Below, piece after piece: positions 1 to 64,000 of a DNA stretch of 64,000 bases. The first letter of the stretch is position 1, and each line of letters opens with the position of its first letter. Origin of the DNA: Candidatus Heimdallarchaeota archaeon. Its GTDB lineage: Archaea > Asgardarchaeota > Heimdallarchaeia > Heimdallarchaeales > Heimdallarchaeaceae. Location: the NCBI GenBank assembly GCA_021399345.1, contig JAAFKI010000182.1, forward strand, positions 1 through 64,000, in the 5' to 3' direction. A program made the position numbers and the translations under genes. The notes below the pieces were generated by a model. It saw only the letters and a list, made by a program, of their open reading frames with translations, ran no database searches and was not told where the DNA came from.

Positions 1-114
1 GATGTCTTTGATCTCTGGCATTCAACAGAAGATGTAGTAGAGAATTTGGATGAACAGCTGTTGCAACAAGCATTTGAGCTTACAATAAAAATCCTAGAAG
101 AACTTGATAAATAA
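1..114 (+). CDS. C-terminal end of a probable M28-type zinc aminopeptidase (partial)
   Basis: The open frame enters from the left edge and stops at TAA, giving 37 residues that begin DVFDLWHSTEDVVENLD. The pattern (aromatic)-H-(S/T)-x-x-D-x-x-x-N-(I/L/D), followed by an amphipathic helix, resembles the end of M28-family aminopeptidases, where the His of a YHTxxD-like motif is a zinc ligand. Only this tail is visible, so neither the catalytic domain nor the start can be checked. M42 or another di-zinc peptidase is an alternative. The family call is an inference from one short motif. Confidence 0.4.
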   Translation, partial: DVFDLWHSTEDVVENLDEQLLQQAFELTIKILEELDK

Positions 115-151
115 AATAGCTTAGAAAAATAGTGTTCAGTAGAAATAAAGA

Positions 152-260
152 TGGTAGCGCCGAATGGACTTGAACCATTGATCTTCGGGTTTTTCAGCTT
201 AGAATTCACAAATTCTGAACTTATGAGCCCGACGGGTTTTCCACGCTACCCCACGGCGCT
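152..260 (-). tRNA. Initiator tRNA-Met (CAT) with a 31-nt intron; CCA encoded
   Basis: Read on the minus strand, the acceptor arms AGCGCCG and CGGCGCT pair fully and are followed by discriminator A and an encoded CCA (152-154). The anticodon CAT lies at 223-225. The A1-U72 pair and three consecutive G-C pairs at the base of the anticodon stem (TCGGG/CCCGA) are initiator hallmarks. The T arm is AATGGTTCAAGTCCATT. An intron fits at 191-221, at the canonical 37/38 site. It can fold internally (AGAATT/AATTCT, or TTCAG/CTGAA), consistent with an archaeal bulge-helix-bulge substrate for the splicing endonuclease. Confidence 0.93.
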
Positions 261-288
261 TTTCTTATGGCTTTCTTTTCCTCCTCTT

Positions 289-298
289 CTTTTAAATC
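289..298 (-). promoter_or_regulatory. TATA box of the initiator tRNA gene
   Basis: Minus strand reads GATTTAAAAG, about 30 nt before the tRNA 5' end at 260 and preceded by an A-rich stretch. Spacing fits an archaeal TATA element. The rest of 261-379 shows nothing else. Confidence 0.45.
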
Positions 299-379
299 TT
301 TGTTTTTACAACTAAAGCTAGTTAAGATGAAGAAGGGATTATTTTGTTAATCGTTTTACGGAAAAGTTCATAACTTTCC

Positions 380-1231
380 ATGAGGGCTTCTAATTGCATG
401 CTTACTGAGTCAGATGAATCTTGCTATGTACATAAGGTTCGACCAAGAATTTCTACTATCTTCTTACTACTGATAATAGATGCTCTTGCTTACTACGTCC
501 CTTACAGAAATGATGTACATATTGGTGATTTGTTTGGTTTATCACTCTGGTTTTATTTTGGACTACTTAATGCCATTTTGATTGTTTTGGTTTATATCTT
601 TGTCAAAGGTCAGGTGTCTATAGACTTTTCTTCAAAAAAAGTAATCTTTCACGAATTCACTAAAAGTAAGTCTTGGGATTTTAATGAATTATGGGGCGTT
701 TATCTCCTTGCATATGATGGTGATTACCTTGTTAGAATCAGAACACATAGATTGAGATTATTGGACTTTCGATTAAATTTTGATGAAGCCTATGAGCTAA
801 TTGATAAATTCGAAGAGGCAGGAGTCCATCTTACAACAATTAGACAAGATCAAGGCAAGCGAATTTCTAATACTTTTCCACTTCTACTCTCTAAATTTGA
901 GAAGAAAAAACCAAAAGGGTTCAATCCAGAAATTCCTGATTGGAGTCGTAATGTCACCTTGAAAACTAAACTGGTTTCAATTACTATGGCTCCATTTCTT
1001 TACATTTTAGGGGCTACATTAATAGTTCGTATTCCTGATTTATTAGCAGGTCTTACTGCAACTAAGGGGATTGTAACCTTTATTTACGGCTTTACTGCAT
1101 TCTTGCTTTTTGATGGTGGGTTGTATTTACTTTTCGGAATGTCGGTGTTGGTTCTACTAGCTAAACGAATCATAAAAAGTAGTTCCTCTCCTCAATCAGC
1201 TGAAAATCCCGATCTACCCACTAATGAGTAA
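380..1231 (+). CDS. Four-helix membrane protein with a PH-like middle region, function unknown
   Basis: A 283-residue protein with hydrophobic segments near residues 24-41, 55-76, 198-222 and 230-262, which suggests two membrane hairpins. Between them, residues 76-160 form a soluble, strand-rich stretch (VSIDFSSKKVIFHEF, then WDFNELWGVYLL) ending in a helix. This looks like the bacterial/archaeal PH-like domain found in small membrane proteins. The C-terminus is Ser/Pro-rich and probably cytosolic. The start is the first ATG; a second Met six codons later is also possible. The THUMP gene follows after 30 nt in the same direction, so they may be co-transcribed. I recognise no specific family and infer no function. 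Confidence 0.75.
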   Translation: MRASNCMLTESDESCYVHKVRPRISTIFLLLIIDALAYYVPYRNDVHIGDLFGLSLWFYFGLLNAILIVLVYIFVKGQVSIDFSSKKVIFHEFTKSKSWDFNELWGVYLLAYDGDYLVRIRTHRLRLLDFRLNFDEAYELIDKFEEAGVHLTTIRQDQGKRISNTFPLLLSKFEKKKPKGFNPEIPDWSRNVTLKTKLVSITMAPFLYILGATLIVRIPDLLAGLTATKGIVTFIYGFTAFLLFDGGLYLLFGMSVLVLLAKRIIKSSSSPQSAENPDLPTNE

Positions 1232-1261
1232 GTTTAATTTATTTCAGATTCATTTTACTCT

Positions 1262-1816
1262 ATGACTGAATTTCTCGGCTTAATTGGATCTTGTGCAAGA
1301 ACTCAAGAGAGAAATGCTTCTAGCGAACTCTATTATCTGCTTGCAGAATTACTAGGTTATCAGAATGTGGATATTTCACCTGATTCTGCTATTTCTGGTT
1401 TGTTTATAGCAAGATTTGAAGAGGATCCTATCAAGACTCTTCAAAGAATTGAAGAAGAGCTTGAAAAGGATAGATCTGTTTTACAATATACTCTCAAACT
1501 TGTTCCTACTCAATATCGAGTTGCTACTACCTTGGAAGACATGAGGGATATAACAAAAAAAATCTCCCTTAAGATTAAGGATGATGACTCTTGGAGAGTC
1601 ACTCTTCGTAGAAGACATTCACAGCTCTCTCGCAATGAAATAATAACAGCTGTAGCTTCCGAAGTTAATGTTGGGAAGGTAATGCTAGATAATCCGCGTC
1701 ATTACATAGTAGTAGAAATTCTTGGAAAATGGACCTATTTGTCTCTATCGCCACAAGCTGAATTATCAATTTCACTGGATGAAGATCTTCCACCTGAAAA
1801 CGATTTTACATTTTAG
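1262..1816 (+). CDS. THUMP-domain protein (Tan1/THUMPD1-like, RNA binding)
   Basis: 184 residues. The second half (about 85-175) matches a THUMP RNA-binding domain: a strand WRVTLRRRHSQLSRNEII, a helix, the motif VMLDNPRHYIVVEI and a closing strand. In the Tan1 family such proteins bind tRNA and assist N4-acetylcytidine formation at position 12. Archaeal homologues of this length are usually a THUMP domain with a small N-terminal domain and no methyltransferase, as here. A tRNA-modification role follows from the family; the exact reaction is inferred. The gene starts 30 nt after the membrane protein and ends just before the histone-fold gene, which converges on it. Confidence 0.8.
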   Translation: MTEFLGLIGSCARTQERNASSELYYLLAELLGYQNVDISPDSAISGLFIARFEEDPIKTLQRIEEELEKDRSVLQYTLKLVPTQYRVATTLEDMRDITKKISLKIKDDDSWRVTLRRRHSQLSRNEIITAVASEVNVGKVMLDNPRHYIVVEILGKWTYLSLSPQAELSISLDEDLPPENDFTF

Positions 1817-1821
1817 AATAG

Positions 1822-1840
1822 AAAAAAATAAAAAAAATAA
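1822..1840 (-). terminator. T-run terminator of the histone-fold gene
   Basis: The minus strand has two poly-T tracts (TTATTTTTTTTATTTTTTTC) about 45 nt after the stop at 1884, in the short gap between convergent genes. Archaeal RNA polymerase terminates at such U-tracts without a hairpin. Confidence 0.5.
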
Positions 1841-1883
1841 GAGAGTTTGAATGAATATTTCAAACTTAGAGGTCTCTGGCTAT

Positions 1884-2054
1884 TTAAAGGTCTCTTGCGG
1901 AAACAGTTTTTCTTCCGTTTGCTTTGGCTCTGCCAGCTGCTAATTTAACTAGTTTAGCAACTTTTTCGTCTAAAGCTTTTAGAAGGTCACCGCCGACTTT
2001 ATAATCTCCAAGTTCCTTGACGTAATCTCTGACTTTAGATTGTACGATCATCAT
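1884..2054 (-). CDS. DUF1931-type archaeal histone-fold protein
   Basis: From the ATG at 2054 the product is 56 residues: MMIVQSKVRDYVKELG, a helix with VGGDLLKALDEKVAKLV, then a basic AAGRAKANGRKTVSARDL end. The three-helix layout and the RAKxNGRKTVxxxDL ending are typical of DUF1931 histone-fold proteins, distant relatives of archaeal nucleosomal histones. A longer reading from a TTG at 2096 would add 14 residues, but that segment lies outside the fold and overlaps a perfect inverted repeat (2081-2097), so I prefer 2054. DNA binding is inferred. The gene is monocistronic, with its own promoter and terminator. Confidence 0.85.
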   Translation of the reverse strand: MMIVQSKVRDYVKELGDYKVGGDLLKALDEKVAKLVKLAAGRAKANGRKTVSARDL

Positions 2055-2080
2055 TTTACTTGCACTTCTGTCGGTTTTGA

Positions 2081-2136
2081 CTTGCCACGGGGGCAAGCAC
2101 GTTTATAACTTCCGTACTCTTATTAAAAACCTTTTC
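2081..2136 (-). promoter_or_regulatory. Histone-fold gene promoter and leader hairpin
   Basis: Minus strand carries AAAAGGTTTTTAATAAG (2120-2136), a BRE-plus-TATA match, which puts the start of transcription near 2100. Immediately downstream lies a perfect 6-bp inverted repeat with a 5-nt loop (CTTGCC/GGCAAG, 2081-2097), so the mRNA should begin with a hairpin. The remaining gap up to 2353 is AT-rich and shows no gene. Confidence 0.5.
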
Positions 2137-2353
2137 GGTTATGTCGAAAAATTACGGTATTACACACGTTCTAATTGAAGAATTCGTTAAAAAAGTTTTT
2201 TTTAAGTCTTAAAACCGCTGTTTTCTCTGTTTACAGGCTATTTTGTCCTTAAATTGCAATGGAGTTAATTTTGGGCGTATTTCGTGGCTTTAAAAGTATA
2301 TAGTAAACGGCAGTTATTTGTCTATATAAAATTGAAGAAAAAGATGGTTATGA

Positions 2354-3640
2354 TCATAGATTTTCTTTGAGTAAATTCCCGAGTTTACGAACACCTACAT
2401 CAATAAGTTCTTTTGACACAAATGAATACCCTATTCTCATTCCACCAGTGATCACTTTAAGTGGTTCAATCTCTCTAGCTTCAGGGTCATATGAATGTCC
2501 ACTAGGTGGATAAAAAGCTGCTCCTGGAACCACCAGAACTTCGTTGGGCATTAAAACTTCTTGGTTAAACTTCCTTACATCAAATGTAAAGGCCTTTTCT
2601 CCTTTAGGTTGATACCAGATAAAGAATCCTCCTGATGGATTAGTGAAATCACCTTCTGGAAAAGTTTCTAGGAGTCCATTATATGCCGCATCTTTCTGTT
2701 CCTTGTACTTCTGGATAATTTTTGGTAATTCGGAGTCTATATGTTTATCGTAATAAATTTCAGCAACTCTTTGTGTAAGAGTTGGAGTACAGAGATCTAA
2801 ATATCCCTTTGATTTCTCAGCTTCTGTGAATAAATAATCTGGCATAATAGTATACCCAATTCTAATTGGAGCTGCTTCTTTTGAAGAAGTTGAAGTGTAT
2901 ATTACACGCTCATTATCTTTATCAAGAGTTTTCATGGTTGGCTTTCTTTCTTCAAATTGCATCTCTTTGTAAGCTGCATCACAAATAACGATAACATCAT
3001 GTCTCTCGGCAATGTCAAACAACTGTTCTCTTCTTTTTATTGGAAGAGTTGTCCCTTTTGGATTGTCACTATCTTCAACTACATAGAGGATTTTTACTTT
3101 TCTTCCAAATTTCTTTTCAGCTTTTATGATTGTATCTTCAACATATTCGGGAATTAATCCTTCATTGTCTGTTGGAGCTGTAACCACATGACCTCCAACT
3201 TTAACAACAGTTGTGACAAACCCTAGATACGCTGGCGATGGAGTTACTACAATATCTCCTGGATTGATTAGAATATCTAAAGCCAAATAAATCGCTTGTT
3301 GAGAGCCTGTAGAGATTAGAACCTTCTCCCAATCTTCTTCTCCACTTATACAATTCAATTTATCTTTTTTCACTAGTCTTTCGGCAAGAACTTTTCTAAG
3401 CCCAGGCCAACCAGCTGTCTGACCATATTGAAATTCATTTATCACTCTTTGTTCGTCAGCATCATAATATTCCGCTAGTTCTCGTAAGATCTGTGGGAAT
3501 ACTTTTGTTGGTAGATTTCCAGGTAAGCCTCCGGCAAGATAATATTTTGTTTTGTTTTTTAACAATCGTCTGATTTCGCTTTCAGGGACATCTTGTGTCC
3601 AATCTGCTAATAACTCTCTCATGGGATCCATATCTTTCAC
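2354..3640 (-). CDS. PLP-dependent aminotransferase, class I/II (LysN/multi-substrate type)
   Basis: A 428-residue fold-type I aminotransferase. Visible features are the ILSTGSQQ-like region (about 108-115) that holds the cofactor phosphate, NPKG near 193 (Asn contacting the PLP ring oxygen), CDAAYKEM near 220-227 (Asp on the ring nitrogen, then Tyr), and TSTSSKEAAPIRIGY with the Schiff-base Lys near 254. The C-terminal MRIGYSF supplies the substrate-carboxylate Arg. Overall it resembles archaeal aromatic or 2-aminoadipate aminotransferases (LysN, Kat-like), but substrate specificity cannot be read from sequence. The GTG at 3640 gives the full length; an ATG at 3631 is an alternative start. 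It is divergent from the geranylgeranyl reductase gene. Confidence 0.88.
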   Translation of the reverse strand: MKDMDPMRELLADWTQDVPESEIRRLLKNKTKYYLAGGLPGNLPTKVFPQILRELAEYYDADEQRVINEFQYGQTAGWPGLRKVLAERLVKKDKLNCISGEEDWEKVLISTGSQQAIYLALDILINPGDIVVTPSPAYLGFVTTVVKVGGHVVTAPTDNEGLIPEYVEDTIIKAEKKFGRKVKILYVVEDSDNPKGTTLPIKRREQLFDIAERHDVIVICDAAYKEMQFEERKPTMKTLDKDNERVIYTSTSSKEAAPIRIGYTIMPDYLFTEAEKSKGYLDLCTPTLTQRVAEIYYDKHIDSELPKIIQKYKEQKDAAYNGLLETFPEGDFTNPSGGFFIWYQPKGEKAFTFDVRKFNQEVLMPNEVLVVPGAAFYPPSGHSYDPEAREIEPLKVITGGMRIGYSFVSKELIDVGVRKLGNLLKENL

Positions 3641-3760
3641 ATCAACTTTACACGGTTTCTAGAACTGTAGTTGATAAAGGTAGTTCATCTAAAAGATTTT
3701 CTCTACAACCTCTTTGACTTGACGCGCTAAACTTTTGAAGTACCAATATCTTATACTTTT

Positions 3761-4933
3761 ATGGAGAATATTAAAGCAGCTATTGTAGGTGGTGGTCCTG
3801 CAGGTTTACAGGCAGCCATTTCTTTGTCTAGAGCAGGTATAACTCCTACTGTTTTTGAAGAGCACCCCTCCATTGGCCAACCCATTCAGTGTGGGGAAGG
3901 TCTAAGTATCTATGCTTTTGATGATTTTTCAATACCTATTGAAGAAAATAAGTTGTGGATAAATCTCCATAAAAAATGTAAATTGGTTTTTCCAGAGAGT
4001 AGAACTACTTATGGAGATATTCAAGCATACATGATTCGAAGAGATAAATTTGATCAATACTTAGCGAAGAAAGCAATAAATCTTGGAGCAGAAATAATTA
4101 CAGCGACTAAAGTTCATTCCATTCAACAGAATTCAGAGGGAGTAATACTAAACACAAAAGGAGAAGAAACAAAGAGAATTCAAAGCAATTTAGTTATTCT
4201 AGCAGAGGGAGCAAGAGCTAAACTTACTCAAAGGTTGAGTTTTGTACCTCCCTCTCCTCTGATTTATGGTTTTGAGTATAAAATAGAAGGTGAATGGGGG
4301 GAAGAGTTAGAATTTCATTTCGATTCAGAAAAATATCCTTATGGATATATCTGGATATTTCCAAGAAAAAACGAAACAAATATTGGGATTGTTACTAATG
4401 CAAAAGAGAGAAAAAAGAGATTGGATAATTTTTTGAAACAAAATAATATTTCAGGTAAGATTTTGAAGAAGATGGGTGGTCCAATTCCAATGAATGGTCC
4501 AATTCCTAAGCTCTATTGTGATAATGTGTTAGTTGTAGGAGATGCAGCTGGAATGGTTAACCCCATTTTCTATGGTGGAATTAGAATGGGAATGACGAGT
4601 GGGGAAATTGCAGGAAAGATAGGTGCTAAATTTTTAACCAGTAAAGAGGAAAACCAATTCTATTCTTTATCAAACTATCAATCAGAAATTCTGAAGTTCA
4701 AATTTATGGATGAAATCAATCTTAAATGTCATAACTTCTTTTACAGCCGATCTAATAAATTCCTCTCCAAACTAGGAAAAATCTTGAATAGCAAATATAT
4801 CAATAGAATCTCAGGAAGGGAAAAAATCAAAGTTCTTTCCAGTTTATTAAAGGAACCAAGACTTTTAAGACACCCAAAAGGATTGCTCCAAATCTATAAA
4901 GGCTTCAAAATAGCTAGAGACTGGGGGTTCTAA
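3761..4933 (+). CDS. Geranylgeranyl reductase family FAD protein (archaeal lipid saturation)
   Basis: 390 residues. The N-terminus has the FAD Rossmann motif GGGPAG (residues 10-15) and the family signature PIQCGEGLS (about 41-49). A second FAD contact follows at VLVVGDAAGMVNPIFYGGI (about 256-274). This is the digeranylgeranylglycerophospholipid reductase family, which saturates geranylgeranyl chains of archaeal ether lipids. The length matches the family. The gene begins a rightward series and is followed 55 nt later by rpoN. Its neighbours include mevalonate kinase and IPK, so the region supplies isoprenoids for membrane lipid. A paralogous FAD oxidoreductase function cannot be excluded, because several GGR paralogues usually coexist. 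Confidence 0.88.
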   Translation: MENIKAAIVGGGPAGLQAAISLSRAGITPTVFEEHPSIGQPIQCGEGLSIYAFDDFSIPIEENKLWINLHKKCKLVFPESRTTYGDIQAYMIRRDKFDQYLAKKAINLGAEIITATKVHSIQQNSEGVILNTKGEETKRIQSNLVILAEGARAKLTQRLSFVPPSPLIYGFEYKIEGEWGEELEFHFDSEKYPYGYIWIFPRKNETNIGIVTNAKERKKRLDNFLKQNNISGKILKKMGGPIPMNGPIPKLYCDNVLVVGDAAGMVNPIFYGGIRMGMTSGEIAGKIGAKFLTSKEENQFYSLSNYQSEILKFKFMDEINLKCHNFFYSRSNKFLSKLGKILNSKYINRISGREKIKVLSSLLKEPRLLRHPKGLLQIYKGFKIARDWGF

Positions 4934-4988
4934 TTTATCAGCAAACATAATAGTTAAATGCGTGATATTATAGGGGAGATTGACTAAA

Positions 4989-5180
4989 ATGATTATTCCA
5001 GTAAGATGTTTTACTTGTGGAGCTTTGATTGCTGATAAATGGGATGAATTTAAGATACAAATCCAAGAGGGAGAAGATTCTGAAAAAACTCTTGACAAGT
5101 TAAATGTCAAAAGATGGTGCTGTCGTAGAATGTTAGTTTCTCATATAGACTTAATTGAAGATTTTCTACCCTTCACCTAA
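4989..5180 (+). CDS. rpoN: DNA-directed RNA polymerase subunit Rpo10 (RpoN)
   Basis: From the ATG at 4989 the product is 63 residues, beginning [18 protein letters not shown]. The CFTCG pair near the N-terminus and the adjacent CC in RWCCRRM (about 41-47) form the zinc site of the Rpo10/RPB10 subunit, which helps anchor Rpo3/Rpo11 to the polymerase core. A TTG three codons upstream is also open, but the family starts at MIIP. Position before rps2 and mevalonate kinase matches the conserved archaeal rpoN-rps2-mvk cluster. The usual rpoK and enolase genes are absent here. Confidence 0.97.
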
Positions 5181-5211
5181 AAATTGAATTTTTTTTCCTA
5201 CTAAAAGAACA

Positions 5212-5230
5212 GAAGGTTTTTAATCAAAAC
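5212..5230 (+). promoter_or_regulatory. Promoter of the rps2 transcription unit
   Basis: GAAGGTTTTTAATCAAAAC resembles the BRE/TATA of the histone-fold gene. It lies about 70 nt before the S2 start, leaving a leader of about 45 nt. A poly-T tract at 5190-5197 just upstream could terminate rpoN transcripts. Confidence 0.45.
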
Positions 5231-5294
5231 ATTAAAGTTCTTATTGCTTACACTTTGTGGAAATAGATGTTAAACACAAAACTGAGGATGCAAA

Positions 5295-5930
5295 ATGTCA
5301 GAAGAATCAGAAGAAAAAAACACTGAAGAAGTACTATTAATTCCTAGAGATACCTATCTAGTTTCAGGTATTCATATTGGGACTAGTGTTTGCACTAAAT
5401 TTATGGAGCCTTTCAAATACAGAGTAAGAAATGATGGCATATATGTATTGGATGTTAATACAACAGATGAAAGAATACGTATTGCAGCCAAATTCCTAAG
5501 TCGTTTTGAGCCATCAAAAGTAGCTGTATTCGCTACCAGGCAGTATGCTTCAGTTCCAAGTACAAAAATGGCTAGATTCGCAGGGTTTAAAGCTATTCCA
5601 GGAAGATTTATACCAGGAACTCTAACCAATCCTTCATATGAGGGCTATATTGAACCAGATGTGGTGGTCCTCACAGATCCAAGAGCCGATAAACAAGCAT
5701 TAACAGAAGCTGCTTCAAGAGGTATCCCTGTTGTAGCTCTATGTGATACAGATAATGCTACAAATCACGTTGATCTAGTTATGCCAGTTAACAATAAAGG
5801 TCGTAAGTCCCTTGCACAAATATATTATTTGTTGACAAGAGAAATACTTCGTGCTAGAGGCGAATTGGGAGAAACTGAAGAATTACAAGAAACTGCTGAT
5901 GATTTTGCTTTCAAGTTATTGAGAGAATAA
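5295..5930 (+). CDS. rps2: 30S ribosomal protein S2 (uS2)
   Basis: 211 residues of the archaeal/eukaryotic uS2 type. Recognisable segments are HIGTSVCTKFMEPF near 28, GIYVLDVNTTDERIRIAAKFL near 47-67, FIPGTLTNP near 105-113 and PDVVVLTDPRADKQALTEA near 122-140, ending with a variable acidic tail. The N-terminus has a short acidic extension before the fold, which is common in archaea. The protein sits at the head-body junction of the small subunit. Mevalonate kinase begins 58 nt downstream on the same strand, as in many archaeal genomes. Confidence 0.97.
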   Translation: MSEESEEKNTEEVLLIPRDTYLVSGIHIGTSVCTKFMEPFKYRVRNDGIYVLDVNTTDERIRIAAKFLSRFEPSKVAVFATRQYASVPSTKMARFAGFKAIPGRFIPGTLTNPSYEGYIEPDVVVLTDPRADKQALTEAASRGIPVVALCDTDNATNHVDLVMPVNNKGRKSLAQIYYLLTREILRARGELGETEELQETADDFAFKLLRE

Positions 5931-5988
5931 TCACACTCTTCTTCTTATTTTTGAAAAAGATTTTATTAGGTTAAGCACATCTTTGATT

Positions 5989-6960
5989 ATGGATGTGAAT
6001 ACAGTGGAATTTTCAGCGCCAGGAAAAATAATTCTTTTTGGTGAGCATGCTGTTGTGTACAATCATCCTGCAATTGCTGTTGCAATAGATTTACGAGCAA
6101 AAAGTTCTATTTCAGCTTCATCAGAACAGAACTCCATTTTATCTGTTCCCGATTTATTTCCCAAGAAGCTCTTTAATTTAAATCTCGCTACCTTACCCGA
6201 AAATCTTGCAGCTTTAAAGTTCGTTATAGATTCACTCCTTGAAGTTACTGAATCAAGCAAACATCATACAATTGAAATTTCTTCTCAAATTCCGCCATCC
6301 GCTGGTTTAGGGTCAAGTGCTGCTGTTTCAGTATCACTTATTGCAAGTTTTTCTAAATTTCTTGGAATGGATATTGATTTGCATGAAATAAACAAATTAG
6401 CATATGAATCTGAGAAAATTATACATAGTTTTCCTTCAGGTATAGATAATACTATTTCTACATATGGGGGAGGAATACTGTATGAAAACGAAGTAATAAA
6501 AGAACTATCTTTTCTGCTTTCTTCTAACTATGTAGTCATTGTTAATAGTTTAATCCCAAGAAACACAAAAGATTTAGTTGAAAGTGTAAGGAAGAAATAT
6601 GATAAAAATCCAAGCGCTATTCAAGGAATCTTTCATAACATCCATAATATTGTCATTGATGCAGAAAAAGCTTTGAAAGTCGGGGATTTAGCCCAAATTG
6701 GAGAATTAATGTCTTCAAATCATCAGTTGTTAAGGGATCTTGGTGTTAGTCATAGAACTTTAGATGAGATTGTAAAAACTCTTGACGAGAAAGGGGCATT
6801 GGGTAGCAAGCTTACTGGAGCTGGAGGTGGTGGTTGTGTGATATCTCTTTTTGATGATTACCATAGAGCAACAGAAGTAATAGAATTAATGAAGGAAAAG
6901 AACCTTCAAGCTTTTATTTCAAACTTTTCAAGTGATGGTGTAAGAAATGAATTGTATTAG
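5989..6960 (+). CDS. mvk: Mevalonate kinase
   Basis: 323 residues from the ATG at 5989 (a TTG two codons earlier is less likely). GHMP-kinase motifs are all present: FSAPGKIILFGEHAVV at the N-terminus, the ATP-binding loop PPSAGLGSSAAVSVSL near 100-115, and LTGAGGGGCVISLF near 275-290. It phosphorylates mevalonate with ATP in the cytosol, an early step of isoprenoid synthesis. It overlaps the IPK gene downstream by 14 nt, so the two are very likely translated from one transcript. Together they mark the archaeal variant of the mevalonate pathway. Confidence 0.96.
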   Translation: MDVNTVEFSAPGKIILFGEHAVVYNHPAIAVAIDLRAKSSISASSEQNSILSVPDLFPKKLFNLNLATLPENLAALKFVIDSLLEVTESSKHHTIEISSQIPPSAGLGSSAAVSVSLIASFSKFLGMDIDLHEINKLAYESEKIIHSFPSGIDNTISTYGGGILYENEVIKELSFLLSSNYVVIVNSLIPRNTKDLVESVRKKYDKNPSAIQGIFHNIHNIVIDAEKALKVGDLAQIGELMSSNHQLLRDLGVSHRTLDEIVKTLDEKGALGSKLTGAGGGGCVISLFDDYHRATEVIELMKEKNLQAFISNFSSDGVRNELY

Positions 6961-7753
6961 TATTGATATAATAAAAATTGGTGGATCTGTTATTACTGAC
7001 AAATCATCTTATCTTAAAGTTAGAAAGGAGAATTTGATTAAGATATGCAAACAACTTGAGAATTGGGATAAACCCCTCATTATTGTTCATGGTGCTGGAT
7101 CTTTTGGACATATTGTAGCAGAAAAACATTCTATTCAAACTGGTTTCAAAGATATCAATCAACTTGATGGGATTGTAAAAATTAGACAAGATATGTCTTC
7201 TCTTACACAAGAAGTAGTATCTTGTTTAATGGAGAACGATGTAAAAGCAATGGGATTCCAAACTAGTGCGTTAGCTTATTCAGATGATAATGAAGTTTTA
7301 TATTTTCTTAAACCCGTGGAAAAGGCTCTTTCATTGGGTATATGTCCGATTTTATCCGGAGATGTTTTATTTGTTGAAAAGGAAGGTTTTACCATTCATA
7401 GTGGAGATTCGATAATTAACACTCTTGTCAAAAATTTCAGTGTGAATCAAGTTATCTTTCTAACCGATGTTGATGGCTTATTTGAAAAGACAGAAGATGA
7501 AAAAGCAAGGAAGCTTGTTAGGAAACTAAGTTATCAAGATTTAGATAAATTTCAAGCAGAAGAGATTAAAACTGATTTTATTGATGTTACAGGATCTATG
7601 CAGGGTAAAATCGAAGAGATTAGCAAATTATTGAAACATGTTGATGAAGTTGTCATTTTGAATGGGCTTTTTCCTAAAAGACTAAAATTTATTCTAAATA
7701 ATGAAGAAGTGGTAAGTACAATCATATTGGGTGAAAAATCTACTCAAAGATAA
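6947..7753 (+). CDS. ipk: Isopentenyl phosphate kinase
   Basis: 268 residues of the amino-acid-kinase fold. The N-terminal IIKIGGSVITDKS binds phosphates; GAGSFGHIVAEKH (about 50-62) carries the His that separates IPK from other members of the fold; ILSGDVL and FLTDVDGLF (about 176) follow. It converts isopentenyl phosphate to IPP, the last activating step of the archaeal mevalonate route. The start lies inside the end of the mevalonate kinase gene, indicating translational coupling. The length is typical of the family. Confidence 0.95.
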   Translation: MNCISIDIIKIGGSVITDKSSYLKVRKENLIKICKQLENWDKPLIIVHGAGSFGHIVAEKHSIQTGFKDINQLDGIVKIRQDMSSLTQEVVSCLMENDVKAMGFQTSALAYSDDNEVLYFLKPVEKALSLGICPILSGDVLFVEKEGFTIHSGDSIINTLVKNFSVNQVIFLTDVDGLFEKTEDEKARKLVRKLSYQDLDKFQAEEIKTDFIDVTGSMQGKIEEISKLLKHVDEVVILNGLFPKRLKFILNNEEVVSTIILGEKSTQR

Positions 7754-7831
7754 GTCTTTTAAACTAAATCCAATTTTTGTTTTCATACCTAATGAAGGCA
7801 CAATTGTCTGTGTGCCCGAGGTGAAATAAAA

Positions 7832-8191
7832 ATGTACAAAAAATTTGATATTCCCGCTGAAGTCGTTAAAGAATCTTTAAGCATCTTAGAAACTTCTTCT
7901 AAAACTGGTAAAATACGAAAAGGAACTAATGAAGTTACAAAAGCAATTGAAAGAAAGACTGCTTTAATCGTATATATTGCTGAAGATGTGAACCCTCCTG
8001 AAATTGTAATGCATTTACCTCTTCTGTGTGAAGAGAATAATATTGTCTATACCTATGTAGCCACAAAAGATGATTTAGGCAAAGCCGCTGGCTTAAAAGT
8101 AGGTTCAGCTTCAATTGCTGTTGTAGATGGTGGAGAAGCTAAACAATCTATTAAGGGGTTAAGCAACAAATTGAAGGAACTTAAGAAATAA
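7832..8191 (+). CDS. rpl7ae: Ribosomal protein L7Ae (k-turn binding)
   Basis: 119 residues. The motif KGTNEVTKAIERKTALIV (about 30-47) is the L7Ae k-turn RNA-binding element, followed by IAEDVNPPEIVMHLPLLCEE and the VGSASIAVVD loop. In archaea the protein is part of the large subunit and also of box C/D and H/ACA RNPs and RNase P. A strong GAGGTGA Shine-Dalgarno motif lies a few bases before the ATG. It heads the conserved L7Ae-S28e-L24e-ndk-aIF5B cluster, with only 14 nt to S28e. Confidence 0.97.
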   Translation: MYKKFDIPAEVVKESLSILETSSKTGKIRKGTNEVTKAIERKTALIVYIAEDVNPPEIVMHLPLLCEENNIVYTYVATKDDLGKAAGLKVGSASIAVVDGGEAKQSIKGLSNKLKELKK

Positions 8192-8205
8192 TCTAGGTGA
8201 AAAAA

Positions 8206-8427
8206 GTGAGCTCACGAGACGACGATAGGGCAACTCCTGCTGAAGTTATTCAAGTACTAGCAAGAACTGGAAGTGTTGGGGAAGTTACCCAAGCAAGAGT
8301 TAAGGTTCTTGATGGTAGAGATAAAAACAGAATCTTAACACGAAATCTCAAAGGTCCTGTTAGGAAAGGAGATGTCATCATGCTCCGAGAAACCGAAAGG
8401 GAAGCTAAAAAAATACGTAAAAGATAA
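8206..8427 (+). CDS. rps28e: 30S ribosomal protein S28e
   Basis: 73 residues from the GTG at 8206, chosen because AGGTGA at 8195-8200 gives normal Shine-Dalgarno spacing and because the family begins near SS(R)DD. An in-frame GTG at 8197 overlaps that motif. The core [20 protein letters not shown] and [21 protein letters not shown] is diagnostic of S28e, a small OB-like protein near the mRNA exit of the 30S subunit. L24e follows after 10 nt, so translation is probably coupled. Confidence 0.96.
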
Positions 8428-8437
8428 GTGATTAACA

Positions 8438-8626
8438 ATGCCACGAACACAAAAATGCTCATATTGTGGGAAAGAAATGGAACCTGGCTGTGGTATGCTC
8501 TTTGTTCAAAGAACAGGATCAGTACTCTATTTCTGTTCAAACAAATGCAAAAAATCACAACTAGTTCTAAAACGCGATCCTAAAAAGTTGAAATGGACAG
8601 AGAGATACGAAAGGAAATTTGTGTAA
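8438..8626 (+). CDS. rpl24e: 50S ribosomal protein L24e
   Basis: 62 residues with the zinc-binding pattern CSYCGKEMEPG near the N-terminus and YFCSNKC near 31-37, ending in the basic RDPKKLKWTERYERKF typical of archaeal L24e. It lies on the large subunit near the interface. The gene is 10 nt after S28e. A T-rich stretch at 8628-8653 follows it, so part of transcription may stop before ndk. Confidence 0.97.
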   Translation: MPRTQKCSYCGKEMEPGCGMLFVQRTGSVLYFCSNKCKKSQLVLKRDPKKLKWTERYERKFV

Positions 8627-8757
8627 TCCCTTTTTCTATTAACTCTTTTTTTAAACTCTAAATGTTTATTGATTCCAATTTTCAAGGAAAATATGGTTGA
8701 ATCAATTAATTTTTATTATCACAGTAGAAATCTGTTACAAAATACAAGGTGTATAAA

Positions 8758-9207
8758 TTGGAACGAGAGTTTATTATGATTAAACCTGATGGTGTTCAAA
8801 GAGGACTTGTTGGGCAAGTAATCCAAAGAATTGAAAATGTAGGGTTCAAAATAATCGGATTGAAAATGATTACTGTTACTATTGCTCAAGCAGAGGAGCA
8901 CTATGCGATTCATAAAGAAAAACCATTTTACGAAGGTTTGTTAGAGTATATCACATGTGGACCAGTTGTTGCAATGGTAGTCGAGGGGAAGGATGCGGTT
9001 AAGATTACTAGAAAAATAGTAGGCGCGACAAATCCAGCGGATGCAGAACCGGGGTCAATTAGAGGCGATTATGCCCTAGAAATTGGGAGAAACATAATTC
9101 ATGCTGGAGATACACCAGAGAATGCAATTGTAGAATACAAAATATATTTTGCTGAATCGGAATTTGCTAGTTACTCAAAAATAGATGAAGAATGGTTATA
9201 CGAATAA
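8758..9207 (+). CDS. ndk: Nucleoside diphosphate kinase
   Basis: 149 residues from a TTG at 8758, which gives the family's usual beginning (x-ERxFIMIKPDGVQRGL) and sits 6 nt after an AAGGTG Shine-Dalgarno motif. A GTG at 8749 would overlap that motif. The active-site His that carries the phosphate lies in GRNIIHAGDTPENA (about 114-127). The enzyme equilibrates nucleoside di- and triphosphates. Its position between L24e and aIF5B is conserved in archaea. Confidence 0.96.
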   Translation: MEREFIMIKPDGVQRGLVGQVIQRIENVGFKIIGLKMITVTIAQAEEHYAIHKEKPFYEGLLEYITCGPVVAMVVEGKDAVKITRKIVGATNPADAEPGSIRGDYALEIGRNIIHAGDTPENAIVEYKIYFAESEFASYSKIDEEWLYE

Positions 9208-9376
9208 TCAACCAATCTCAACTTTTGTTTTTTGAAAAATTCTTTGACTTATTCAATTGTCTGTCATTAAGGGATTCTTCTACTAAAACTATGTTCAACC
9301 AATTTCTTTTTATTTGAAATAATCGAAAATTCCTTGAGATAAAACTATCATCAGATAAACTTCTGTGTGTGATAAA

Positions 9377-11185
9377 ATGTCAAAGGTAATAGATGCAGCT
9401 AGTGGTAAGAGATTGAGAAGTCCTATTGCCGTTATTTTAGGGCACGTAGATTCAGGTAAAACAAGTTTGTTAGATATTGTGAGAGGGACAGCAGTTCAAG
9501 CGAGAGAAGCTTCAGGTATAACCCAACATGTTGGGGCATCTTTCTTTCCATCTCAAACAATAATTGATGTTTGTGGACCACTTCTCAAAAAAGCAACTAT
9601 TAAATTAAATATTCCTGGAATGCTGATTGTTGATACACCTGGTCACGCAGCATTTATGAATCTCAGGAAAAGAGGTGCTTCTGTTGCAGACATTGCTATA
9701 CTTGTGGTCGACTGCCTTAGGGGTTTTCAGGCTCAAACTTATGAATCTCTTGATATTTTACGTGCTCGTAAAACACCTTTCATTATTGCTGCAAATAAAA
9801 TTGATAGAATCTCTTCTTGGAAATCTATTCCTGGAGCTACTTTTGCTGAAACTTATTCCAAGCAAATTCCAAAAGCAAAAGAGGATATGGATAATAGAAT
9901 CTATGATATCATGGGTGAATTATCTGCATTGAGGATGGAAGGTTTCAGATATGATCAGGTTAAGGACTTCAAAAAAGCTATTGCTATTGTTCCAACTAGT
10001 GCTAAAACTGGTGAAGGAATACCAGATTTGTTCTTAGTGTTAGCTGGATTAACACAGCAATTTATGATGCAAAAACTAGAATATAGTGAAGGACCTGGAA
10101 TAGGTACAGTTCTAGAAGTAAAAGATGAAGAAGGATTAGGAACAACAATTGATGTCATTCTTTATGATGGTGTGATAAAGAAGACGGATAAAATCGTTGT
10201 TGGGGGAAGAGAAAAACCTGCCTTGTTAAAGATTCGTGCTCTTCTTGAACCCAAAGAACTAGATGAAATGAGAGATCCAAAAGATAAATTCAAAGGAGTA
10301 GACAAGATTTATGCCTCAGCTGGTGTTAAAATTGCAGCACACGGTCTTGAGGATGCTTTAGCTGGAGCTCCATTACGAGTAGCACCTGTAGGCAAAGAAG
10401 ATGAAGTATTCAAAGAAGTTGAAGCAGAATTAGAAAGCTTTAGAATAGAGACAAAAACCAATGGAGTTATTCTAAAAGTAGACACCTTGGGAAGTTTAGA
10501 AGCATTAGTAGATATGATAAAAGAGAAAAATATTCCTATTCAGAAAGCTGATATCGGTGATGTCACAAAGATTGACGTAATTGACGCATCAATAGTCGCA
10601 AACAAAACACCTGAATTTGCTGCAATTCTCTGTTTTAATGTAGATGTACTTCCAGATGCACAAGAGGAAGTAGAGGTTAATGGAATCCAAGTATTTAATG
10701 AAAGAGTCATTTACAATCTTATTGATAGTTTTGAAAGATGGATGATTGATACAAAAGATGCTATTAAATCTGAATCTCTTAAAGATTTAACAATGCCTGG
10801 TAAAATAACCATTTTGCCTAACCACACTTTCCGAGCAAACAAACCTGCTATTGTTGGTGTAAAGGTTGTGGGCGGTCGTATTCAAACTACTCAAATGCTT
10901 ATACGTGAAGATGGACAGAGGGTAGGAAGAATTCGTCAAATACAAGATAATCAGGAAACAATTAGAGAAGCTTCTAAAGGGAAACAAGTCGCTATTTCTA
11001 TTAGAGGTCCTACTGTTGGGAGACAGATCAAAGAAGAGGATTCATTATTTGTTGATGTTCCTGAGAAACATGCTGTTTTGCTTATGAAAAGATTTAGTGA
11101 AATGATTTCCCCAGACGATATAAAAGTGCTTGAGGAATTTGCAGAGATTAAGAGGAAAAATGTGAGTAAATTTTGGGGTTGGTAA
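9377..11185 (+). CDS. infB: Translation initiation factor aIF5B (archaeal IF-2)
   Basis: 602 residues from the ATG at 9377, preceded by a GTGTGAT Shine-Dalgarno motif; a GTG at 9365 overlaps it. G-domain motifs are GHVDSGKT (about 22-29), DTPGHAAF for G3 and NKID for G4. The domain order is GTPase, beta barrel (domain II), alpha-beta-alpha domain III and a C-terminal barrel with RQIKEEDSLFVD, as in eIF5B. The long variable N-terminus of eukaryotic and bacterial IF2 is absent. The factor promotes subunit joining and placement of initiator tRNA; the initiator tRNA gene is also in this window. Confidence 0.97.
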   Translation: MSKVIDAASGKRLRSPIAVILGHVDSGKTSLLDIVRGTAVQAREASGITQHVGASFFPSQTIIDVCGPLLKKATIKLNIPGMLIVDTPGHAAFMNLRKRGASVADIAILVVDCLRGFQAQTYESLDILRARKTPFIIAANKIDRISSWKSIPGATFAETYSKQIPKAKEDMDNRIYDIMGELSALRMEGFRYDQVKDFKKAIAIVPTSAKTGEGIPDLFLVLAGLTQQFMMQKLEYSEGPGIGTVLEVKDEEGLGTTIDVILYDGVIKKTDKIVVGGREKPALLKIRALLEPKELDEMRDPKDKFKGVDKIYASAGVKIAAHGLEDALAGAPLRVAPVGKEDEVFKEVEAELESFRIETKTNGVILKVDTLGSLEALVDMIKEKNIPIQKADIGDVTKIDVIDASIVANKTPEFAAILCFNVDVLPDAQEEVEVNGIQVFNERVIYNLIDSFERWMIDTKDAIKSESLKDLTMPGKITILPNHTFRANKPAIVGVKVVGGRIQTTQMLIREDGQRVGRIRQIQDNQETIREASKGKQVAISIRGPTVGRQIKEEDSLFVDVPEKHAVLLMKRFSEMISPDDIKVLEEFAEIKRKNVSKFWGW

Positions 11186-11290
11186 ATTTCCGTGTTAAAT
11201 TTATTTGACTTAATAGAATTTTTCTTTTAACTGGGTAATCTATTTTTTAATAGTACTTAGTACATTCTTGAGCAACCTTTTGTGGTATTT

Positions 11291-12646
11291 TTACTCATTA
11301 GAGTATTTTTTCCACCAGTTTTCTACGAATTCTACACTCTCTTTTTTCTTCAAACCATATCTTCTATGTGGTTTTACTAGGTGTCTTTGAGCTTGTGCAG
11401 GAGGAATTAATAATTCTCTCTGAATTTCTCGTGCAATTTTAGTTTTTACCTTGGGAATATTTGAATCTTTAAAGCCACATTTCTTACATTTATGACCCTT
11501 ATTTAGTCCAGCACTGGTCATTCTCTTGTTGCATTTAGGACACAAAGGTGAGGTTTCATAATAATGATCAGAGATAAAAATGATTTCACATTTTTCTAAT
11601 TGAATTGTATGGGTTTCATGTTTTTGATTATATTTCACTCCCCCATATGCGGTAATTTTGTCTCCTGGTAGAAGTTCACTTATTTTTCGTTTGAAGCTTT
11701 TACTTGGTTCAAAGGCTGCAATATCAACTAATTTCTTGCTTTTCTCAATAATCCCTTGTAAAATTACGTGACCACCTAGAAGAACCCTAGGTTTACTGGT
11801 GATTTCAATATCTCCTTTAAATACTCGATAATTTTCTATACTTTCATCTGCATATTTGAAATGCTGATCAGTTCCTTGGTTTGTTCTGAAAATACAATAA
11901 GCATCTAAGGGTTCCAATGTTTTAACAATAGATAAAGCTTCTAGCATCTTTTCAGCTTCTTCTCCTCTAATACCATAAAAGACTGGATCTGGTCCAGCTG
12001 GACATATCAAAACCTTGTTTGTCTCTTCATCAATATTATTGAAGACTTCGGGGGTTAATTTCTTATCCATCTCATAAACAGATTCTTTGTTCAATCTTCT
12101 TTTTGTTCCAAGTAAATCAGATGATCTGTATGTTAATATCTCATAGGTAAAATCTTCATTTCTTGGATTCAGAGTATTACCAATAGCAGCAAGTCCTCCA
12201 ATTAAACCTCTACCATTTCCGATAAAGTAATGATCGAAACAGTGACTGGTAGCAATATCTTTTGCTTCTTCAATCAGGAGTACTTCAATTAATGCTCTCT
12301 TTGAGAATTCTTTAATGATTTCAGGTATGTTTCCTTTTACTACTACTAATCCTGGGTTTGTATTTTCATCTGGTAGATAATAACTCTCAATAGATTTCTT
12401 GATGGTAACAATTACTTGATCAACCTCTTCCTCTGCTGTTTTTATTGTGAACCCTATTGCTCCATTTCCTCTAGTTTTCCATGGGACATTTGGATTATTC
12501 CTGATAAGTCTGGGGTAATCCAAAAAAGTGACTCGACCATCAATTTCTTCAATTATTATTGTTGCTAGATGAGTTGTACAGCTTCCTTGAAGAGAATCTG
12601 TGTCATCAAAGCCAATATGAAGAATAGTGTCCCTTTGTAAAGTCAA
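11291..12646 (-). CDS. tiaS: tRNA(Ile2) 2-agmatinylcytidine synthetase TiaS
   Basis: 451 residues. The N-terminus HIGFDDTDSLQGSCTTHLA and the GNGRGLIGGLAAIGN segment (about 142-156) are signatures of TiaS, which attaches agmatine to C34 of tRNA-Ile2 so that it reads AUA. An OB-fold region follows, then a C-terminal zinc ribbon with CPKC and CKKC (about 378-400). The start is a TTG that places HIGFDDTDS at the family's usual position; no upstream ATG is available. It is the last gene of the Hsp20-Cdc48-wHTH operon, 40 nt after the regulator. Confidence 0.95.
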   Translation of the reverse strand: MTLQRDTILHIGFDDTDSLQGSCTTHLATIIIEEIDGRVTFLDYPRLIRNNPNVPWKTRGNGAIGFTIKTAEEEVDQVIVTIKKSIESYYLPDENTNPGLVVVKGNIPEIIKEFSKRALIEVLLIEEAKDIATSHCFDHYFIGNGRGLIGGLAAIGNTLNPRNEDFTYEILTYRSSDLLGTKRRLNKESVYEMDKKLTPEVFNNIDEETNKVLICPAGPDPVFYGIRGEEAEKMLEALSIVKTLEPLDAYCIFRTNQGTDQHFKYADESIENYRVFKGDIEITSKPRVLLGGHVILQGIIEKSKKLVDIAAFEPSKSFKRKISELLPGDKITAYGGVKYNQKHETHTIQLEKCEIIFISDHYYETSPLCPKCNKRMTSAGLNKGHKCKKCGFKDSNIPKVKTKIAREIQRELLIPPAQAQRHLVKPHRRYGLKKKESVEFVENWWKKYSNE

Positions 12647-12686
12647 CTTAATCCAAAGTAGAGATTAATTTGAGTAATATAAAAAA

Positions 12687-13418
12687 TTAGATAGAATACC
12701 AAACTTCGCCTCTTCTATCTTTCTCATATTTAATGAATTCAGTTTCATTAGCTAAGTGGTCTAATCGGCTACCCAAATCTCCTCTCCACATTCTCATTAG
12801 ACTAGCAAGCTCAGTTAATGAAACTTTATTTTCTGGCTTGTTTAGTAAAATCTTGAATATACTTCGAATTATATCTCTATCATGATAATCATAAACTGTT
12901 TTCTCAACTAAATCATTGAATCTAATGTAAGCCTTGTTTATCTCTTGAATAAAGACCTTTCTTTCTGAATCAAGCTTTTGGATATCTATAATGTTTTCTT
13001 TTACGCAATCTCTGATATCAGCGAGCTCTTTCGAAATCTGTATTTTAAGCTCTTGTTTCTTCTTAGATTCTTCTTTTGAGGAGTCTTGAGCAGCTTCACT
13101 TGTAGAAAAATAGTTTACATTAAAGGTATTTTGACCTACATCGATGATTAAAGAAAAGGCTTGATTCAACTTTGCATATTTTCTTGTAGGACCTTTATCA
13201 CTCACCCTTTCCACCATTGATACAATGCCTATATTTTCAAGCTCAGCTAGATATTTTGCAATAATCCTTGGAGAAACACCTAACAATCGAGAAAGCTGAA
13301 AAGAATAAAGATCTTCTTCTGATAATAATTCGAGAATTTTTCTTCTAGTAGAATTTGATAAAAAGTCTAAAATCTCAAAAACATCTAACTCTTGGTCATC
13401 TTCTGTGTTCCCTAGCAT
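12687..13418 (-). CDS. ArsR-like winged-helix regulator with a coiled-coil middle
   Basis: 243 residues. The N-terminal ILDFLSNSTRRKILELL, SFQLSRLLGVSPRIIAKYLAELE and a wing (VERVSDKGPTRKYAKLN) form a winged helix of the ArsR type (about 17-80). A charged helical segment (about 105-170) suggests dimerisation by coiled coil, and the C-terminal third could hold a second small winged-helix-like domain (LTELASLMRMWRGDLGSRLDHLA). A strong GAGGTGA motif precedes the ATG. It lies between cdc48 and tiaS (about 30 and 40 nt gaps), so it may regulate its own operon, perhaps through the inverted repeats near 16390-16430; that link is inference. Confidence 0.85.
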   Translation of the reverse strand: MLGNTEDDQELDVFEILDFLSNSTRRKILELLSEEDLYSFQLSRLLGVSPRIIAKYLAELENIGIVSMVERVSDKGPTRKYAKLNQAFSLIIDVGQNTFNVNYFSTSEAAQDSSKEESKKKQELKIQISKELADIRDCVKENIIDIQKLDSERKVFIQEINKAYIRFNDLVEKTVYDYHDRDIIRSIFKILLNKPENKVSLTELASLMRMWRGDLGSRLDHLANETEFIKYEKDRRGEVWYSI

Positions 13419-13448
13419 TTTTTCACCTCAACAAAGCAGGAAAAGGGA

Positions 13449-15692
<2,244 letters not shown>

Positions 15693-15706
15693 TCATAAAT
15701 GTAAAA

Positions 15707-16372
15707 TTAGTTAATGGGAATATCTGTACCATTCCCATTTTCGGTTTCCAGCAGTTTAAGCTTTACTTCTAGAATGCCGTTTTTCATAGTTGCGGAGATT
15801 TTTTTCTCCTTATCAATACTATATTGAATAGGGATTTTTGTGTCGATTTGTTTCTTACCATTATCTGCTTCTAGTTTTAATCCTTGTTTGACAAATTTTA
15901 ACTTAACATGTTCCTTAGCAAAACCTGGAAGCTCAACAATTAGATATAACTCTTTGTTGTTTTTATCGACTTGAAGATCATAAGCTGTTTCATATTCGTT
16001 ATCCTCTTTTTGAATAGGTGTGGCTATAGTTTCCTCAGTACCACTGACAAGTCTTGGACGACCAAAATTCCCAATCAAACGATCTAAACCTGGGAAAATA
16101 TTGGCAAATCTCTCAAAAGAACGGGTGAAAAAATCATTATCCAAATTAAAAGATCTTTCAAGACTATGAATTTTATCGAAGAGTTCTTTACCATATTTGT
16201 CAGGAATCTCCCCTAATTCACTATATTCTTCTTTTCCTTCAGCGTCACGTTTGTAGTCATATCCATACTCTTTTTCAACTCCATTAACATTGGAGTAGAA
16301 ACGAACAGTTCTGAATTCCTCATTAATACCTTCTGGGAATTCATCTTTATCTCTCTCTTTCTTGTCTTTCAT
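15707..16372 (-). CDS. Hsp20/alpha-crystallin family small heat-shock protein
   Basis: 221 residues from the ATG at 16372, with GTGAT as Shine-Dalgarno motif; the in-frame GTG at 16381 is part of that motif. The C-terminal half (about 130-215) is an alpha-crystallin domain: YDLQVDKNNKELYLIVELPGF, HVKLKFVKQGLKLEA, and the closing MKNGILEVKLK (in place of the usual A-x-x-x-n-GvL). The N-terminal half is charged and predicted loosely structured. It is longer than the 150-residue norm. The arrangement upstream of cdc48 points to a joint role with the unfoldase. The usual C-terminal I-x-I motif may be represented by DIPIN. Confidence 0.88.
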   Translation of the reverse strand: MKDKKERDKDEFPEGINEEFRTVRFYSNVNGVEKEYGYDYKRDAEGKEEYSELGEIPDKYGKELFDKIHSLERSFNLDNDFFTRSFERFANIFPGLDRLIGNFGRPRLVSGTEETIATPIQKEDNEYETAYDLQVDKNNKELYLIVELPGFAKEHVKLKFVKQGLKLEADNGKKQIDTKIPIQYSIDKEKKISATMKNGILEVKLKLLETENGNGTDIPIN

Positions 16373-16389
16373 TATAATCACTTTAAATT

Positions 16390-16460
16390 GAAAGTATTTT
16401 ACTTTCGGTATTGGACTTTCTGTTCAATACTAAAAGTCTCATACTGATATATAAATCTTT
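16390..16460 (-). promoter_or_regulatory. Promoter of the Hsp20-Cdc48 operon with two inverted repeats
   Basis: The minus strand has a TATA element TTTATATATC (about 16447-16456), predicting transcription start near 16425. Two inverted repeats lie at and after this point: GTATTG-11 nt-CAATAC (16408-16430) and the perfect GAAAGTA-TTT-TACTTTC (16390-16406). Placement just downstream of TATA is where archaeal repressors commonly block the polymerase. Confidence 0.5.
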
Positions 16461-16572
16461 CTCTTATACCTTTTGTCTTTATGGCTAATAATTCATATTT
16501 TTAATAGTCTATTGACTATACTTATAGTTTATATTCTGAAATCTTTTTGTTCATATTATACGAGGAATAAAG

Positions 16573-17157
16573 ATGGAAGCTAAAAGGTGTTGGGGGGATA
16601 AAGATGATCTCTCTAGAGATTACCACGACAATGAATGGGGAACTCCAGTTTATGATGATACAATATTATTTGAGTTTATAATTTTAGAAGGAGCACAAGC
16701 TGGATTAAACTGGATGACTATACTAAGACGAAGAGAAGGTTATAGAAAAGCTTTCAATGGTTTCGATTTCAATAAAATAGCCAAATATAACGAGAAGGAT
16801 GTTGAAAGGTTATTACAAGATGAAGGAATAATCAGAAATAAATTAAAGATTAACTCTACTATTCTCAACGCTCAAGTCTTTCTCAGGATACGTGAGGAAT
16901 TTGGAACCTTTAGTAATTATATCTGGGAATTTGTGGATAACAAGCCCATAAACAACAACGTAAAATCATGGAAAGAAGTTCCTGTTACAACAGAAATTTC
17001 AGATAAAATATCAAAGGATCTGAAAAAAAGAGGAATGAAGTTTGTTGGAAGCACCATTATCTACGCTTTTATGCAAGCTGTTGGTATGGTAAACGATCAC
17101 TTGGTGGATTGTTTTAAGCATAAAGAAATAACTACAAAACCTTATGAATTTAACTAG
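16573..17157 (+). CDS. tag: DNA-3-methyladenine glycosylase I
   Basis: 194 residues of the Tag family. RCWGDKDDLSRDYHDNEWG carries Cys6 and His18, and HLVDCFKHK near 176-183 carries the matching His and Cys of the structural zinc site. The glycosylase core GLNWMTILRRREGYRKAF (about 48-65) is typical. It removes 3-methyladenine from alkylated DNA. Tag is mainly bacterial, so transfer from bacteria is likely in the lineage's history. The O6-alkylguanine methyltransferase gene 1.9 kb away gives the region a second alkylation-repair enzyme. Confidence 0.95.
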   Translation: MEAKRCWGDKDDLSRDYHDNEWGTPVYDDTILFEFIILEGAQAGLNWMTILRRREGYRKAFNGFDFNKIAKYNEKDVERLLQDEGIIRNKLKINSTILNAQVFLRIREEFGTFSNYIWEFVDNKPINNNVKSWKEVPVTTEISDKISKDLKKRGMKFVGSTIIYAFMQAVGMVNDHLVDCFKHKEITTKPYEFN

Positions 17158-17184
17158 ATTGATTCTAGAACTTTTTTTCTCTAG

Positions 17185-17850
17185 TTACTCTAAAGGTTCT
17201 TTGAGCTTTGAGTAAATAGCACTCAGTCTTTCATAGAACCCCTTTGTATGATAAGTATGAGTAAGTTTCAATTCATACTTATCATAATGATGTCCCCATT
17301 CGTGAATCAATGTTCTAAGAAATGTTTTTGGTGCTACATACTTCTTGGTTTTAGCCGTCCTACTGTAAACAGAGATTGAATGTCTTTGATTTTCCCCTCC
17401 CCGAGTCTTATAAACTCCATAATATTGCCCCCCTCGTCTTGTTAAGCGTCTTTTACCTCCTGTATACACATGTAAATGAGGTAATTTATAGGTTCTGTTT
17501 AACTCAGCAAGTGTCTCATTTGCATAGTTATTAATTGCTTCTTCATCTCCATTTTTCAAGGCTTCAGCAAGAAATTTTACTGCAACTTGCAGAACCTTAG
17601 CACTCCCTCTAGGTAAAGAATTAATAGTTGTTTCCAGAGATTTTTTGTAATCCTTGGCCTGGGAAGCAGACCAGTTTCTAGTTTTAGTCTTTGGTTTTGG
17701 AGGTTTCATTGTGGGAGTCAATAATGAATAGGGAACTCTAAATGTATGAGATTCTGTTTTTACTGTAACCGTTTTCTTGTTCTTCCTTACAATACTTCCA
17801 TGAAGAATTTCGCCTTTATATGGAAAACTTACAATTTTGATCTCATTCAT
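17185..17850 (-). CDS. SprT-like putative zinc metallopeptidase with a small N-terminal barrel
   Basis: 221 residues. The C-terminal part has LIHEWGHHYDKYE (HExxH, about 186-190), followed by HTYHTKGFYERLSAIY, an arrangement like SprT/Spartan proteins in which a later His completes the zinc site. The N-terminal 45 residues (FPYKGEILHGSIVRKNKKTVTVKT) look like a KOW/Tudor-type beta barrel. Residues 80-150 are basic and helical. Nucleic-acid or protein-crosslink processing is possible from the SprT parallel but is inference. Gene ends converge with tag. Confidence 0.65.
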   Translation of the reverse strand: MNEIKIVSFPYKGEILHGSIVRKNKKTVTVKTESHTFRVPYSLLTPTMKPPKPKTKTRNWSASQAKDYKKSLETTINSLPRGSAKVLQVAVKFLAEALKNGDEEAINNYANETLAELNRTYKLPHLHVYTGGKRRLTRRGGQYYGVYKTRGGENQRHSISVYSRTAKTKKYVAPKTFLRTLIHEWGHHYDKYELKLTHTYHTKGFYERLSAIYSKLKEPLE

Positions 17851-17919
17851 AAACTATCTCTCGTACAAGCCCTTCTATTATGTTTTTAGTTTCTGTAATT
17901 CTCAAATGATATTGTCATC

Positions 17920-18984
17920 TCACTCTATTAAAAGTGATTGAATTAATTCATTGAATCTGGGGATTGAAATGCCAGCAATATCTTTGACCAACTTAGCAAC
18001 ATATTCCAAATGGAAAGCTGTTTCTTTGATCTGTTGTTTTGTTTCATCCCTTATACCTGCTATTTCCGATTCTTGTTCTAGAAAAATGAACATATCCATA
18101 ATTCTCCTTGTAGCAGCTAGAATCTCAAAGTATTCTATATCTTGTACTTCTGACCCCAATATTTCTTCATAAAACTTCAAAACCATATCTCGAATTTCCT
18201 TGGATGTGTACGCACCTGTTAACAGCAATGTCCAAGCAAGATCTTGACGAAAATCACCAACAAAACATGCTGGCCAATCAATTACGTATGCTTTGTCTTC
18301 TTCTGAAATAATGATATTATGAGGATGATAATCATTATGAAGTATTGAAATCCTCTCAAATTTTAAAGTGTGTTTTTTCTCTTTGAGCCATTGAAAAATG
18401 GGATTTAAATCCTGAAGTTGAAATTTTTCAACCCTTTTTCCAGAATTTTTTATTAATCTATCCAGTAAGTAACTAGGAGTTATTTCTATTTCTGATTCAA
18501 AATCTATTGGAAGTATTTTCCAATCCAAATTATGAAGTTCCACGAATAGTTTTGTTTGTATAGGAAGAATTTCATTTGTGATTTTTTCTAAATTTCCTTC
18601 TTGCAAGGCTTTGGTAAAATCATCCCCCATATCCTTACCACTAATTCTATCCATAATGATAAAGGGGTATTCGAAATATTCTAAATCCAACTCAAGAACA
18701 TGAGTTTCTGGTACAGGGTATCCTGCCTTAAACAAAGATGTTAGGACCTCAAATTCCCATTTTGTTTTCTTTTCGACATTACTACCTGGATAAATTCTGA
18801 GAATTAGTTGCTTTTTCATAGAATCTCCCTCTTCTATGTATTTGTATTTAAAAGAAAATAGCTCTGTTTCCCAACCCTTTGCAAGTGATGTTATTTCTGA
18901 TATTCTACTTTCTCTCCTTTCTGGGAATTTATTCTCAAAATATCTAGTAAGATTTTCTTCAATTGATAAAACTGATAAAGGCAT
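17920..18984 (-). CDS. Aminoglycoside-phosphotransferase (APH)-like kinase
   Basis: 354 residues from the ATG at 18984. The protein-kinase-like catalytic loop HNDYHPHNIII (about 232-242) and the metal-binding IDW (about 254) place it in the APH/choline-kinase fold; YEYPFIIMD marks the hinge region. A longer frame begins upstream at 19065, but it would run through the promoter and into the divergent gene, so I reject it. GGAG lies 12 nt before the chosen ATG, although a leaderless transcript is also possible. The substrate is unknown: family members phosphorylate sugars, homoserine, choline or antibiotics. Confidence 0.85.
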   Translation of the reverse strand: MPLSVLSIEENLTRYFENKFPERRESRISEITSLAKGWETELFSFKYKYIEEGDSMKKQLILRIYPGSNVEKKTKWEFEVLTSLFKAGYPVPETHVLELDLEYFEYPFIIMDRISGKDMGDDFTKALQEGNLEKITNEILPIQTKLFVELHNLDWKILPIDFESEIEITPSYLLDRLIKNSGKRVEKFQLQDLNPIFQWLKEKKHTLKFERISILHNDYHPHNIIISEEDKAYVIDWPACFVGDFRQDLAWTLLLTGAYTSKEIRDMVLKFYEEILGSEVQDIEYFEILAATRRIMDMFIFLEQESEIAGIRDETKQQIKETAFHLEYVAKLVKDIAGISIPRFNELIQSLLIE

Positions 18985-19005
18985 GTAAGAATCTCCAAGT
19001 GGTAT

Positions 19006-19019
19006 TTGTTTATATACTG
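19006..19019. promoter_or_regulatory. Shared TATA element of two divergent genes
   Basis: GTTTATATACTG contains the self-complementary core TATATA. It sits about 25-30 nt from the ATG on each side (18984 minus, 19043 plus), so one box could serve both genes, giving very short or absent leaders. Confidence 0.45.
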
Positions 19020-19042
19020 AAACAATTAAAAAAAATTGTGAT

Positions 19043-19567
19043 ATGATGAAAATAGTAATTTCCAAAAATAAAGAAAATTGGGCAGGGATTCTGTTAAATG
19101 AAGAAAAACTATACTACTCCCATTCTTCGTTTAAAAACAAGAAAGATGCTATTTCCTATTTGTCAAAAATTGTTGATGAAGATGTAAGTGTTGAAGAAAA
19201 TGAACATCCATATATCAAAGCTTTAATCGGAATTGAAAATGGAACCGATTATAATTTACCTAATATAGAATTTGATTTTACTGGTTTTACTGATAAAGAA
19301 ACAAAAGTACTCCAAACACTCTTTGAGGTTCCTGTTGGAGAAACTATTTCTTATGGGGAACTTGCCAAAAAAGCAGGTTTTCCAGGGGCTGCTCAATTCG
19401 TTGGTAATGTAATGATGAAAAACAGATTTGGTCCAATTATTCCTTGTCATCGTGTTATTCTATCTAGCGGGAAACTTGGTAAATTTGCAGGTGAAGCAAA
19501 CAATCCAAGGAAAAAACAGTTACTTAATCAAGAAAAAAGAACAAAGGGATTAGATAGTTTTCTCTAA
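19043..19567 (+). CDS. ogt: Methylated-DNA--protein-cysteine methyltransferase (Ogt/MGMT)
   Basis: 174 residues. The acceptor motif IPCHRVI has the reactive Cys at 135; the preceding VPVGETISYGELAKKAG is the helix-turn-helix region and RFGPIIPCHRV is canonical. It transfers alkyl groups from O6-alkylguanine to itself. The first 80 residues are a divergent N-terminal domain, as usual. The ATG lies about 27 nt after the shared TATA box, so the mRNA is probably leaderless; the second Met codon is an alternative start. Confidence 0.95.
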   Translation: MMKIVISKNKENWAGILLNEEKLYYSHSSFKNKKDAISYLSKIVDEDVSVEENEHPYIKALIGIENGTDYNLPNIEFDFTGFTDKETKVLQTLFEVPVGETISYGELAKKAGFPGAAQFVGNVMMKNRFGPIIPCHRVILSSGKLGKFAGEANNPRKKQLLNQEKRTKGLDSFL

Positions 19568-19598
19568 TCTACTTGAGTCCTTTATCTGAAAGAGGAAA

Positions 19599-20003
19599 TT
19601 AACCCATTGAATGAACATATGTTGGTTTTATCCTTATTAGAATCCTAATTTCACCTTCAGGAAGTGGATACATATCTTTACCCATATACTTCATAGCAAG
19701 CTTGTTAATGTGATCTTCCGCTCCTTCCTGTGTCACCTCTATTATATCCCCTTGAACTCCAAGATATCTATAAGGATTAGAACTATCAAGAACACTCAAA
19801 GCAACCTTTGATCCCACTATCATATTTCTTGTTTTCTTTCGTCCCTTTGCAGTATTTACAAGAATTTCGTTTTTATTCAAATCGTAATCAATCCACATAG
19901 GAGTGACCTGGGGAGAGCCATCTGGATTTATAGTAGCGACATTAGCAATATTCTTTCCAAGAAGTAAATCTTGATTTTCTTTTGTAATGCTCATTTTCAT
20001 CAA
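19599..20003 (-). CDS. PPOX-class (pyridoxamine oxidase-like) flavin/F420-binding protein
   Basis: 134 residues forming a split-barrel: IANVATINPDGSPQVTPMWIDYD (about 18-40), ILVNTAKGRKKTRNMI and KVALSVLDSSNPYRYLGVQGDIIEV. The order matches the PPOX-class F420-dependent oxidoreductases known from archaea and actinobacteria. The cofactor, FMN or F420, cannot be decided. The gene stands alone between ogt (convergent) and an MFS transporter (same strand, 50 nt upstream). Confidence 0.87.
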   Translation of the reverse strand: MMKMSITKENQDLLLGKNIANVATINPDGSPQVTPMWIDYDLNKNEILVNTAKGRKKTRNMIVGSKVALSVLDSSNPYRYLGVQGDIIEVTQEGAEDHINKLAMKYMGKDMYPLPEGEIRILIRIKPTYVHSMG

Positions 20004-20053
20004 TTCAACATTCTTAAATCAGATAATAAATCTAGTTTTTTCACAAAAAAAAC

Positions 20054-21556
20054 TCAATTATCTAAAACGAAATTTGGTTTTGGAGGTTCAGCTGCGAATC
20101 TATAAACTTTAGTCAAAGCTGTAATGATGAAAGTTGTGATAAGAAGAAAGATTCCAGATCCTGTTATTGTAATAACCAAACCAATTGAATCTGCAGTTAA
20201 ACCTGATAATGCCAAACATGCAACACTTAATACTTGTATATATGCATTCGTTGCACTATAAGCTCTTCCCCTTATTTCATTTGGAACATTTTCAGCAAAT
20301 AAAGCATTGATAGCTAGACTAAACATTCCGTTGAAAAAGCCCATAGTTAAACCTGCAAAAAGCAAAATAATGAATCCTGGATTGAAGAAAAACACAAAAT
20401 AATATCCAGCTATTGCCATTGACCCAAGCAACATTGCTCTTGGCCTCCCTATTTTTTTCTCAAATTTTCCAAAAATAAGATTTCCTAAAATTGACCCTAA
20501 GGCACTACTCGCTCCAAGATAACCATATTGTTTATCAGAGAGATTTCTCAAAATTTCCATAAATGAAAATTGATAATTTTCGAAAACCGCTCCGAAGTAA
20601 TGTGTAGCTAAATATGCAGGATTAGCTCCTCTGAATACAGTTGATGGAACATTGAAATACTGAATTGCTACAGCGTTATGTTTTATTTCATAGAGATATG
20701 GGAGCAGAAGCGGTCCAGCAAATGCTGTTCCAATTATCAAGAAAGTAAATAAGAAAATTAACAGTCTAACAGTTGGATGTTTTATTAAAAACGCGAATCC
20801 ATCCTTCAAATCACTGAAAACTAATTTGAAACTTATTTTTTCTTTCTTTTCTCTTGATGCTGAAGGTATAGTTGTAAAGTAAATAATCACAGCTGAAACG
20901 AAGAAACAACCACTTGTTATCCAGAATGTTTGTTCTCCTAATAAAACGTAAATTGGTGCAGCAAAAATTGGTCCAAGCACGGCTAATGTTTGAAAGACTA
21001 ATTGGCTGAGGGATATAGCTTTGACATAAAGTCTCATTCCTGTTATCTCAGGTATTGCTGCAGAACGGGGAGCAACAAAGGTAGCGGATGCAGCACCGAG
21101 AATGAAAGTAATAACTACCACACCATAAATAATTGTGTTGGTTGAAAAGACATAAGGGAGGAGTGGAAGCATTATAATAGATACCCCTCTTACTATATCT
21201 GCTCCAATCATGATTGCTTTTCGACTTACTCTATCTGCAAAAACACCTGCAATGGGACCGATAATTATCCATGGAATGGTTTGAGCTGCTAGGACTAATG
21301 TCATAGCTGTAGCTGATCCTGTCATACGATAGACAAAAAACATGATAGATATTCTAAATATTGCATCACCAAAATTGCTAAAGAATTGACCGGTCAACAA
21401 TTTCATGAAATCTTTATTTTTAAATACTTCCAAGTACGTAGGATCAGCTTCAGGAGAACTTATTACTTCAGTTGTTGGTTCAGAAGAAATCCCCTCTTCT
21501 AATGGAGATTTAGATTTATTTGGTGGGTCTGTTCCATCAGTATTCAAGATTTCCAC
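20054..21556 (-). CDS. MFS transporter (multidrug-efflux-like)
   Basis: 500 residues with about 12 membrane helices. A soluble 40-residue Pro/Ser/Glu-rich N-terminus precedes the first helix (LLTGQFFSNFGDAIFRISIMFF). The MFS motif A loop is represented by GVFADRVSRKAIMIGAD (about 104-120), with a second copy-like GNLIFGKFEKKIGRPRAM after helix 7. A long periplasm-facing loop lies in the middle (about 280-330). The family resembles macrolide-efflux-type MFS proteins. The substrate is unknown. Confidence 0.87.
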   Translation of the reverse strand: MEILNTDGTDPPNKSKSPLEEGISSEPTTEVISSPEADPTYLEVFKNKDFMKLLTGQFFSNFGDAIFRISIMFFVYRMTGSATAMTLVLAAQTIPWIIIGPIAGVFADRVSRKAIMIGADIVRGVSIIMLPLLPYVFSTNTIIYGVVVITFILGAASATFVAPRSAAIPEITGMRLYVKAISLSQLVFQTLAVLGPIFAAPIYVLLGEQTFWITSGCFFVSAVIIYFTTIPSASREKKEKISFKLVFSDLKDGFAFLIKHPTVRLLIFLFTFLIIGTAFAGPLLLPYLYEIKHNAVAIQYFNVPSTVFRGANPAYLATHYFGAVFENYQFSFMEILRNLSDKQYGYLGASSALGSILGNLIFGKFEKKIGRPRAMLLGSMAIAGYYFVFFFNPGFIILLFAGLTMGFFNGMFSLAINALFAENVPNEIRGRAYSATNAYIQVLSVACLALSGLTADSIGLVITITGSGIFLLITTFIITALTKVYRFAAEPPKPNFVLDN

Positions 21557-21676
21557 GTTCCAAAAATATATTTAACGCACTTCTAAGGAACTATATAAAT
21601 CTGATGAAATGAATAAATACAGATTATTAATTACAAGTTATTTGGGATGAGGGTCGCAAACTAAGTATTGCATAAA

Positions 21677-22492
21677 TTATTTGAGATTATAGCTAAATAT
21701 ATTTGTGTCGTAATTTTCATTTTTCAAATTAGATTTGAAACGATACACCTTTCTCTTTATCTTTTCTTCCTCTTCATTTGTTATATTTTCAAGATACTTC
21801 CATAACAGAGTTTGTTCATCTTTTTTCTTAAAATAGTCCGCAATTAATGAACCTACAACTACAGCTGCTGACTGTGTTACTTCAATTTTAGGAATAGATT
21901 TTGAATGAACTAAATCATACCCTTTAATCTCCATGGCACTCAGTTTTTCCAGATGTTGAGGATATATTGACATCATATGATTAATTATCTGACAATATTG
22001 ATCCTTTAGTCGTAGTGTATACCCTAACTTCCTTATTTTGGATATGTAACCCTTCTGTATTAATTCAATCTGAATTTTTTTCATTTCATTATAGCTAAAT
22101 GATTTTCCTCCGCTTAAACCCTGCATATTTTCCCTAAGAATGTTAAAATGAGATTGAGATAATTTATCATAGGCAGATGCTAACAGGTTATCAAGAATTG
22201 CAAGAAAGTTAACTGTTATCTGATTTCTTGTGAAGTGTTTGCTATTATTTAATTTCTTAACAATCAATAATAATTGAAGGTTCTCAAATTGAGTTACGGC
22301 CTGAATAAGAAACTCTCTAGGAACATGTTCTTGGAGAACTTCAATCATCTCATCAATACATATTTGTACTTTCTCTTCCTGCTTTTCAAGTGATCGAAGA
22401 AACTTCTCTTTTGAATCTATTTCTACGTCAATTAGTGAAGATATCAAATCTTTTTTCAATTCTTTAGTATCTCCTCTAATGACTTCGGTCAT
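21677..22492 (-). CDS. Unrecognised helical protein, possible DNA-binding regulator
   Basis: 271 residues, mostly predicted alpha helix with many Lys, Glu, Leu and Ile. Residues 115-155 (SFSYNEMKKIQIELIQKGYISKIRKLGYTLRLKDQ) could be a winged-helix unit. The C-terminal part is Lys/Glu-rich. I recognise no family. A TATA element lies 26 nt before the ATG, so the transcript is probably leaderless. It stands between an MFS transporter and a PLP enzyme, all on the minus strand. A regulator role is a guess from composition. Confidence 0.7.
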   Translation of the reverse strand: MTEVIRGDTKELKKDLISSLIDVEIDSKEKFLRSLEKQEEKVQICIDEMIEVLQEHVPREFLIQAVTQFENLQLLLIVKKLNNSKHFTRNQITVNFLAILDNLLASAYDKLSQSHFNILRENMQGLSGGKSFSYNEMKKIQIELIQKGYISKIRKLGYTLRLKDQYCQIINHMMSIYPQHLEKLSAMEIKGYDLVHSKSIPKIEVTQSAAVVVGSLIADYFKKKDEQTLLWKYLENITNEEEEKIKRKVYRFKSNLKNENYDTNIFSYNLK

Positions 22493-22512
22493 ATAATATA
22501 ATCTGTACTTTC

Positions 22513-22524
22513 ATTTATATACGC
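22513..22524 (-). promoter_or_regulatory. TATA box for the unrecognised helical protein
   Basis: Minus strand GCGTATATAAATGA ends about 21 nt before the ATG at 22492, a spacing that predicts transcription starting at or next to the start codon. Confidence 0.45.
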
Positions 22525-22670
22525 GGAAAAAAATAATAGTGATTTTTAGGAAAAGAGTAAATTGGTATAAAAAGTCGGTTAGATAGTTGTTTACAGATAC
22601 TGATTAGAGAGGGAGTAATTTAGAAAAAAGAAAGAATACGAAAACTAAACCAAGTCTATAAAAAAGAATG

Positions 22671-22704
22671 AAAAAAGGGTGTGATGAAGGTCAATCACAA
22701 ACCC
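22671..22704 (-). terminator. Hairpin plus T-run terminator of the PLP enzyme gene
   Basis: On the minus strand GGGTTTGTGAT-TGACCTTC-ATCACACCC forms a strong stem with a 2-nt asymmetry, followed directly by TTTTTT. It starts about 22 nt after the stop. This is a bacterial-style intrinsic terminator shape, unusual among the plain T-runs of this window. Confidence 0.6.
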
Positions 22705-22725
22705 TCAGATTTGTGCTCGAAAACT

Positions 22726-24183
22726 TCAAAGTTTCTCTACCTTTTCATTAAAAGATACAATTAACTCGTCTATTGGATTCACTGAATTTTGAATTGATTC
22801 CCAATAATTGGGTTCGTACCACTGAGCATTGAGCTCATCTAGATCTCTGGTTTGTTGTTCAATCCAGGTATAATACTTCAAATGATGAATTCTTTTTCTT
22901 TGTAAGTAATTAAGTTCAAGCATGTTATCTGTTCTTTGCCCTGCAAGATTTGAATGAAAGGTACGTAATGCATCATCGCTAGTAAAAACTCCTTGTCCCT
23001 TGTTCATTTCAAACAATCTTGATTGATAGAGCTCCATTGAATCAGTAAAAACTGTAACAACTACATCTTTGTCAGTTAGTTCGAAATATTTTGCGTATTT
23101 TATAGCCATTAACATGTTAGCTATACTTGATATCCCCAATAAATGCAATTGATCAATTATCTCATCTGATACTCCTTGTTCTCGCAGATACTTATGACCA
23201 GCAGGTTCGTTAAATAGTCTCATGATTTGTTGTGTATCTTTATCATCGATTGCAATTACTAAATCCGTGTTCCTCACATTATGAATCCAGGGGATATGTT
23301 TGTCACCTATACCTTCAATTGTGTGAGCTCCATACCCGTTCATTAACATTGTTGGGCACTGAAGAGCTTCGCCTGCTACAACCTTCATCTGAGGATAGAT
23401 CTTTTTGAGAAAATCACCACATGCAAGGGTTCCTGCTGAACCTGTGGTTAAAACCAAACCATGTAGGTTATCGCCTTTTAATTCTGTGTCTAAGGTTTCT
23501 TTTATTGCATTTCCAGTAACATCATAATGCCACAGATAATTCCCAAACTCATCAAACTGGTTGAAAACAAAGATATTATCTCTAGTTCTCTTTAATTCCC
23601 AAACCTTATCGAAGATTTCCTTAACATTACTCTCACTCCCTGGTGTTTTAATTACTTCTCCTGCAACTGATTTAAGCCATTCAAATCTTTCTGTAGACAT
23701 TTCTTCAGGGAGGATCGCTATAGATTCACAAGAAAGGAGAGTTGAATCATATGCACCACCTCTACAGTAATTTCCAGTACTTGGCCAAACTGCTTGATGT
23801 ATTACAGGATTAAACTGACCAGTTACCAAACGAGGTACTAAGCATCCAAAAGTTGCACCAACTTTGTGTGCACCTGTTGGGAAGTATTTACCTACTAAGG
23901 CTATAATTCGCGCTTCTACTCCTGTTAATTCAGGAGGTAATTCAATATAATTGACACCATCGAAACCTCCTCCTTTAACTATGGGTTCATTTTTCCAGGT
24001 AATTCTAAATAAGTTCCTAGGATGTACATCCCATAGACCTATTTCTTTAAGTTCTTCTAACACTAATGAAGGTACAAGTTTTGGATTTTTTTGTTGAGCG
24101 AAAGTGGGTATTATAATATTTTTTTCTTTAGCTCTTTTGACTGATTCTTCCAAATGTTTGCTGTCAACAGATAAATCTATCAT
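22726..24183 (-). CDS. Fold-type II PLP enzyme, related to the cysteine synthase/TrpB superfamily
   Basis: 485 residues from the ATG at 24183; a TTG seven codons upstream is less likely. The cofactor Lys is K107 in FPTGAHKVGATFG, and a glycine-rich phosphate loop TTGSAGTLACGDF lies near 246-258. The order is that of cysteine synthase, threonine synthase and TrpB, but the protein is longer, with a C-terminal extension (LNAQWYEPNYWESI) not found in those. I do not recognise its substrate. It is monocistronic, with a hairpin terminator downstream. Confidence 0.8.
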   Translation of the reverse strand: MIDLSVDSKHLEESVKRAKEKNIIIPTFAQQKNPKLVPSLVLEELKEIGLWDVHPRNLFRITWKNEPIVKGGGFDGVNYIELPPELTGVEARIIALVGKYFPTGAHKVGATFGCLVPRLVTGQFNPVIHQAVWPSTGNYCRGGAYDSTLLSCESIAILPEEMSTERFEWLKSVAGEVIKTPGSESNVKEIFDKVWELKRTRDNIFVFNQFDEFGNYLWHYDVTGNAIKETLDTELKGDNLHGLVLTTGSAGTLACGDFLKKIYPQMKVVAGEALQCPTMLMNGYGAHTIEGIGDKHIPWIHNVRNTDLVIAIDDKDTQQIMRLFNEPAGHKYLREQGVSDEIIDQLHLLGISSIANMLMAIKYAKYFELTDKDVVVTVFTDSMELYQSRLFEMNKGQGVFTSDDALRTFHSNLAGQRTDNMLELNYLQRKRIHHLKYYTWIEQQTRDLDELNAQWYEPNYWESIQNSVNPIDELIVSFNEKVEKL

Positions 24184-24430
24184 GAGTTTAAACAACAGAT
24201 ACAATCTTTTTAATTTTTGGGCATTGTACTCTTCTTCAAAATTTCCGAGAAAAAGAAGTTAGATTCTTAATTGTCTCGGTAAAGTTAACCTGGTAAATAC
24301 TATACTTACAGGTAAGCTCAAGATAAGAGGTTTAAAATGTATTATCAAACTCACTAAATTCTTCGAATTATTAAGATAAAAACTTCCTCTTTCCCAATTC
24401 TTTATTTATAAGCTAAAAAAACCATACTCT

Positions 24431-25330
24431 ATGGTCAGTCTTAGAGCTAAATTTTTCATAAAAATAATGAAATTGATGTCTCTGAAAGAAGAGGGTGTTT
24501 TAGATATTGAGAAACAGCGTAAAGATCTTGAGAATAATGTGTTTTTATTTAAGAAACCGAGAAAAATGAAGGTTCGAAGTCTGGAAATAAATGGAATTTC
24601 AGCTGAATGGTTACATCAGAAAGACCAAATCGAAGATAGAGCAATTTTATATTTGCATGGTGGATCATATAATGCTGGATCTCTGAATACCCATAGAAGT
24701 CTCGCTGCTAGAATTGGTAAAGTATCAAGTTCTCCTGTCTTGTCAATTGATTATCGTCTTGCTCCAGAAAATCCCTTTCCAGCAGCTTTGGAAGATGCGG
24801 TGTCAGCTTATATTTGGTTAATTGAGCATAAAAATATTAAACCAAATAAAATAGCTATTGCAGGAGACTCTGCAGGAGGGGGATTGACATTATCAACTTT
24901 GCTTAAACTGCGTGAAGAAGAAAAAACTCTACCAGCTTGTGCAATTGGTTTATCACCTTGGACTGACTTGGCGTTAACTGGAGATTCAATTAAAACTAAA
25001 GCAGATGTTGACATTATGCTTACTGAAAATGAAGGAGAACAATCTGCCGAACTATATTTGAAAGATATAGATCGGAAACATCCATTAGCCTCTTCTCTCT
25101 ATGCAGATTTGAAAGGTTTACCTCCTCTGCTCATTCAAACTGGTACAGCTGAAATTATACTCGATGATTCAACTCGCTTTGCAGAAAAAGCTGAAAAAGA
25201 TGGTGTTAAAGTTATACTAGATTTATGGCCTGGTATGTTTCATGTTTTTCAGATTTTCGGTAATCTAATGCCTGAGAGTAAAAAGGCTTTAGAAAAAATA
25301 GGGGATTTCATAAAAGAAACAATGCAATAA
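24431..25330 (+). CDS. Alpha/beta hydrolase, hormone-sensitive-lipase family esterase
   Basis: 299 residues. The oxyanion HGG motif is at 76-78 and the nucleophile Ser147 is in GDSAGGG; DYRLAPENPFPAALED (about 107-122) is a family signature. The catalytic Asp is near DDS (about 245) and the His in GMFHVF (about 270). No signal peptide is evident, so it acts in the cytosol. It hydrolyses short acyl esters by family knowledge; the natural substrate is unknown. The DUF4037 gene follows in the same direction. Confidence 0.93.
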   Translation: MVSLRAKFFIKIMKLMSLKEEGVLDIEKQRKDLENNVFLFKKPRKMKVRSLEINGISAEWLHQKDQIEDRAILYLHGGSYNAGSLNTHRSLAARIGKVSSSPVLSIDYRLAPENPFPAALEDAVSAYIWLIEHKNIKPNKIAIAGDSAGGGLTLSTLLKLREEEKTLPACAIGLSPWTDLALTGDSIKTKADVDIMLTENEGEQSAELYLKDIDRKHPLASSLYADLKGLPPLLIQTGTAEIILDDSTRFAEKAEKDGVKVILDLWPGMFHVFQIFGNLMPESKKALEKIGDFIKETMQ

Positions 25331-25373
25331 GAACTAATATGAGATTTCGAATTTCTTTTATTTGAATGAAATA

Positions 25374-26462
25374 ATGATGCTTATGGAAAGGCAATCTATA
25401 TCTGGTATAGATTTATCAGAAAGGTTCTATTATGAAGTAGTAAAGAGTATGGTGGAAACTGAATTTCCTGATTTAAAGTATGCTGCAGCTTTAGTTGGAC
25501 AAGGATCTGAAGTTATAGGTTTGGATGACGAAATCTCTAAAGATCATGATTGGGGATTAAGATTATTTCTATTTATTGAGGAATCAAAATATAATTCTCT
25601 TAATGAAATCTTGATTGATATGTTCAGTGAAAGATTACCTTATTCTTTTCTTGGATATTCAACTAATTGGGTTTTTAATGAAGATAAAACCATGAGACCC
25701 GCCTTTATAGAAGAAGGGAAAGTACGACATCGAATTGAAATCTATTCCGTGACTTCATATCTCAAGAAAATCTTGGTTCTTGATTCTCTAGAACTCTCAG
25801 AAAAGGATTGGTTAGTTTTACCAGAACAGAAATTACTTGAGTTTACATCTGGAAAAATCTTTTTTGATAACCTAGGAGAATTAACGGTAGCTAGATCAAA
25901 ACTTAGTTATTTCCCTGATAATGTCTGGAAATACAAAATTCTTTCACAATGGAATCGTATCTCACAAGAAATCGCTTTTGTTGGGAGAACAAGATTACTT
26001 GGTGATGAGCTAGGAACAAGAATTGAAGCTTCTAGATTGGTGAGATTGCTTATAGAAATGGCCTTTATTCTAAAGAGAAGATTTGTACCATACTCTAAAT
26101 GGTTAACAACTGTCTTTCAACAGCTACCAATTGCGAAGAAATTGTATCCATTATTATTGGATATTATGAAGGAAACTGAAGGTGAAAACAGAGAACAAAA
26201 ACTGTGTGAAGCCTATTTACTAATCTTAGAAGAACAAAACAAACTGAAAATTTCACCTGAGATTGAAGGTGAAATAAAACCGTTCCATACTAGACCCATA
26301 ATGATAATCAATGTTGATGATATAATTACTGAGTTGGAGAAGATAATTGAAACTCCTTTGAAGGATCTGAAACAAATAGGTTCGATTGATCAATTTGTAG
26401 ACTGTACAGATATACAAAGTAACTCTGAACTAGCAAAAAATACTAAGGGATTTTTTGATTGA
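25374..26462 (+). CDS. DUF4037 protein (nucleotidyltransferase-like)
   Basis: 362 residues from the ATG at 25374 (a TTG at 25362 is possible). The N-terminal LVGQGSEVIGLDDEISKDHDWG (about 42-62) matches DUF4037, which appears to carry a nucleotidyltransferase-like fold with GS and paired Asp residues. The C-terminal half is helical. The family's reaction is unknown. It ends one base before the stop of the convergent tldD gene. Confidence 0.8.
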   Translation: MMLMERQSISGIDLSERFYYEVVKSMVETEFPDLKYAAALVGQGSEVIGLDDEISKDHDWGLRLFLFIEESKYNSLNEILIDMFSERLPYSFLGYSTNWVFNEDKTMRPAFIEEGKVRHRIEIYSVTSYLKKILVLDSLELSEKDWLVLPEQKLLEFTSGKIFFDNLGELTVARSKLSYFPDNVWKYKILSQWNRISQEIAFVGRTRLLGDELGTRIEASRLVRLLIEMAFILKRRFVPYSKWLTTVFQQLPIAKKLYPLLLDIMKETEGENREQKLCEAYLLILEEQNKLKISPEIEGEIKPFHTRPIMIINVDDIITELEKIIETPLKDLKQIGSIDQFVDCTDIQSNSELAKNTKGFFD

Positions 26463-27935
26463 TTATTTCAGAATCCCTATACGTACATTTTCAAATCTGG
26501 TAGGTGCAATTCCATGACCTACATAAGCGGCTTGCCCAGGTTCCCCTTTACCACAATTTGGTGTACCAAATGTCTTCCAGTGCTTCTTACTACATATTCC
26601 ACTGACGCCTCCCCAGAATTCTGGTGTAATTCCCTCGTAAGTTGGATTTTTAATCATCTCTGTCATTTCTCCGTTTTCTATTCTCCAACCTATTTCTGTT
26701 CCGAACTGGAAATTCATTCTTATATCATCAATACTCCAGCTTCTATTGGTATCTAAGAAATAACCATCTTTTGTATCTGCTATAAGTTCATCAAAGTCCC
26801 AATCTCCTGGTTCTAGATTGACATTAGTCATACGTACAAGAGGTATTCGATCATGTCCCATAGATCTGGCAGCTCCAGAACTTCTATCTTGACCAATTGC
26901 TTTAGCAGTTTCTCTTGAAGACATGAAGTCAACAAATATTCCTTTGTCAACCATAATTGTGCGTTGTGCCTTTACTCCCTCATGATCATAGTAGAAAGTA
27001 CCTAAACTACCCGGAATAGTTGCATCAGCTACCATAGTCACTAATTCATTTCCATATTTGAAGTTGGTTCCGATGAGTTCTGGTACAAGAAAGCTTGTAC
27101 CAGCATAAGCTGCCTCATACCCTATAGCTCTATCGAGTTCAGTTGGATGACCACAACTCTCATGCACTTGTAGTGCTAATTGTGAATGTCCCAGGATAAT
27201 TGTTGATTCACCACTTGGCATTTTCTTTGCATTCAGCAATTGTATTGCTTCTTTTGCAGTTTGTTCTGAAACATCTACAAGATTTAATCCATCAAAATAT
27301 TCATAACCTTCTGTATGGAAATCTCCTCTAAAACTTGCTGGAAGACTTCTTGTTTGAGATTCACTTCCTTCTACTGCAGTAGAAGCTACTCCTCCTCCGC
27401 ACCAGATTATTGTTTGATCTATTTTTGATCCTTCTGTTGTGTGGAGTACCATATTGTCTTTTCTACCAACGTAATGACTTGATGCAACTTTGATTGTTTC
27501 AGAATAATCCTTGGCTCTAATTGAGCTTTCCTCAAGTATTTCTATCTTGTCTCTTAATTCTACATCAAAAGGATCTCGCTTTACTGGAGTTTTAACCTTA
27601 TCTTCATAAACAGGTTCATCTGCAAGAACAATATCAAATTTCTTTACCAAGGATGAAGCCTTAGCAATTTTTACTGCTAATGCAACCAAATCAGTAACTT
27701 TTTCTCTAGTTAGTTCATTTGAACTAGCAAAACCCCAGCTTTTGTTTACAATGCAGCGGATACCAATGCCTTTCTTATCAATTCGATCCAATCTATCAAG
27801 CGTTTTATTCTTGAAGGTAATATTTTCCATCAGAGTATGCATATATTTAACATCAGCATATTCCACTCTCTTTTCGTTGCAGCATTTAATTCCGTATGCA
27901 ACTAAATCGGCAATATTATCAGCAGAGTCTCGCAT
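26463..27935 (-). CDS. tldD: TldD-family zinc metallopeptidase
   Basis: 490 residues. The active-site motif HESCGH (258-263, HExxxH) is intact, preceded by VHES context and followed by ELDRAIGYEAAYAGTSF. The C-terminal GGVSGICSKKHWKTFGTPNCGKGEPGQAAYVGHG carries the Cys residue that completes zinc binding. In bacteria TldD forms a heterodimer with TldE and degrades unfolded peptides. A TldE-like gene lies at 45434-46795 rather than next door. The length is normal. Confidence 0.95.
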   Translation of the reverse strand: MRDSADNIADLVAYGIKCCNEKRVEYADVKYMHTLMENITFKNKTLDRLDRIDKKGIGIRCIVNKSWGFASSNELTREKVTDLVALAVKIAKASSLVKKFDIVLADEPVYEDKVKTPVKRDPFDVELRDKIEILEESSIRAKDYSETIKVASSHYVGRKDNMVLHTTEGSKIDQTIIWCGGGVASTAVEGSESQTRSLPASFRGDFHTEGYEYFDGLNLVDVSEQTAKEAIQLLNAKKMPSGESTIILGHSQLALQVHESCGHPTELDRAIGYEAAYAGTSFLVPELIGTNFKYGNELVTMVADATIPGSLGTFYYDHEGVKAQRTIMVDKGIFVDFMSSRETAKAIGQDRSSGAARSMGHDRIPLVRMTNVNLEPGDWDFDELIADTKDGYFLDTNRSWSIDDIRMNFQFGTEIGWRIENGEMTEMIKNPTYEGITPEFWGGVSGICSKKHWKTFGTPNCGKGEPGQAAYVGHGIAPTRFENVRIGILK

Positions 27936-28081
27936 AATTTCAAATCTATACTCTTGTTAAAAATCTTTTTCTAAAAAATCAGTCAGAGTCCGCAGAATCA
28001 AGAGATTTTATGGTTCAATTTAGTTTTTCAAGAGAATCTATTACTTTTTTCCAAAGAAATGAAGAAGATGTGAAAGTTTTT

Positions 28082-29290
28082 TTACGCAAAATTTTCTATC
28101 AAAACCTCATATATTATATTTGCATAATCAATTACTTCTTGTTTCTCAGTGTATTCATCAGTTACATGTAATTGATCAAACTTCCCTGGCCCCATAATTA
28201 CGAAAGGTGTATTATATTCAGGAACTAGCATCGCTCCGTCAGTTCCATAATTTACTCCAATAATATTCTTTTTACCTACTGATATAGCTTTTTTCCTCAT
28301 GGCTTCAAAAAATTGATTTTTTTCTGTTAGTTCAATTGCAGGAATTTCATGCATAATTTCAATTTCAGCTTGTGCCTTATTACCTCTATTGAAAGCTTTC
28401 ACTAAATTTTCTAATCCACTTTTTACACTCTCTCTTAAACTATCAGCTACTAATCTATAATCACATCTGAATTCACAGTATTCTGGAACCACATTGATTA
28501 GAGTTCCACCTGATATTTTTCCAATATTCAAAGTTGATTTTCCGAGAATTTCGTGTTCATATTCGGGAATAATTTCTTTCATTTTTTGGATTAATTGTGC
28601 TGCAGCCTCAATTGCATTAATTCCTAGATGAGGAGTAGAACCATGTGCAGATTCTCCCTTTACCTTAATTTTAACCCACAAAGTCCCTTTTTCAGCTATT
28701 CCGACCTGTAATTCTGTTGGCTCACCTATTATAAGGAAAGAACATCCCTCCATAATTCCACTATCTTTTGCTACTAGAGCACCGTCCATTCCTATTTCTT
28801 CGTCAGCAGTCCCAAGAAAGATGATTTTTTGATTTAGTTTTACTTGATTCTCTTTTAATTTCTTCATAACAGCAACGAAAGCAGCTACTGCACCCTTCAT
28901 ATCTGTAGATCCCCTGCCATAAATTCTTCCTTCATGTTCTTTTGCTTCAAAAGGAGGAAATCCCCATTTTTTTTCATCACCCGCAGGCACTGTATCTAAA
29001 TGGCCTGACAAGATGATAGTATCTTTCCCTTCACCAAATTCTGTGATGATGTTAGCTTTTCCTTCAGAATATTCTTGGATTCGACTTTCAATCCCAACTT
29101 CTTGAAATTCTTTTACTAGATAATTAGCAGCTTCTATTGTTTTCCCTGGAGGATTTTCTGTTTTTATTTGTACTAATTTTTTTAAAATAGGTATAACGTC
29201 ACTTTCTGATATGTTCATCTTACTCATGAAATCTATTTTAATACATGTTTTTAATTTTTCACCTTTGGTAACAAACAGCTGTATTTTCAT
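28082..29290 (-). CDS. M20-family deacylase/peptidase (ArgE/DapE-like)
   Basis: 402 residues from the first ATG; the family N-terminus fits better at the internal Met (29227), because MKIQLFVTKGEKLKTCIKIDF is an odd extension. Di-zinc motifs are visible: LSGHLDTVPAGD (about 95-106), the Asp in GRGSTDMKG (about 128), GTADEEIGMDG with the general-base Glu (about 158-168), and the C-terminal LHVTDEYT. It probably removes an acyl group from an amino acid such as N-acetylornithine or succinyl-diaminopimelate. No biosynthetic operon surrounds it, so the substrate is uncertain. Confidence 0.9.
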   Translation of the reverse strand: MKIQLFVTKGEKLKTCIKIDFMSKMNISESDVIPILKKLVQIKTENPPGKTIEAANYLVKEFQEVGIESRIQEYSEGKANIITEFGEGKDTIILSGHLDTVPAGDEKKWGFPPFEAKEHEGRIYGRGSTDMKGAVAAFVAVMKKLKENQVKLNQKIIFLGTADEEIGMDGALVAKDSGIMEGCSFLIIGEPTELQVGIAEKGTLWVKIKVKGESAHGSTPHLGINAIEAAAQLIQKMKEIIPEYEHEILGKSTLNIGKISGGTLINVVPEYCEFRCDYRLVADSLRESVKSGLENLVKAFNRGNKAQAEIEIMHEIPAIELTEKNQFFEAMRKKAISVGKKNIIGVNYGTDGAMLVPEYNTPFVIMGPGKFDQLHVTDEYTEKQEVIDYANIIYEVLIENFA

Positions 29291-29337
29291 AGATACTTTA
29301 GCAATGTTTAGATAGATTATTACAATATAATAATTGT

Positions 29338-30327
29338 ATGGATGAACAAGAAGAAATTAGAGACTATCTATCTGAATCCTCCAGAAGAATGGTTTTATCA
29401 CAGATTATTTCCTATTCAAAAGCAGTATCTGCATCAGAACTATTAGATAACTTACCTATAAAAAACAGGAGTACTTTGTATAACATCTTAGATAGATTAA
29501 CCGAATTAAACCTAATAACAAGAAGAGAGGTTAAATTTGGGGGCTCAAACAGAGTATTCTATTCTCCAAACCATGAACTCATTTCAGGTGATTATTTTAG
29601 AAACCTGTTGCTAGAGTTTAAAGATCTTGAAAGACCATCAATATTGACTTTAGATTTTAAATATACATGGGAAGATTTTCCTGAATGCTTAATTACCGGA
29701 AATTCACTTCGATTAGCCATTGTTTTTGGATCTTGGATGACTGAAGCTGCAAATACTATTGATGCACTCAATGTTCCTGAAATATCTCAGACACTGTCTT
29801 ATTGGGCTTACAGAAACAAGAAAATACCTCTTGATAATATTATAATTGATTCTTTACTAGACTATCAAACAGGACATGCAAAGAATGAGAATATGTTGGT
29901 AATAGGTTCGGGAGCTGTAAATAGAATTACTTCTGAAATTATGAAACTTTATGGAAACAGTTTACCTGTGAAATTTCTAACCCCCTCAAGTAAGAGTATC
30001 TATAGTAAATTAACAGATATTACTTACAGTGAAGAATCACCTGTAGGATTACTTTCAGGGTTACTTGCTCTTTTACCGAATCCCTGGGATAAATCTAAAG
30101 TGATAATTTTATGTGCGGGGTCAAAAAATGTGGGTACTCAAGCTGCATTAAAAGCCCTACTAGACGATATTAAAGCAGCAATATCAATGGACACTAAAGT
30201 TATATCAAACCATAGTAAGTTTCCTAAAATTCCTGTAAGAGTTATTAAAGCAGAAGGTGAAGACCTTCTAACAAAAATGATTCAACAAAAAAGTCCTAAA
30301 ATTCAACAATATAGTTTTGTGGAATGA
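29338..30327 (+). CDS. Winged-helix protein fused to an S-layer-like alpha/beta domain
   Basis: 329 residues. The first 80 (RMVLSQIISYSKAVSASELLD, then RSTLYNILDRLTELNLI and a wing) form a winged helix. The C-terminal 150 residues contain NMLVIGSGAVNRITSEIM, SPVGLLSGLLALLPNPWDKSKVIILCAGSKNVGTQAAL. This resembles the repeated alpha/beta unit found in archaeal S-layer proteins, where a GG(P/A)xxN step precedes NPxxxxKxVxxxAG and GTxAA. No signal peptide or membrane helix is present, so the protein should be cytosolic. It may be a ligand-responsive regulator. The domain link is my own pattern reading. Confidence 0.7.
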   Translation: MDEQEEIRDYLSESSRRMVLSQIISYSKAVSASELLDNLPIKNRSTLYNILDRLTELNLITRREVKFGGSNRVFYSPNHELISGDYFRNLLLEFKDLERPSILTLDFKYTWEDFPECLITGNSLRLAIVFGSWMTEAANTIDALNVPEISQTLSYWAYRNKKIPLDNIIIDSLLDYQTGHAKNENMLVIGSGAVNRITSEIMKLYGNSLPVKFLTPSSKSIYSKLTDITYSEESPVGLLSGLLALLPNPWDKSKVIILCAGSKNVGTQAALKALLDDIKAAISMDTKVISNHSKFPKIPVRVIKAEGEDLLTKMIQQKSPKIQQYSFVE

Positions 30328-30368
30328 AGCTCTATTCCTCCCTTACTCTTCCTAAGAGTCTTATTACA

Positions 30369-31988
30369 CTAAGATACATTGTTTTTGTCTATTGTCAGTG
30401 CTTTGAAATTTTTTGGTCTGAATATTGTATAAATAATCATCCCAATCGCAATCAATACAGATGCAATGTAAAAGGTTATTCTATATGCATATGAATCAGT
30501 ATTTCCTGAACCTATCAAAATAGTGGTGATTGGTCTGGAAATGAAGGCCATTAAAACAGCTAAACCAACGGTAAATATACCAACAGATGAAAAGAAAATT
30601 GGTTTTCCTCTTTGCTTCAATTTCATCATTTTATCTACGAGCAAATAGAAAAGAATACCTAAAATAATTAGACTAATGATGGTATAGAACATGATAATAG
30701 CAAAGTTTGAATTAACTAAAGCGTCTGCAATGGGTCCTGTTAGCATTGTACCTCCCATACCCCACGAAAGATAGAAAGCAGCATTATAATATCCCATCAT
30801 TCTTCCTCGCTTTTCAACTGGAACAACTCGGTTTACCATTGAGTATGCTGTTGTTTGTATCCAAACTCGTGAAGTACCTTTAAGAGCCATATAAACGAAG
30901 AATATTGTTATTGATGGAACAATAGGTAGAAGGATTGTGCCTATAAATGCAAATAGGAAACCAATGAGAAGCATATTCCCATCACCGAGTTTACGTGTTA
31001 GATAGCCAATTACTAAACCACTAATAATAATAGCAATACTACTCGTATTCCGTAAACCAGCAACAACAGAATCTGAAGCTCTGAAAGTATCTGGAAGTCT
31101 AACATGAATCTGTATCATTTGATTAACACTATTGCCACCAATATTCACAATTGCTAATACTACTATTAGCCAGATGAATAATTTCAAAGGCCAATTTGAA
31201 TTGAGTTTTTTATTCGAATTTTTCTTATCACTAAGAGATAATTGTTCATCTTTTTTATCTATTTTTTGGAAATAATCTTCTTCCAAATCTGCATATGATT
31301 CTGGTATCATAAACAAAGCAGCGATACTAAAAATCATTATACCTGATGAAACATAAAATAAACTACCTGACCAGAAACCAAGGCCATCTTGATACAAGAA
31401 TCCACTCGCTGTTACTCCTAAAACGTTTCCAATTCCACCTACAAATTGTAATAATCCCATTGTTCTACTTCTCTCAGATTCCCTTGTCAGATCGGCAATT
31501 AAAGTAGTCCAACCTAAATTACTACTACTCCAACCAGCTTCGATTATTGTGAAACCGAAAATAATTATGTAGGCTGAAAGCCGTAAAATTCTTGGTATAA
31601 GGTTTGCATCATAAGTAGCTGCAGTATCAATAATTCCTACTAGATCTGTTTGTGAGAATAAAACATCCCCTATATGGCCGATTCCAGCTTTCCCTTTGTT
31701 TACGCTATTGTGAATCCAGAATACAGCTAAATAACCAACAGCGGCAAACACTTCTCCAAAGACAATTAACAGTCTTCTTTTTTTGAATTTATCAGATATT
31801 CTACCCCAAATAGCTGATTGTGCAATTATATTCGCAATCATTGGTAGAGTAGCAAATAGAGTCATTTCTGTATTTGAGACACCTAGAAACTCCTTCAGGT
31901 AAATGCTAAGAAAGAAGTAAAATATGCCTCTTCTGAACATAGCCATTATCTGAAATATAGAAAGACTAGCGAAGTGTTTTTTCTTCAT
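30369..31988 (-). CDS. MFS transporter
   Basis: 539 residues with about 12 membrane helices, plus a charged cytosolic loop between the halves (EEDYFQKIDKKDEQLSLSDKKNSNKK, split by the usual 6+6 organisation). A motif-A-like GRISDKFKKRRLL follows helix 2 (about 60-73), and KRGRMMGYY lies in the second half. A large outside loop sits between helices 3 and 4. The substrate cannot be inferred. It faces the ThrRS gene across a 293-nt gap (31989-32281) that holds no gene, only AT-rich promoter sequence. Confidence 0.85.
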   Translation of the reverse strand: MKKKHFASLSIFQIMAMFRRGIFYFFLSIYLKEFLGVSNTEMTLFATLPMIANIIAQSAIWGRISDKFKKRRLLIVFGEVFAAVGYLAVFWIHNSVNKGKAGIGHIGDVLFSQTDLVGIIDTAATYDANLIPRILRLSAYIIIFGFTIIEAGWSSSNLGWTTLIADLTRESERSRTMGLLQFVGGIGNVLGVTASGFLYQDGLGFWSGSLFYVSSGIMIFSIAALFMIPESYADLEEDYFQKIDKKDEQLSLSDKKNSNKKLNSNWPLKLFIWLIVVLAIVNIGGNSVNQMIQIHVRLPDTFRASDSVVAGLRNTSSIAIIISGLVIGYLTRKLGDGNMLLIGFLFAFIGTILLPIVPSITIFFVYMALKGTSRVWIQTTAYSMVNRVVPVEKRGRMMGYYNAAFYLSWGMGGTMLTGPIADALVNSNFAIIMFYTIISLIILGILFYLLVDKMMKLKQRGKPIFFSSVGIFTVGLAVLMAFISRPITTILIGSGNTDSYAYRITFYIASVLIAIGMIIYTIFRPKNFKALTIDKNNVS

Positions 31989-32281
31989 TTTGTGGTCCTC
32001 TATTATCGTAACAAAGGGTTAATGTCTTTGATTAAAGTCTGTGGAGCAATAATTGATTATTAATGTTGTGCTTGTTAAAATTACTCTTTGAACGAATTTT
32101 TGTACACCTTAAAAATAAATTTGAGTACGTAATAAATTTTTTAAATGCATTTATCTTATCTTCCTTGAGGACAATGTTAGGTGAATATGAAACAATTAAA
32201 TAGCGGTTTTTTAATATCACTACTGTTAAGAAGAAAAATAGTCCTCTTGAGCAAAATTAGTAATATTTTACAGGTGATAAT

Positions 32282-34201
32282 ATGGTCAATATAGAGTTAC
32301 CCGATGGTAGTATACTAGAAATTTCAAAAGGAAGAACTGTACTAGATGTTGCAAAGCAAATTGGACCACGATTAGCTGAAGCTGCTTTAGCTGGAAAAGT
32401 TGACGGAAATTTGGTTGATTTACAGTATGCAATATACTCGGATGTCAAACTTGAGATACTAACAGAAAAATCAGAAGAATCACTACATGTTCTTAATCAC
32501 AGTGCAGCTCATGTTATGGCAGGAGCAGTTGTGGACCTATTTCCAAACGCTAAACCCACTATTGGACCTAGTATCGATCCTGTAGGATTTTACTATGATT
32601 TTTTTGTGGAAAATCCATTTACTCAGGAGGATATAGATAAAATCCAGAAGAGAGTCGAAGAAGTTATCCAGGAAAACTCTGAATTTGATAGAGAAGAAAT
32701 GTCTCTTGCGGATGCAATAAACTACTATGAGAAAGTTGACAAAAACAAATTCAAAGTAGAAATTTTGAAAGAAACAGAAGCTGATAATGTGTCATTCTAT
32801 TCTCATGGAGAAGGTAACTTCAAAGATTTATGTCGAGGACCACATGTTCCATATACTGGAAAAATAAAAGCGATAAAGATTCTTAGCGCTTCTTCAGCTT
32901 TTTGGAGAGCTGATGCTAACAAAGAATCACTCCAAAGAGTTTATGGTGTAGCTTTTAGTACTGAAAAAAAACTAAAAAAGCATCTGACCATGTTGGAAGA
33001 GGCGAAGAAGAGAGATCATAGGATAATTGGACCGCAATTAGACTTATTTGATACTGCTGATGAATGGGGACCAGGTATGCCATTAATCTATCCCAAGGGT
33101 GCCATTATTTTAGATGTTATGAAAGATTTCTGGAAGAAAGAACATCGAAAAGCAGGTTATGAAATAGTACAAACTCCTCATGTTTTCAAAGAAAATGTAT
33201 GGCAAACCAGTGGGCATATTGAGTACTTTATGGAAAATATGTTTCCTGTAGATTTGAAAGGAGAGCAATGGTACATTAAACCTATGAACTGTCCTGGACA
33301 TATGATGATTTACAATCGAAAAGCTTATTCGTATCGAGAACTACCTGTAAGAATTGGCGAGATGGGCACTGTATACAGATATGAGCTTTCTGGAACATTA
33401 CATGGTCTTTTCCGAATTAGAGGTTTTACTCAGGATGATGCTCACATCTTCATGCTTCCTGATCAACTAGAGGATGAAATTGTCAAAGTTATTGAGATTG
33501 TTGAACATTTCTACAAAACCTTTGGTTTTCAAGAATGGGAGTATTTTATTAGCACTAAACCAGATAAAGCAATTGGAACTGATGAAGGATGGGAACATGC
33601 TACAAAAGCTCTAATGAAAGCGTTGGAAAGAGCAAATCTAACTTACAAAATAAAAGAAGGAGAAGGTGTCTTCTATGGACCCAAGATTGATGTTGACGTA
33701 AAAGATGCAATAGGTCGTAGATGGCAACTTGCAACTATTCAAGTTGATTTCAACCTTCCTGATAGGTTCAATATCAATTATCTTGGCGAAGATAGTCAGA
33801 AACATAAACCGTATGTAATTCATCGTGTTATCTATGGAGCAATAGAAAGATTCTTCGCAATTTTAGTAGAAAATTACGCAGGAAAAATGCCTATATGGTT
33901 AAGTCCAGTTCAAGTAATAGTTATACCTATTACTGACCAGCATATTGATTATGCAAAACAAGTTGTTGAAGATTTACTCAAGGCTGATATCAGAGCTGAA
34001 GCAGACCTTTCTGGAGAAAGAATGGAATATAAAATTCGACAAGCAACTTTGCACAAAATTCCATTTATATTGAATGTGGGTGACAAAGAGATTGAAGATA
34101 AGACTATTGCAGTTAGATCTCGTGGAAACAAAGTGGAATTTGGAGTGAAAATTTCAGAGTTCATAAAAAAGGTACGGAAGTTAATTGAAGCTTATGAATG
34201 A
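32282..34201 (+). CDS. thrS: Threonyl-tRNA synthetase, bacterial/eukaryotic type
   Basis: 639 residues in the order TGS (1-60), SAD editing domain with HSAAH (73-77) and CRGPHVP (about 184), class II core with motif 2 (YRYELSGTLHGLFRIRGFTQDD) and motif 3 (GAIERFFAILVE), and anticodon-binding domain (about 540-639). NCPGHMM carries the catalytic zinc Cys. Most archaea instead use a ThrRS with a DTD-like editing domain, so this gene is bacterial in type. GGTGATAAT immediately before the ATG is a clear Shine-Dalgarno match. Confidence 0.96.
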   Translation: MVNIELPDGSILEISKGRTVLDVAKQIGPRLAEAALAGKVDGNLVDLQYAIYSDVKLEILTEKSEESLHVLNHSAAHVMAGAVVDLFPNAKPTIGPSIDPVGFYYDFFVENPFTQEDIDKIQKRVEEVIQENSEFDREEMSLADAINYYEKVDKNKFKVEILKETEADNVSFYSHGEGNFKDLCRGPHVPYTGKIKAIKILSASSAFWRADANKESLQRVYGVAFSTEKKLKKHLTMLEEAKKRDHRIIGPQLDLFDTADEWGPGMPLIYPKGAIILDVMKDFWKKEHRKAGYEIVQTPHVFKENVWQTSGHIEYFMENMFPVDLKGEQWYIKPMNCPGHMMIYNRKAYSYRELPVRIGEMGTVYRYELSGTLHGLFRIRGFTQDDAHIFMLPDQLEDEIVKVIEIVEHFYKTFGFQEWEYFISTKPDKAIGTDEGWEHATKALMKALERANLTYKIKEGEGVFYGPKIDVDVKDAIGRRWQLATIQVDFNLPDRFNINYLGEDSQKHKPYVIHRVIYGAIERFFAILVENYAGKMPIWLSPVQVIVIPITDQHIDYAKQVVEDLLKADIRAEADLSGERMEYKIRQATLHKIPFILNVGDKEIEDKTIAVRSRGNKVEFGVKISEFIKKVRKLIEAYE

Positions 34202-34261
34202 TTTTAAGACAAATCATTCTTCTTATTTTATATACTTACAAAAATAAGACAAAATTGGGAA

Positions 34262-34945
34262 CTAATTCCCGTTTTGAAGTTTTTCAGATTCTTCTTCAAT
34301 GTGTGTGATCTTTATACCAAGACTGTCCATGAGTTGGAAGCACCAACCAAGCCAGACATTAACAAAACCCTTTGCACCTGCATCTACTACGCCTGCTTCT
34401 TTTAGGACGGGTAATAGGTTTGGAGTGTTTTCTAAAGATTTAACTGCAGTTAAATAGGTTTCAGTAATCATCTCAGTCCAATCTCCACCTTTTTCTGCAA
34501 TGGATTTTGCAATGATTGCAGTATCCTTTATAACAGTAAGAATAGTTCCTTCAGTAGGGTGAAGAACAGCTTCATAAGCCCATTCACTCCCTTCTTCTAG
34601 AGCTTTTGCAAATACTTGTAAATCTACTGAATCATGTTCTTCAATTTCAGAACTGAAACCTTGGAAGAATTGAGAAATAATTACGCCAGAATTACCTTTG
34701 GCTCCTAAGAAACTACCTTTTGTAATGAGTTGTGCAGCTTCTTGGATAGATGTTGGTTCAACTTCATCAAATTGCTCAACAACAGTCCTTATTGTTAAAA
34801 ACAAATTTACTCCTGTATCTCCATCAGGAATTGGAAAAACATTAATAGCGTTTATTTCTTCTTTTGTTTGCTCAAGATTATGAGCGGCAGTAATCATCAT
34901 TTTTTTGAGGGTTATGCCATCGATTTTAGTATTTGGTATCATCAT
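34262..34945 (-). CDS. Stand-alone DAK2-domain kinase-like protein (DhaL/FakA N-terminal type)
   Basis: 227 residues. FPIPDGDTGVNLFLTIR (about 37-53) binds Mg-ATP, and GAKGNSGVIISQFFQGF (about 77-93), PTEGTILTVIKD and VVDAGAKGFVN complete the DAK2 fold. It matches the kinase domain of FakA/YloV or DhaL. FakA proteins are about twice as long, with further domains; these are missing here and no FakB or DhaK lies nearby. The phosphorylated substrate is unknown. Starts are doubled (ATG ATG). It converges with thrS. Confidence 0.85.
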   Translation of the reverse strand: MMIPNTKIDGITLKKMMITAAHNLEQTKEEINAINVFPIPDGDTGVNLFLTIRTVVEQFDEVEPTSIQEAAQLITKGSFLGAKGNSGVIISQFFQGFSSEIEEHDSVDLQVFAKALEEGSEWAYEAVLHPTEGTILTVIKDTAIIAKSIAEKGGDWTEMITETYLTAVKSLENTPNLLPVLKEAGVVDAGAKGFVNVWLGWCFQLMDSLGIKITHIEEESEKLQNGN

Positions 34946-35180
34946 TTTTTAGCCCCACTTAGCTAAGTTTTTTACCTACCGCAGTTCTATGTGTTTGAAA
35001 GAGTATTTAATACTTCCTTGCTTTTATGAGCATAAAATATTGCGATTATGTAATTGTATTTACGCTCGTTTGTAAATGCTATTAATTCTTTTAAAAACCT
35101 ATGCATTAAGCGATATTATATGGCCATAGAACATTAGAATTCTGGAGAAATAGACGAAATTAGAAAAAATGGAGATAATG

Positions 35181-35197
35181 AAAAAAAGGAAAAAAAA
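35181..35197 (-). terminator. Double T-run terminator after leuS
   Basis: The minus strand reads TTTTTTTCCTTTTTTT 4 nt after the leuS stop, a typical archaeal U-tract terminator. The remainder of 34946-35180 is AT-rich and shows no gene. Confidence 0.5.
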
Positions 35198-35201
35198 GTG
35201 C

Positions 35202-38147
35202 TTAATCTAACAATAACGCTGGCTTCATTGGTCTTGCTTTGTTAGCTTTATTTTGAGGGTCATGAATCTCTTCATCATCAGCAATTTGAATTATAATTTC
35301 GGCATTGTTGAATCTTTTACTAATATATTCTTCATATCCTTGAATTGCTTTTTTCTGATCTTCAGGAGCTAGCATTTTTATTCTGAATATAGTAGGATCT
35401 TTTAACATTTGCTTTGCATCGTTTGCTATTTCTTTCATGTATTTGTTAAGCTTACTATTCTCTTCTGCTGATGACATAATTCTTCCAATTTGAACAGCTT
35501 CATCTTTGAACAAATCGGTTGCTAAGTCATATAAGTCATTCTTCCATTCTGCATTAATATAGATATAAATTTTATTTGGTTTTGTCTTTACTAGTTTCAC
35601 TATTTGATTTATATCTTCTAGCAGATTGGTCATGAACTTTGCTTGTAAGGCGTAAAGGGTATCTTCTTTATCTATTATGATTTTAGGCATTCTTTTCAAT
35701 GAGATGTAATCTTTGTTGCCCATTCTCTCGTTTAATTCTTCACAAATGTGTGGAATAACCGGTGCTATTAAAACAACTATCATTTCAATTACTTCCCTAA
35801 GAACTGCCATCTTTTCTTCTTCAGGTAGATTTACAGCTAATTTCTGGTATTCATCTAGAATTCTTATGTTTGAATAATATCCATCCAAGATGTAATCTCT
35901 AGCATTAAATTTCTCAATTTCTTCCAATGCTTTTTTTAGATTGGTTTTTACTGATGAAAGCAAAACCTTTGATGGAAACGAGTATTCTATGTTTACATCT
36001 CTAGCTACATCTACAACACTTAATGCATATTCCCAGAATTTTTTCAATCTTTGTTGGGCAAATTTCACTTCAGTGTCTTTCCATTCCAAAACTGTTTCTG
36101 GTGTAGCATTTGATGCTAAATGTAATCTTGTCAAGTCAACACTGAATTTACCTGATACTTCTGCTATTTGAATCACGTTAGGCTTGCTTTTACTCATTGC
36201 TTCACCAAAGCGATTTAATGTATCATTCAAAGAGAAGGCAGGTAGCCAATACTTTTCAGGAAATATAGCAGCATGGTGAAAGATTGCAAATGATAGATGG
36301 TTTGAAATATGCTGAATTGCTGTGTGTCGTAAGTCATTTGGATACCAATATTCAAATTCCGCTTTTATTTTTTCAATTATGTCTTCTGATATGGAAGTGA
36401 TCTTGCTTACTTCTTTTATATCTCCTTCATTTAGAAATACATAATCAAAGAACTCCGGTTTCAGTTGACTAGGTTCAATGTTGTTTTGACGCATTTGTCT
36501 AACAATTGTATAGAAGGACATGTAAATAACTGAATCACTCAATGATTCAATAATCCACCCTTCTCCTTTGGTAAATGGAAATTCTGTTCCTAATCCTCTT
36601 CTTCGAACACAAGGTCTTTTGTCTAACCAGTGGAAGGTGTTTTCAAAGCTTTGTCGATATTTTTCTGGAGTTATGAGCATTTTGTTTAATGCTTTGAATG
36701 CATCTCTTTTCCAATCTTCATTTCCATAATGCAAGAAATATTGATCTTGTATAATAGCTGCAATTATCTGTCCTCCACATCTACAAACAGCCTTAGTTGA
36801 TGTTTCATAAATCGGAGACGCTAGATTAATATCAAATAAAGTATCTGCAACTCTATCTTTAGCAACTTCGACTTTCAGTCCTTTATAGTCACCTGTGTTT
36901 TCTTTCATAATTCCAGAGTAAAATTCGTCTCTGTAAATTGTTTGAGTAGCTTCTTCTAATTCAGCAATGTCATTTTGTGATTTAATATCCAATTTTTTGC
37001 AAATTTCAACTGCAGGGAATTCACCATAACCCTTTACCTCAATTAAAGAAATTGGCTCAATTTGCTTCAAAAATTCAGAATTTAATCCATATTTTTCAAT
37101 GGTTTTCTCATCTTTTTGCAAATCAGCTAACGCTGCATAGTCATAGGGAGCATGTCCAGGAACACTGTATACTACACCTGTTGCATGATCAGTATCCACG
37201 AAAGATGCTGGATAGATTGGTATTTTTTTCTCAGTAATAGGAACTTCAACGCTATTGTTTGTTAGCTCTTTTCCTTTTAATTCTCTAATAATCTCGATTT
37301 CATGATTTTGCTCAATTAACTTCTTTGTTGCTTCTTTGGAGACAATCCATTTCTCTCCATCTATTGAGATTTCTTCGTAAATTGCGTCAGGATGGATCCA
37401 TACATTGGTTGCACCGAAAATCGTTTCAGGTCTTAAGGTGGCAGCAACTAGAAAGATATTTGAATCAAGCATGAATTTAATACCAACAAATTCAGTTACT
37501 TCAACCTTTAACTCATCTCCAGCTTGAATGTCATCCTCACCAACAGCATTTTTATCGTTGACACACCATAGGATGGGATGATTTCCTTGTGTAATTAAGT
37601 TCTTTTTGTCCAATTTAATATATTGCCATTCTATGAATTTATTATAGTCGGGATCTCCAGTTGAGAACTGCCTTGTAGTATCAAGCGAGTATCCCATTCC
37701 AAGGAAATCTTGGATTATTTTTTCTGAAAAATAGTTTGCTACATTTTCTGGCTCTACAAACGAAGCTATTAATTCCTCAACTCTTTCCTTGCTGTCCTCA
37801 TATATTGAGATATACTTTCGGTATCTGTCCCATTCGACTTTATCATTATTCTTTAGTTTCCAAGATACTGCAAGAACAGGAGTTCCAGTTATATGAAAGC
37901 CCATGGGCCATAATACATTGAATCCTTGTTGTCTCTTGAACCTAGCAAAAATATCACCTAATCCATAAGTACGAGCATGGCCTATATGAAGAGGAGCAGT
38001 TGCATAAGGATAAGACACTGTCAAGAACCATTTTGGTTTTGAGCTATCTACATTTCCAATAAATATCTGGTCTTCTTCCCATTTTTTTTGCCATTTTTTT
38101 TCAATATTACGTATCTCTTCTAGAAATGTTTTCAATAATTTCACCAT
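35202..38147 (-). CDS. leuS: Leucyl-tRNA synthetase, archaeal type
   Basis: 981 residues. The class I motif HIGH is at 54-57, the CP1 editing domain contains the Thr-rich loop ATLRPETIFGATNVW (about 235-249), and the KMSKS equivalent is EAMSKSKPN (about 650-658). The C-terminal alpha/beta extension is of the archaeal/eukaryotic cytosolic kind. The ATG at 38147 and the adjacent GTG are both possible starts. The 5' end overlaps the preceding small frame (38107-38367) by 41 nt, which suggests coupled translation if that frame is real. Confidence 0.96.
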   Translation of the reverse strand: MVKLLKTFLEEIRNIEKKWQKKWEEDQIFIGNVDSSKPKWFLTVSYPYATAPLHIGHARTYGLGDIFARFKRQQGFNVLWPMGFHITGTPVLAVSWKLKNNDKVEWDRYRKYISIYEDSKERVEELIASFVEPENVANYFSEKIIQDFLGMGYSLDTTRQFSTGDPDYNKFIEWQYIKLDKKNLITQGNHPILWCVNDKNAVGEDDIQAGDELKVEVTEFVGIKFMLDSNIFLVAATLRPETIFGATNVWIHPDAIYEEISIDGEKWIVSKEATKKLIEQNHEIEIIRELKGKELTNNSVEVPITEKKIPIYPASFVDTDHATGVVYSVPGHAPYDYAALADLQKDEKTIEKYGLNSEFLKQIEPISLIEVKGYGEFPAVEICKKLDIKSQNDIAELEEATQTIYRDEFYSGIMKENTGDYKGLKVEVAKDRVADTLFDINLASPIYETSTKAVCRCGGQIIAAIIQDQYFLHYGNEDWKRDAFKALNKMLITPEKYRQSFENTFHWLDKRPCVRRRGLGTEFPFTKGEGWIIESLSDSVIYMSFYTIVRQMRQNNIEPSQLKPEFFDYVFLNEGDIKEVSKITSISEDIIEKIKAEFEYWYPNDLRHTAIQHISNHLSFAIFHHAAIFPEKYWLPAFSLNDTLNRFGEAMSKSKPNVIQIAEVSGKFSVDLTRLHLASNATPETVLEWKDTEVKFAQQRLKKFWEYALSVVDVARDVNIEYSFPSKVLLSSVKTNLKKALEEIEKFNARDYILDGYYSNIRILDEYQKLAVNLPEEEKMAVLREVIEMIVVLIAPVIPHICEELNERMGNKDYISLKRMPKIIIDKEDTLYALQAKFMTNLLEDINQIVKLVKTKPNKIYIYINAEWKNDLYDLATDLFKDEAVQIGRIMSSAEENSKLNKYMKEIANDAKQMLKDPTIFRIKMLAPEDQKKAIQGYEEYISKRFNNAEIIIQIADDEEIHDPQNKANKARPMKPALLLD

Positions 38148-38367
38148 TATTTGCTATGTTTATTCGAATCTTACTTGAACAGCTAGAATATCCTTCTTCT
38201 TCCAAAATCGGAATTTGATAATTAAAAGCGTTATCTTTAGGCATAATAAAACTGTTAAAGAAACGAATAACCTGGAAACCATTAAAACAGATATCTTTCC
38301 TATTTGTTGAGAAGAACACGATACCCCATTTTGGTTTCCTCACTATAACAAAATATATTTTACTCAT
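38107..38367 (-). CDS. Small unrecognised protein ahead of leuS
   Basis: 86 residues from the ATG at 38367, filling an otherwise empty 250-nt gap between two minus-strand genes and overlapping the start of leuS by 41 nt. The sequence has ordinary composition for a small beta-rich protein (IYFVIVRKPKWGIVFFS, later KIRINIANNGEIIENI), a mixture not expected from random AT-rich frames. There is no Shine-Dalgarno match. I cannot name a family. It could be non-coding, with leuS transcription simply passing through. Confidence 0.4.
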   Translation of the reverse strand: MSKIYFVIVRKPKWGIVFFSTNRKDICFNGFQVIRFFNSFIMPKDNAFNYQIPILEEEGYSSCSSKIRINIANNGEIIENISRRDT

Positions 38368-38395
38368 TAAACTTTTGAATAAGAAGAAACGGATA

Positions 38396-39493
38396 TCATT
38401 CAATTTGTTTTGAGATTATTGGTTTGAATGCTAAATATTTCTCCACCAAAGTAGATATTTCATTTTCCGACATATTCTGTGATAAATCTGTAAGAAGATT
38501 TTTTATTGCTTGTCGTAAATAACTTGTAGGAACTCTACTACACAAGAAGCAAACAAACGTTCCTTCAGTTTCGATCATTAATGAAGAATCACCTAAATCA
38601 ATTTCTTTTGGATAAACTTCTTTTCCTATTAGTTCTCCTGCAAATTCAGAAAAAGCTGTAGTTACACTAAGAATAATATGACCTCTAACATTCAGTTTTT
38701 TCTTTGCTGAAGCTGAATAGATTGAAGAACCAGCTTTATCAAAGATGTATATTGAATGAATTTCTGTAGAATAATAAAATGCTTCAATTCCGCCCATATA
38801 AATTGAAATGCCTATGATCAAGGCTCCCACCGCAACAGAAACCCATTCCATATGGAGCATCATTATTTCACCTGTCACAGCATAGATGAATTTTCTAGCC
38901 GCAAATAGAAGAGCACTTATGAAGTAAGCTATTACAACTCCAACCATCATAATTTCTACAACTCTTTGATATTTCTTCTCTACGAAACCTCTTTGTTTAA
39001 TCAAGTGTGTGAGAAAAACTATTCCTGCAAAAATAGCCAGGCCTGCATCAAATATTACCCAAATTATACTAGTTTGTGCAATATAAAAATCGTAATTGCT
39101 TCCTTTAACAGGCAAGAGAGCTAAAGTATAGTCTCCAGAAACTGTTAAACCTACTACACCTCCAAAAAGGAAAAGAGCAAACGCTAGAACTATGGGATTA
39201 TAGATTTGTCTGGGGCTTAATGATACAACGAAGAAGATAGTTGCTACCATTCCAACCATACTAATTATTGTTGAAAACTGAGATACAAATAGAGCATCGG
39301 TTTCTTTGGTTATCTGACTAAGATAAACAACAAAAATACCGCTAATTATCCATCCCATAATGCAAAAAATCATTGACAGAAAATAATACACTGAGAAAGA
39401 TGATGTTCGTATTTGTTTTCCTATCACAAGAATTGCTCCAAGGAGTAGAAAGAAAATAGATACAATTCCTATCCCATAAGAGATCCAGACCAT
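38396..39493 (-). CDS. Seven-helix membrane protein with a Roadblock/longin-like C-terminal domain
   Basis: 365 residues. Seven hydrophobic segments span 1-240 (about 5-25, 36-58, 68-90, 99-119, 140-165, 182-205 and 215-238). The soluble tail (about 245-350) begins IHSIYIFDKAGSSIYSASAKKKLN, then GHIILSVTTAFSEFAGELIG, a strand pair with LMIETEGTFVCFLC, and a closing helix. This order is that of Roadblock/LC7 or longin domains, which bind small GTPases. The TATA box 20-32 nt before the ATG predicts a leaderless mRNA. A sensor that recruits GTPases at the membrane is plausible but inferred. Confidence 0.75.
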   Translation of the reverse strand: MVWISYGIGIVSIFFLLLGAILVIGKQIRTSSFSVYYFLSMIFCIMGWIISGIFVVYLSQITKETDALFVSQFSTIISMVGMVATIFFVVSLSPRQIYNPIVLAFALFLFGGVVGLTVSGDYTLALLPVKGSNYDFYIAQTSIIWVIFDAGLAIFAGIVFLTHLIKQRGFVEKKYQRVVEIMMVGVVIAYFISALLFAARKFIYAVTGEIMMLHMEWVSVAVGALIIGISIYMGGIEAFYYSTEIHSIYIFDKAGSSIYSASAKKKLNVRGHIILSVTTAFSEFAGELIGKEVYPKEIDLGDSSLMIETEGTFVCFLCSRVPTSYLRQAIKNLLTDLSQNMSENEISTLVEKYLAFKPIISKQIE

Positions 39494-39512
39494 GAGCAGT
39501 AAGGATTTTAGA

Positions 39513-39525
39513 GTTTTATATAGTT
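39513..39525 (-). promoter_or_regulatory. TATA box of the seven-helix protein gene
   Basis: Minus strand AACTATATAAAACTC lies 20-32 nt before the ATG at 39493, which predicts a leaderless or near-leaderless transcript. Confidence 0.5.
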
Positions 39526-39554
39526 TTGGCTTTATTTTGCTCTAAACTCTATTA

Positions 39555-40898
39555 CTAAATTACAAAGTCCTCTTTGTCAACATTTCTGTTCTCTAATCCT
39601 AATCTAGATACTTTAAATTTAATCCCCCCGTATAGTTCGGCATGTTCCTGGTCGTTATACAAAGCTGCAGCAATTCTTCCTATTGCATCTGCCTTCATGA
39701 TTCCACTTCCAGAACCTGAAGATACGACTTGTAACCCCTTGATTTCCTTAGCTTTGAAAACAACTGGATTCTTGTCAATTGTATTTATTGCATAGAATCC
39801 TGCCCATGAATTTGTTAACTGAAGATCTTTTAAAATAGGAAGATATTCAGCTAAGATTAAGTATCTATCAAATTCATAATCTCTATCGTTCGCTTGGGTA
39901 TCATTCAAAGGATTATCTCCTGTTGTGATCTCTTCAGGATTAGTAATGATATATGGTTTCCCAATCAATGATCCTCCCCCGATCCATATACTATGATTAT
40001 ATTTTACTGGTTTCAAATGAATTCCATGCATTGGGAAAATGAGAAATGGTGTTGTTTTTTCGCCATTAAAATGCTCATTGTCAAGAAAATTTGCTAGTTG
40101 AGGATGTTGTACTCTGAATATATACTTCTTGACAGGCATTGTATGACTATTTACTCCTAACGGTAATAGAAGTTCATTAGCCCAAGCACCAGTTGCAATA
40201 ATGAATTTTTCTGATTTAATTGTAATTCCGACATTTGTTAAAGCTCCACCAATTCTTTTTTTCTGCCATCCAACCGGTTCTCCTGGAATACCAAGTTTCC
40301 CGCCAATTGGCTCCAAAATAAGTTTTGTAACTGTGGTATTGTAAAGAGTTTCTCCACCCAGCTTTTTAAATTCATTTTCATAGAAATCTCTTGTAATCTT
40401 GTCTGCATCTAGTTCTCCACAGTCATAGCCAAGAAGACCAAAGTCAATATTTCTCAAATTGAGCATTTGAGCATCCTCATTTCCATCAAAATCAGTTACA
40501 AGTTCAGGTATTTTTTGTTTAATATCTTCTTTTTCAAGTATCTCTACGCGAACCTTGTTGTCTAGCATAGTCTCAATTGCTATTTTGTTTCCTTCAAATT
40601 GCTCTTTATCCATTAACCATAGATAAGTAACATCTCTTAGAGATAAATCTATACCCAGCTCGTGTTGAACATGCTTATAAAAGTCTCTAGTAGAACTGCT
40701 TAGATGTAAATTCACTTCGGAGGAGAAGGTATCTCGATACATTGCAGCTGATTGTGCTGTATTTCCTGCTCCTGCTTGAGCTAGTTTGTCAACAACCAAT
40801 ATTTCTAGATTTTTATTTTCTTTTTTTATATAGTAAGCTGTTGCCATACCAAATAATCCAGCTCCAATTACTACTACATCATAGTGTTTTTCACTCAT
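39555..40898 (-). CDS. FAD-dependent oxidoreductase, D-amino-acid oxidase (DAO) family
   Basis: 447 residues. The N-terminal VVIGAGLFGMATAYYIK (about 9-25) is the FAD Rossmann motif; GNTAQSAAMYRDTF follows, like the GxSxR(S/N) region of sarcosine and glycine oxidases. FIIATGAWANELLLPLG (about 226-242) and the C-terminal VVSSGSGSGIMKADAIGRIAA (about 390-410) complete the DAO fold. Likely substrates are secondary or D-amino acids or glycerol-3-phosphate-like compounds; specificity is not visible. It stands alone, with its own start 150 nt from the divergent Mrp gene. Confidence 0.87.
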   Translation of the reverse strand: MSEKHYDVVVIGAGLFGMATAYYIKKENKNLEILVVDKLAQAGAGNTAQSAAMYRDTFSSEVNLHLSSSTRDFYKHVQHELGIDLSLRDVTYLWLMDKEQFEGNKIAIETMLDNKVRVEILEKEDIKQKIPELVTDFDGNEDAQMLNLRNIDFGLLGYDCGELDADKITRDFYENEFKKLGGETLYNTTVTKLILEPIGGKLGIPGEPVGWQKKRIGGALTNVGITIKSEKFIIATGAWANELLLPLGVNSHTMPVKKYIFRVQHPQLANFLDNEHFNGEKTTPFLIFPMHGIHLKPVKYNHSIWIGGGSLIGKPYIITNPEEITTGDNPLNDTQANDRDYEFDRYLILAEYLPILKDLQLTNSWAGFYAINTIDKNPVVFKAKEIKGLQVVSSGSGSGIMKADAIGRIAAALYNDQEHAELYGGIKFKVSRLGLENRNVDKEDFVI

Positions 40899-41048
40899 TA
40901 TCTTACCTCTTGAGAAAAAATTTACATTAATTCAGATATATTGAACAAGTACTCTTTAAAAATTTTATACCAACAATATAGAAATCTATAGTCAAAACAA
41001 CGAATTTTTAAGTTCAACAATAGTTATACACATGAAGATTGTGATGAT

Positions 41049-41858
41049 ATGCATTTGAATGCGAAAACAGAAGAAGATAAAAAAATCGAAGAAACACTAT
41101 TGAAGATCAAACACAAAATTGCTGTTTTAAGTGGGAAAGGTGGAACTGGTAAAACAACAGTTACTGTAAACTTGGCTCAAACTCTTTCTGATATGGGCTA
41201 TAAAGTAGGTATACTTGATGCTGATATTACGGGTCCAAATGTTCCTCTGATGCTTGGAGTAGAGGATCTACAAATGACTACAGAGGACAATAAGATTGTC
41301 CCAGTAGAAGCAGGAAAGATAAAAATTGTATCAATTGAGTTTTTACTTCAAGATAAAACAAAAGCTGTTATCTGGAGGGGACCAATGAAAATTAAGGCCC
41401 TTAAACAGCTCCTTGCAGATGTAAACTGGGGTGAATTAGATTTTCTTATTGTGGATTTACCTCCTGGTAGTAGTGATGAGCCCTTGAGCATAGTTCAAAC
41501 AATCAAAGATTTAGATGGTATGGTCATTGTTACTACTCCTCAAGCTGTTTCACTTCTTGATGTAACCAAATCGATAAATTTTGCACAAGAAACAAAAGTA
41601 CCAATATTAGGAATTATCGAAAATATGTCTGGTTTTGTGTGTCCTCATTGTGATGAGATTACTTACATTTTCAAAAAAGATGGTGGAAAAAACAAAGCTG
41701 AACAACTTGATTTGGATTTTCTCGGAACTATTCCTCTAATATCTCAAATTTGTGAGGCTGGAGATTCAGGAAGAGCCGCAGTTAGAGTGAATGATAAAGC
41801 AAAAGATGTCTTTTCTAAGGTTGTTGAAAAAATACTTTCTAAACTTGGTAAGGAGTAA
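41049..41858 (+). CDS. Mrp/NBP35-family Fe-S cluster carrier ATPase
   Basis: 269 residues. The deviant Walker A GKGGTGKTT is at 29-37, followed by GILDADITGPNVPLMLG (about 55-71) and FLIVDLPPGSSDEPLS. CPHC near 198-201 is the pair of cysteines that carries a bridging Fe-S cluster in ApbC/NBP35 dimers. The enzyme carries Fe-S clusters to target proteins in the cytosol. GTGATGAT directly before the ATG serves as Shine-Dalgarno motif. The N-terminal Cys cluster of eukaryotic NBP35 is absent. Confidence 0.94.
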   Translation: MHLNAKTEEDKKIEETLLKIKHKIAVLSGKGGTGKTTVTVNLAQTLSDMGYKVGILDADITGPNVPLMLGVEDLQMTTEDNKIVPVEAGKIKIVSIEFLLQDKTKAVIWRGPMKIKALKQLLADVNWGELDFLIVDLPPGSSDEPLSIVQTIKDLDGMVIVTTPQAVSLLDVTKSINFAQETKVPILGIIENMSGFVCPHCDEITYIFKKDGGKNKAEQLDLDFLGTIPLISQICEAGDSGRAAVRVNDKAKDVFSKVVEKILSKLGKE

Positions 41859-41955
41859 TTTCTAATAAGGACTATAGTGTTATATCCAATTCTTTTTGAC
41901 AAAAAACTTTCGCAATGTTTTTTTACTCAAAAGTGGATATTTTCTTTTGATTAAC

Positions 41956-44394
41956 ATGATTAATCATAAAAAGAAAAGAATAGTTCTATTTTATATTATC
42001 TCTTCACTTATTCTTTCATTAGCATTCATTTCCATAAATTCACTAGCTTATGATTTGAATGAAACTGAAACAATTACATTAAATGAATATGACAATGTAG
42101 GATATGGAGTTCTTGATGGTAATCGTATAAGAGAAAATCAACTATTAGAAACCCAATATGCTACAGATGTGAGATATGTAAAAGAAACTATAGGCTCAAC
42201 AACACATTCTATGGCTAATGATTCATCTGTATTTAGAACAAATTTAGATTCTACATACTATGATGATAATTTTCGATATGACATAGAACAATCAACCTGG
42301 AGATATAATCCAATTTATATCCAAGCTTTCAATCTTACTGGCACAGATCCTAATTTGAGTTTTACAACAGGTGTAAACAACCAAGGAATTCTCACATTAA
42401 GTTCACAAACTGCCATTGAAATGGAAGCAGATACCTATTATGTCTTCAAAGTTCGTTTACAAGCTGGAGAGATGTATGATTTGAATATGAAATCAATTAG
42501 TAGTGTTTCATATTATATTTACTTCAATGATTATTTATCTAGATCTGGTAGTGTAAATGGAGAAACTAGGAACATACAACCACTAGCAGCTAGAGGTTCT
42601 GGAGATTACTACATATATCTGTTTTCTGGCAATGATAACTATGTCGTTTTCGATCCAGTGAAAATAGATGTATCATCAATATCTGCTGGGGTCTTCGTAG
42701 CAGGGGACTTTGTTAATGAACCCAATAACATCTGGGATGAAGAAAGACAAGTTTTTGTAGATAATGACAATTCTGAGCACGTTGATGCTTATTTTGTAAC
42801 AATTCCAAAAGGTGTCTATGAATTCAAATACATTCGATTTGATGGTGGTATCAATACTAATGCATATGGAATGATTCCTAGCTTATATTATGAAGCAGGA
42901 CTTCAGAATACTTATTTCAATATCGAGATAGGATCATCATTTGACGATAAATTCGTGTTCAGCTTCGAATATGATACAAAAGTTCTTGTTTATATCACTG
43001 CAGAAAGAGACGGTACTGATTATATTGAATTTGATTACATATTCTCAGTTGATAAACTGGACTGTCCAACTTTGAAAGCGGGAGAAATTCTTGAATATGA
43101 AGATAATTTCTTATGTTTTGGAATCGATGTTAAAGAAACTCAACTTGCCTATTTCAATATTTCAACAGTTGGTTCTGTAATGGTATGGTTTGTAGATTAT
43201 GAAAATAAGAATCTAGGATATGGAAGTTATTACTTGCTCGATGACAATACACTTACGGTTGCAAAGCTTCTGCTTCAACCTGGTTATTATTACTTCTTTA
43301 ATCCAATTGAAGGCTTATATGATTTTGATATTGAGTATAATGCAGTATTAGCCGAAGAATTCACAGATTCATTTGATTTTGAACTCAGTCAGCGAGATGG
43401 TGGTCCATCAAATTATATGCTTTTCAAAATTGAAAATGAAGATTTTGATTTTCATAACTACAACATCAGCTTACTTCCTGCGTTAAACCGTACAGTAGAA
43501 TTTGGTTGCTACACTTATTTAGAAAACAACCCAATGGTTTTCTGGGGCACATCTGACTTAATTGGTTATCAACAAGTGGCTGGAATAAACCAAGGATATC
43601 CAGTTAACAATACGCAAATGCTGAATTTCCTTTCAACAGGAGAACCCACCATTCGTTATGTCCTCTTTGAAATACATGACATTTTCAATAATACAGGATA
43701 CTCTTGGCCAAGTTATGGAAGTGCTTTTAGCGAACCAGAAACTGTAACTCTTAGATTTAGTACAGATACCGATAATCCAGATGTTTTTGCTAATGTGAAT
43801 CTTAATTTTGAAGAACTAGATTTCATTGATAATGGTAGTTATTTGGTAAATTATGATTTCGATACAACTTATAGTGACTTCGACATATATATGATTCGTG
43901 CAACAGTTCCTGAACATACTTGGTACAAGGTTGAAATTGTAATTATTGATGGACTCAGAGATAATACCATCTACAATTTGCAGAATCCTGATGGTTACTT
44001 CCCAGGTTACTTATATAGGGATGCTGTTTGGAACAAATATTACAACTTAGATACTTTCACTCCGACTCACTTCATTAATTATGATGGTTCAAACGTTTCA
44101 TACGTAACTTTTGACATTGAATTTGGTGTATTTGATCCTAATCTAATTTTCATGTTTGGTGTTGACCACACTGCACTGAATGGTTCAATTGAATTCAAAT
44201 TCATCCCAATCGACTGTACACCTATCTCTTCAATTGCATCAGTAATTGTGAAAGGATTAGGATTAGGCGGAATAATTGCTCTCGCAGCAATTGGAGGGGT
44301 TGCTGGTTTTGGTATACTCGTTTTTGTTGTATTTAGAGTAGTTATACCCAAAATAAAGTCTAAAACTCCTGCAAGTCCACCAAGTCAATACTAA
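41956..44394 (+). CDS. Large secreted, membrane-anchored surface protein of unknown family
   Basis: 812 residues from the ATG at 41956, whose product starts with a classical signal peptide: MINHKKKRIVLFYIISSLILSL, then a likely cleavage site near NSLAYD. The mature part is acidic, rich in Asp, Asn and aromatic residues, with many N-x-S/T sequons and beta-sandwich-like segments such as LQAGEMYDLNM and YYVFKV. A single membrane helix near 775-800 (GIIALAAIGGVAGFGILVFVV) with a short basic tail anchors it. An S-layer-associated or adhesive role is possible. No known domain is recognised. Starting at 41896 would bury the signal peptide. Confidence 0.78.
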   Translation: MINHKKKRIVLFYIISSLILSLAFISINSLAYDLNETETITLNEYDNVGYGVLDGNRIRENQLLETQYATDVRYVKETIGSTTHSMANDSSVFRTNLDSTYYDDNFRYDIEQSTWRYNPIYIQAFNLTGTDPNLSFTTGVNNQGILTLSSQTAIEMEADTYYVFKVRLQAGEMYDLNMKSISSVSYYIYFNDYLSRSGSVNGETRNIQPLAARGSGDYYIYLFSGNDNYVVFDPVKIDVSSISAGVFVAGDFVNEPNNIWDEERQVFVDNDNSEHVDAYFVTIPKGVYEFKYIRFDGGINTNAYGMIPSLYYEAGLQNTYFNIEIGSSFDDKFVFSFEYDTKVLVYITAERDGTDYIEFDYIFSVDKLDCPTLKAGEILEYEDNFLCFGIDVKETQLAYFNISTVGSVMVWFVDYENKNLGYGSYYLLDDNTLTVAKLLLQPGYYYFFNPIEGLYDFDIEYNAVLAEEFTDSFDFELSQRDGGPSNYMLFKIENEDFDFHNYNISLLPALNRTVEFGCYTYLENNPMVFWGTSDLIGYQQVAGINQGYPVNNTQMLNFLSTGEPTIRYVLFEIHDIFNNTGYSWPSYGSAFSEPETVTLRFSTDTDNPDVFANVNLNFEELDFIDNGSYLVNYDFDTTYSDFDIYMIRATVPEHTWYKVEIVIIDGLRDNTIYNLQNPDGYFPGYLYRDAVWNKYYNLDTFTPTHFINYDGSNVSYVTFDIEFGVFDPNLIFMFGVDHTALNGSIEFKFIPIDCTPISSIASVIVKGLGLGGIIALAAIGGVAGFGILVFVVFRVVIPKIKSKTPASPPSQY

Positions 44395-44420
44395 TCTTTT
44401 TTCTTTTTTTCCTTTTTTTA
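44395..44420 (+). terminator. T-run terminator of the surface-protein gene
   Basis: TCTTTTTTCTTTTTTTCCTTTTTTT begins at the base after the stop codon, giving three consecutive U-tracts between two convergent genes. Confidence 0.6.
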
Positions 44421-44434
44421 AAACTGTATAATCT

Positions 44435-45388
44435 TCAGATGATTTTTTTTCTAATAAGGCAAAAGAAATCCGTTAAATCAACATTTCCTCCAGATATAAT
44501 TATTCCCACCTTTTGGTTTTCAAGATTGACTTTTCCTGATAAAACTCCAGCTAAAGAAACTGCACCAGATGGTTCTACAACAAGTTTCATTCTTGACCAG
44601 AGAAACTCCATCGCATTAACAATCTCTTCCTCGGTAACTGTAATAATGTCATTAACATGTTCAAGAATAATTTTGAATGTATTTGTTCCAAGTGAAACTC
44701 GTAAACCATCAGCAATCGTATTGGGGTTTACCACTGGGTAAAATTTTTTATCTTTAAATGATTTATATGCATCATCTGCGTTCTTTGGTTCAACCCCAAT
44801 TACTTTTGTATTTGCACATAAACCCTTTGTAGTTATGGCGGTTCCTGATAATAAACCTCCTCCTCCACATGGAGTAAAAATGAAGTCTAATTCACCCGTT
44901 TCTTTGATTAATTCATATGAAGCTGTTCCTTGTCCATGAATAACATCTAGGTTATTACTAGAATGAATCAAGGTATATCCGTGTTTGTTAATTAATGCTT
45001 GAGCTGTTTCCTCTCTATCCTCTGGCTTGGTTCCACAAAAAACCACTTTGGCACCATAACCTTTTGTTGCTGCAATTTTAATTTTTGGGGCATTCTCTGG
45101 CATAACAATAATTGCATTTACCCCCGCCATTTTAGCAGCCAAAGATAAGGCTTGAGCATGATTCCCAGAAGAATGAGTTATAACTCCTTTAGTTTTTAAT
45201 TTTGGGGATAAGCTAGAAATGGCATTGAATGCTCCTCTAAACTTAAATGAGCCTGTTCTTTGAAAACTTTCCATTTTCAAGAAACAGTTAGCCTTCACTA
45301 GTTTATCCAACTTAGAAGATGTCATAATTGGGGTTTTGTTAATTGTGTTCTCGATTCGACTATAAGCTTCCTCAATCTTTTCTAACAT
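44435..45388 (-). CDS. Threonine/serine dehydratase (catabolic type)
   Basis: 317 residues of PLP fold type II. SFKFRGAFNAI (47-57) carries the cofactor Lys49; SSGNHAQALSLAA near 79-91 contacts the substrate carboxylate; CGGGGLLSG near 179-187 binds phosphate. No ACT regulatory domain follows, so it is like catabolic threonine ammonia-lyase or serine racemase/dehydratase (TdcB/Srr). It deaminates threonine or serine to 2-oxobutyrate or pyruvate. It lies 46 nt downstream of the TldE-like gene on the same strand. Confidence 0.92.
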   Translation of the reverse strand: MLEKIEEAYSRIENTINKTPIMTSSKLDKLVKANCFLKMESFQRTGSFKFRGAFNAISSLSPKLKTKGVITHSSGNHAQALSLAAKMAGVNAIIVMPENAPKIKIAATKGYGAKVVFCGTKPEDREETAQALINKHGYTLIHSSNNLDVIHGQGTASYELIKETGELDFIFTPCGGGGLLSGTAITTKGLCANTKVIGVEPKNADDAYKSFKDKKFYPVVNPNTIADGLRVSLGTNTFKIILEHVNDIITVTEEEIVNAMEFLWSRMKLVVEPSGAVSLAGVLSGKVNLENQKVGIIISGGNVDLTDFFCLIRKKII

Positions 45389-45433
45389 TTATATCACTTG
45401 CATATCCTGAGATCTTCTAGGATTTGTTTCACT

Positions 45434-46795
45434 CTAATGCTTACTTTTTCCTGTGAAGTTGAAAGACTTCAGTTTAATCGCAGGACAATTCATGGTAACT
45501 CCTGTTTCCACTTTGCTACCAATTAGTGGAATATTTTTTAGACAAGATGTGAGCTTATCTGTAAACCTGAAGTTCTTGGCTGCTGAAACAATCTCTCCAT
45601 TTTCAATATACATAATACCATCTCTTGTTAGGCCTGTAATTGCACCTAATTTCCGATTAACAAAATTTGTATAATGTAACCTATTGATAAAGAAACCTTG
45701 TTTGGTTTCCTCAATCATCTCAGGAATTGCTGAATCTCCTGGATAAAGTGTTAAGTTGATTGGCATCACCATACCAAATATATAATCACTGAAAGGAATT
45801 ACTTGATGACCTGTACTAAGCCTCTTATCGTTTAAGTATCTTGATGCAATAAAATTATTATATATTATTGATTTAGGAATACCTTCTTCAACCAGAAAGA
45901 GTGGCTTTTTTCTTACACCTTCTCCATCTGTTGGTGAGGCTAGAAGAGTTTCAGAATTTAAGGGATCATCATGAAGTGTTAATTTTGTATCAAACATTTG
46001 AGAACCTATTTGATCAGTTACAAAACTTTGGGATTCATGATATCCCAGACCATTAAAGCCAAAGGACAAGAATCTCATTAAAGTACTTGTTGCAGCTGGT
46101 GAAAGAATGACCTCATATTCTCCAAGTGAGTAATCTTTCGCAGAGCATGTACTTACAGATAATTCTGTTGCTTTTCGGGATAGTTCTGCAGGTTTTAGTA
46201 AAGACGGATCTCTTTCAAATTGTTCTTCTTTTGCATATCCCTTGCTTTCCTTTTCAGTTAATGAATTAATGATTAAACCATTATATGTGATCTGGTGGGA
46301 GATATCTATACCATTAGAATTTAAAATCCTATATCGAAGATCAGTAATTGAAATGGCCCCTGCCAATTTAGCACTTTTATCTACAGTTTCAGCCTCACCA
46401 ATCGCTGTTTCGACGATATCAGCACGTTGATATTCATCTAGTAAACTTCCAGTAGCATTTATAGAAGGAATCACTTCTTCAGTATCTTCAGAAAAACCTT
46501 GAAAAAAGGGAATTTCAGGAATAAAAGAGAGCATCGTTTCTAGCTGAGAAACAGCTGAATCTATAGCTGTTTTAGTTAGAGATGTTAAAGATAATGTACA
46601 TATCTTCTTTCCTTTTGATGCCTTGAAGAGAAAACGGCATGTATGATCAGATACATTTTGATGAATTGTAGAATTTGCAAACCTAGTAAGTGCATGTAAT
46701 CTATCAACACAACTTATTTCATATGAATCAAATGAACTCGATTCAAAGACTTTTACAGCATAATCAGTTAAGGAAATGAATTTTTCTGAGAACAT
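45434..46795 (-). CDS. pmbA: TldE/PmbA-family protein
   Basis: 453 residues from the ATG at 46795, preceded by an AGTGATATC Shine-Dalgarno match; the ATG at 46807 overlaps that motif. The fold-wide regions SAKLAGAISITDLRYRILNSNGIDI, a FNGLGYHESQSFVTDQIG loop and the C-terminal MPINLTLYPGDS/GLTRDGIMYIENGEIV are typical of TldE. The zinc-binding HExxxH of TldD is replaced by a non-catalytic sequence, as expected for TldE. It should pair with the TldD encoded at 26463-27935, 18 kb away. Confidence 0.9.
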   Translation of the reverse strand: MFSEKFISLTDYAVKVFESSSFDSYEISCVDRLHALTRFANSTIHQNVSDHTCRFLFKASKGKKICTLSLTSLTKTAIDSAVSQLETMLSFIPEIPFFQGFSEDTEEVIPSINATGSLLDEYQRADIVETAIGEAETVDKSAKLAGAISITDLRYRILNSNGIDISHQITYNGLIINSLTEKESKGYAKEEQFERDPSLLKPAELSRKATELSVSTCSAKDYSLGEYEVILSPAATSTLMRFLSFGFNGLGYHESQSFVTDQIGSQMFDTKLTLHDDPLNSETLLASPTDGEGVRKKPLFLVEEGIPKSIIYNNFIASRYLNDKRLSTGHQVIPFSDYIFGMVMPINLTLYPGDSAIPEMIEETKQGFFINRLHYTNFVNRKLGAITGLTRDGIMYIENGEIVSAAKNFRFTDKLTSCLKNIPLIGSKVETGVTMNCPAIKLKSFNFTGKSKH

Positions 46796-46971
46796 GATAT
46801 CACTCATATTTTTGAAGTAAGATTTCGTTCTGTGGTATTTTAAACGGCAATAGTATTAATAAAAACATTTCTCTGAATCTCGCTAAGAGTTTTTATTTTC
46901 ACACTTTGTTCGTTTTTGATATCCCATTCTTTCTGTATGTCACCAAAATTGTTTTATTCTAATTCTTCACA

Positions 46972-47610
46972 ATGGATGTTATGTTAGAATCTCCTTCTTC
47001 TGGTGTGTTCATTTGTGTGGAAGGAATAGATGGTTCAGGAAAGACCACACATTCTCGATTATTGGTTGGATATCTTTGCTCTCTTGGTTTTGATGCAGTT
47101 TATACTACCGAACCTACAAGATATTCATTACCTGGTCGAAGGCTAAGAGAAAGTTTCTTTGCACCTGAACGATTACCTGTTGAAGAAGAATTTAAACTAT
47201 TTTTAGAAGACAGAATTATTCATCTTAGGGATGAAGTGATTCCTCTATTAAAAGATGGTAAGATAGTTATCACGGATAGATACTACTTTTCATCGGTAGC
47301 ATATCAAGGGTCAAGAGGATTGGATTGGAATTATATCTTGGAAGAAAATCAAAAAGTATCAATTATTCCAACACTTGTTTTGCTTCTAGATTTATCTGTT
47401 GACGAAGCATTGGCTAGAATCTCTGCTGATAGAGAAGAAGGAGTAAATACTTTTGAGAAAAAAGAAAACCTTCAAAAAGTCAGCGAAATATACTTGAAAC
47501 TAGCTGATAAATTTCCTGAACTTATTCATATTATTGATGTACATGACTCAATACAAGCTGTTCAAGAAGAACTTCAAACTTTCATTAGTAATTTCTTAGA
47601 GATAAGATGA
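46972..47610 (+). CDS. tmk: Thymidylate kinase
   Basis: 212 residues. The P-loop EGIDGSGKTT is at 17-26; TTEPTRYSLPGRRLR (about 44-58) is the dTMP-binding DR(H/Y)-equivalent region start, and VITDRYYFSSVAYQG (about 99-113) carries the catalytic DRY. A lid with arginines lies near ISADREEG (about 149-156). It phosphorylates dTMP to dTDP. The first ATG at 46972 gives a short N-terminal extension; the Met at codon 4 is equally acceptable. It converges with the EcfT gene, four bases away. Confidence 0.95.
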   Translation: MDVMLESPSSGVFICVEGIDGSGKTTHSRLLVGYLCSLGFDAVYTTEPTRYSLPGRRLRESFFAPERLPVEEEFKLFLEDRIIHLRDEVIPLLKDGKIVITDRYYFSSVAYQGSRGLDWNYILEENQKVSIIPTLVLLLDLSVDEALARISADREEGVNTFEKKENLQKVSEIYLKLADKFPELIHIIDVHDSIQAVQEELQTFISNFLEIR

Positions 47611-47614
47611 TTAT

Positions 47615-48358
47615 TTATTTCAGATATAAAATAACTAAAACTAATGCTGCAATTGACAAAAGTATTGCGATAACGTCCAATAATCTGATTCTTACATCAA
47701 GATAAAGATTCCTTCTTCTTTTAGGAACAAAACCCTTAATTGTCATAGATTCAGCAAGATCAATACCTCTATTTATTGAATCTGTTATTAATGGTTTCAG
47801 AGTTTTTCTAAAAATATAGATTTGTTTCCGAATTTCCCATTTTTTAGCAGTTAAACCTTTAATTTTTCTAATATCGTTTATTTCTTGAGCTTCCCTAGCA
47901 GTAATTGGAACGAACTGGTAGATTGTAATGATAAACCAGACTAACATTGCAGGAATATACATTTTTTCTAATGAAATCGCTAGTTCATAAGGTTCAACTG
48001 AGTAGAAGAACCAAGAAATTATCAAAAAAGATGTTGTAAATCGGCATACAATAATTGCATAAAGAAAGTATACATTTTCAACTGTAAGAGTAATATTTGC
48101 CAGAAGAGTAGCTATAAGAGAAAACAATGATAGGAAGAATAAAGAAATAATGATAAATTTAACTCTGGCTCTAACAATTATTGCTAAGAAAAGAGAGAAT
48201 ACTGCCAAGCTTCCTAGTAAATATATGTTACTAGAATAGAGAACACTTGTTAAGAAGATAAGAACGATTACTGATTTGGTTCTTGGGTCAAAACGAAACC
48301 GTTTCTTCGAAAGATGTACTTCAATTTCATTTTTAACAGTTATTCCCACGATTTTCAC
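47615..48358 (-). CDS. ecfT: ECF transporter transmembrane component EcfT
   Basis: 247 residues with about five to six membrane helices. The cytosolic coupling region SREAQEI-type sequence (TAREAQEINDIRKIKGL, about 151-167) and the second Ala-Arg-Gly-like stretch SINRGIDLAESMTIKGF (about 193-209) match the coupling helices of EcfT. The GTG start overlaps the stop of the ATPase gene by 4 nt, a typical coupling. It would scaffold a vitamin- or metal-specific S component, but none is seen in the window. Confidence 0.88.
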   Translation of the reverse strand: MKIVGITVKNEIEVHLSKKRFRFDPRTKSVIVLIFLTSVLYSSNIYLLGSLAVFSLFLAIIVRARVKFIIISLFFLSLFSLIATLLANITLTVENVYFLYAIIVCRFTTSFLIISWFFYSVEPYELAISLEKMYIPAMLVWFIITIYQFVPITAREAQEINDIRKIKGLTAKKWEIRKQIYIFRKTLKPLITDSINRGIDLAESMTIKGFVPKRRRNLYLDVRIRLLDVIAILLSIAALVLVILYLK

Positions 48359-49830
48359 CCCTTTATGGATTTTGTAAAATTCTTCTTGCTTAATTTAGTT
48401 TCAAATTGATTTTTTGGACCTCTAAAGCTGATTTGACCATTTTCTAATCCAATAAATTCATCTGCTATTTCTCCAATCCATCTCCAATCATGAGATATTA
48501 TGATTACAGTTGTTCCATTCTTTTTCATGTTTACAATTTGATTTTTTACCCATGATTTATTTTTATCATCTAATCCATTTGTAATTTCATCTAAAATTAT
48601 TACTTCTGGTTGATGTTGGATTGCAGTAAGAAACGATAATCTTCTTTTTTCACCATGTGATAATGAATGAGGATTAAATTGCATTAAATCTCTCAAACCA
48701 CTGTTTTTCACCATTGTATCGGTGTCCTCAGAAATAATTTCCTTTCGGATATTATTTGATATTAATAGGATTTCATCTATTGATGTTTCCTCAAAAAACT
48801 GTTTATCTGGATCTTGAAATACAACCCCAATCCTTTTGGTTTTTTCTGTCCAAGAAAGTGATTGTAGATCTATATTATCTAACTTGATTGAGCCTTGTTT
48901 CGGTTTAAGTAGTCCAATTAGAAGCTTTAGAAGAGTAGTTTTTCCCGACCCATTATCTCCTACAAGAGCCACAATTTTTCCCTTACTAATTTTTAATGAA
49001 ATGTTTGATAACTGAAATTTTTCTGAAAAATCAAAACTTAGATTCTCTATGCTCACTTTAGCTTGCTTATCTGTTTTTTTTTCTTCATCTTCAGTTCTGC
49101 TAATTTTATTAGGTTTTTTCCTTTCAATCGCTGAAACTTTTGCGATTAAGTTTTCTTCAGCAATCTTTCCCCTTTCAATTCTTATTATTTTTGAAGCGAA
49201 CTCTAAATATTCTTCATATTCGTGAGTTGCAATTATTATGGTTTTCCCTTTTCTATTTAGTTGGATAAATGTGTCGAGTATCAGTTTCTTGTTATTTTGA
49301 TCCAAGTTTGCTAAAGGCTCATCAGCAACAATTATTTCCGGATTATCAGCTATAGCTGTTCCAATTGCTACTAATTGTTTTTCTCCTTCCGACAATTCAT
49401 TTAATTTTCTTTCTATAATTTTTCCTATATTCAAATCTCCTACTACTGAATGAACCTTTTCTACTATTTCTTCTCTAGTATAATCCTTATATTCAAGTGG
49501 AAATGCAATCTCTGAAAATACGTAAGGGGTTGTGAAAGAGTTTTCGAGTCGCTGTGGAATATATCCTATAATTTTTGAAAGCTTAGTGTATTGAACATTT
49601 GATATTTCGGTACCTTTTAACAGCATTTCCCCCAGTTTACCCCCCTCATAAAAATTCTCTAGCAAACCTAGAATTGAATAACAAATTGTGCTTTTACCAG
49701 ATCCACTTACGCCTGTTATGACTATGAATTCACCTTTTGAGATTGAGAAGTTAAGATTAGATACAGCTGGCTTTTCTCTTGAAAAATAACGAAAACTGAA
49801 ATTATTAAATGAAATAGTAGCATCTTTCAC
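48355..49830 (-). CDS. ECF transporter ATPase with two fused NBDs
   Basis: 491 residues with two complete ABC ATPase domains. The first has Walker A GVSGSGKS (40-47), signature LSEGEKQL (about 145-152) and Walker B IIVADEP; the second has Walker A GDNGSGKT (about 292-299), LSHGEKRRL and VIILDEIT. Each half corresponds to EcfA1 or EcfA2, so one polypeptide gives the heterodimer. Both halves keep the catalytic Glu. It powers uptake with EcfT encoded next. The substrate-binding S component is missing locally, so group II usage, with S genes elsewhere, is likely. Confidence 0.9.
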   Translation of the reverse strand: MKDATISFNNFSFRYFSREKPAVSNLNFSISKGEFIVITGVSGSGKSTICYSILGLLENFYEGGKLGEMLLKGTEISNVQYTKLSKIIGYIPQRLENSFTTPYVFSEIAFPLEYKDYTREEIVEKVHSVVGDLNIGKIIERKLNELSEGEKQLVAIGTAIADNPEIIVADEPLANLDQNNKKLILDTFIQLNRKGKTIIIATHEYEEYLEFASKIIRIERGKIAEENLIAKVSAIERKKPNKISRTEDEEKKTDKQAKVSIENLSFDFSEKFQLSNISLKISKGKIVALVGDNGSGKTTLLKLLIGLLKPKQGSIKLDNIDLQSLSWTEKTKRIGVVFQDPDKQFFEETSIDEILLISNNIRKEIISEDTDTMVKNSGLRDLMQFNPHSLSHGEKRRLSFLTAIQHQPEVIILDEITNGLDDKNKSWVKNQIVNMKKNGTTVIIISHDWRWIGEIADEFIGLENGQISFRGPKNQFETKLSKKNFTKSIKG

Positions 49831-49848
49831 AGTTTTTCCTCCAAAATA

Positions 49849-50859
49849 CTACTTTTTCTTTATTTCGCTTAGAACTAATTTAAGTATGAATTCTAGCAAC
49901 TTTTCATTATCCTTTGGAATTTTATTACTTGGTCTAATATTCATGCCTGCAGCTGTTAAATGACCCCCACCCGACCCATTAAACTGATTTGCAATACTAT
50001 TTGCTAAATCACCCAAATTAACATCATTTCTCTTTGCAAATTGAACAGTGCTTCTAAAACTAATTCGTATTTCATCATCTTGATGTGGTGTCATAACGGC
50101 TGCAAAATCAGTTCCAAGCCCAATTAGCGCTCGTGCTACAGAAGCTTCATAACTGCTAATATACGATATTGTGTAAATATCCTCTCCCTCTTTATGGTGT
50201 AATAATCTCTTGGTCCCTTTTATTCTTGCCATTTTTTCAGATACACTCATAGGTGATTGCAATGTGTTAATTGCTTTTTCATAATCTCCACCACTCTGGA
50301 TAAGAAATTCTACTATTGAAAATATAGACGCAGATATATATCTAAATCTTCTTGAATCAAAAATCATTCCGATTAGAAACAAGGTAGCAATTTTAGGTGG
50401 AGGTATAACTTTTAATTCCATATAAATTTGTGATAAAATTTCTGCTGTTGATGACAATTTTTTGACAATTGCATAGTCAACCTTATCAGTATATTCGTGA
50501 TGTGAATGGTGGTCAATCACAAAGGATAAAGTTCCCCTCCCAGTGATGCTTTTTAATGGGAACTCCCCGATTTGGTCTAAATTATTCGTGTCGCAAAGAA
50601 AAATGGCATCTAGATTGATATCATCTAGATTGTCAAGGAATTTTTCTTTTTTAATATCTAACATTCCCTTTGATAGATTACTCATTGTGTGTGAAAACAA
50701 GTATATTGATGAAGAAGGGACATATTTTTCAAGAAGGTATTTCAAACCTATGGCACTTGAAACCGAGTCAGGATCGGCATTTCGATGAGTAAAAATTCCT
50801 ATATTCTTAACTTTTTCTTGATTAAGTAAATCTACAATTTTTATGAATTCTTGAGACAT
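49849..50859 (-). CDS. DHH-DHHA1 family phosphoesterase
   Basis: 336 residues. Motifs are HRNADPDSVSSAIGL (about 24-38), FLCDTNNLDQIG (about 87-98), VIDHHSHHEYTD (about 113-124) and the C-terminal DHHA1 GSGGGHLTAAGMNI (about 295-308). These place it among NrnA/GdpP-like or RecJ-like DHH phosphoesterases that cleave nano-RNA, pAp or cyclic dinucleotides, using Mn. It begins inside the end of the DUF3194 gene (19 nt overlap, with GGAGGAG upstream), so it is translationally coupled to it. Confidence 0.92.
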   Translation of the reverse strand: MSQEFIKIVDLLNQEKVKNIGIFTHRNADPDSVSSAIGLKYLLEKYVPSSSIYLFSHTMSNLSKGMLDIKKEKFLDNLDDINLDAIFLCDTNNLDQIGEFPLKSITGRGTLSFVIDHHSHHEYTDKVDYAIVKKLSSTAEILSQIYMELKVIPPPKIATLFLIGMIFDSRRFRYISASIFSIVEFLIQSGGDYEKAINTLQSPMSVSEKMARIKGTKRLLHHKEGEDIYTISYISSYEASVARALIGLGTDFAAVMTPHQDDEIRISFRSTVQFAKRNDVNLGDLANSIANQFNGSGGGHLTAAGMNIRPSNKIPKDNEKLLEFILKLVLSEIKKK

Positions 50860-51146
50860 TTAAGCTCCTCCTTGAGAGCTTTTTGCCCGTATTCGAAAAG
50901 CTCTTTTTGCAAATTCTCCAATTGTGAGGAAGTTAAGCCACCAACAATGTCGAAATCTAATGCTAGAGTCAGTATGCTATCTGAGTTTTGAGATAGACTT
51001 ACCATTATACTGTAATCTGTAAGGAGTTGTCCAAAATCATGATTTTGAATATATGCGATTATTTTCTCTTCCACATTAGAAGCTGTTTCTTCCAAATCCT
51101 CATTAGACAAGGTTCCTATTCCTATTTCCTCTATTTCAGATGACAT
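50841..51146 (-). CDS. DUF3194 family protein
   Basis: 101 residues, acidic and mixed alpha/beta: LSNEDLEETASNVEEKIIAYIQ, then a strand pair DYSIMVSLSQNSDSILTLALDFDIVGG and a C-terminal helix. This matches the small archaeal DUF3194 family by size and by location, directly after prefoldin beta. The function is unknown; the position suggests a role with prefoldin or the DHH enzyme that overlaps it by 19 nt. Confidence 0.75.
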   Translation of the reverse strand: MSSEIEEIGIGTLSNEDLEETASNVEEKIIAYIQNHDFGQLLTDYSIMVSLSQNSDSILTLALDFDIVGGLTSSQLENLQKELFEYGQKALKEELKCLKNS

Positions 51147-51189
51147 TTTATTTACTCTTAAGATAATTAAAGAAGAGCTAAGTTGGAAA

Positions 51190-51531
51190 TTATTTCTTTC
51201 CCATGAGCTTCTCTTGCAATTCTTTCACAGACGACATTAGTTTTTTTTCTCTATTTGTTAAAGAGGAAAGTCTAACATCAATTTTTTCTTGTTCTTCTGT
51301 AAGGTGATTTTTAACATCATCAACATTTGATTGGAACAACAATCTTCCTGCAGAACGATAAATTACTGCAGAAGGATCCATATCTTTCGTTTCTTTCAAT
51401 GCTATATCTACATCACGTTTTTCCAACTCTTGTTGTTGTAAATTCATTCGAATAGCTTCCAATTGCTGAACAAGTTGATTAAAACGTTGAACATCTTCCT
51501 GTTGCTCTGGTGTAATTTGTGGGGCTGCCAT
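51190..51531 (-). CDS. pfdB: Prefoldin subunit beta
   Basis: 113 residues: two long coiled-coil helices (about 10-50 and 70-112) flanking a beta hairpin with DPSAVIYRSAGRLLFQ (about 52-67), the standard prefoldin beta layout. It forms a jellyfish-shaped hexamer with two alpha subunits and carries unfolded proteins to the chaperonin. Here it lies 176 nt downstream of the actin gene on the same strand, with a T-run terminator between. DUF3194 follows after 43 nt. Confidence 0.95.
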   Translation of the reverse strand: MAAPQITPEQQEDVQRFNQLVQQLEAIRMNLQQQELEKRDVDIALKETKDMDPSAVIYRSAGRLLFQSNVDDVKNHLTEEQEKIDVRLSSLTNREKKLMSSVKELQEKLMGKK

Positions 51532-51670
51532 TTGTTTACTCTCACTTATATTCTAAAACTATGCAACAACACAAATAAGATAAATCTTTTGATAAAAGGG
51601 AAACGTTACACATACAAATATTGAGAGAATCTGATTTTTCTATTCTCGTTTACAAGAAATTACAAATCAC

Positions 51671-51705
51671 AAAAAAAATAAAAAATAAAAGAAAAAAGAA
51701 AAAAA
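51671..51705 (-). terminator. T-run terminator after the actin gene
   Basis: The minus strand has at least five poly-T tracts within 35 nt, just after the actin stop at 51708. It probably ends most actin transcripts before pfdB. Confidence 0.55.
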
Positions 51706-51707
51706 TC

Positions 51708-52844
51708 TTAGATACAGCGATAAACTGAGGTAGGACCAATTTCTCTATATTCTTTGCGGGTAACCCACAATTTAGCGAATGTTTTTAGAGAACTTAAAAT
51801 ACTACCACCAATCCAGACTGAATATCTTCTTTCAGGAGGTGCAATGATTTTAACTTCCATTGTCTCTGGGACAAGTTCAGTTAATTCCTTGTGCAAACGT
51901 TCCTTAAGACCTGGGAACATTGTTGAACCACCGGATAGAACAATATTGGCATAAAGATCTCTTCGGAGATCGACATCACAATTCTGGATGGATCTATAGA
52001 TTAATTCATCTAATGGGTTTTCTTCTGAACCTATAGCACCTGGATTAAAGCACAACTCGGGAGCCATGAAACGCTCGGCACCAATGGTTAATGTTTCACC
52101 ATCGGGTAATGTGTAAGTTTTTTCCATTCCAGATACCTTTTCTGCTAGTTTTAGTTCTTTTTCAGGATCTAAAGCTACGTAACAAAGGCGCTCTTTAATA
52201 TCACGGACAATTTCTCTTTCAGCACTGCTGGATAGAGAATAACCTCTTTGACGTAGAAGTCTTCTGAGGTAATCTGTAATATCTCGACCACCAATATCGG
52301 ATCTATGAATGGCATGGCTTATAGCGAAACCCTCGTAGACAGGGACAATGTGAGTAACCCCATCTCCAGAATCTACAACTATACCAGTTGTACGACCAGA
52401 AGCATAAAGTGATAGAATAGCCTGCATTGAGATATACATAGCAGGAACATTGAATGTATCAAACATTAATTCTGCCATTTTTTCTTTGTTTTGATTTTTG
52501 TTTAATGGAGGTTCAGTTAATAGAACAGGATGTTCGTTAGGATTGACTCTTAAATCATTGTAAAATGTATAATGCCAAATTCTCTCCATTGCATCCCAGT
52601 CTTGAACTTGTCCATGTTCGACAGGATAAACAAGTTTCAAAACACCACGGAGGTTAATTGCTTCCTCGCCTATGTAATACTCGCGGACATAGTGTTCAAC
52701 ATCAGTCATAATGATCTGATATTTTGGATAACCAATAATTGTTGGAAAAACACTTCTTGGTTGATCTTCGCCTGCAAAACCGTTCTTTGTAAAACCAGTA
52801 CCGTTATCTATAACCAGCGGTTTATTTTGAATCATCTCTTCCAT
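51708..52844 (-). CDS. Asgard actin (lokiactin-type), close to eukaryotic actin
   Basis: 378 residues from the ATG at 52844, preceded by GTGAT; a GTG at 52853 is part of that motif. Actin signatures: phosphate-1 [14 protein letters not shown] (about 14-27), the catalytic Gln in [18 protein letters not shown], phosphate-2 [17 protein letters not shown] including the His that matches actin His161, the adenosine motif [11 protein letters not shown] and the C-terminal [15 protein letters not shown]. Large stretches align without gaps to eukaryotic actin, including the D-loop region and subdomain 4. It should form filaments that hydrolyse ATP. It is monocistronic and lies upstream of prefoldin beta. 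Confidence 0.97.
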
Positions 52845-52870
52845 AGATATCACTTTTACTTGTTTTTATT

Positions 52871-52930
52871 GAATCCAAATTTCGTCTTGGTCTTATGGAT
52901 TCATAACCTTGAAGTATATATTAAATGTTT
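52871..52930 (-). promoter_or_regulatory. Actin gene promoter with an inverted repeat
   Basis: Minus strand has TTTAATATATACTTC (about 52912-52926) as TATA element, predicting start near 52893. A 7-bp inverted repeat GAATCCA/TGGATTC (52871-52877 and 52896-52902) straddles that point. The gap 52931-53069 shows no gene. Confidence 0.45.
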
Positions 52931-53069
52931 TGATAGTATTAGCCTAAATGACATGAACACTATAGTAGCTTTTATATACAAAATTCAAAGTTCCACGTCG
53001 TTACAACTGCTAACTACATCTAGAAAAATTACTGTTCTTCTGAAAACCTTTATAATATCTGTTTTTGGA

Positions 53070-54062
53070 TTACAAACTACCATAGTAAAGCAGATTTTCC
53101 CTAATCTCTTTTTCGCTAAAACCTGCACTAATTCCGACAATAATTCTGATTATATCCATTGTCTCTGCGAGCTTCAGTTCAAAGAAACCAATTAATGCAT
53201 CCAGTTGCAGAACTGTTCCAAAACGAAATGTCCTTTTCCAGTAATCTAATAAGTATCTCTCAACTGCAAATTCCAAATCATGTAATGGCACTTCTTTAAC
53301 CCCAATATATTTAGAAAAGACTGTTCGATAAGGAGCATAGTTGTATATTTCCAGAACTTCTTGAATACTTGTTGCCTTCAATCCCTTTACAGTGAATTTA
53401 TTGGGTTGGATGAATCTATATGCAGGTATATTTAGAGCTATACAGCGACATAAAGCTAAGATATTTTTCATATTAACATATGTTTCATAATGTTTTGATA
53501 CTTTAGGCAGCATACTATAGATATGTTGATCTATTGCAGATTCTAGGGGTGTAAAACTTCCAGTTGTTTTAAATTCTTCATTTGCCAATTTAAGGTCTTC
53601 TCGCAAAGTCTGATTATTTTGATTAACAATTATCTCTTCAATTGACCTATTAAGTAATTTCGAATAATAATCGACTGAATAATCAGTAACTGGAACCAGA
53701 CGGGATAAAATCTCTTCATGCTTCATTTCTCTATTTATGCCTTGAAATATTATACGAAGATTTTCAGCGTGATATCGCTCACTATAATTTCTGATCTTCT
53801 TCTTAACTGTGGATCCTGATTGTTTGTAGAATTTAGTCAGTAATTCAGAATAAGAATTTTTAAGATTTCTAGCTACATCAGAAATTTGTGTTTCAAAATT
53901 AAGGTCTCCAATAATGCTGTCATAAGATGTTTGAGTAAAGGCCGCCCTCAATTCTTTAAGATTCTTTGAAGATAAGAGCAAACTTATTTGTGATTTTGTT
54001 AAGAAGTTACTAACAGCTCCATGGGCTCTACCTAGTAAATAACTTATATTTCCAAGTGACAT
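53070..54062 (-). CDS. atpC: A/V-type ATPase subunit C (V-ATPase d-like)
   Basis: 330 residues, nearly all helical, starting MSLGNISYLLGRAHGAVSNFL. The pattern of three related helical bundles (about 1-110, 110-220 and 220-330) with YHAENLRIIFQGI (about 97-109) and VERYLLDYW near the end matches archaeal subunit C, which links the central stalk to the membrane ring. The ATG is directly adjacent to the stop of the subunit I gene, preceded by GGGTGG, so translation is coupled. Confidence 0.93.
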   Translation of the reverse strand: MSLGNISYLLGRAHGAVSNFLTKSQISLLLSSKNLKELRAAFTQTSYDSIIGDLNFETQISDVARNLKNSYSELLTKFYKQSGSTVKKKIRNYSERYHAENLRIIFQGINREMKHEEILSRLVPVTDYSVDYYSKLLNRSIEEIIVNQNNQTLREDLKLANEEFKTTGSFTPLESAIDQHIYSMLPKVSKHYETYVNMKNILALCRCIALNIPAYRFIQPNKFTVKGLKATSIQEVLEIYNYAPYRTVFSKYIGVKEVPLHDLEFAVERYLLDYWKRTFRFGTVLQLDALIGFFELKLAETMDIIRIIVGISAGFSEKEIRENLLYYGSL

Positions 54063-57000
54063 TTAACCACCCTTTTGCTTGATAAAATTGATTGAAACAA
54101 GTTTCTCTTTTAGGGGAAGGAACTCTTTACCGTCTCCTGTATAGAATTTAGAGAACCATTCAACCCAGTGAAGCCTCAAAGTATTAAGGAATGATAATAG
54201 TCCTTCTAATGGTAATATTATGAATACTGCCAATAGAATTCCCACTACCCACCACACCCAAGAGATGCTAAGAGCTGAAGCATAATGACCATGTATCAAT
54301 CCTCCTGCAAAGTGTGACAAATCAATATGTGCTACGTCTAGGAATGCTCCTGAAAATGTTGATACTCTTGCAACTAAATCCACTCCAGTTAAAGTGAATG
54401 GCAATCCACTTAAGATTGCATGAACAAGTAAGAGTGCCATAATTCGGCTGAATGAAAGTGTGTTTGATATGAGTGCGATAATGTGATCAATTGCATCCAT
54501 AATTCCATCAGATTTGGCATGAATATACTCTAATACAAACAATACAGGGACTAGCCCTATCAGATATACAAATGCAGATGGTAACTGTTTAAGCGTAAAA
54601 TGAAATGCATGCCAATATATTCCATTCACTCCTACAATTATATTATAAAGTATAGCAAAGACCCCTACATAAACTACAGATAATGAAAGAGGAGCGCCCC
54701 AAGATGCGAATCCGTGACCATATCTCATGTTTTGATATACTTTCAATAATATTCCTAACTGAATCATTAGAAATCCTATTATTAGAGCAACAATTAGGAA
54801 TAGTTTTGTCTCATGTAATGGATTGATTATTGGTATCCAATTAATTCCTATCTTGCGCATCAATTCTGGTATGAGATGTTCGTCTCCTAGTAATGATCCA
54901 AAGAAGAACCCAAATATCGTTGAAGAAAAACCGCAGAAAAGAAGTAGTTCCGCACCAGAATAAAGATATCCTGTCATTGATTCATCTGGTTCAATTTTAT
55001 TCTTCTTTTTCCTATATAACAAGAATCCAGCTATCAGTGACAATAAAATTCCGTGTCCAATATCTGCAAACATGATGCCGAATAAAAATGGAAATGTAAA
55101 CCTAACGATTGAATAAGGATCAACTTGGTTAGTGTTTGGATGTCCAATACCACCTACAATCCCTCTTACTGCCCCAAATACTTTTCCTCTTTTTGTTATG
55201 GCAGGGTTAACTAATGGAACATCAGGATTTTCAGTAATTTCCATCTTGAAAGATAAATTTTTCTTGCTTTCATTCAGTTGCTTTAAAACTGTTTTAGATA
55301 TCCACCCCCATAGAACTATTCTTCCTTCAGATATTTGACATAGTTCAATGGTGTTTAAGCGGTTGCTTTCAACATTAATTAGCTCTTCACAAGCAGTTAA
55401 TCTATTTATAGCCTGATTCTTAATTTCTAGAAGTTTTTCTTCGCTTTCCTTCAATTCTATTTCAATTTCTTTTAAAGTGTCTTTCAATGAAACCTTTCTT
55501 TCAACCAGAGATAAATCATAGTCTATTGCTTGGAAAGAATATTCATTTAAAACACGCAAGATTGAGTTTTCATACTCCTTTAAAGATAGAATTAAGATGT
55601 TCCTTTCATTAGAACCTGAATCTGTAGGCTCGGAATCCCAGAATACAAGATTATTATCGGTGACTTCATTCAAAAAGAATCTCACAGATTTAAGGTTGGA
55701 TTTAGGAACAACTCCCAAGTAAGTTACAGTTTGGAAACCACTTTGAAGTAAAACTGCATCAATACCTCTTTCTTTGAGACCTTCTTCAAAAGGTAGAGAT
55801 AATTTTACTTGGCTCTGTTTCTTCTGAATTTCTTTATAAGACTCAAAAGCTTTTGTGATTTTCTCCTCATTTTCGCGCAAGAAATTTTCTATGAATGCTT
55901 TTGAGTGATCATAATCATCAATAATTTCATATTTCTCAGTATTTTGTTCTTCTGTATCTTTTAATTTGAGCATATTTGACAATCGCTTAACTCTTGACAG
56001 ATACTGACTCAGTTCTTGTCTCAAACTATTAACTTTCTCTAGAGTACTTGCATCTAATGATCCAATTTTCACTGGATGAACTGAGTTAAGAGAGTACAAA
56101 TGAGAAATGAATTGACGAGATGATTCCTCTGGACTCTCTAATCTCACAAATAGTGCTTTTTTTGCAAAAAGAAATCCTTCTCCACCTTCTCCAGTTTGTG
56201 GGAGGTGAGGTATATAGCTGTCTATTTTGCTTTCTTCCTTATCAAATTGCTCTTTAACTAGTAATTCTTGCTCAACATCTCTTTCTTTTTTACGAGATAA
56301 CGGAACATCTTCCAATATCACTATGTTACTATCTAATTGTAAAGAATTAATATTTTCAAAAAAAATGCTGTAGTTTTTTGATGTAACCCAACCCCATAAA
56401 GTAAAGTTTTTTGATGTAGTACGACCTCTTTCTTCCAGTGTTAGAGTTTTGTGAGTTGCTTTTATGAGCGTTAGATGGTACCTAATTTTTTCTGATAGTT
56501 CAGTAGAGAATTGTCTAATATCATCTTCAATTTTTTCTATATCTTGATTTACTTCAGAATAAAGTTCTTCTATTCTTGTTGTTTCTCTTATCTTTTCTAT
56601 GGATTTTAGAAGTTCAAGTTCAAATTCTGTTTCATCGAAATAATTATTACTGAGAATCTCTCCTATACGTTCTTTATAGTCATCTAAAGAAATACACAGC
56701 ATTACATTTTTTTCACTATTGTCTGTAGAAGAACTCCAGAAAAACATTTGACCAGCTGTAACTTCATTTAAGTAAAAGCGTATGATTTCTTCATATCCAC
56801 TAGGAATTTCTCCTAAAACAGTGAAAGTTCTTGAGCTTGAAGATAATAGGTCGATTGAAAATTCGTCATCCATATTGTTTTGGAATTGTTTCAAAGATGA
56901 AAGAATTCTGTTCTCTTTTTTCAACTTTTGTAATTCACTGGATTTTTTTATTATCTGATTTTCGTATTTTTCAAGAAAAACGTCTAAACTCTTCACTACT

Positions 57001-57266
57001 TCATTATGATTATTAATAGCAACTAAATCCTCTTCTTTTAATGATGAAAGGTCTTCCAATTGAATATTTAGAGCTTTGCTCAATCCCACTATTCTTTCCC
57101 ATCTGTCCTCCAAAATGTCTTTAGTTGCTTGTATTCTTGCTTGCTCTTTAGGACTTTGAGGGTCAACGATTATTTGTTCAAAGATATTTAGAGAAGATAT
57201 CTTTGTCAATAGTGTATTTGTATTTTTGACAGGTATCTGAACTTTTACTAGTTTAAACTTTGCCAT
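54063..57266 (-). CDS. atpI: A/V-type ATPase subunit I (a) with a duplicated cytosolic domain
   Basis: 1067 residues; archaeal subunit I is normally about 600-700. The membrane half is standard: FGIMFADIGHG (729-739) and LSFSRIMALLLVHA with the channel Arg941. The cytosolic half appears twice. Copy 1 spans about 1-325 with LGEIPSGYEEIIRFYLNEV (151-169) and LWGWVTSK (290-297). Copy 2 spans about 366-690 with LGVVPKSNLKSVRFFLNEV (517-535) and LWGWISK (652-658), at an offset of about 362-366 residues. Coiled-coil helices occur in both. The enzyme's stator arm could thus be doubled in length or have two stalk contacts. Subunit C follows directly. Confidence 0.93.
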   Translation of the reverse strand: MAKFKLVKVQIPVKNTNTLLTKISSLNIFEQIIVDPQSPKEQARIQATKDILEDRWERIVGLSKALNIQLEDLSSLKEEDLVAINNHNEVVKSLDVFLEKYENQIIKKSSELQKLKKENRILSSLKQFQNNMDDEFSIDLLSSSSRTFTVLGEIPSGYEEIIRFYLNEVTAGQMFFWSSSTDNSEKNVMLCISLDDYKERIGEILSNNYFDETEFELELLKSIEKIRETTRIEELYSEVNQDIEKIEDDIRQFSTELSEKIRYHLTLIKATHKTLTLEERGRTTSKNFTLWGWVTSKNYSIFFENINSLQLDSNIVILEDVPLSRKKERDVEQELLVKEQFDKEESKIDSYIPHLPQTGEGGEGFLFAKKALFVRLESPEESSRQFISHLYSLNSVHPVKIGSLDASTLEKVNSLRQELSQYLSRVKRLSNMLKLKDTEEQNTEKYEIIDDYDHSKAFIENFLRENEEKITKAFESYKEIQKKQSQVKLSLPFEEGLKERGIDAVLLQSGFQTVTYLGVVPKSNLKSVRFFLNEVTDNNLVFWDSEPTDSGSNERNILILSLKEYENSILRVLNEYSFQAIDYDLSLVERKVSLKDTLKEIEIELKESEEKLLEIKNQAINRLTACEELINVESNRLNTIELCQISEGRIVLWGWISKTVLKQLNESKKNLSFKMEITENPDVPLVNPAITKRGKVFGAVRGIVGGIGHPNTNQVDPYSIVRFTFPFLFGIMFADIGHGILLSLIAGFLLYRKKKNKIEPDESMTGYLYSGAELLLFCGFSSTIFGFFFGSLLGDEHLIPELMRKIGINWIPIINPLHETKLFLIVALIIGFLMIQLGILLKVYQNMRYGHGFASWGAPLSLSVVYVGVFAILYNIIVGVNGIYWHAFHFTLKQLPSAFVYLIGLVPVLFVLEYIHAKSDGIMDAIDHIIALISNTLSFSRIMALLLVHAILSGLPFTLTGVDLVARVSTFSGAFLDVAHIDLSHFAGGLIHGHYASALSISWVWWVVGILLAVFIILPLEGLLSFLNTLRLHWVEWFSKFYTGDGKEFLPLKEKLVSINFIKQKGG

Positions 57267-57310
57267 TCATAAGCCACCGATACTCTAACTAATCACGATA
57301 GGGGATTTTG

Positions 57311-57360
57311 GGAAGATTTTAAAATCTTCCTCTCTGGCAGAATGGCCTATTAAAAAAATA
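57311..57360 (-). promoter_or_regulatory. V-ATPase I-C promoter with a perfect 20-bp palindrome
   Basis: Minus strand TATTTTTTTAATA (about 57349-57360) is a TATA match; transcription should start near 57330. There a perfect palindrome GGAAGATTTTAAAATCTTCC occupies 57311-57330. It could be an operator or the first hairpin of the mRNA. The rest of 57361-57483 shows no gene, only T-runs for the minus-strand fragment. Confidence 0.5.
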
Positions 57361-57483
57361 GAATCAAACTTATTATCTAACAAGAGAACAAATAAACCAA
57401 GTTACCTTTCCTTGCCTGAAATGGCAAAAACTTCTTTCATTTATTAAAGCCTAGTAAAATAAAAAAAAGGAAAAAGAAATGGT

Positions 57484-57828
57484 TTATTTCTTTCTAAATC
57501 TTCGCAATGCTTCCAATGCTGCCAACCCTAGGGAGGATAGAAACACTAATGCTGTAATGCCTGTTTCGGTTGGGAAATGAGTCACTAATACTGTATACCC
57601 TGCATCCTCGACATAACTAATAGCTAAATCTAAATCGTAGTAGTATAGTTCAAGTGAATCATCGTAACCAACTACAGAATCAGGAATTGCTGTTGTAGCT
57701 GGAGCACCGAGTCCATCTAGAATTTGATCAACAATGACTTCACGTGGGCACGCATGACTTATAGCTTTGCGTAGATATTTGGCTGCTAAAGGAGTACCAA
57801 GCGGAGTCAAGGGAAAATTATTGATCAA
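57484..57828 (-). pseudogene. Fragment of an oligopeptide-binding (SBP_bac_5) protein with C-terminal anchor
   Basis: The readable part is about 114 residues from a TTG. YLRKAISHACPREVIVDQILDG and YYYDLDLAISYVEDAGY correspond to the late part of SBP family 5 proteins (vRxAixxAxDRxxIv and yDxxkAxxLLxxAGy). A C-terminal helix GITALVFLSSLGLAAL with RRFRKK looks like a cell-surface anchor. The full protein should have about 500 or more residues; no upstream signal peptide or N-terminal domain is present, and a stop precedes within 40 nt. Most likely a decayed remnant of a peptide transporter gene. A living small membrane protein is the alternative. Confidence 0.65.
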
Positions 57829-57936
57829 TTTCCAACTTCTGAAAAAGAAGAGAAAAAGCTGTTAAGATAAGATTTTCTGAAGAAATTTGATAAGTAGTAG
57901 ATTGAAATTTCGGATATTTCCTCCCTAAATGAAAAG

Positions 57937-58323
57937 TTAAGATCCTGCTAACACTTCTATTGCTTCTGAAACATATCTTTTGATTACTTGCATAGCTAAA
58001 CCAACATTATGCAAATCTCTACTAGCACCAATCAAAATATATTCATCAGCACTTGCTAGTATTGTAAATCCTTCTTCACCACGAATTAAAACTTGCTCTA
58101 AATCTCCGTGTGCCAGATTTCCACTTACCATTTTTCCAGTTGATAATATTGCAGATGAGACCGCACTCAAGAGATCTGGATCTGTCCCCTTTTCAGAGAA
58201 GAAAGCAACTTTTATTCCTTCTGCATTAACAACTGCTAATGCTTCCAAATCACACCCTAACGAGATTTGTTTTAATATTCTTACTAATTGTTTTTTTTGT
58301 GATGCTGATAAATCAATAGACAT
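57937..58323 (-). CDS. Roadblock/LC7 domain protein
   Basis: 128 residues consisting of a single Roadblock/LC7 fold: helix LVRILKQISLG, strand pair LEALAVVNAEGIKVAFF (about 27-43), helix DLLSAVSSAILSTGKMVSG (about 49-67), strands LEQVLIRGEEGFTILASA and YILIGASRD, then a long final helix. Such proteins (MglB-like) form dimers and bind small Ras-like GTPases; Asgard genomes hold many. No GTPase gene lies in the window. It stands alone between the transporter fragment and the divergent apgM. Confidence 0.93.
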   Translation of the reverse strand: MSIDLSASQKKQLVRILKQISLGCDLEALAVVNAEGIKVAFFSEKGTDPDLLSAVSSAILSTGKMVSGNLAHGDLEQVLIRGEEGFTILASADEYILIGASRDLHNVGLAMQVIKRYVSEAIEVLAGS

Positions 58324-58476
58324 TTTTTGACACCAATTTCCTCTATTTACTCTGTACTCTACTATTGCTATTAAAGTTATCCAAAGTGCGCAGAGAGAAG
58401 ATTTCGAATAACAATATAATACTTACATTATGATTTATTTAAAAGAATCACCTATGGGAAAAGTTGGTTTGGGATA

Positions 58477-58490
58477 AACATTTTTATTAT
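58477..58490 (+). promoter_or_regulatory. TATA box of apgM
   Basis: AACATTTTTATTAT is followed 21 nt later by the ATG at 58511, which predicts a leaderless or near-leaderless transcript. The rest of 58324-58476 shows nothing else. Confidence 0.4.
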
Positions 58491-58510
58491 GGAAGAAAAT
58501 CAACTTTAAC

Positions 58511-59740
58511 ATGAAGTTATTGTTTGTTGTAATGGATGGTCTGGGTGATCGTCCTATTTCAGAGTTTGGAGGACAAACTCCTCTTGAATATGCGAAAACT
58601 CCAAATATGGATAAACTGGCATCACTTGGGATGAATGGACTATTACATGTTATAGCCCCAGGAGTTACTCCAGGAAGTGATACGGCCCATCTGGCATTGT
58701 TTGGTGTAGATCCTTATGAATACTATACAGGGCGAGGGCCGTTTGAGGCTTCTGGAATTGGATTAGTTGTAAAGGAGGGCGATATAGCTTTCAGAACAAA
58801 CTTTGCAACGATAAACTCAGAAGGTATAATCACTGATAGACGAGCTGGAAGAATTAGAGAAGGGACTGATCAACTAGCTAAACTCTTTGAAGGTTTGGAA
58901 ATTGATGGCATCAAAATTCTATTGGAAGCAGGAACAGAACACAGGGCTGCTTTGATTTTAAGAGGTGATGGATTGTCCGACAAAGTCTCAGAAAATGATC
59001 CTCATGTTGAAAGAAAAGAACCTTTAGAATTCAAACCCCTAGATGAGTCACCCGAAGCAGAAAAAACTGCTAGGGTTCTAACTTCCTTAGTTATGAAGGC
59101 AAGAACAATTCTAAATGATGCAGAACTCAATAAAAAGAGGGTAGAAGAAAGTTTACTTCCTGCAAATTATTTACTAATTCGAGGAGCAGGTAAAGTACCA
59201 AAATTACCCAACTTTGAGGAGGAGTACTGCTTAGAAACCGCTTGCATAGCCGGTGGAGGGCTATACAAAGGCGTTTGTAGAATGTTAGGTATGCATATAA
59301 TTGAAGATTCTAGATTGTCTGGGGGAACAACTACTGATTTGTCAGCAAAGTTTGAGATTACTCAAAACGCTCTAAATGATTATGATTTTGTTTTTACTCA
59401 TGTTAAAGGAACTGATAATTATTCGCATGATGGGAAGTATAAAGAAAAATCTGAATTCATTGAAAGAGTTGATAAGGAGTTGTATAGGTTTTTACCAGAG
59501 AATTACGAAGGAGATCTTGTTGTAATGATTACTGGTGATCACAGTACTCCTTGTAGTTTTAAAGATCATTCTGCAGATCCAGTACCAATTTTAATCTATT
59601 CACCAGATTGCAGAAGAGATAAGGTAGAGAAGTTTGGCGAAAGCTATGCAGTAGATGGAAGCTTAGGTCATATATTAGGAAAGCACATTATGGGTATTGC
59701 ATTAAATGAGATGAGATTGGTGCGCAAATTTGGGGCTTGA
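58511..59740 (+). CDS. apgM: Cofactor-independent phosphoglycerate mutase, archaeal type
   Basis: 409 residues of the alkaline-phosphatase superfamily. VVMDGLGDRPI (about 6-16) binds metal; PGSDTAHLALFGVDPYEYY (about 57-75) contains the phosphoserine nucleophile; the C-terminal metal ligands lie in VFTHVKGTDNYSHDG and ITGDHSTPC (about 298-350). It interconverts 2- and 3-phosphoglycerate. The length matches archaeal ApgM, shorter than bacterial GpmI. The EamA transporter gene begins 11 nt before its stop, so the two are coupled. Confidence 0.95.
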   Translation: MKLLFVVMDGLGDRPISEFGGQTPLEYAKTPNMDKLASLGMNGLLHVIAPGVTPGSDTAHLALFGVDPYEYYTGRGPFEASGIGLVVKEGDIAFRTNFATINSEGIITDRRAGRIREGTDQLAKLFEGLEIDGIKILLEAGTEHRAALILRGDGLSDKVSENDPHVERKEPLEFKPLDESPEAEKTARVLTSLVMKARTILNDAELNKKRVEESLLPANYLLIRGAGKVPKLPNFEEEYCLETACIAGGGLYKGVCRMLGMHIIEDSRLSGGTTTDLSAKFEITQNALNDYDFVFTHVKGTDNYSHDGKYKEKSEFIERVDKELYRFLPENYEGDLVVMITGDHSTPCSFKDHSADPVPILIYSPDCRRDKVEKFGESYAVDGSLGHILGKHIMGIALNEMRLVRKFGA

Positions 59741-60713
59741 AACAGAAACACAAACGACTTTTTATCAAAGGTCTTTACCGTATTTGCAGTTATTTATTGC
59801 TATTATCTCTGTTTCATTCTCTGCAATCATTGTCGTATACCTAATTAAACTAGGAGTTCCTCCTGCTGTTACAGCTATGTATAGAACATTCTTTGCAGGG
59901 ATTGGCGCCTTAATACTCTCTCTTTACAAGAAAAGAATAAAATGGATTGGTAAAAAAACTACCATTAAAAGATATCATTGGATTGTTCTTTCTGGATTAC
60001 TACTTGCAGTACACTTTGCTACTTGGTTTATTTCTTTAGAATACGTTAACGTTGCTATATCTACAACTTTAGTAGACGCAGTTCCGATTTTCCTTGCCAT
60101 TTTTGGTTTTATATTTTTCAAGGAAAAAATAAATGTGATAGGGATCGTAGGTATTGGTATTGCTTTTACAGGTGGTGCACTCCTTGCATTTTCTTCTCCA
60201 GTAGCTGAAAATAGAAATTTACTTTTAGGAATTATGTTCTCTCTTATTGGAGCTTTAACCGTAACATTTTATTTTCTAATAGGTAAGAAAATTCTCAAGG
60301 ATTCACCTTTGTGGCCATATTTTGCTTTAGTAAACCTTGCATCTGCAATCTTTCTCTTATTTTATAATTTACTTGTAGGATATGAATTATTTAGATATTC
60401 TGCGATTGTGTATATCCTCTTTATTGTGTCTGCACTGGGGCCCTCTTTAATTGGTCACGCTACTTACAATTATACTTTAAAAAGACTACCTGCTTTTGTT
60501 GTAGGCGTAGCAATTTTGGGAGAGCCAATTGGTGCCACTATACTTGGTGTTTTAATTTTCCCCCTAACTCAAACACCGGAATTAATAACTATACTATTTG
60601 CAATAATAATTCTTGCAGGAATCGTATTAACATCGGTTTCTCAATATATAAGGATTAAAAAATTCAGAAGAAAAGATAAAGAAGAAGATGAATCAGATTC
60701 TATTCTCTCTTAG
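59730..60713 (+). CDS. EamA/DMT-family transporter
   Basis: 327 residues with ten membrane helices arranged as two EamA repeats (about 14-150 and 160-305). The start is TTG overlapping the end of apgM. Helix-edge features such as AMYRTFFAGIGALILS (about 48-63) and LGEPIGATILGVLIF (about 267-281, carrying the Gly-Glu-Pro pattern) are typical. The basic tail KKFRRKDKEEDESDS is cytosolic. The substrate is unknown: metabolite or drug exporters occur in this family. The 3' end overlaps the convergent aminotransferase by 21 nt. Confidence 0.88.
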   Translation: MGLETETQTTFYQRSLPYLQLFIAIISVSFSAIIVVYLIKLGVPPAVTAMYRTFFAGIGALILSLYKKRIKWIGKKTTIKRYHWIVLSGLLLAVHFATWFISLEYVNVAISTTLVDAVPIFLAIFGFIFFKEKINVIGIVGIGIAFTGGALLAFSSPVAENRNLLLGIMFSLIGALTVTFYFLIGKKILKDSPLWPYFALVNLASAIFLLFYNLLVGYELFRYSAIVYILFIVSALGPSLIGHATYNYTLKRLPAFVVGVAILGEPIGATILGVLIFPLTQTPELITILFAIIILAGIVLTSVSQYIRIKKFRRKDKEEDESDSILS

Positions 60714-61898
60714 TAACTCTTCTAATCTATTCATTGCAATGTCTATTTCTTCAAGAGTTGGTAAATAGACCATTCTGAAACCATCATTTCCAAAAGGACC
60801 AAATCCCGATCCAAATACTGTTAGAATGTGTTTCTTTCTAAGATAGTCAAAGACAAACTCTTTATCATTTTTCCATTTGAACTGGTCCATTGATAACATC
60901 GAAAAGATATAAAATGCTGCTTCTGGTTTGTTTACAACAATTCCATCCATTTCTGAAAGTCTATTGTAAATTAAATCTCTTCTTTCTTTTAGCATTTTAA
61001 TGGTTTCTGGAAGATAAGAGCTCTGATCTTGTCTTAGAGCTTCAGCTCCTGCTTTTTGTAAAGGTGTTGAAGCACATAATCTAAGTCTAGTTAATTTGTT
61101 TAACCCATCCCATGGTTCTTCTATTTTTCCCAAGGGATCATGAATATATGCATACGCTAAACGCCATCCTGGTGCAAGGAAAACTTTACTGAAACCATTA
61201 TATGCTATCACTGGAACGTCTTTTGCTACTTCAGCTGTTGCAGTATGTTTCAAACCTTCATCCAGAACAAGTAAGTCATATGTTTCATCTGAAACAATAC
61301 ATGCATCGTATTCTCCAACAATGTCTACTATCTCTTTCAGTACTTTTTCAGGATATACTGAACCTGTGGGATTATTTGGTGTATTAAGAAATACTAGTTT
61401 TGTTCTGTCGTTCATTAGAGATCGTATGTGATCGGGATCTGGATAATAATTATCTTCAACTGCTGTCTTGTAATATTGCATATCATTTCCAAATATAGTA
61501 CCGTTACCAGAGTAACTGGGATAGTGAATTCCGGGAATTAGTATTCTATCTCCAGGATTAGTGAATGACATAAGAGTCATTTGAATGCCTTCAGATACTC
61601 CAGCTGTTGCTATTACTTCATCAGCAGTCACACCAACGTCATATTTTCTGTTTTCATAGTCAGCAATCGCTTCTCTAAATTCTAGAATTCCCCTAGAATC
61701 TGCATAATAGTTATAATTTTCCTCTTCAACATAACGAAGTGGTTCTGTCAAAATTTTAGGAGTTTTAAAACCATATTTTATCGGATCCCCAATATTAAGC
61801 TTAATAATCTTATGCCCTTTAGCTTCAACTTCATTTGCTGCAGCAATTACATCTCTAATTGCATAACTAAAGCCTGCTGTGCGGTCTGATATTTTCAT
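60693..61898 (-). CDS. PLP-dependent aminotransferase, class I (alanine-aminotransferase-like)
   Basis: 401 residues. GVSEGIQMTLM (about 103-113) contacts the cofactor phosphate; NTPNNPTGSVYP (about 171-182) carries the ring-oxygen Asn; SDETYDLLV (about 203-211) carries the ring-nitrogen Asp; NGFSKVFLAPGWRLAY (about 234-249) carries the Schiff-base Lys. It resembles archaeal AlaT/AspC-type aminotransferases. The exact donor is not readable. A second class I/II aminotransferase lies at 2354-3640. Confidence 0.92.
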   Translation of the reverse strand: MKISDRTAGFSYAIRDVIAAANEVEAKGHKIIKLNIGDPIKYGFKTPKILTEPLRYVEEENYNYYADSRGILEFREAIADYENRKYDVGVTADEVIATAGVSEGIQMTLMSFTNPGDRILIPGIHYPSYSGNGTIFGNDMQYYKTAVEDNYYPDPDHIRSLMNDRTKLVFLNTPNNPTGSVYPEKVLKEIVDIVGEYDACIVSDETYDLLVLDEGLKHTATAEVAKDVPVIAYNGFSKVFLAPGWRLAYAYIHDPLGKIEEPWDGLNKLTRLRLCASTPLQKAGAEALRQDQSSYLPETIKMLKERRDLIYNRLSEMDGIVVNKPEAAFYIFSMLSMDQFKWKNDKEFVFDYLRKKHILTVFGSGFGPFGNDGFRMVYLPTLEEIDIAMNRLEELLRENRI

Positions 61899-62071
61899 TT
61901 TTGATATCCTCTATGATTTTAAGAAATCTTTGAAAAAATAAGATTATTGGTTTGAACTTATCAAATAGACACATTCGAAATGATTCAATCTAGTTATGCA
62001 CTATTTCCCAGATATTACATCTATAAATAAAACAGAAGTATCAATTTCTACTAAATTACTGGGTGTTATGT

Positions 62072-63472
62072 TTGCCGGCAATATCTAGTTGTAGTTTTTG
62101 TAGTGGTCCAGCACAATACTATTGTAAATCATGCAAGAGAAAACTTTGTACTGAACATATTCATATATCAAATACAGTATACTTCTGCTCAACTTGTGAA
62201 ACTGAGAGCCTTGACTCAAAATGTCAAAAGTGTGGTTCAGCTACAGAATTTTCCAGAAATGAGCCTACTAATAGCTGTGAATGGTGTAAATCAATAGATG
62301 TTGAAGACGGACTTCTTTATCATCAACAGCTTCCACATTTGATATTTTCTTCATTTACTCTGTTGAACAAGAAGCTTGCTCAAGTGTGGGATCTTACTCA
62401 GAAATATCTTGAAATTGTTAAGAATGTCTTTGAAATTAGAAAAGCGAAAATTATGCTTTTTGGAGATGTGGAAGATGAAATTACTTTACTTAGAAGTAAA
62501 ATTTCGATATTCATTGATCAACTTGTTAAATTTGAAAATGATACTTTTGCAATGGTTGATGAGAAACTACGTGCAATCGGTTATATGAGATTTACAAATG
62601 TGGATAACATAGAAAGAGGAGAAGAAATCCTTAATTTACTTCAAGGTCGATTAGACTTACTTGATACCACAATAAAGTCAAAGTTTAATGAAATGAATGA
62701 AGATTTTCAAACTCTTAATCAAAAAGTAGATTTTCTTGGTTTTCAATTTCGTTTGTTAAGTAAGATTCATCATCTCCTACCTGAAGACAAGGAAGAACAT
62801 TTAATTTCCATTCTTCCACGGATTTGGCTAAGGAAGAACAGTAAATTACCAAAGAAATATCTTGTTGTTCTGACTAGTAAGAATTTATACTTGCTCCGAG
62901 AAAAAGGTTTGTTTAATGTTAGGTTAAAAACAAAAGAAACTATCAGCTTATCGTATATTATAAACAAACAATATATTTCCAGATTATTATCTCACAACAT
63001 GTTTTGCTTCAAAACTAGATTAGATTCATATTCATTTCTTGGAAGAAAGGAGAGTCTTGATCAATTTATGATTTATTTTGAAATCATCGAAAATTACATC
63101 GATTATTCAATTCATAAATCCTCAATAATTGAAGATCTCAAGTACTATTCACTAACCATTAATGAACTAAAAACAAACATACAAAGAAATGTAAGTCACC
63201 TCCGTGCTTATTTGCTTAATAAACGTGAATTGAAACGCGAATTATACTGGAGAGAAGGACAAGATGCAAGATTCAAGAAACTGTTTGAGCAACTACTAGC
63301 TGTAGAACGAAAAATACATCGATTAAATGAAACCAGAAGGCATGGTTCTCGGGGTACCAAAGGTATAGATGGATTATTAAGAAAACTAACCAGCGAACAT
63401 CATAGGCTCAAACGACATTTAGATGACATTCAAAGAAAAAGTGAAGAATTTGATGACATGTGGGAACTTTGA
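62072..63472 (+). CDS. B-box-like zinc finger, coiled coil and PH-like domain protein
   Basis: 466 residues from a TTG at 62072, six bases after GGGTG; a GTG at 62063 overlaps that motif. The N-terminal CSFCSGPAQYYCKSCKRKLC with H-x-H and CSTC forms a B-box-like double zinc site. A CQKC/CEWC pair (about 51-72) is probably a further zinc site. Two coiled-coil stretches (about 90-240 and 360-466) flank a strand-rich PH/GRAM-like region (about 255-345). The zinc-finger-plus-coiled-coil order recalls eukaryotic TRIM proteins without the RING. A TATA box lies at about 62021-62030. The function is unknown; a scaffold at membranes is inferred. Confidence 0.75.
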   Translation: MPAISSCSFCSGPAQYYCKSCKRKLCTEHIHISNTVYFCSTCETESLDSKCQKCGSATEFSRNEPTNSCEWCKSIDVEDGLLYHQQLPHLIFSSFTLLNKKLAQVWDLTQKYLEIVKNVFEIRKAKIMLFGDVEDEITLLRSKISIFIDQLVKFENDTFAMVDEKLRAIGYMRFTNVDNIERGEEILNLLQGRLDLLDTTIKSKFNEMNEDFQTLNQKVDFLGFQFRLLSKIHHLLPEDKEEHLISILPRIWLRKNSKLPKKYLVVLTSKNLYLLREKGLFNVRLKTKETISLSYIINKQYISRLLSHNMFCFKTRLDSYSFLGRKESLDQFMIYFEIIENYIDYSIHKSSIIEDLKYYSLTINELKTNIQRNVSHLRAYLLNKRELKRELYWREGQDARFKKLFEQLLAVERKIHRLNETRRHGSRGTKGIDGLLRKLTSEHHRLKRHLDDIQRKSEEFDDMWEL

Positions 63473-63496
63473 GAGTTTTATATGTTTTTTATTCGC

Positions 63497-63868
63497 TTAA
63501 TTTTTCCATACTTTAAGAAACTCAGGCATTATCTCAAATTTTACAATAGGGATGTTTAACCATTTAGGATCTGTAGCATCATTAGAAAATTCAATTGTTT
63601 CTTCTGTTGCTGTTTTATACCTTAAGAATGACTTTGTAGGCATTTCTTCTTCATCAGTCCACACAATTATTGGAAGTGCTTTAAGTTCGTAATATCCTAA
63701 GCTTGTGTTAAAAACAAAGTATATTGTCCTATCAGCTTCCTCAAAATGACCAATGTATCCTGCTATTCGGTCAGGGCCAATACTGGATATAACCATTCTA
63801 ACCAAATCTTTCAAAGATGCTAGTTTGATTCCAGCTGGTGATTTTAGATTTTTAGTATTCTCTGCCAT
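63497..63868 (-). CDS. Unrecognised small protein next to the V-ATPase proteolipid gene
   Basis: 123 residues from the ATG at 63868, with GTGAT nine bases upstream; the GTG at 63877 is part of that motif. The middle IGPDRIAGYIGHFEEADRTIYFVFNTSLGYYELKALPIIVW is strand-rich and the end PIVKFEIMPEFLKVWKN is amphipathic. No zinc or nucleotide motifs are seen. It lies 36 nt after the V-ATPase K gene on the same strand, so it may be co-transcribed with it. I do not recognise the family. Confidence 0.65.
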   Translation of the reverse strand: MAENTKNLKSPAGIKLASLKDLVRMVISSIGPDRIAGYIGHFEEADRTIYFVFNTSLGYYELKALPIIVWTDEEEMPTKSFLRYKTATEETIEFSNDATDPKWLNIPIVKFEIMPEFLKVWKN

Positions 63869-63904
63869 AGTAATCACTGAAAAAAGAGAAGTAAAGAGAG
63901 GGAA

Positions 63905-64000
63905 TTAGAATACAAGTAGGATAGCTACTAGTAGACCATAAATAGCCACAGCTTCAATCAACACTATGAAGAGAAAAGCTTTTCCGAAAACTTCAGGTTT
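63905..64000 (-). CDS. atpK: A/V-type ATPase proteolipid subunit K, C-terminal end (partial)
   Basis: Thirty-one codons and a TAA are visible at the right edge: a loop KPEVFGKAF, then one hydrophobic helix LFIVLIEAVAIYGLLVAILLVF. The Glu in VLIEAVAIYGL is the proton- or sodium-binding carboxylate of c-ring subunits, and this helix sequence is characteristic of V/A-type subunit K. The preceding hairpin helix lies outside the window. The gene is encoded 7 kb from the I-C pair. Confidence 0.88.
   Translation of the reverse strand, partial: KPEVFGKAFLFIVLIEAVAIYGLLVAILLVF

Follow-up and report, generated by a model that had tools for sequence, protein, structure and literature searches.

Rotary ATPases fall into classes by how many peripheral stalks they have: one in F-type, two in A-type and three in V-type enzymes. 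In the strict sense, the peripheral stalks are the EG dimers. Ordinary members of the V_ATPase_I family carry exactly one N-terminal cytosolic domain. In archaeal and bacterial subunit I, as known from Thermus thermophilus (6r0z_N) and Enterococcus hirae (8wci_P), one dumb-bell domain is combined with a membrane half that contains essential arginines. The collar of A-ATPases consists of subunit I alone and supports two stalks; the eukaryotic collar is composed of a, C and H and supports three (PMC6131620). The two ends of aNT are in contact with one stalk each (PMC10313074). For the subunits C and H no functional homologue exists in A-type enzymes (PMC3569449). A duplicated subunit I or a was not found described in the literature searched, which consisted mostly of papers accessible without subscription.

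The window analysed here, a stretch of 64,000 nucleotides from Candidatus Heimdallarchaeota archaeon, encodes a subunit I with a second cytosolic domain in front of the usual one. The following features were assigned:

54063 to 57266, minus strand: V/A-ATPase subunit I (a) with two N-terminal cytosolic domains; ORF of 1067 aa with ATG start (Pfam V_ATPase_I, E 8.9e-41)
56292 to 57266, minus strand: R1, the extra N-terminal cytosolic domain, residues about 1-325 (match to R2, own model, Foldseek, dN/dS)
56172 to 56291, minus strand: linker between R1 and R2, residues 326-365 (model confidence low at 329-347)
55197 to 56171, minus strand: R2, the N-terminal cytosolic domain in canonical position, residues 366-690 (single-domain relatives align to R2 plus membrane half)
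54063 to 55196, minus strand: membrane half in one copy, residues 691-1067, with Arg941 and Arg1031 (alignment)
53070 to 54062, minus strand: subunit C/AC39 (eukaryotic d) of the same ATPase, 330 aa, directly downstream of subunit I (Pfam vATP-synt_AC39, E 2e-30)
63908 to 64000, minus strand: 3' part of the gene for the c (K) subunit, 99 aa with a single hairpin (ATP-synt_C, E 3.2e-19)

A length of 1067 residues and the position 54063-57266 had been given by an earlier sequence-only reading of this DNA, and the same ORF was found on the minus strand. Against PF01496 the protein scored 140.1 bits, with a curated cut-off of 30.7. The single intact membrane half with Arg941, also part of that reading, was recovered: it is present in one copy, Arg941 and Arg1031 show almost no variation in a 25-row alignment, and its fold matches Vo of Thermus and yeast. 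R2 provides the two-lobed cytosolic domain ahead of the membrane half. Other rotary ATPase subunits are encoded along with it (C adjoining, c about 6 kb away, the rest on other contigs). With two N-terminal domains instead of the one of ordinary members, the protein is a variant by addition. It is a variant form of the known V_ATPase_I family, not a new family.

The tandem duplication of the cytosolic domain, proposed from the letters of the DNA, was borne out by self-alignment, profile comparison and structure model alike. Residues 6-323 align to residues 373-685 with 23% identity (BLASTP E 5e-17). The Smith-Waterman score of R1 against R2 was 245, compared with 50 +/- 8.7 and a maximum of 86 for 500 shuffles. 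Profile-profile comparison of the R1 family with the R2 family gave a probability of 99.95% and an E of 6e-38 over 316 columns. All three pairs of landmarks named beforehand are present at the expected residues (151/517, 162-170/528-536 and 290/652). The AlphaFold model of the full protein, based on the 25-row alignment, reached a mean pLDDT of 77.8 and a pTM of 0.60. It predicts the same order of elements for R1 and R2: strand-helix-strand, a long helix out, strand-helix-strand-strand-helix, a long helix back, strand-helix-strand. A lack of superposition between the halves, suggested earlier as an argument against duplication, is not what the model predicts, since the order of secondary structure points to a common fold. 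Residues 329-347 of the linker were modelled with very low confidence, and at a pTM of 0.60 the predicted orientation of R1 relative to R2 is untrustworthy. R1 and R2 are two complete copies of the cytosolic N-terminal domain of subunit I. The doubled part is the collar arm that holds the EG dimers, rather than the peripheral stalk itself.

Taken alone, R1 has no Pfam match. A search of the R1 profile against PDB by sequence returned no real relative, just coiled-coil-like chance matches. The model of R1 alone (pLDDT 83.6) was compared with PDB by Foldseek. N-terminal domains of subunit a/I ranked on top, with a best E of 2.6e-13 and TM up to 0.59. Ranked below were two entries of eukaryotic subunit C, 1u7l (E 4.2e-7) and chain G of 7uzf (E 6.4e-8), which we take to be the V-ATPase subunit C. 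These matches are those of the 3Di alphabet, and their TM-scores are only 0.22-0.30 (1u7l: 0.22). The comparison was made without an ordinary archaeal N-terminal domain as control, so the predicted likeness to subunit C may be a property of the whole N-domain fold. A separate gene for a eukaryotic-type subunit C was also considered; with V-ATPase_C (PF03223), six genomes were searched at E <= 1 and none gave a match, G000 with its R1 being one of the six.

One gene with two N-terminal domains was detected with the N-domain profile in 18 of the 23 genomes of the family (G000-G005, G007-G011, G013, G017-G022; G000 is the genome of the window). In 16 of these 18 it is of full length and uninterrupted. 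The gene of G021 is truncated by a contig end downstream of both repeats, and the gene of G013 contains one in-frame TAA. The remaining five genomes hold fragments or the paralogue only; hence, no counterexample is known within the family. Among 57 relatives searched, members of the same genus gave full-length homologues with 1043-1070 aa. The homologue in G022, a genome of the same family in one contig, has 1061 aa. Among the frames listed for 228 Asgard genomes, those of subunit I with more than 1000 aa belong to this family only, and the longest outside it has 867 aa. Two N-terminal domains in one ATPase gene were found nowhere outside the family among the matches listed for these 228 genomes, in agreement with the counts per genome. 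Genes for a free-standing second N-terminal domain were not seen in other Asgards with the N-domain profile; short frames with this domain, such as one of 395 aa at a contig end in G057, look like cut genes. Non-Asgard loci of subunit I, where examined, were of ordinary length. In two other Asgard families, f12 and f13 (G072-G079), subunit I is 815-867 aa long, a eukaryote-like length, and has one N-terminal domain.

The genome of the window is a fragmented MAG and the relative G013 has a stop codon in the doubled gene; both would fit an assembly chimera or a pseudogene. Against this stand the full-length, unbroken genes of fifteen other genomes, one of which is a single contig, and dN/dS values well under 1. 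For R1 values of 0.15-0.30 were obtained, for R2 0.05-0.19 and for the membrane half 0.04-0.14, with some synonymous distances near saturation. Judged by these ratios, R1 is evidently under purifying selection. The duplication is found in many independent assemblies of close relatives, where the sequence-only reading had asked for it, and an assembly chimera or a pseudogene has practically no probability left.

In the tree of N-terminal domains R1 is monophyletic (98/93), as is R2 (95/95). Together they are set apart at an SH-aLRT of 100 from 21 outgroup domains, which include single-domain relatives of the same order. Another source of R1 would be fusion with the N-terminal domain of the other subunit I in this genome, which is of ordinary form, without any internal duplication. 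When this long-branched paralogue was added to the tree, R1 was placed beside it with weak support (73/50), and a clade of R1 and R2 was neither rejected nor preferred (p-AU 0.40). However, the paralogue has a branch length of 3.0, so its attraction to R1 is likely. Of all groups of N-terminal domains tried in the profile comparison, R2 is nearest to R1; the match of R1 to the paralogue is weak (E 1e-4) compared with that to R2 (E 6e-38). Moreover, G022 possesses the duplication but not the paralogue. An origin by fusion is therefore largely refuted and we consider it very improbable. In the simplest reading, a single in-gene duplication occurred in the stem of one Heimdallarchaeia-type Asgard family, before the split of the three genera sampled.

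The pair of genes for subunits I and C is retained in relatives. The c subunit gene lies about 6 kb from subunit I at the end of the window, and its 5' part extends past it (to about C123:64204). Next to it, just outside the window, two adjacent genes for Snf7-type ESCRT-III proteins were noticed (L047 1953-3180). The other subunit genes are scattered, with A, B, F and G on contig C115, E on C53 and D on C89. These were assigned to the enzyme with the doubled subunit I by elimination, because a further set of A, B, D, E, I, c and C genes forms a second operon, on contig C108 of the same genome. This operon (L005 4667-13498), missing from G022, encodes a complete rotary ATPase with a c subunit of 159 aa in double-hairpin form. 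Its subunit I of 687 aa is ordinary and belongs to the same family with the same membrane half; its single N-terminal domain is very divergent from R1 and R2.

In G022, G003 and G021 one A/B pair, one E and one D were found, and the doubled subunit I is the only subunit I. G022, a single contig of 92% completeness, is the strongest of these cases. By gene content, the doubled form must therefore serve as stator of the only ATPase found in these genomes. An intein is present in the catalytic A subunit of G022 (C1 about 1973689-1976500; L156 1030-3549, minus strand; frame of 1096 aa), where a segment ends with ...LPFTLHNT right before VSQHQLAKW at the P-loop.

Further genes lie close to the pair of I and C. 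An actin gene (51708-52853, minus strand; Pfam Actin E 1.7e-134) is also close to the pair in G001, G003 and G022. A prefoldin gene (51190-51531) and a roadblock gene (57937-58323) are located nearby. At 57484-57828 on the minus strand, only part of a gene for an oligopeptide ABC solute-binding protein (SBP_bac_5) is present. The gene seems to have decayed, since relatives have a full gene of 600-606 aa at this place (L051 7964-9781).

The two repeats differ in the residues retained. Compared with single-domain relatives, residues of the lobe cores are kept in both (G152/G518, E168/E534, T170/T536, W291/W653 and W293/W655). The residues A625, E628, E633 and R636 of the returning helix, together with P688, which lead to the membrane, are kept in R2 only. 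The (I)xVDP edge of the proximal lobe is better kept in R1 than in R2. Conservation within R1 peaks at residues 31-45 (QIIVDPQSPKEQARI) in the proximal lobe and at residues 151-165 (LGEIPSGYEEIIRFY) in the distal lobe. Among R1, linker, R2 and membrane half, the linker has the lowest mean identity. The pattern of retention suggests an ordinary, membrane-side position for R2 and, for R1, a free arm whose lobes still work.

As the best explanation, held tentatively, R2, attached to the membrane half, would perform the usual function of the collar, and R1 would be a second dumb-bell arm on a flexible linker of some 40 residues that ties it to R2. In an ordinary arm, the base of one EG stalk is held by each lobe; each lobe of R1 could likewise be a binding site, so that up to two sites would be added. 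R1 would then most likely anchor an additional EG stalk and take the role of eukaryotic subunit C in cis. That these Asgard ATPases have three or more EG stalks, with the extra ones held by R1, appears doubtful. The stalk number cannot be read from the genes. A third stalk might have shown itself by extra E genes; each ATPase was found to have a single E gene, a count that speaks neither for nor against a third EG. The earlier suggestion that a doubled arm changes the stalk geometry, or gives extra contacts to stalks or regulators, is plausible and the effect putative.

Instead of anchoring a stalk, R1 could be a docking or regulatory module, recruiting regulators, membranes or cytoskeleton. 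Eukaryotic subunit C is said to bind actin, a result credited to Vitavska et al. 2005 (cited in PMC8138766), and an actin gene lies near the doubled subunit I in G000, G001, G003 and G022; gene neighbourhood, however, is weak evidence. In eukaryotes, lipids, RAVE and ARNO bind to aNT, a regulatory hub (PMC10313074). On the other hand, both lobes of R1 have kept their core residues and their conservation peaks, as expected of a stalk-binding arm, and we regard a docking role as unlikely. Slightly less likely is an enzyme with two stalks only, in which R1 and R2 share the contacts of one arm or R1 stiffens the collar. The complementary loss of canonical residues in R1 and R2 would fit such a subdivided single job, as would the one E and one G/H gene per ATPase in the genome of the window. 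But the complete two-lobe folds predicted for both repeats go beyond what shared contacts of one arm would need. Anchoring of an extra stalk, docking and the two-stalk arrangement are not separable by sequence.

Asgard archaea are relatives of the ancestors of eukaryotes. The locus presents a covalently doubled collar arm, fixed in one Asgard family and the sole stator in some of its members, and thereby a natural case in which the enlargement of a two-stalk collar can be put to a direct test. The doubled arm may give the archaeal motor head an extra brace, which eukaryotic V-ATPases obtain by different means. If anchoring by R1 holds true, a three-stalk archaeal enzyme would have been reached by doubling the arm of subunit I in cis. 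It would parallel, or serve to model, the emergence of eukaryotic subunit C out of an arm of the subunit a type.

Beside archaeal and bacterial subunit I, R2 with the membrane half is a normal member; what differs is a second complete cytosolic domain fused in front, absent from the solved and searched relatives outside the family. With eukaryotic subunit a (Vph1, ATP6V0A) the protein shares fold and domain order from R2 onward. The eukaryotic subunit has one aNT, and separate subunits C and H complete the collar, whereas the doubled protein has two arms. The model of R1 matches eukaryotic subunit C (Vma5, 1u7l) by Foldseek at a low TM-score, and the role of an extra anchor is proposed for R1, but no sequence similarity was found between the two. 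Vma5 is a separate, reversibly released subunit; R1, in contrast, is a covalent part of subunit I.
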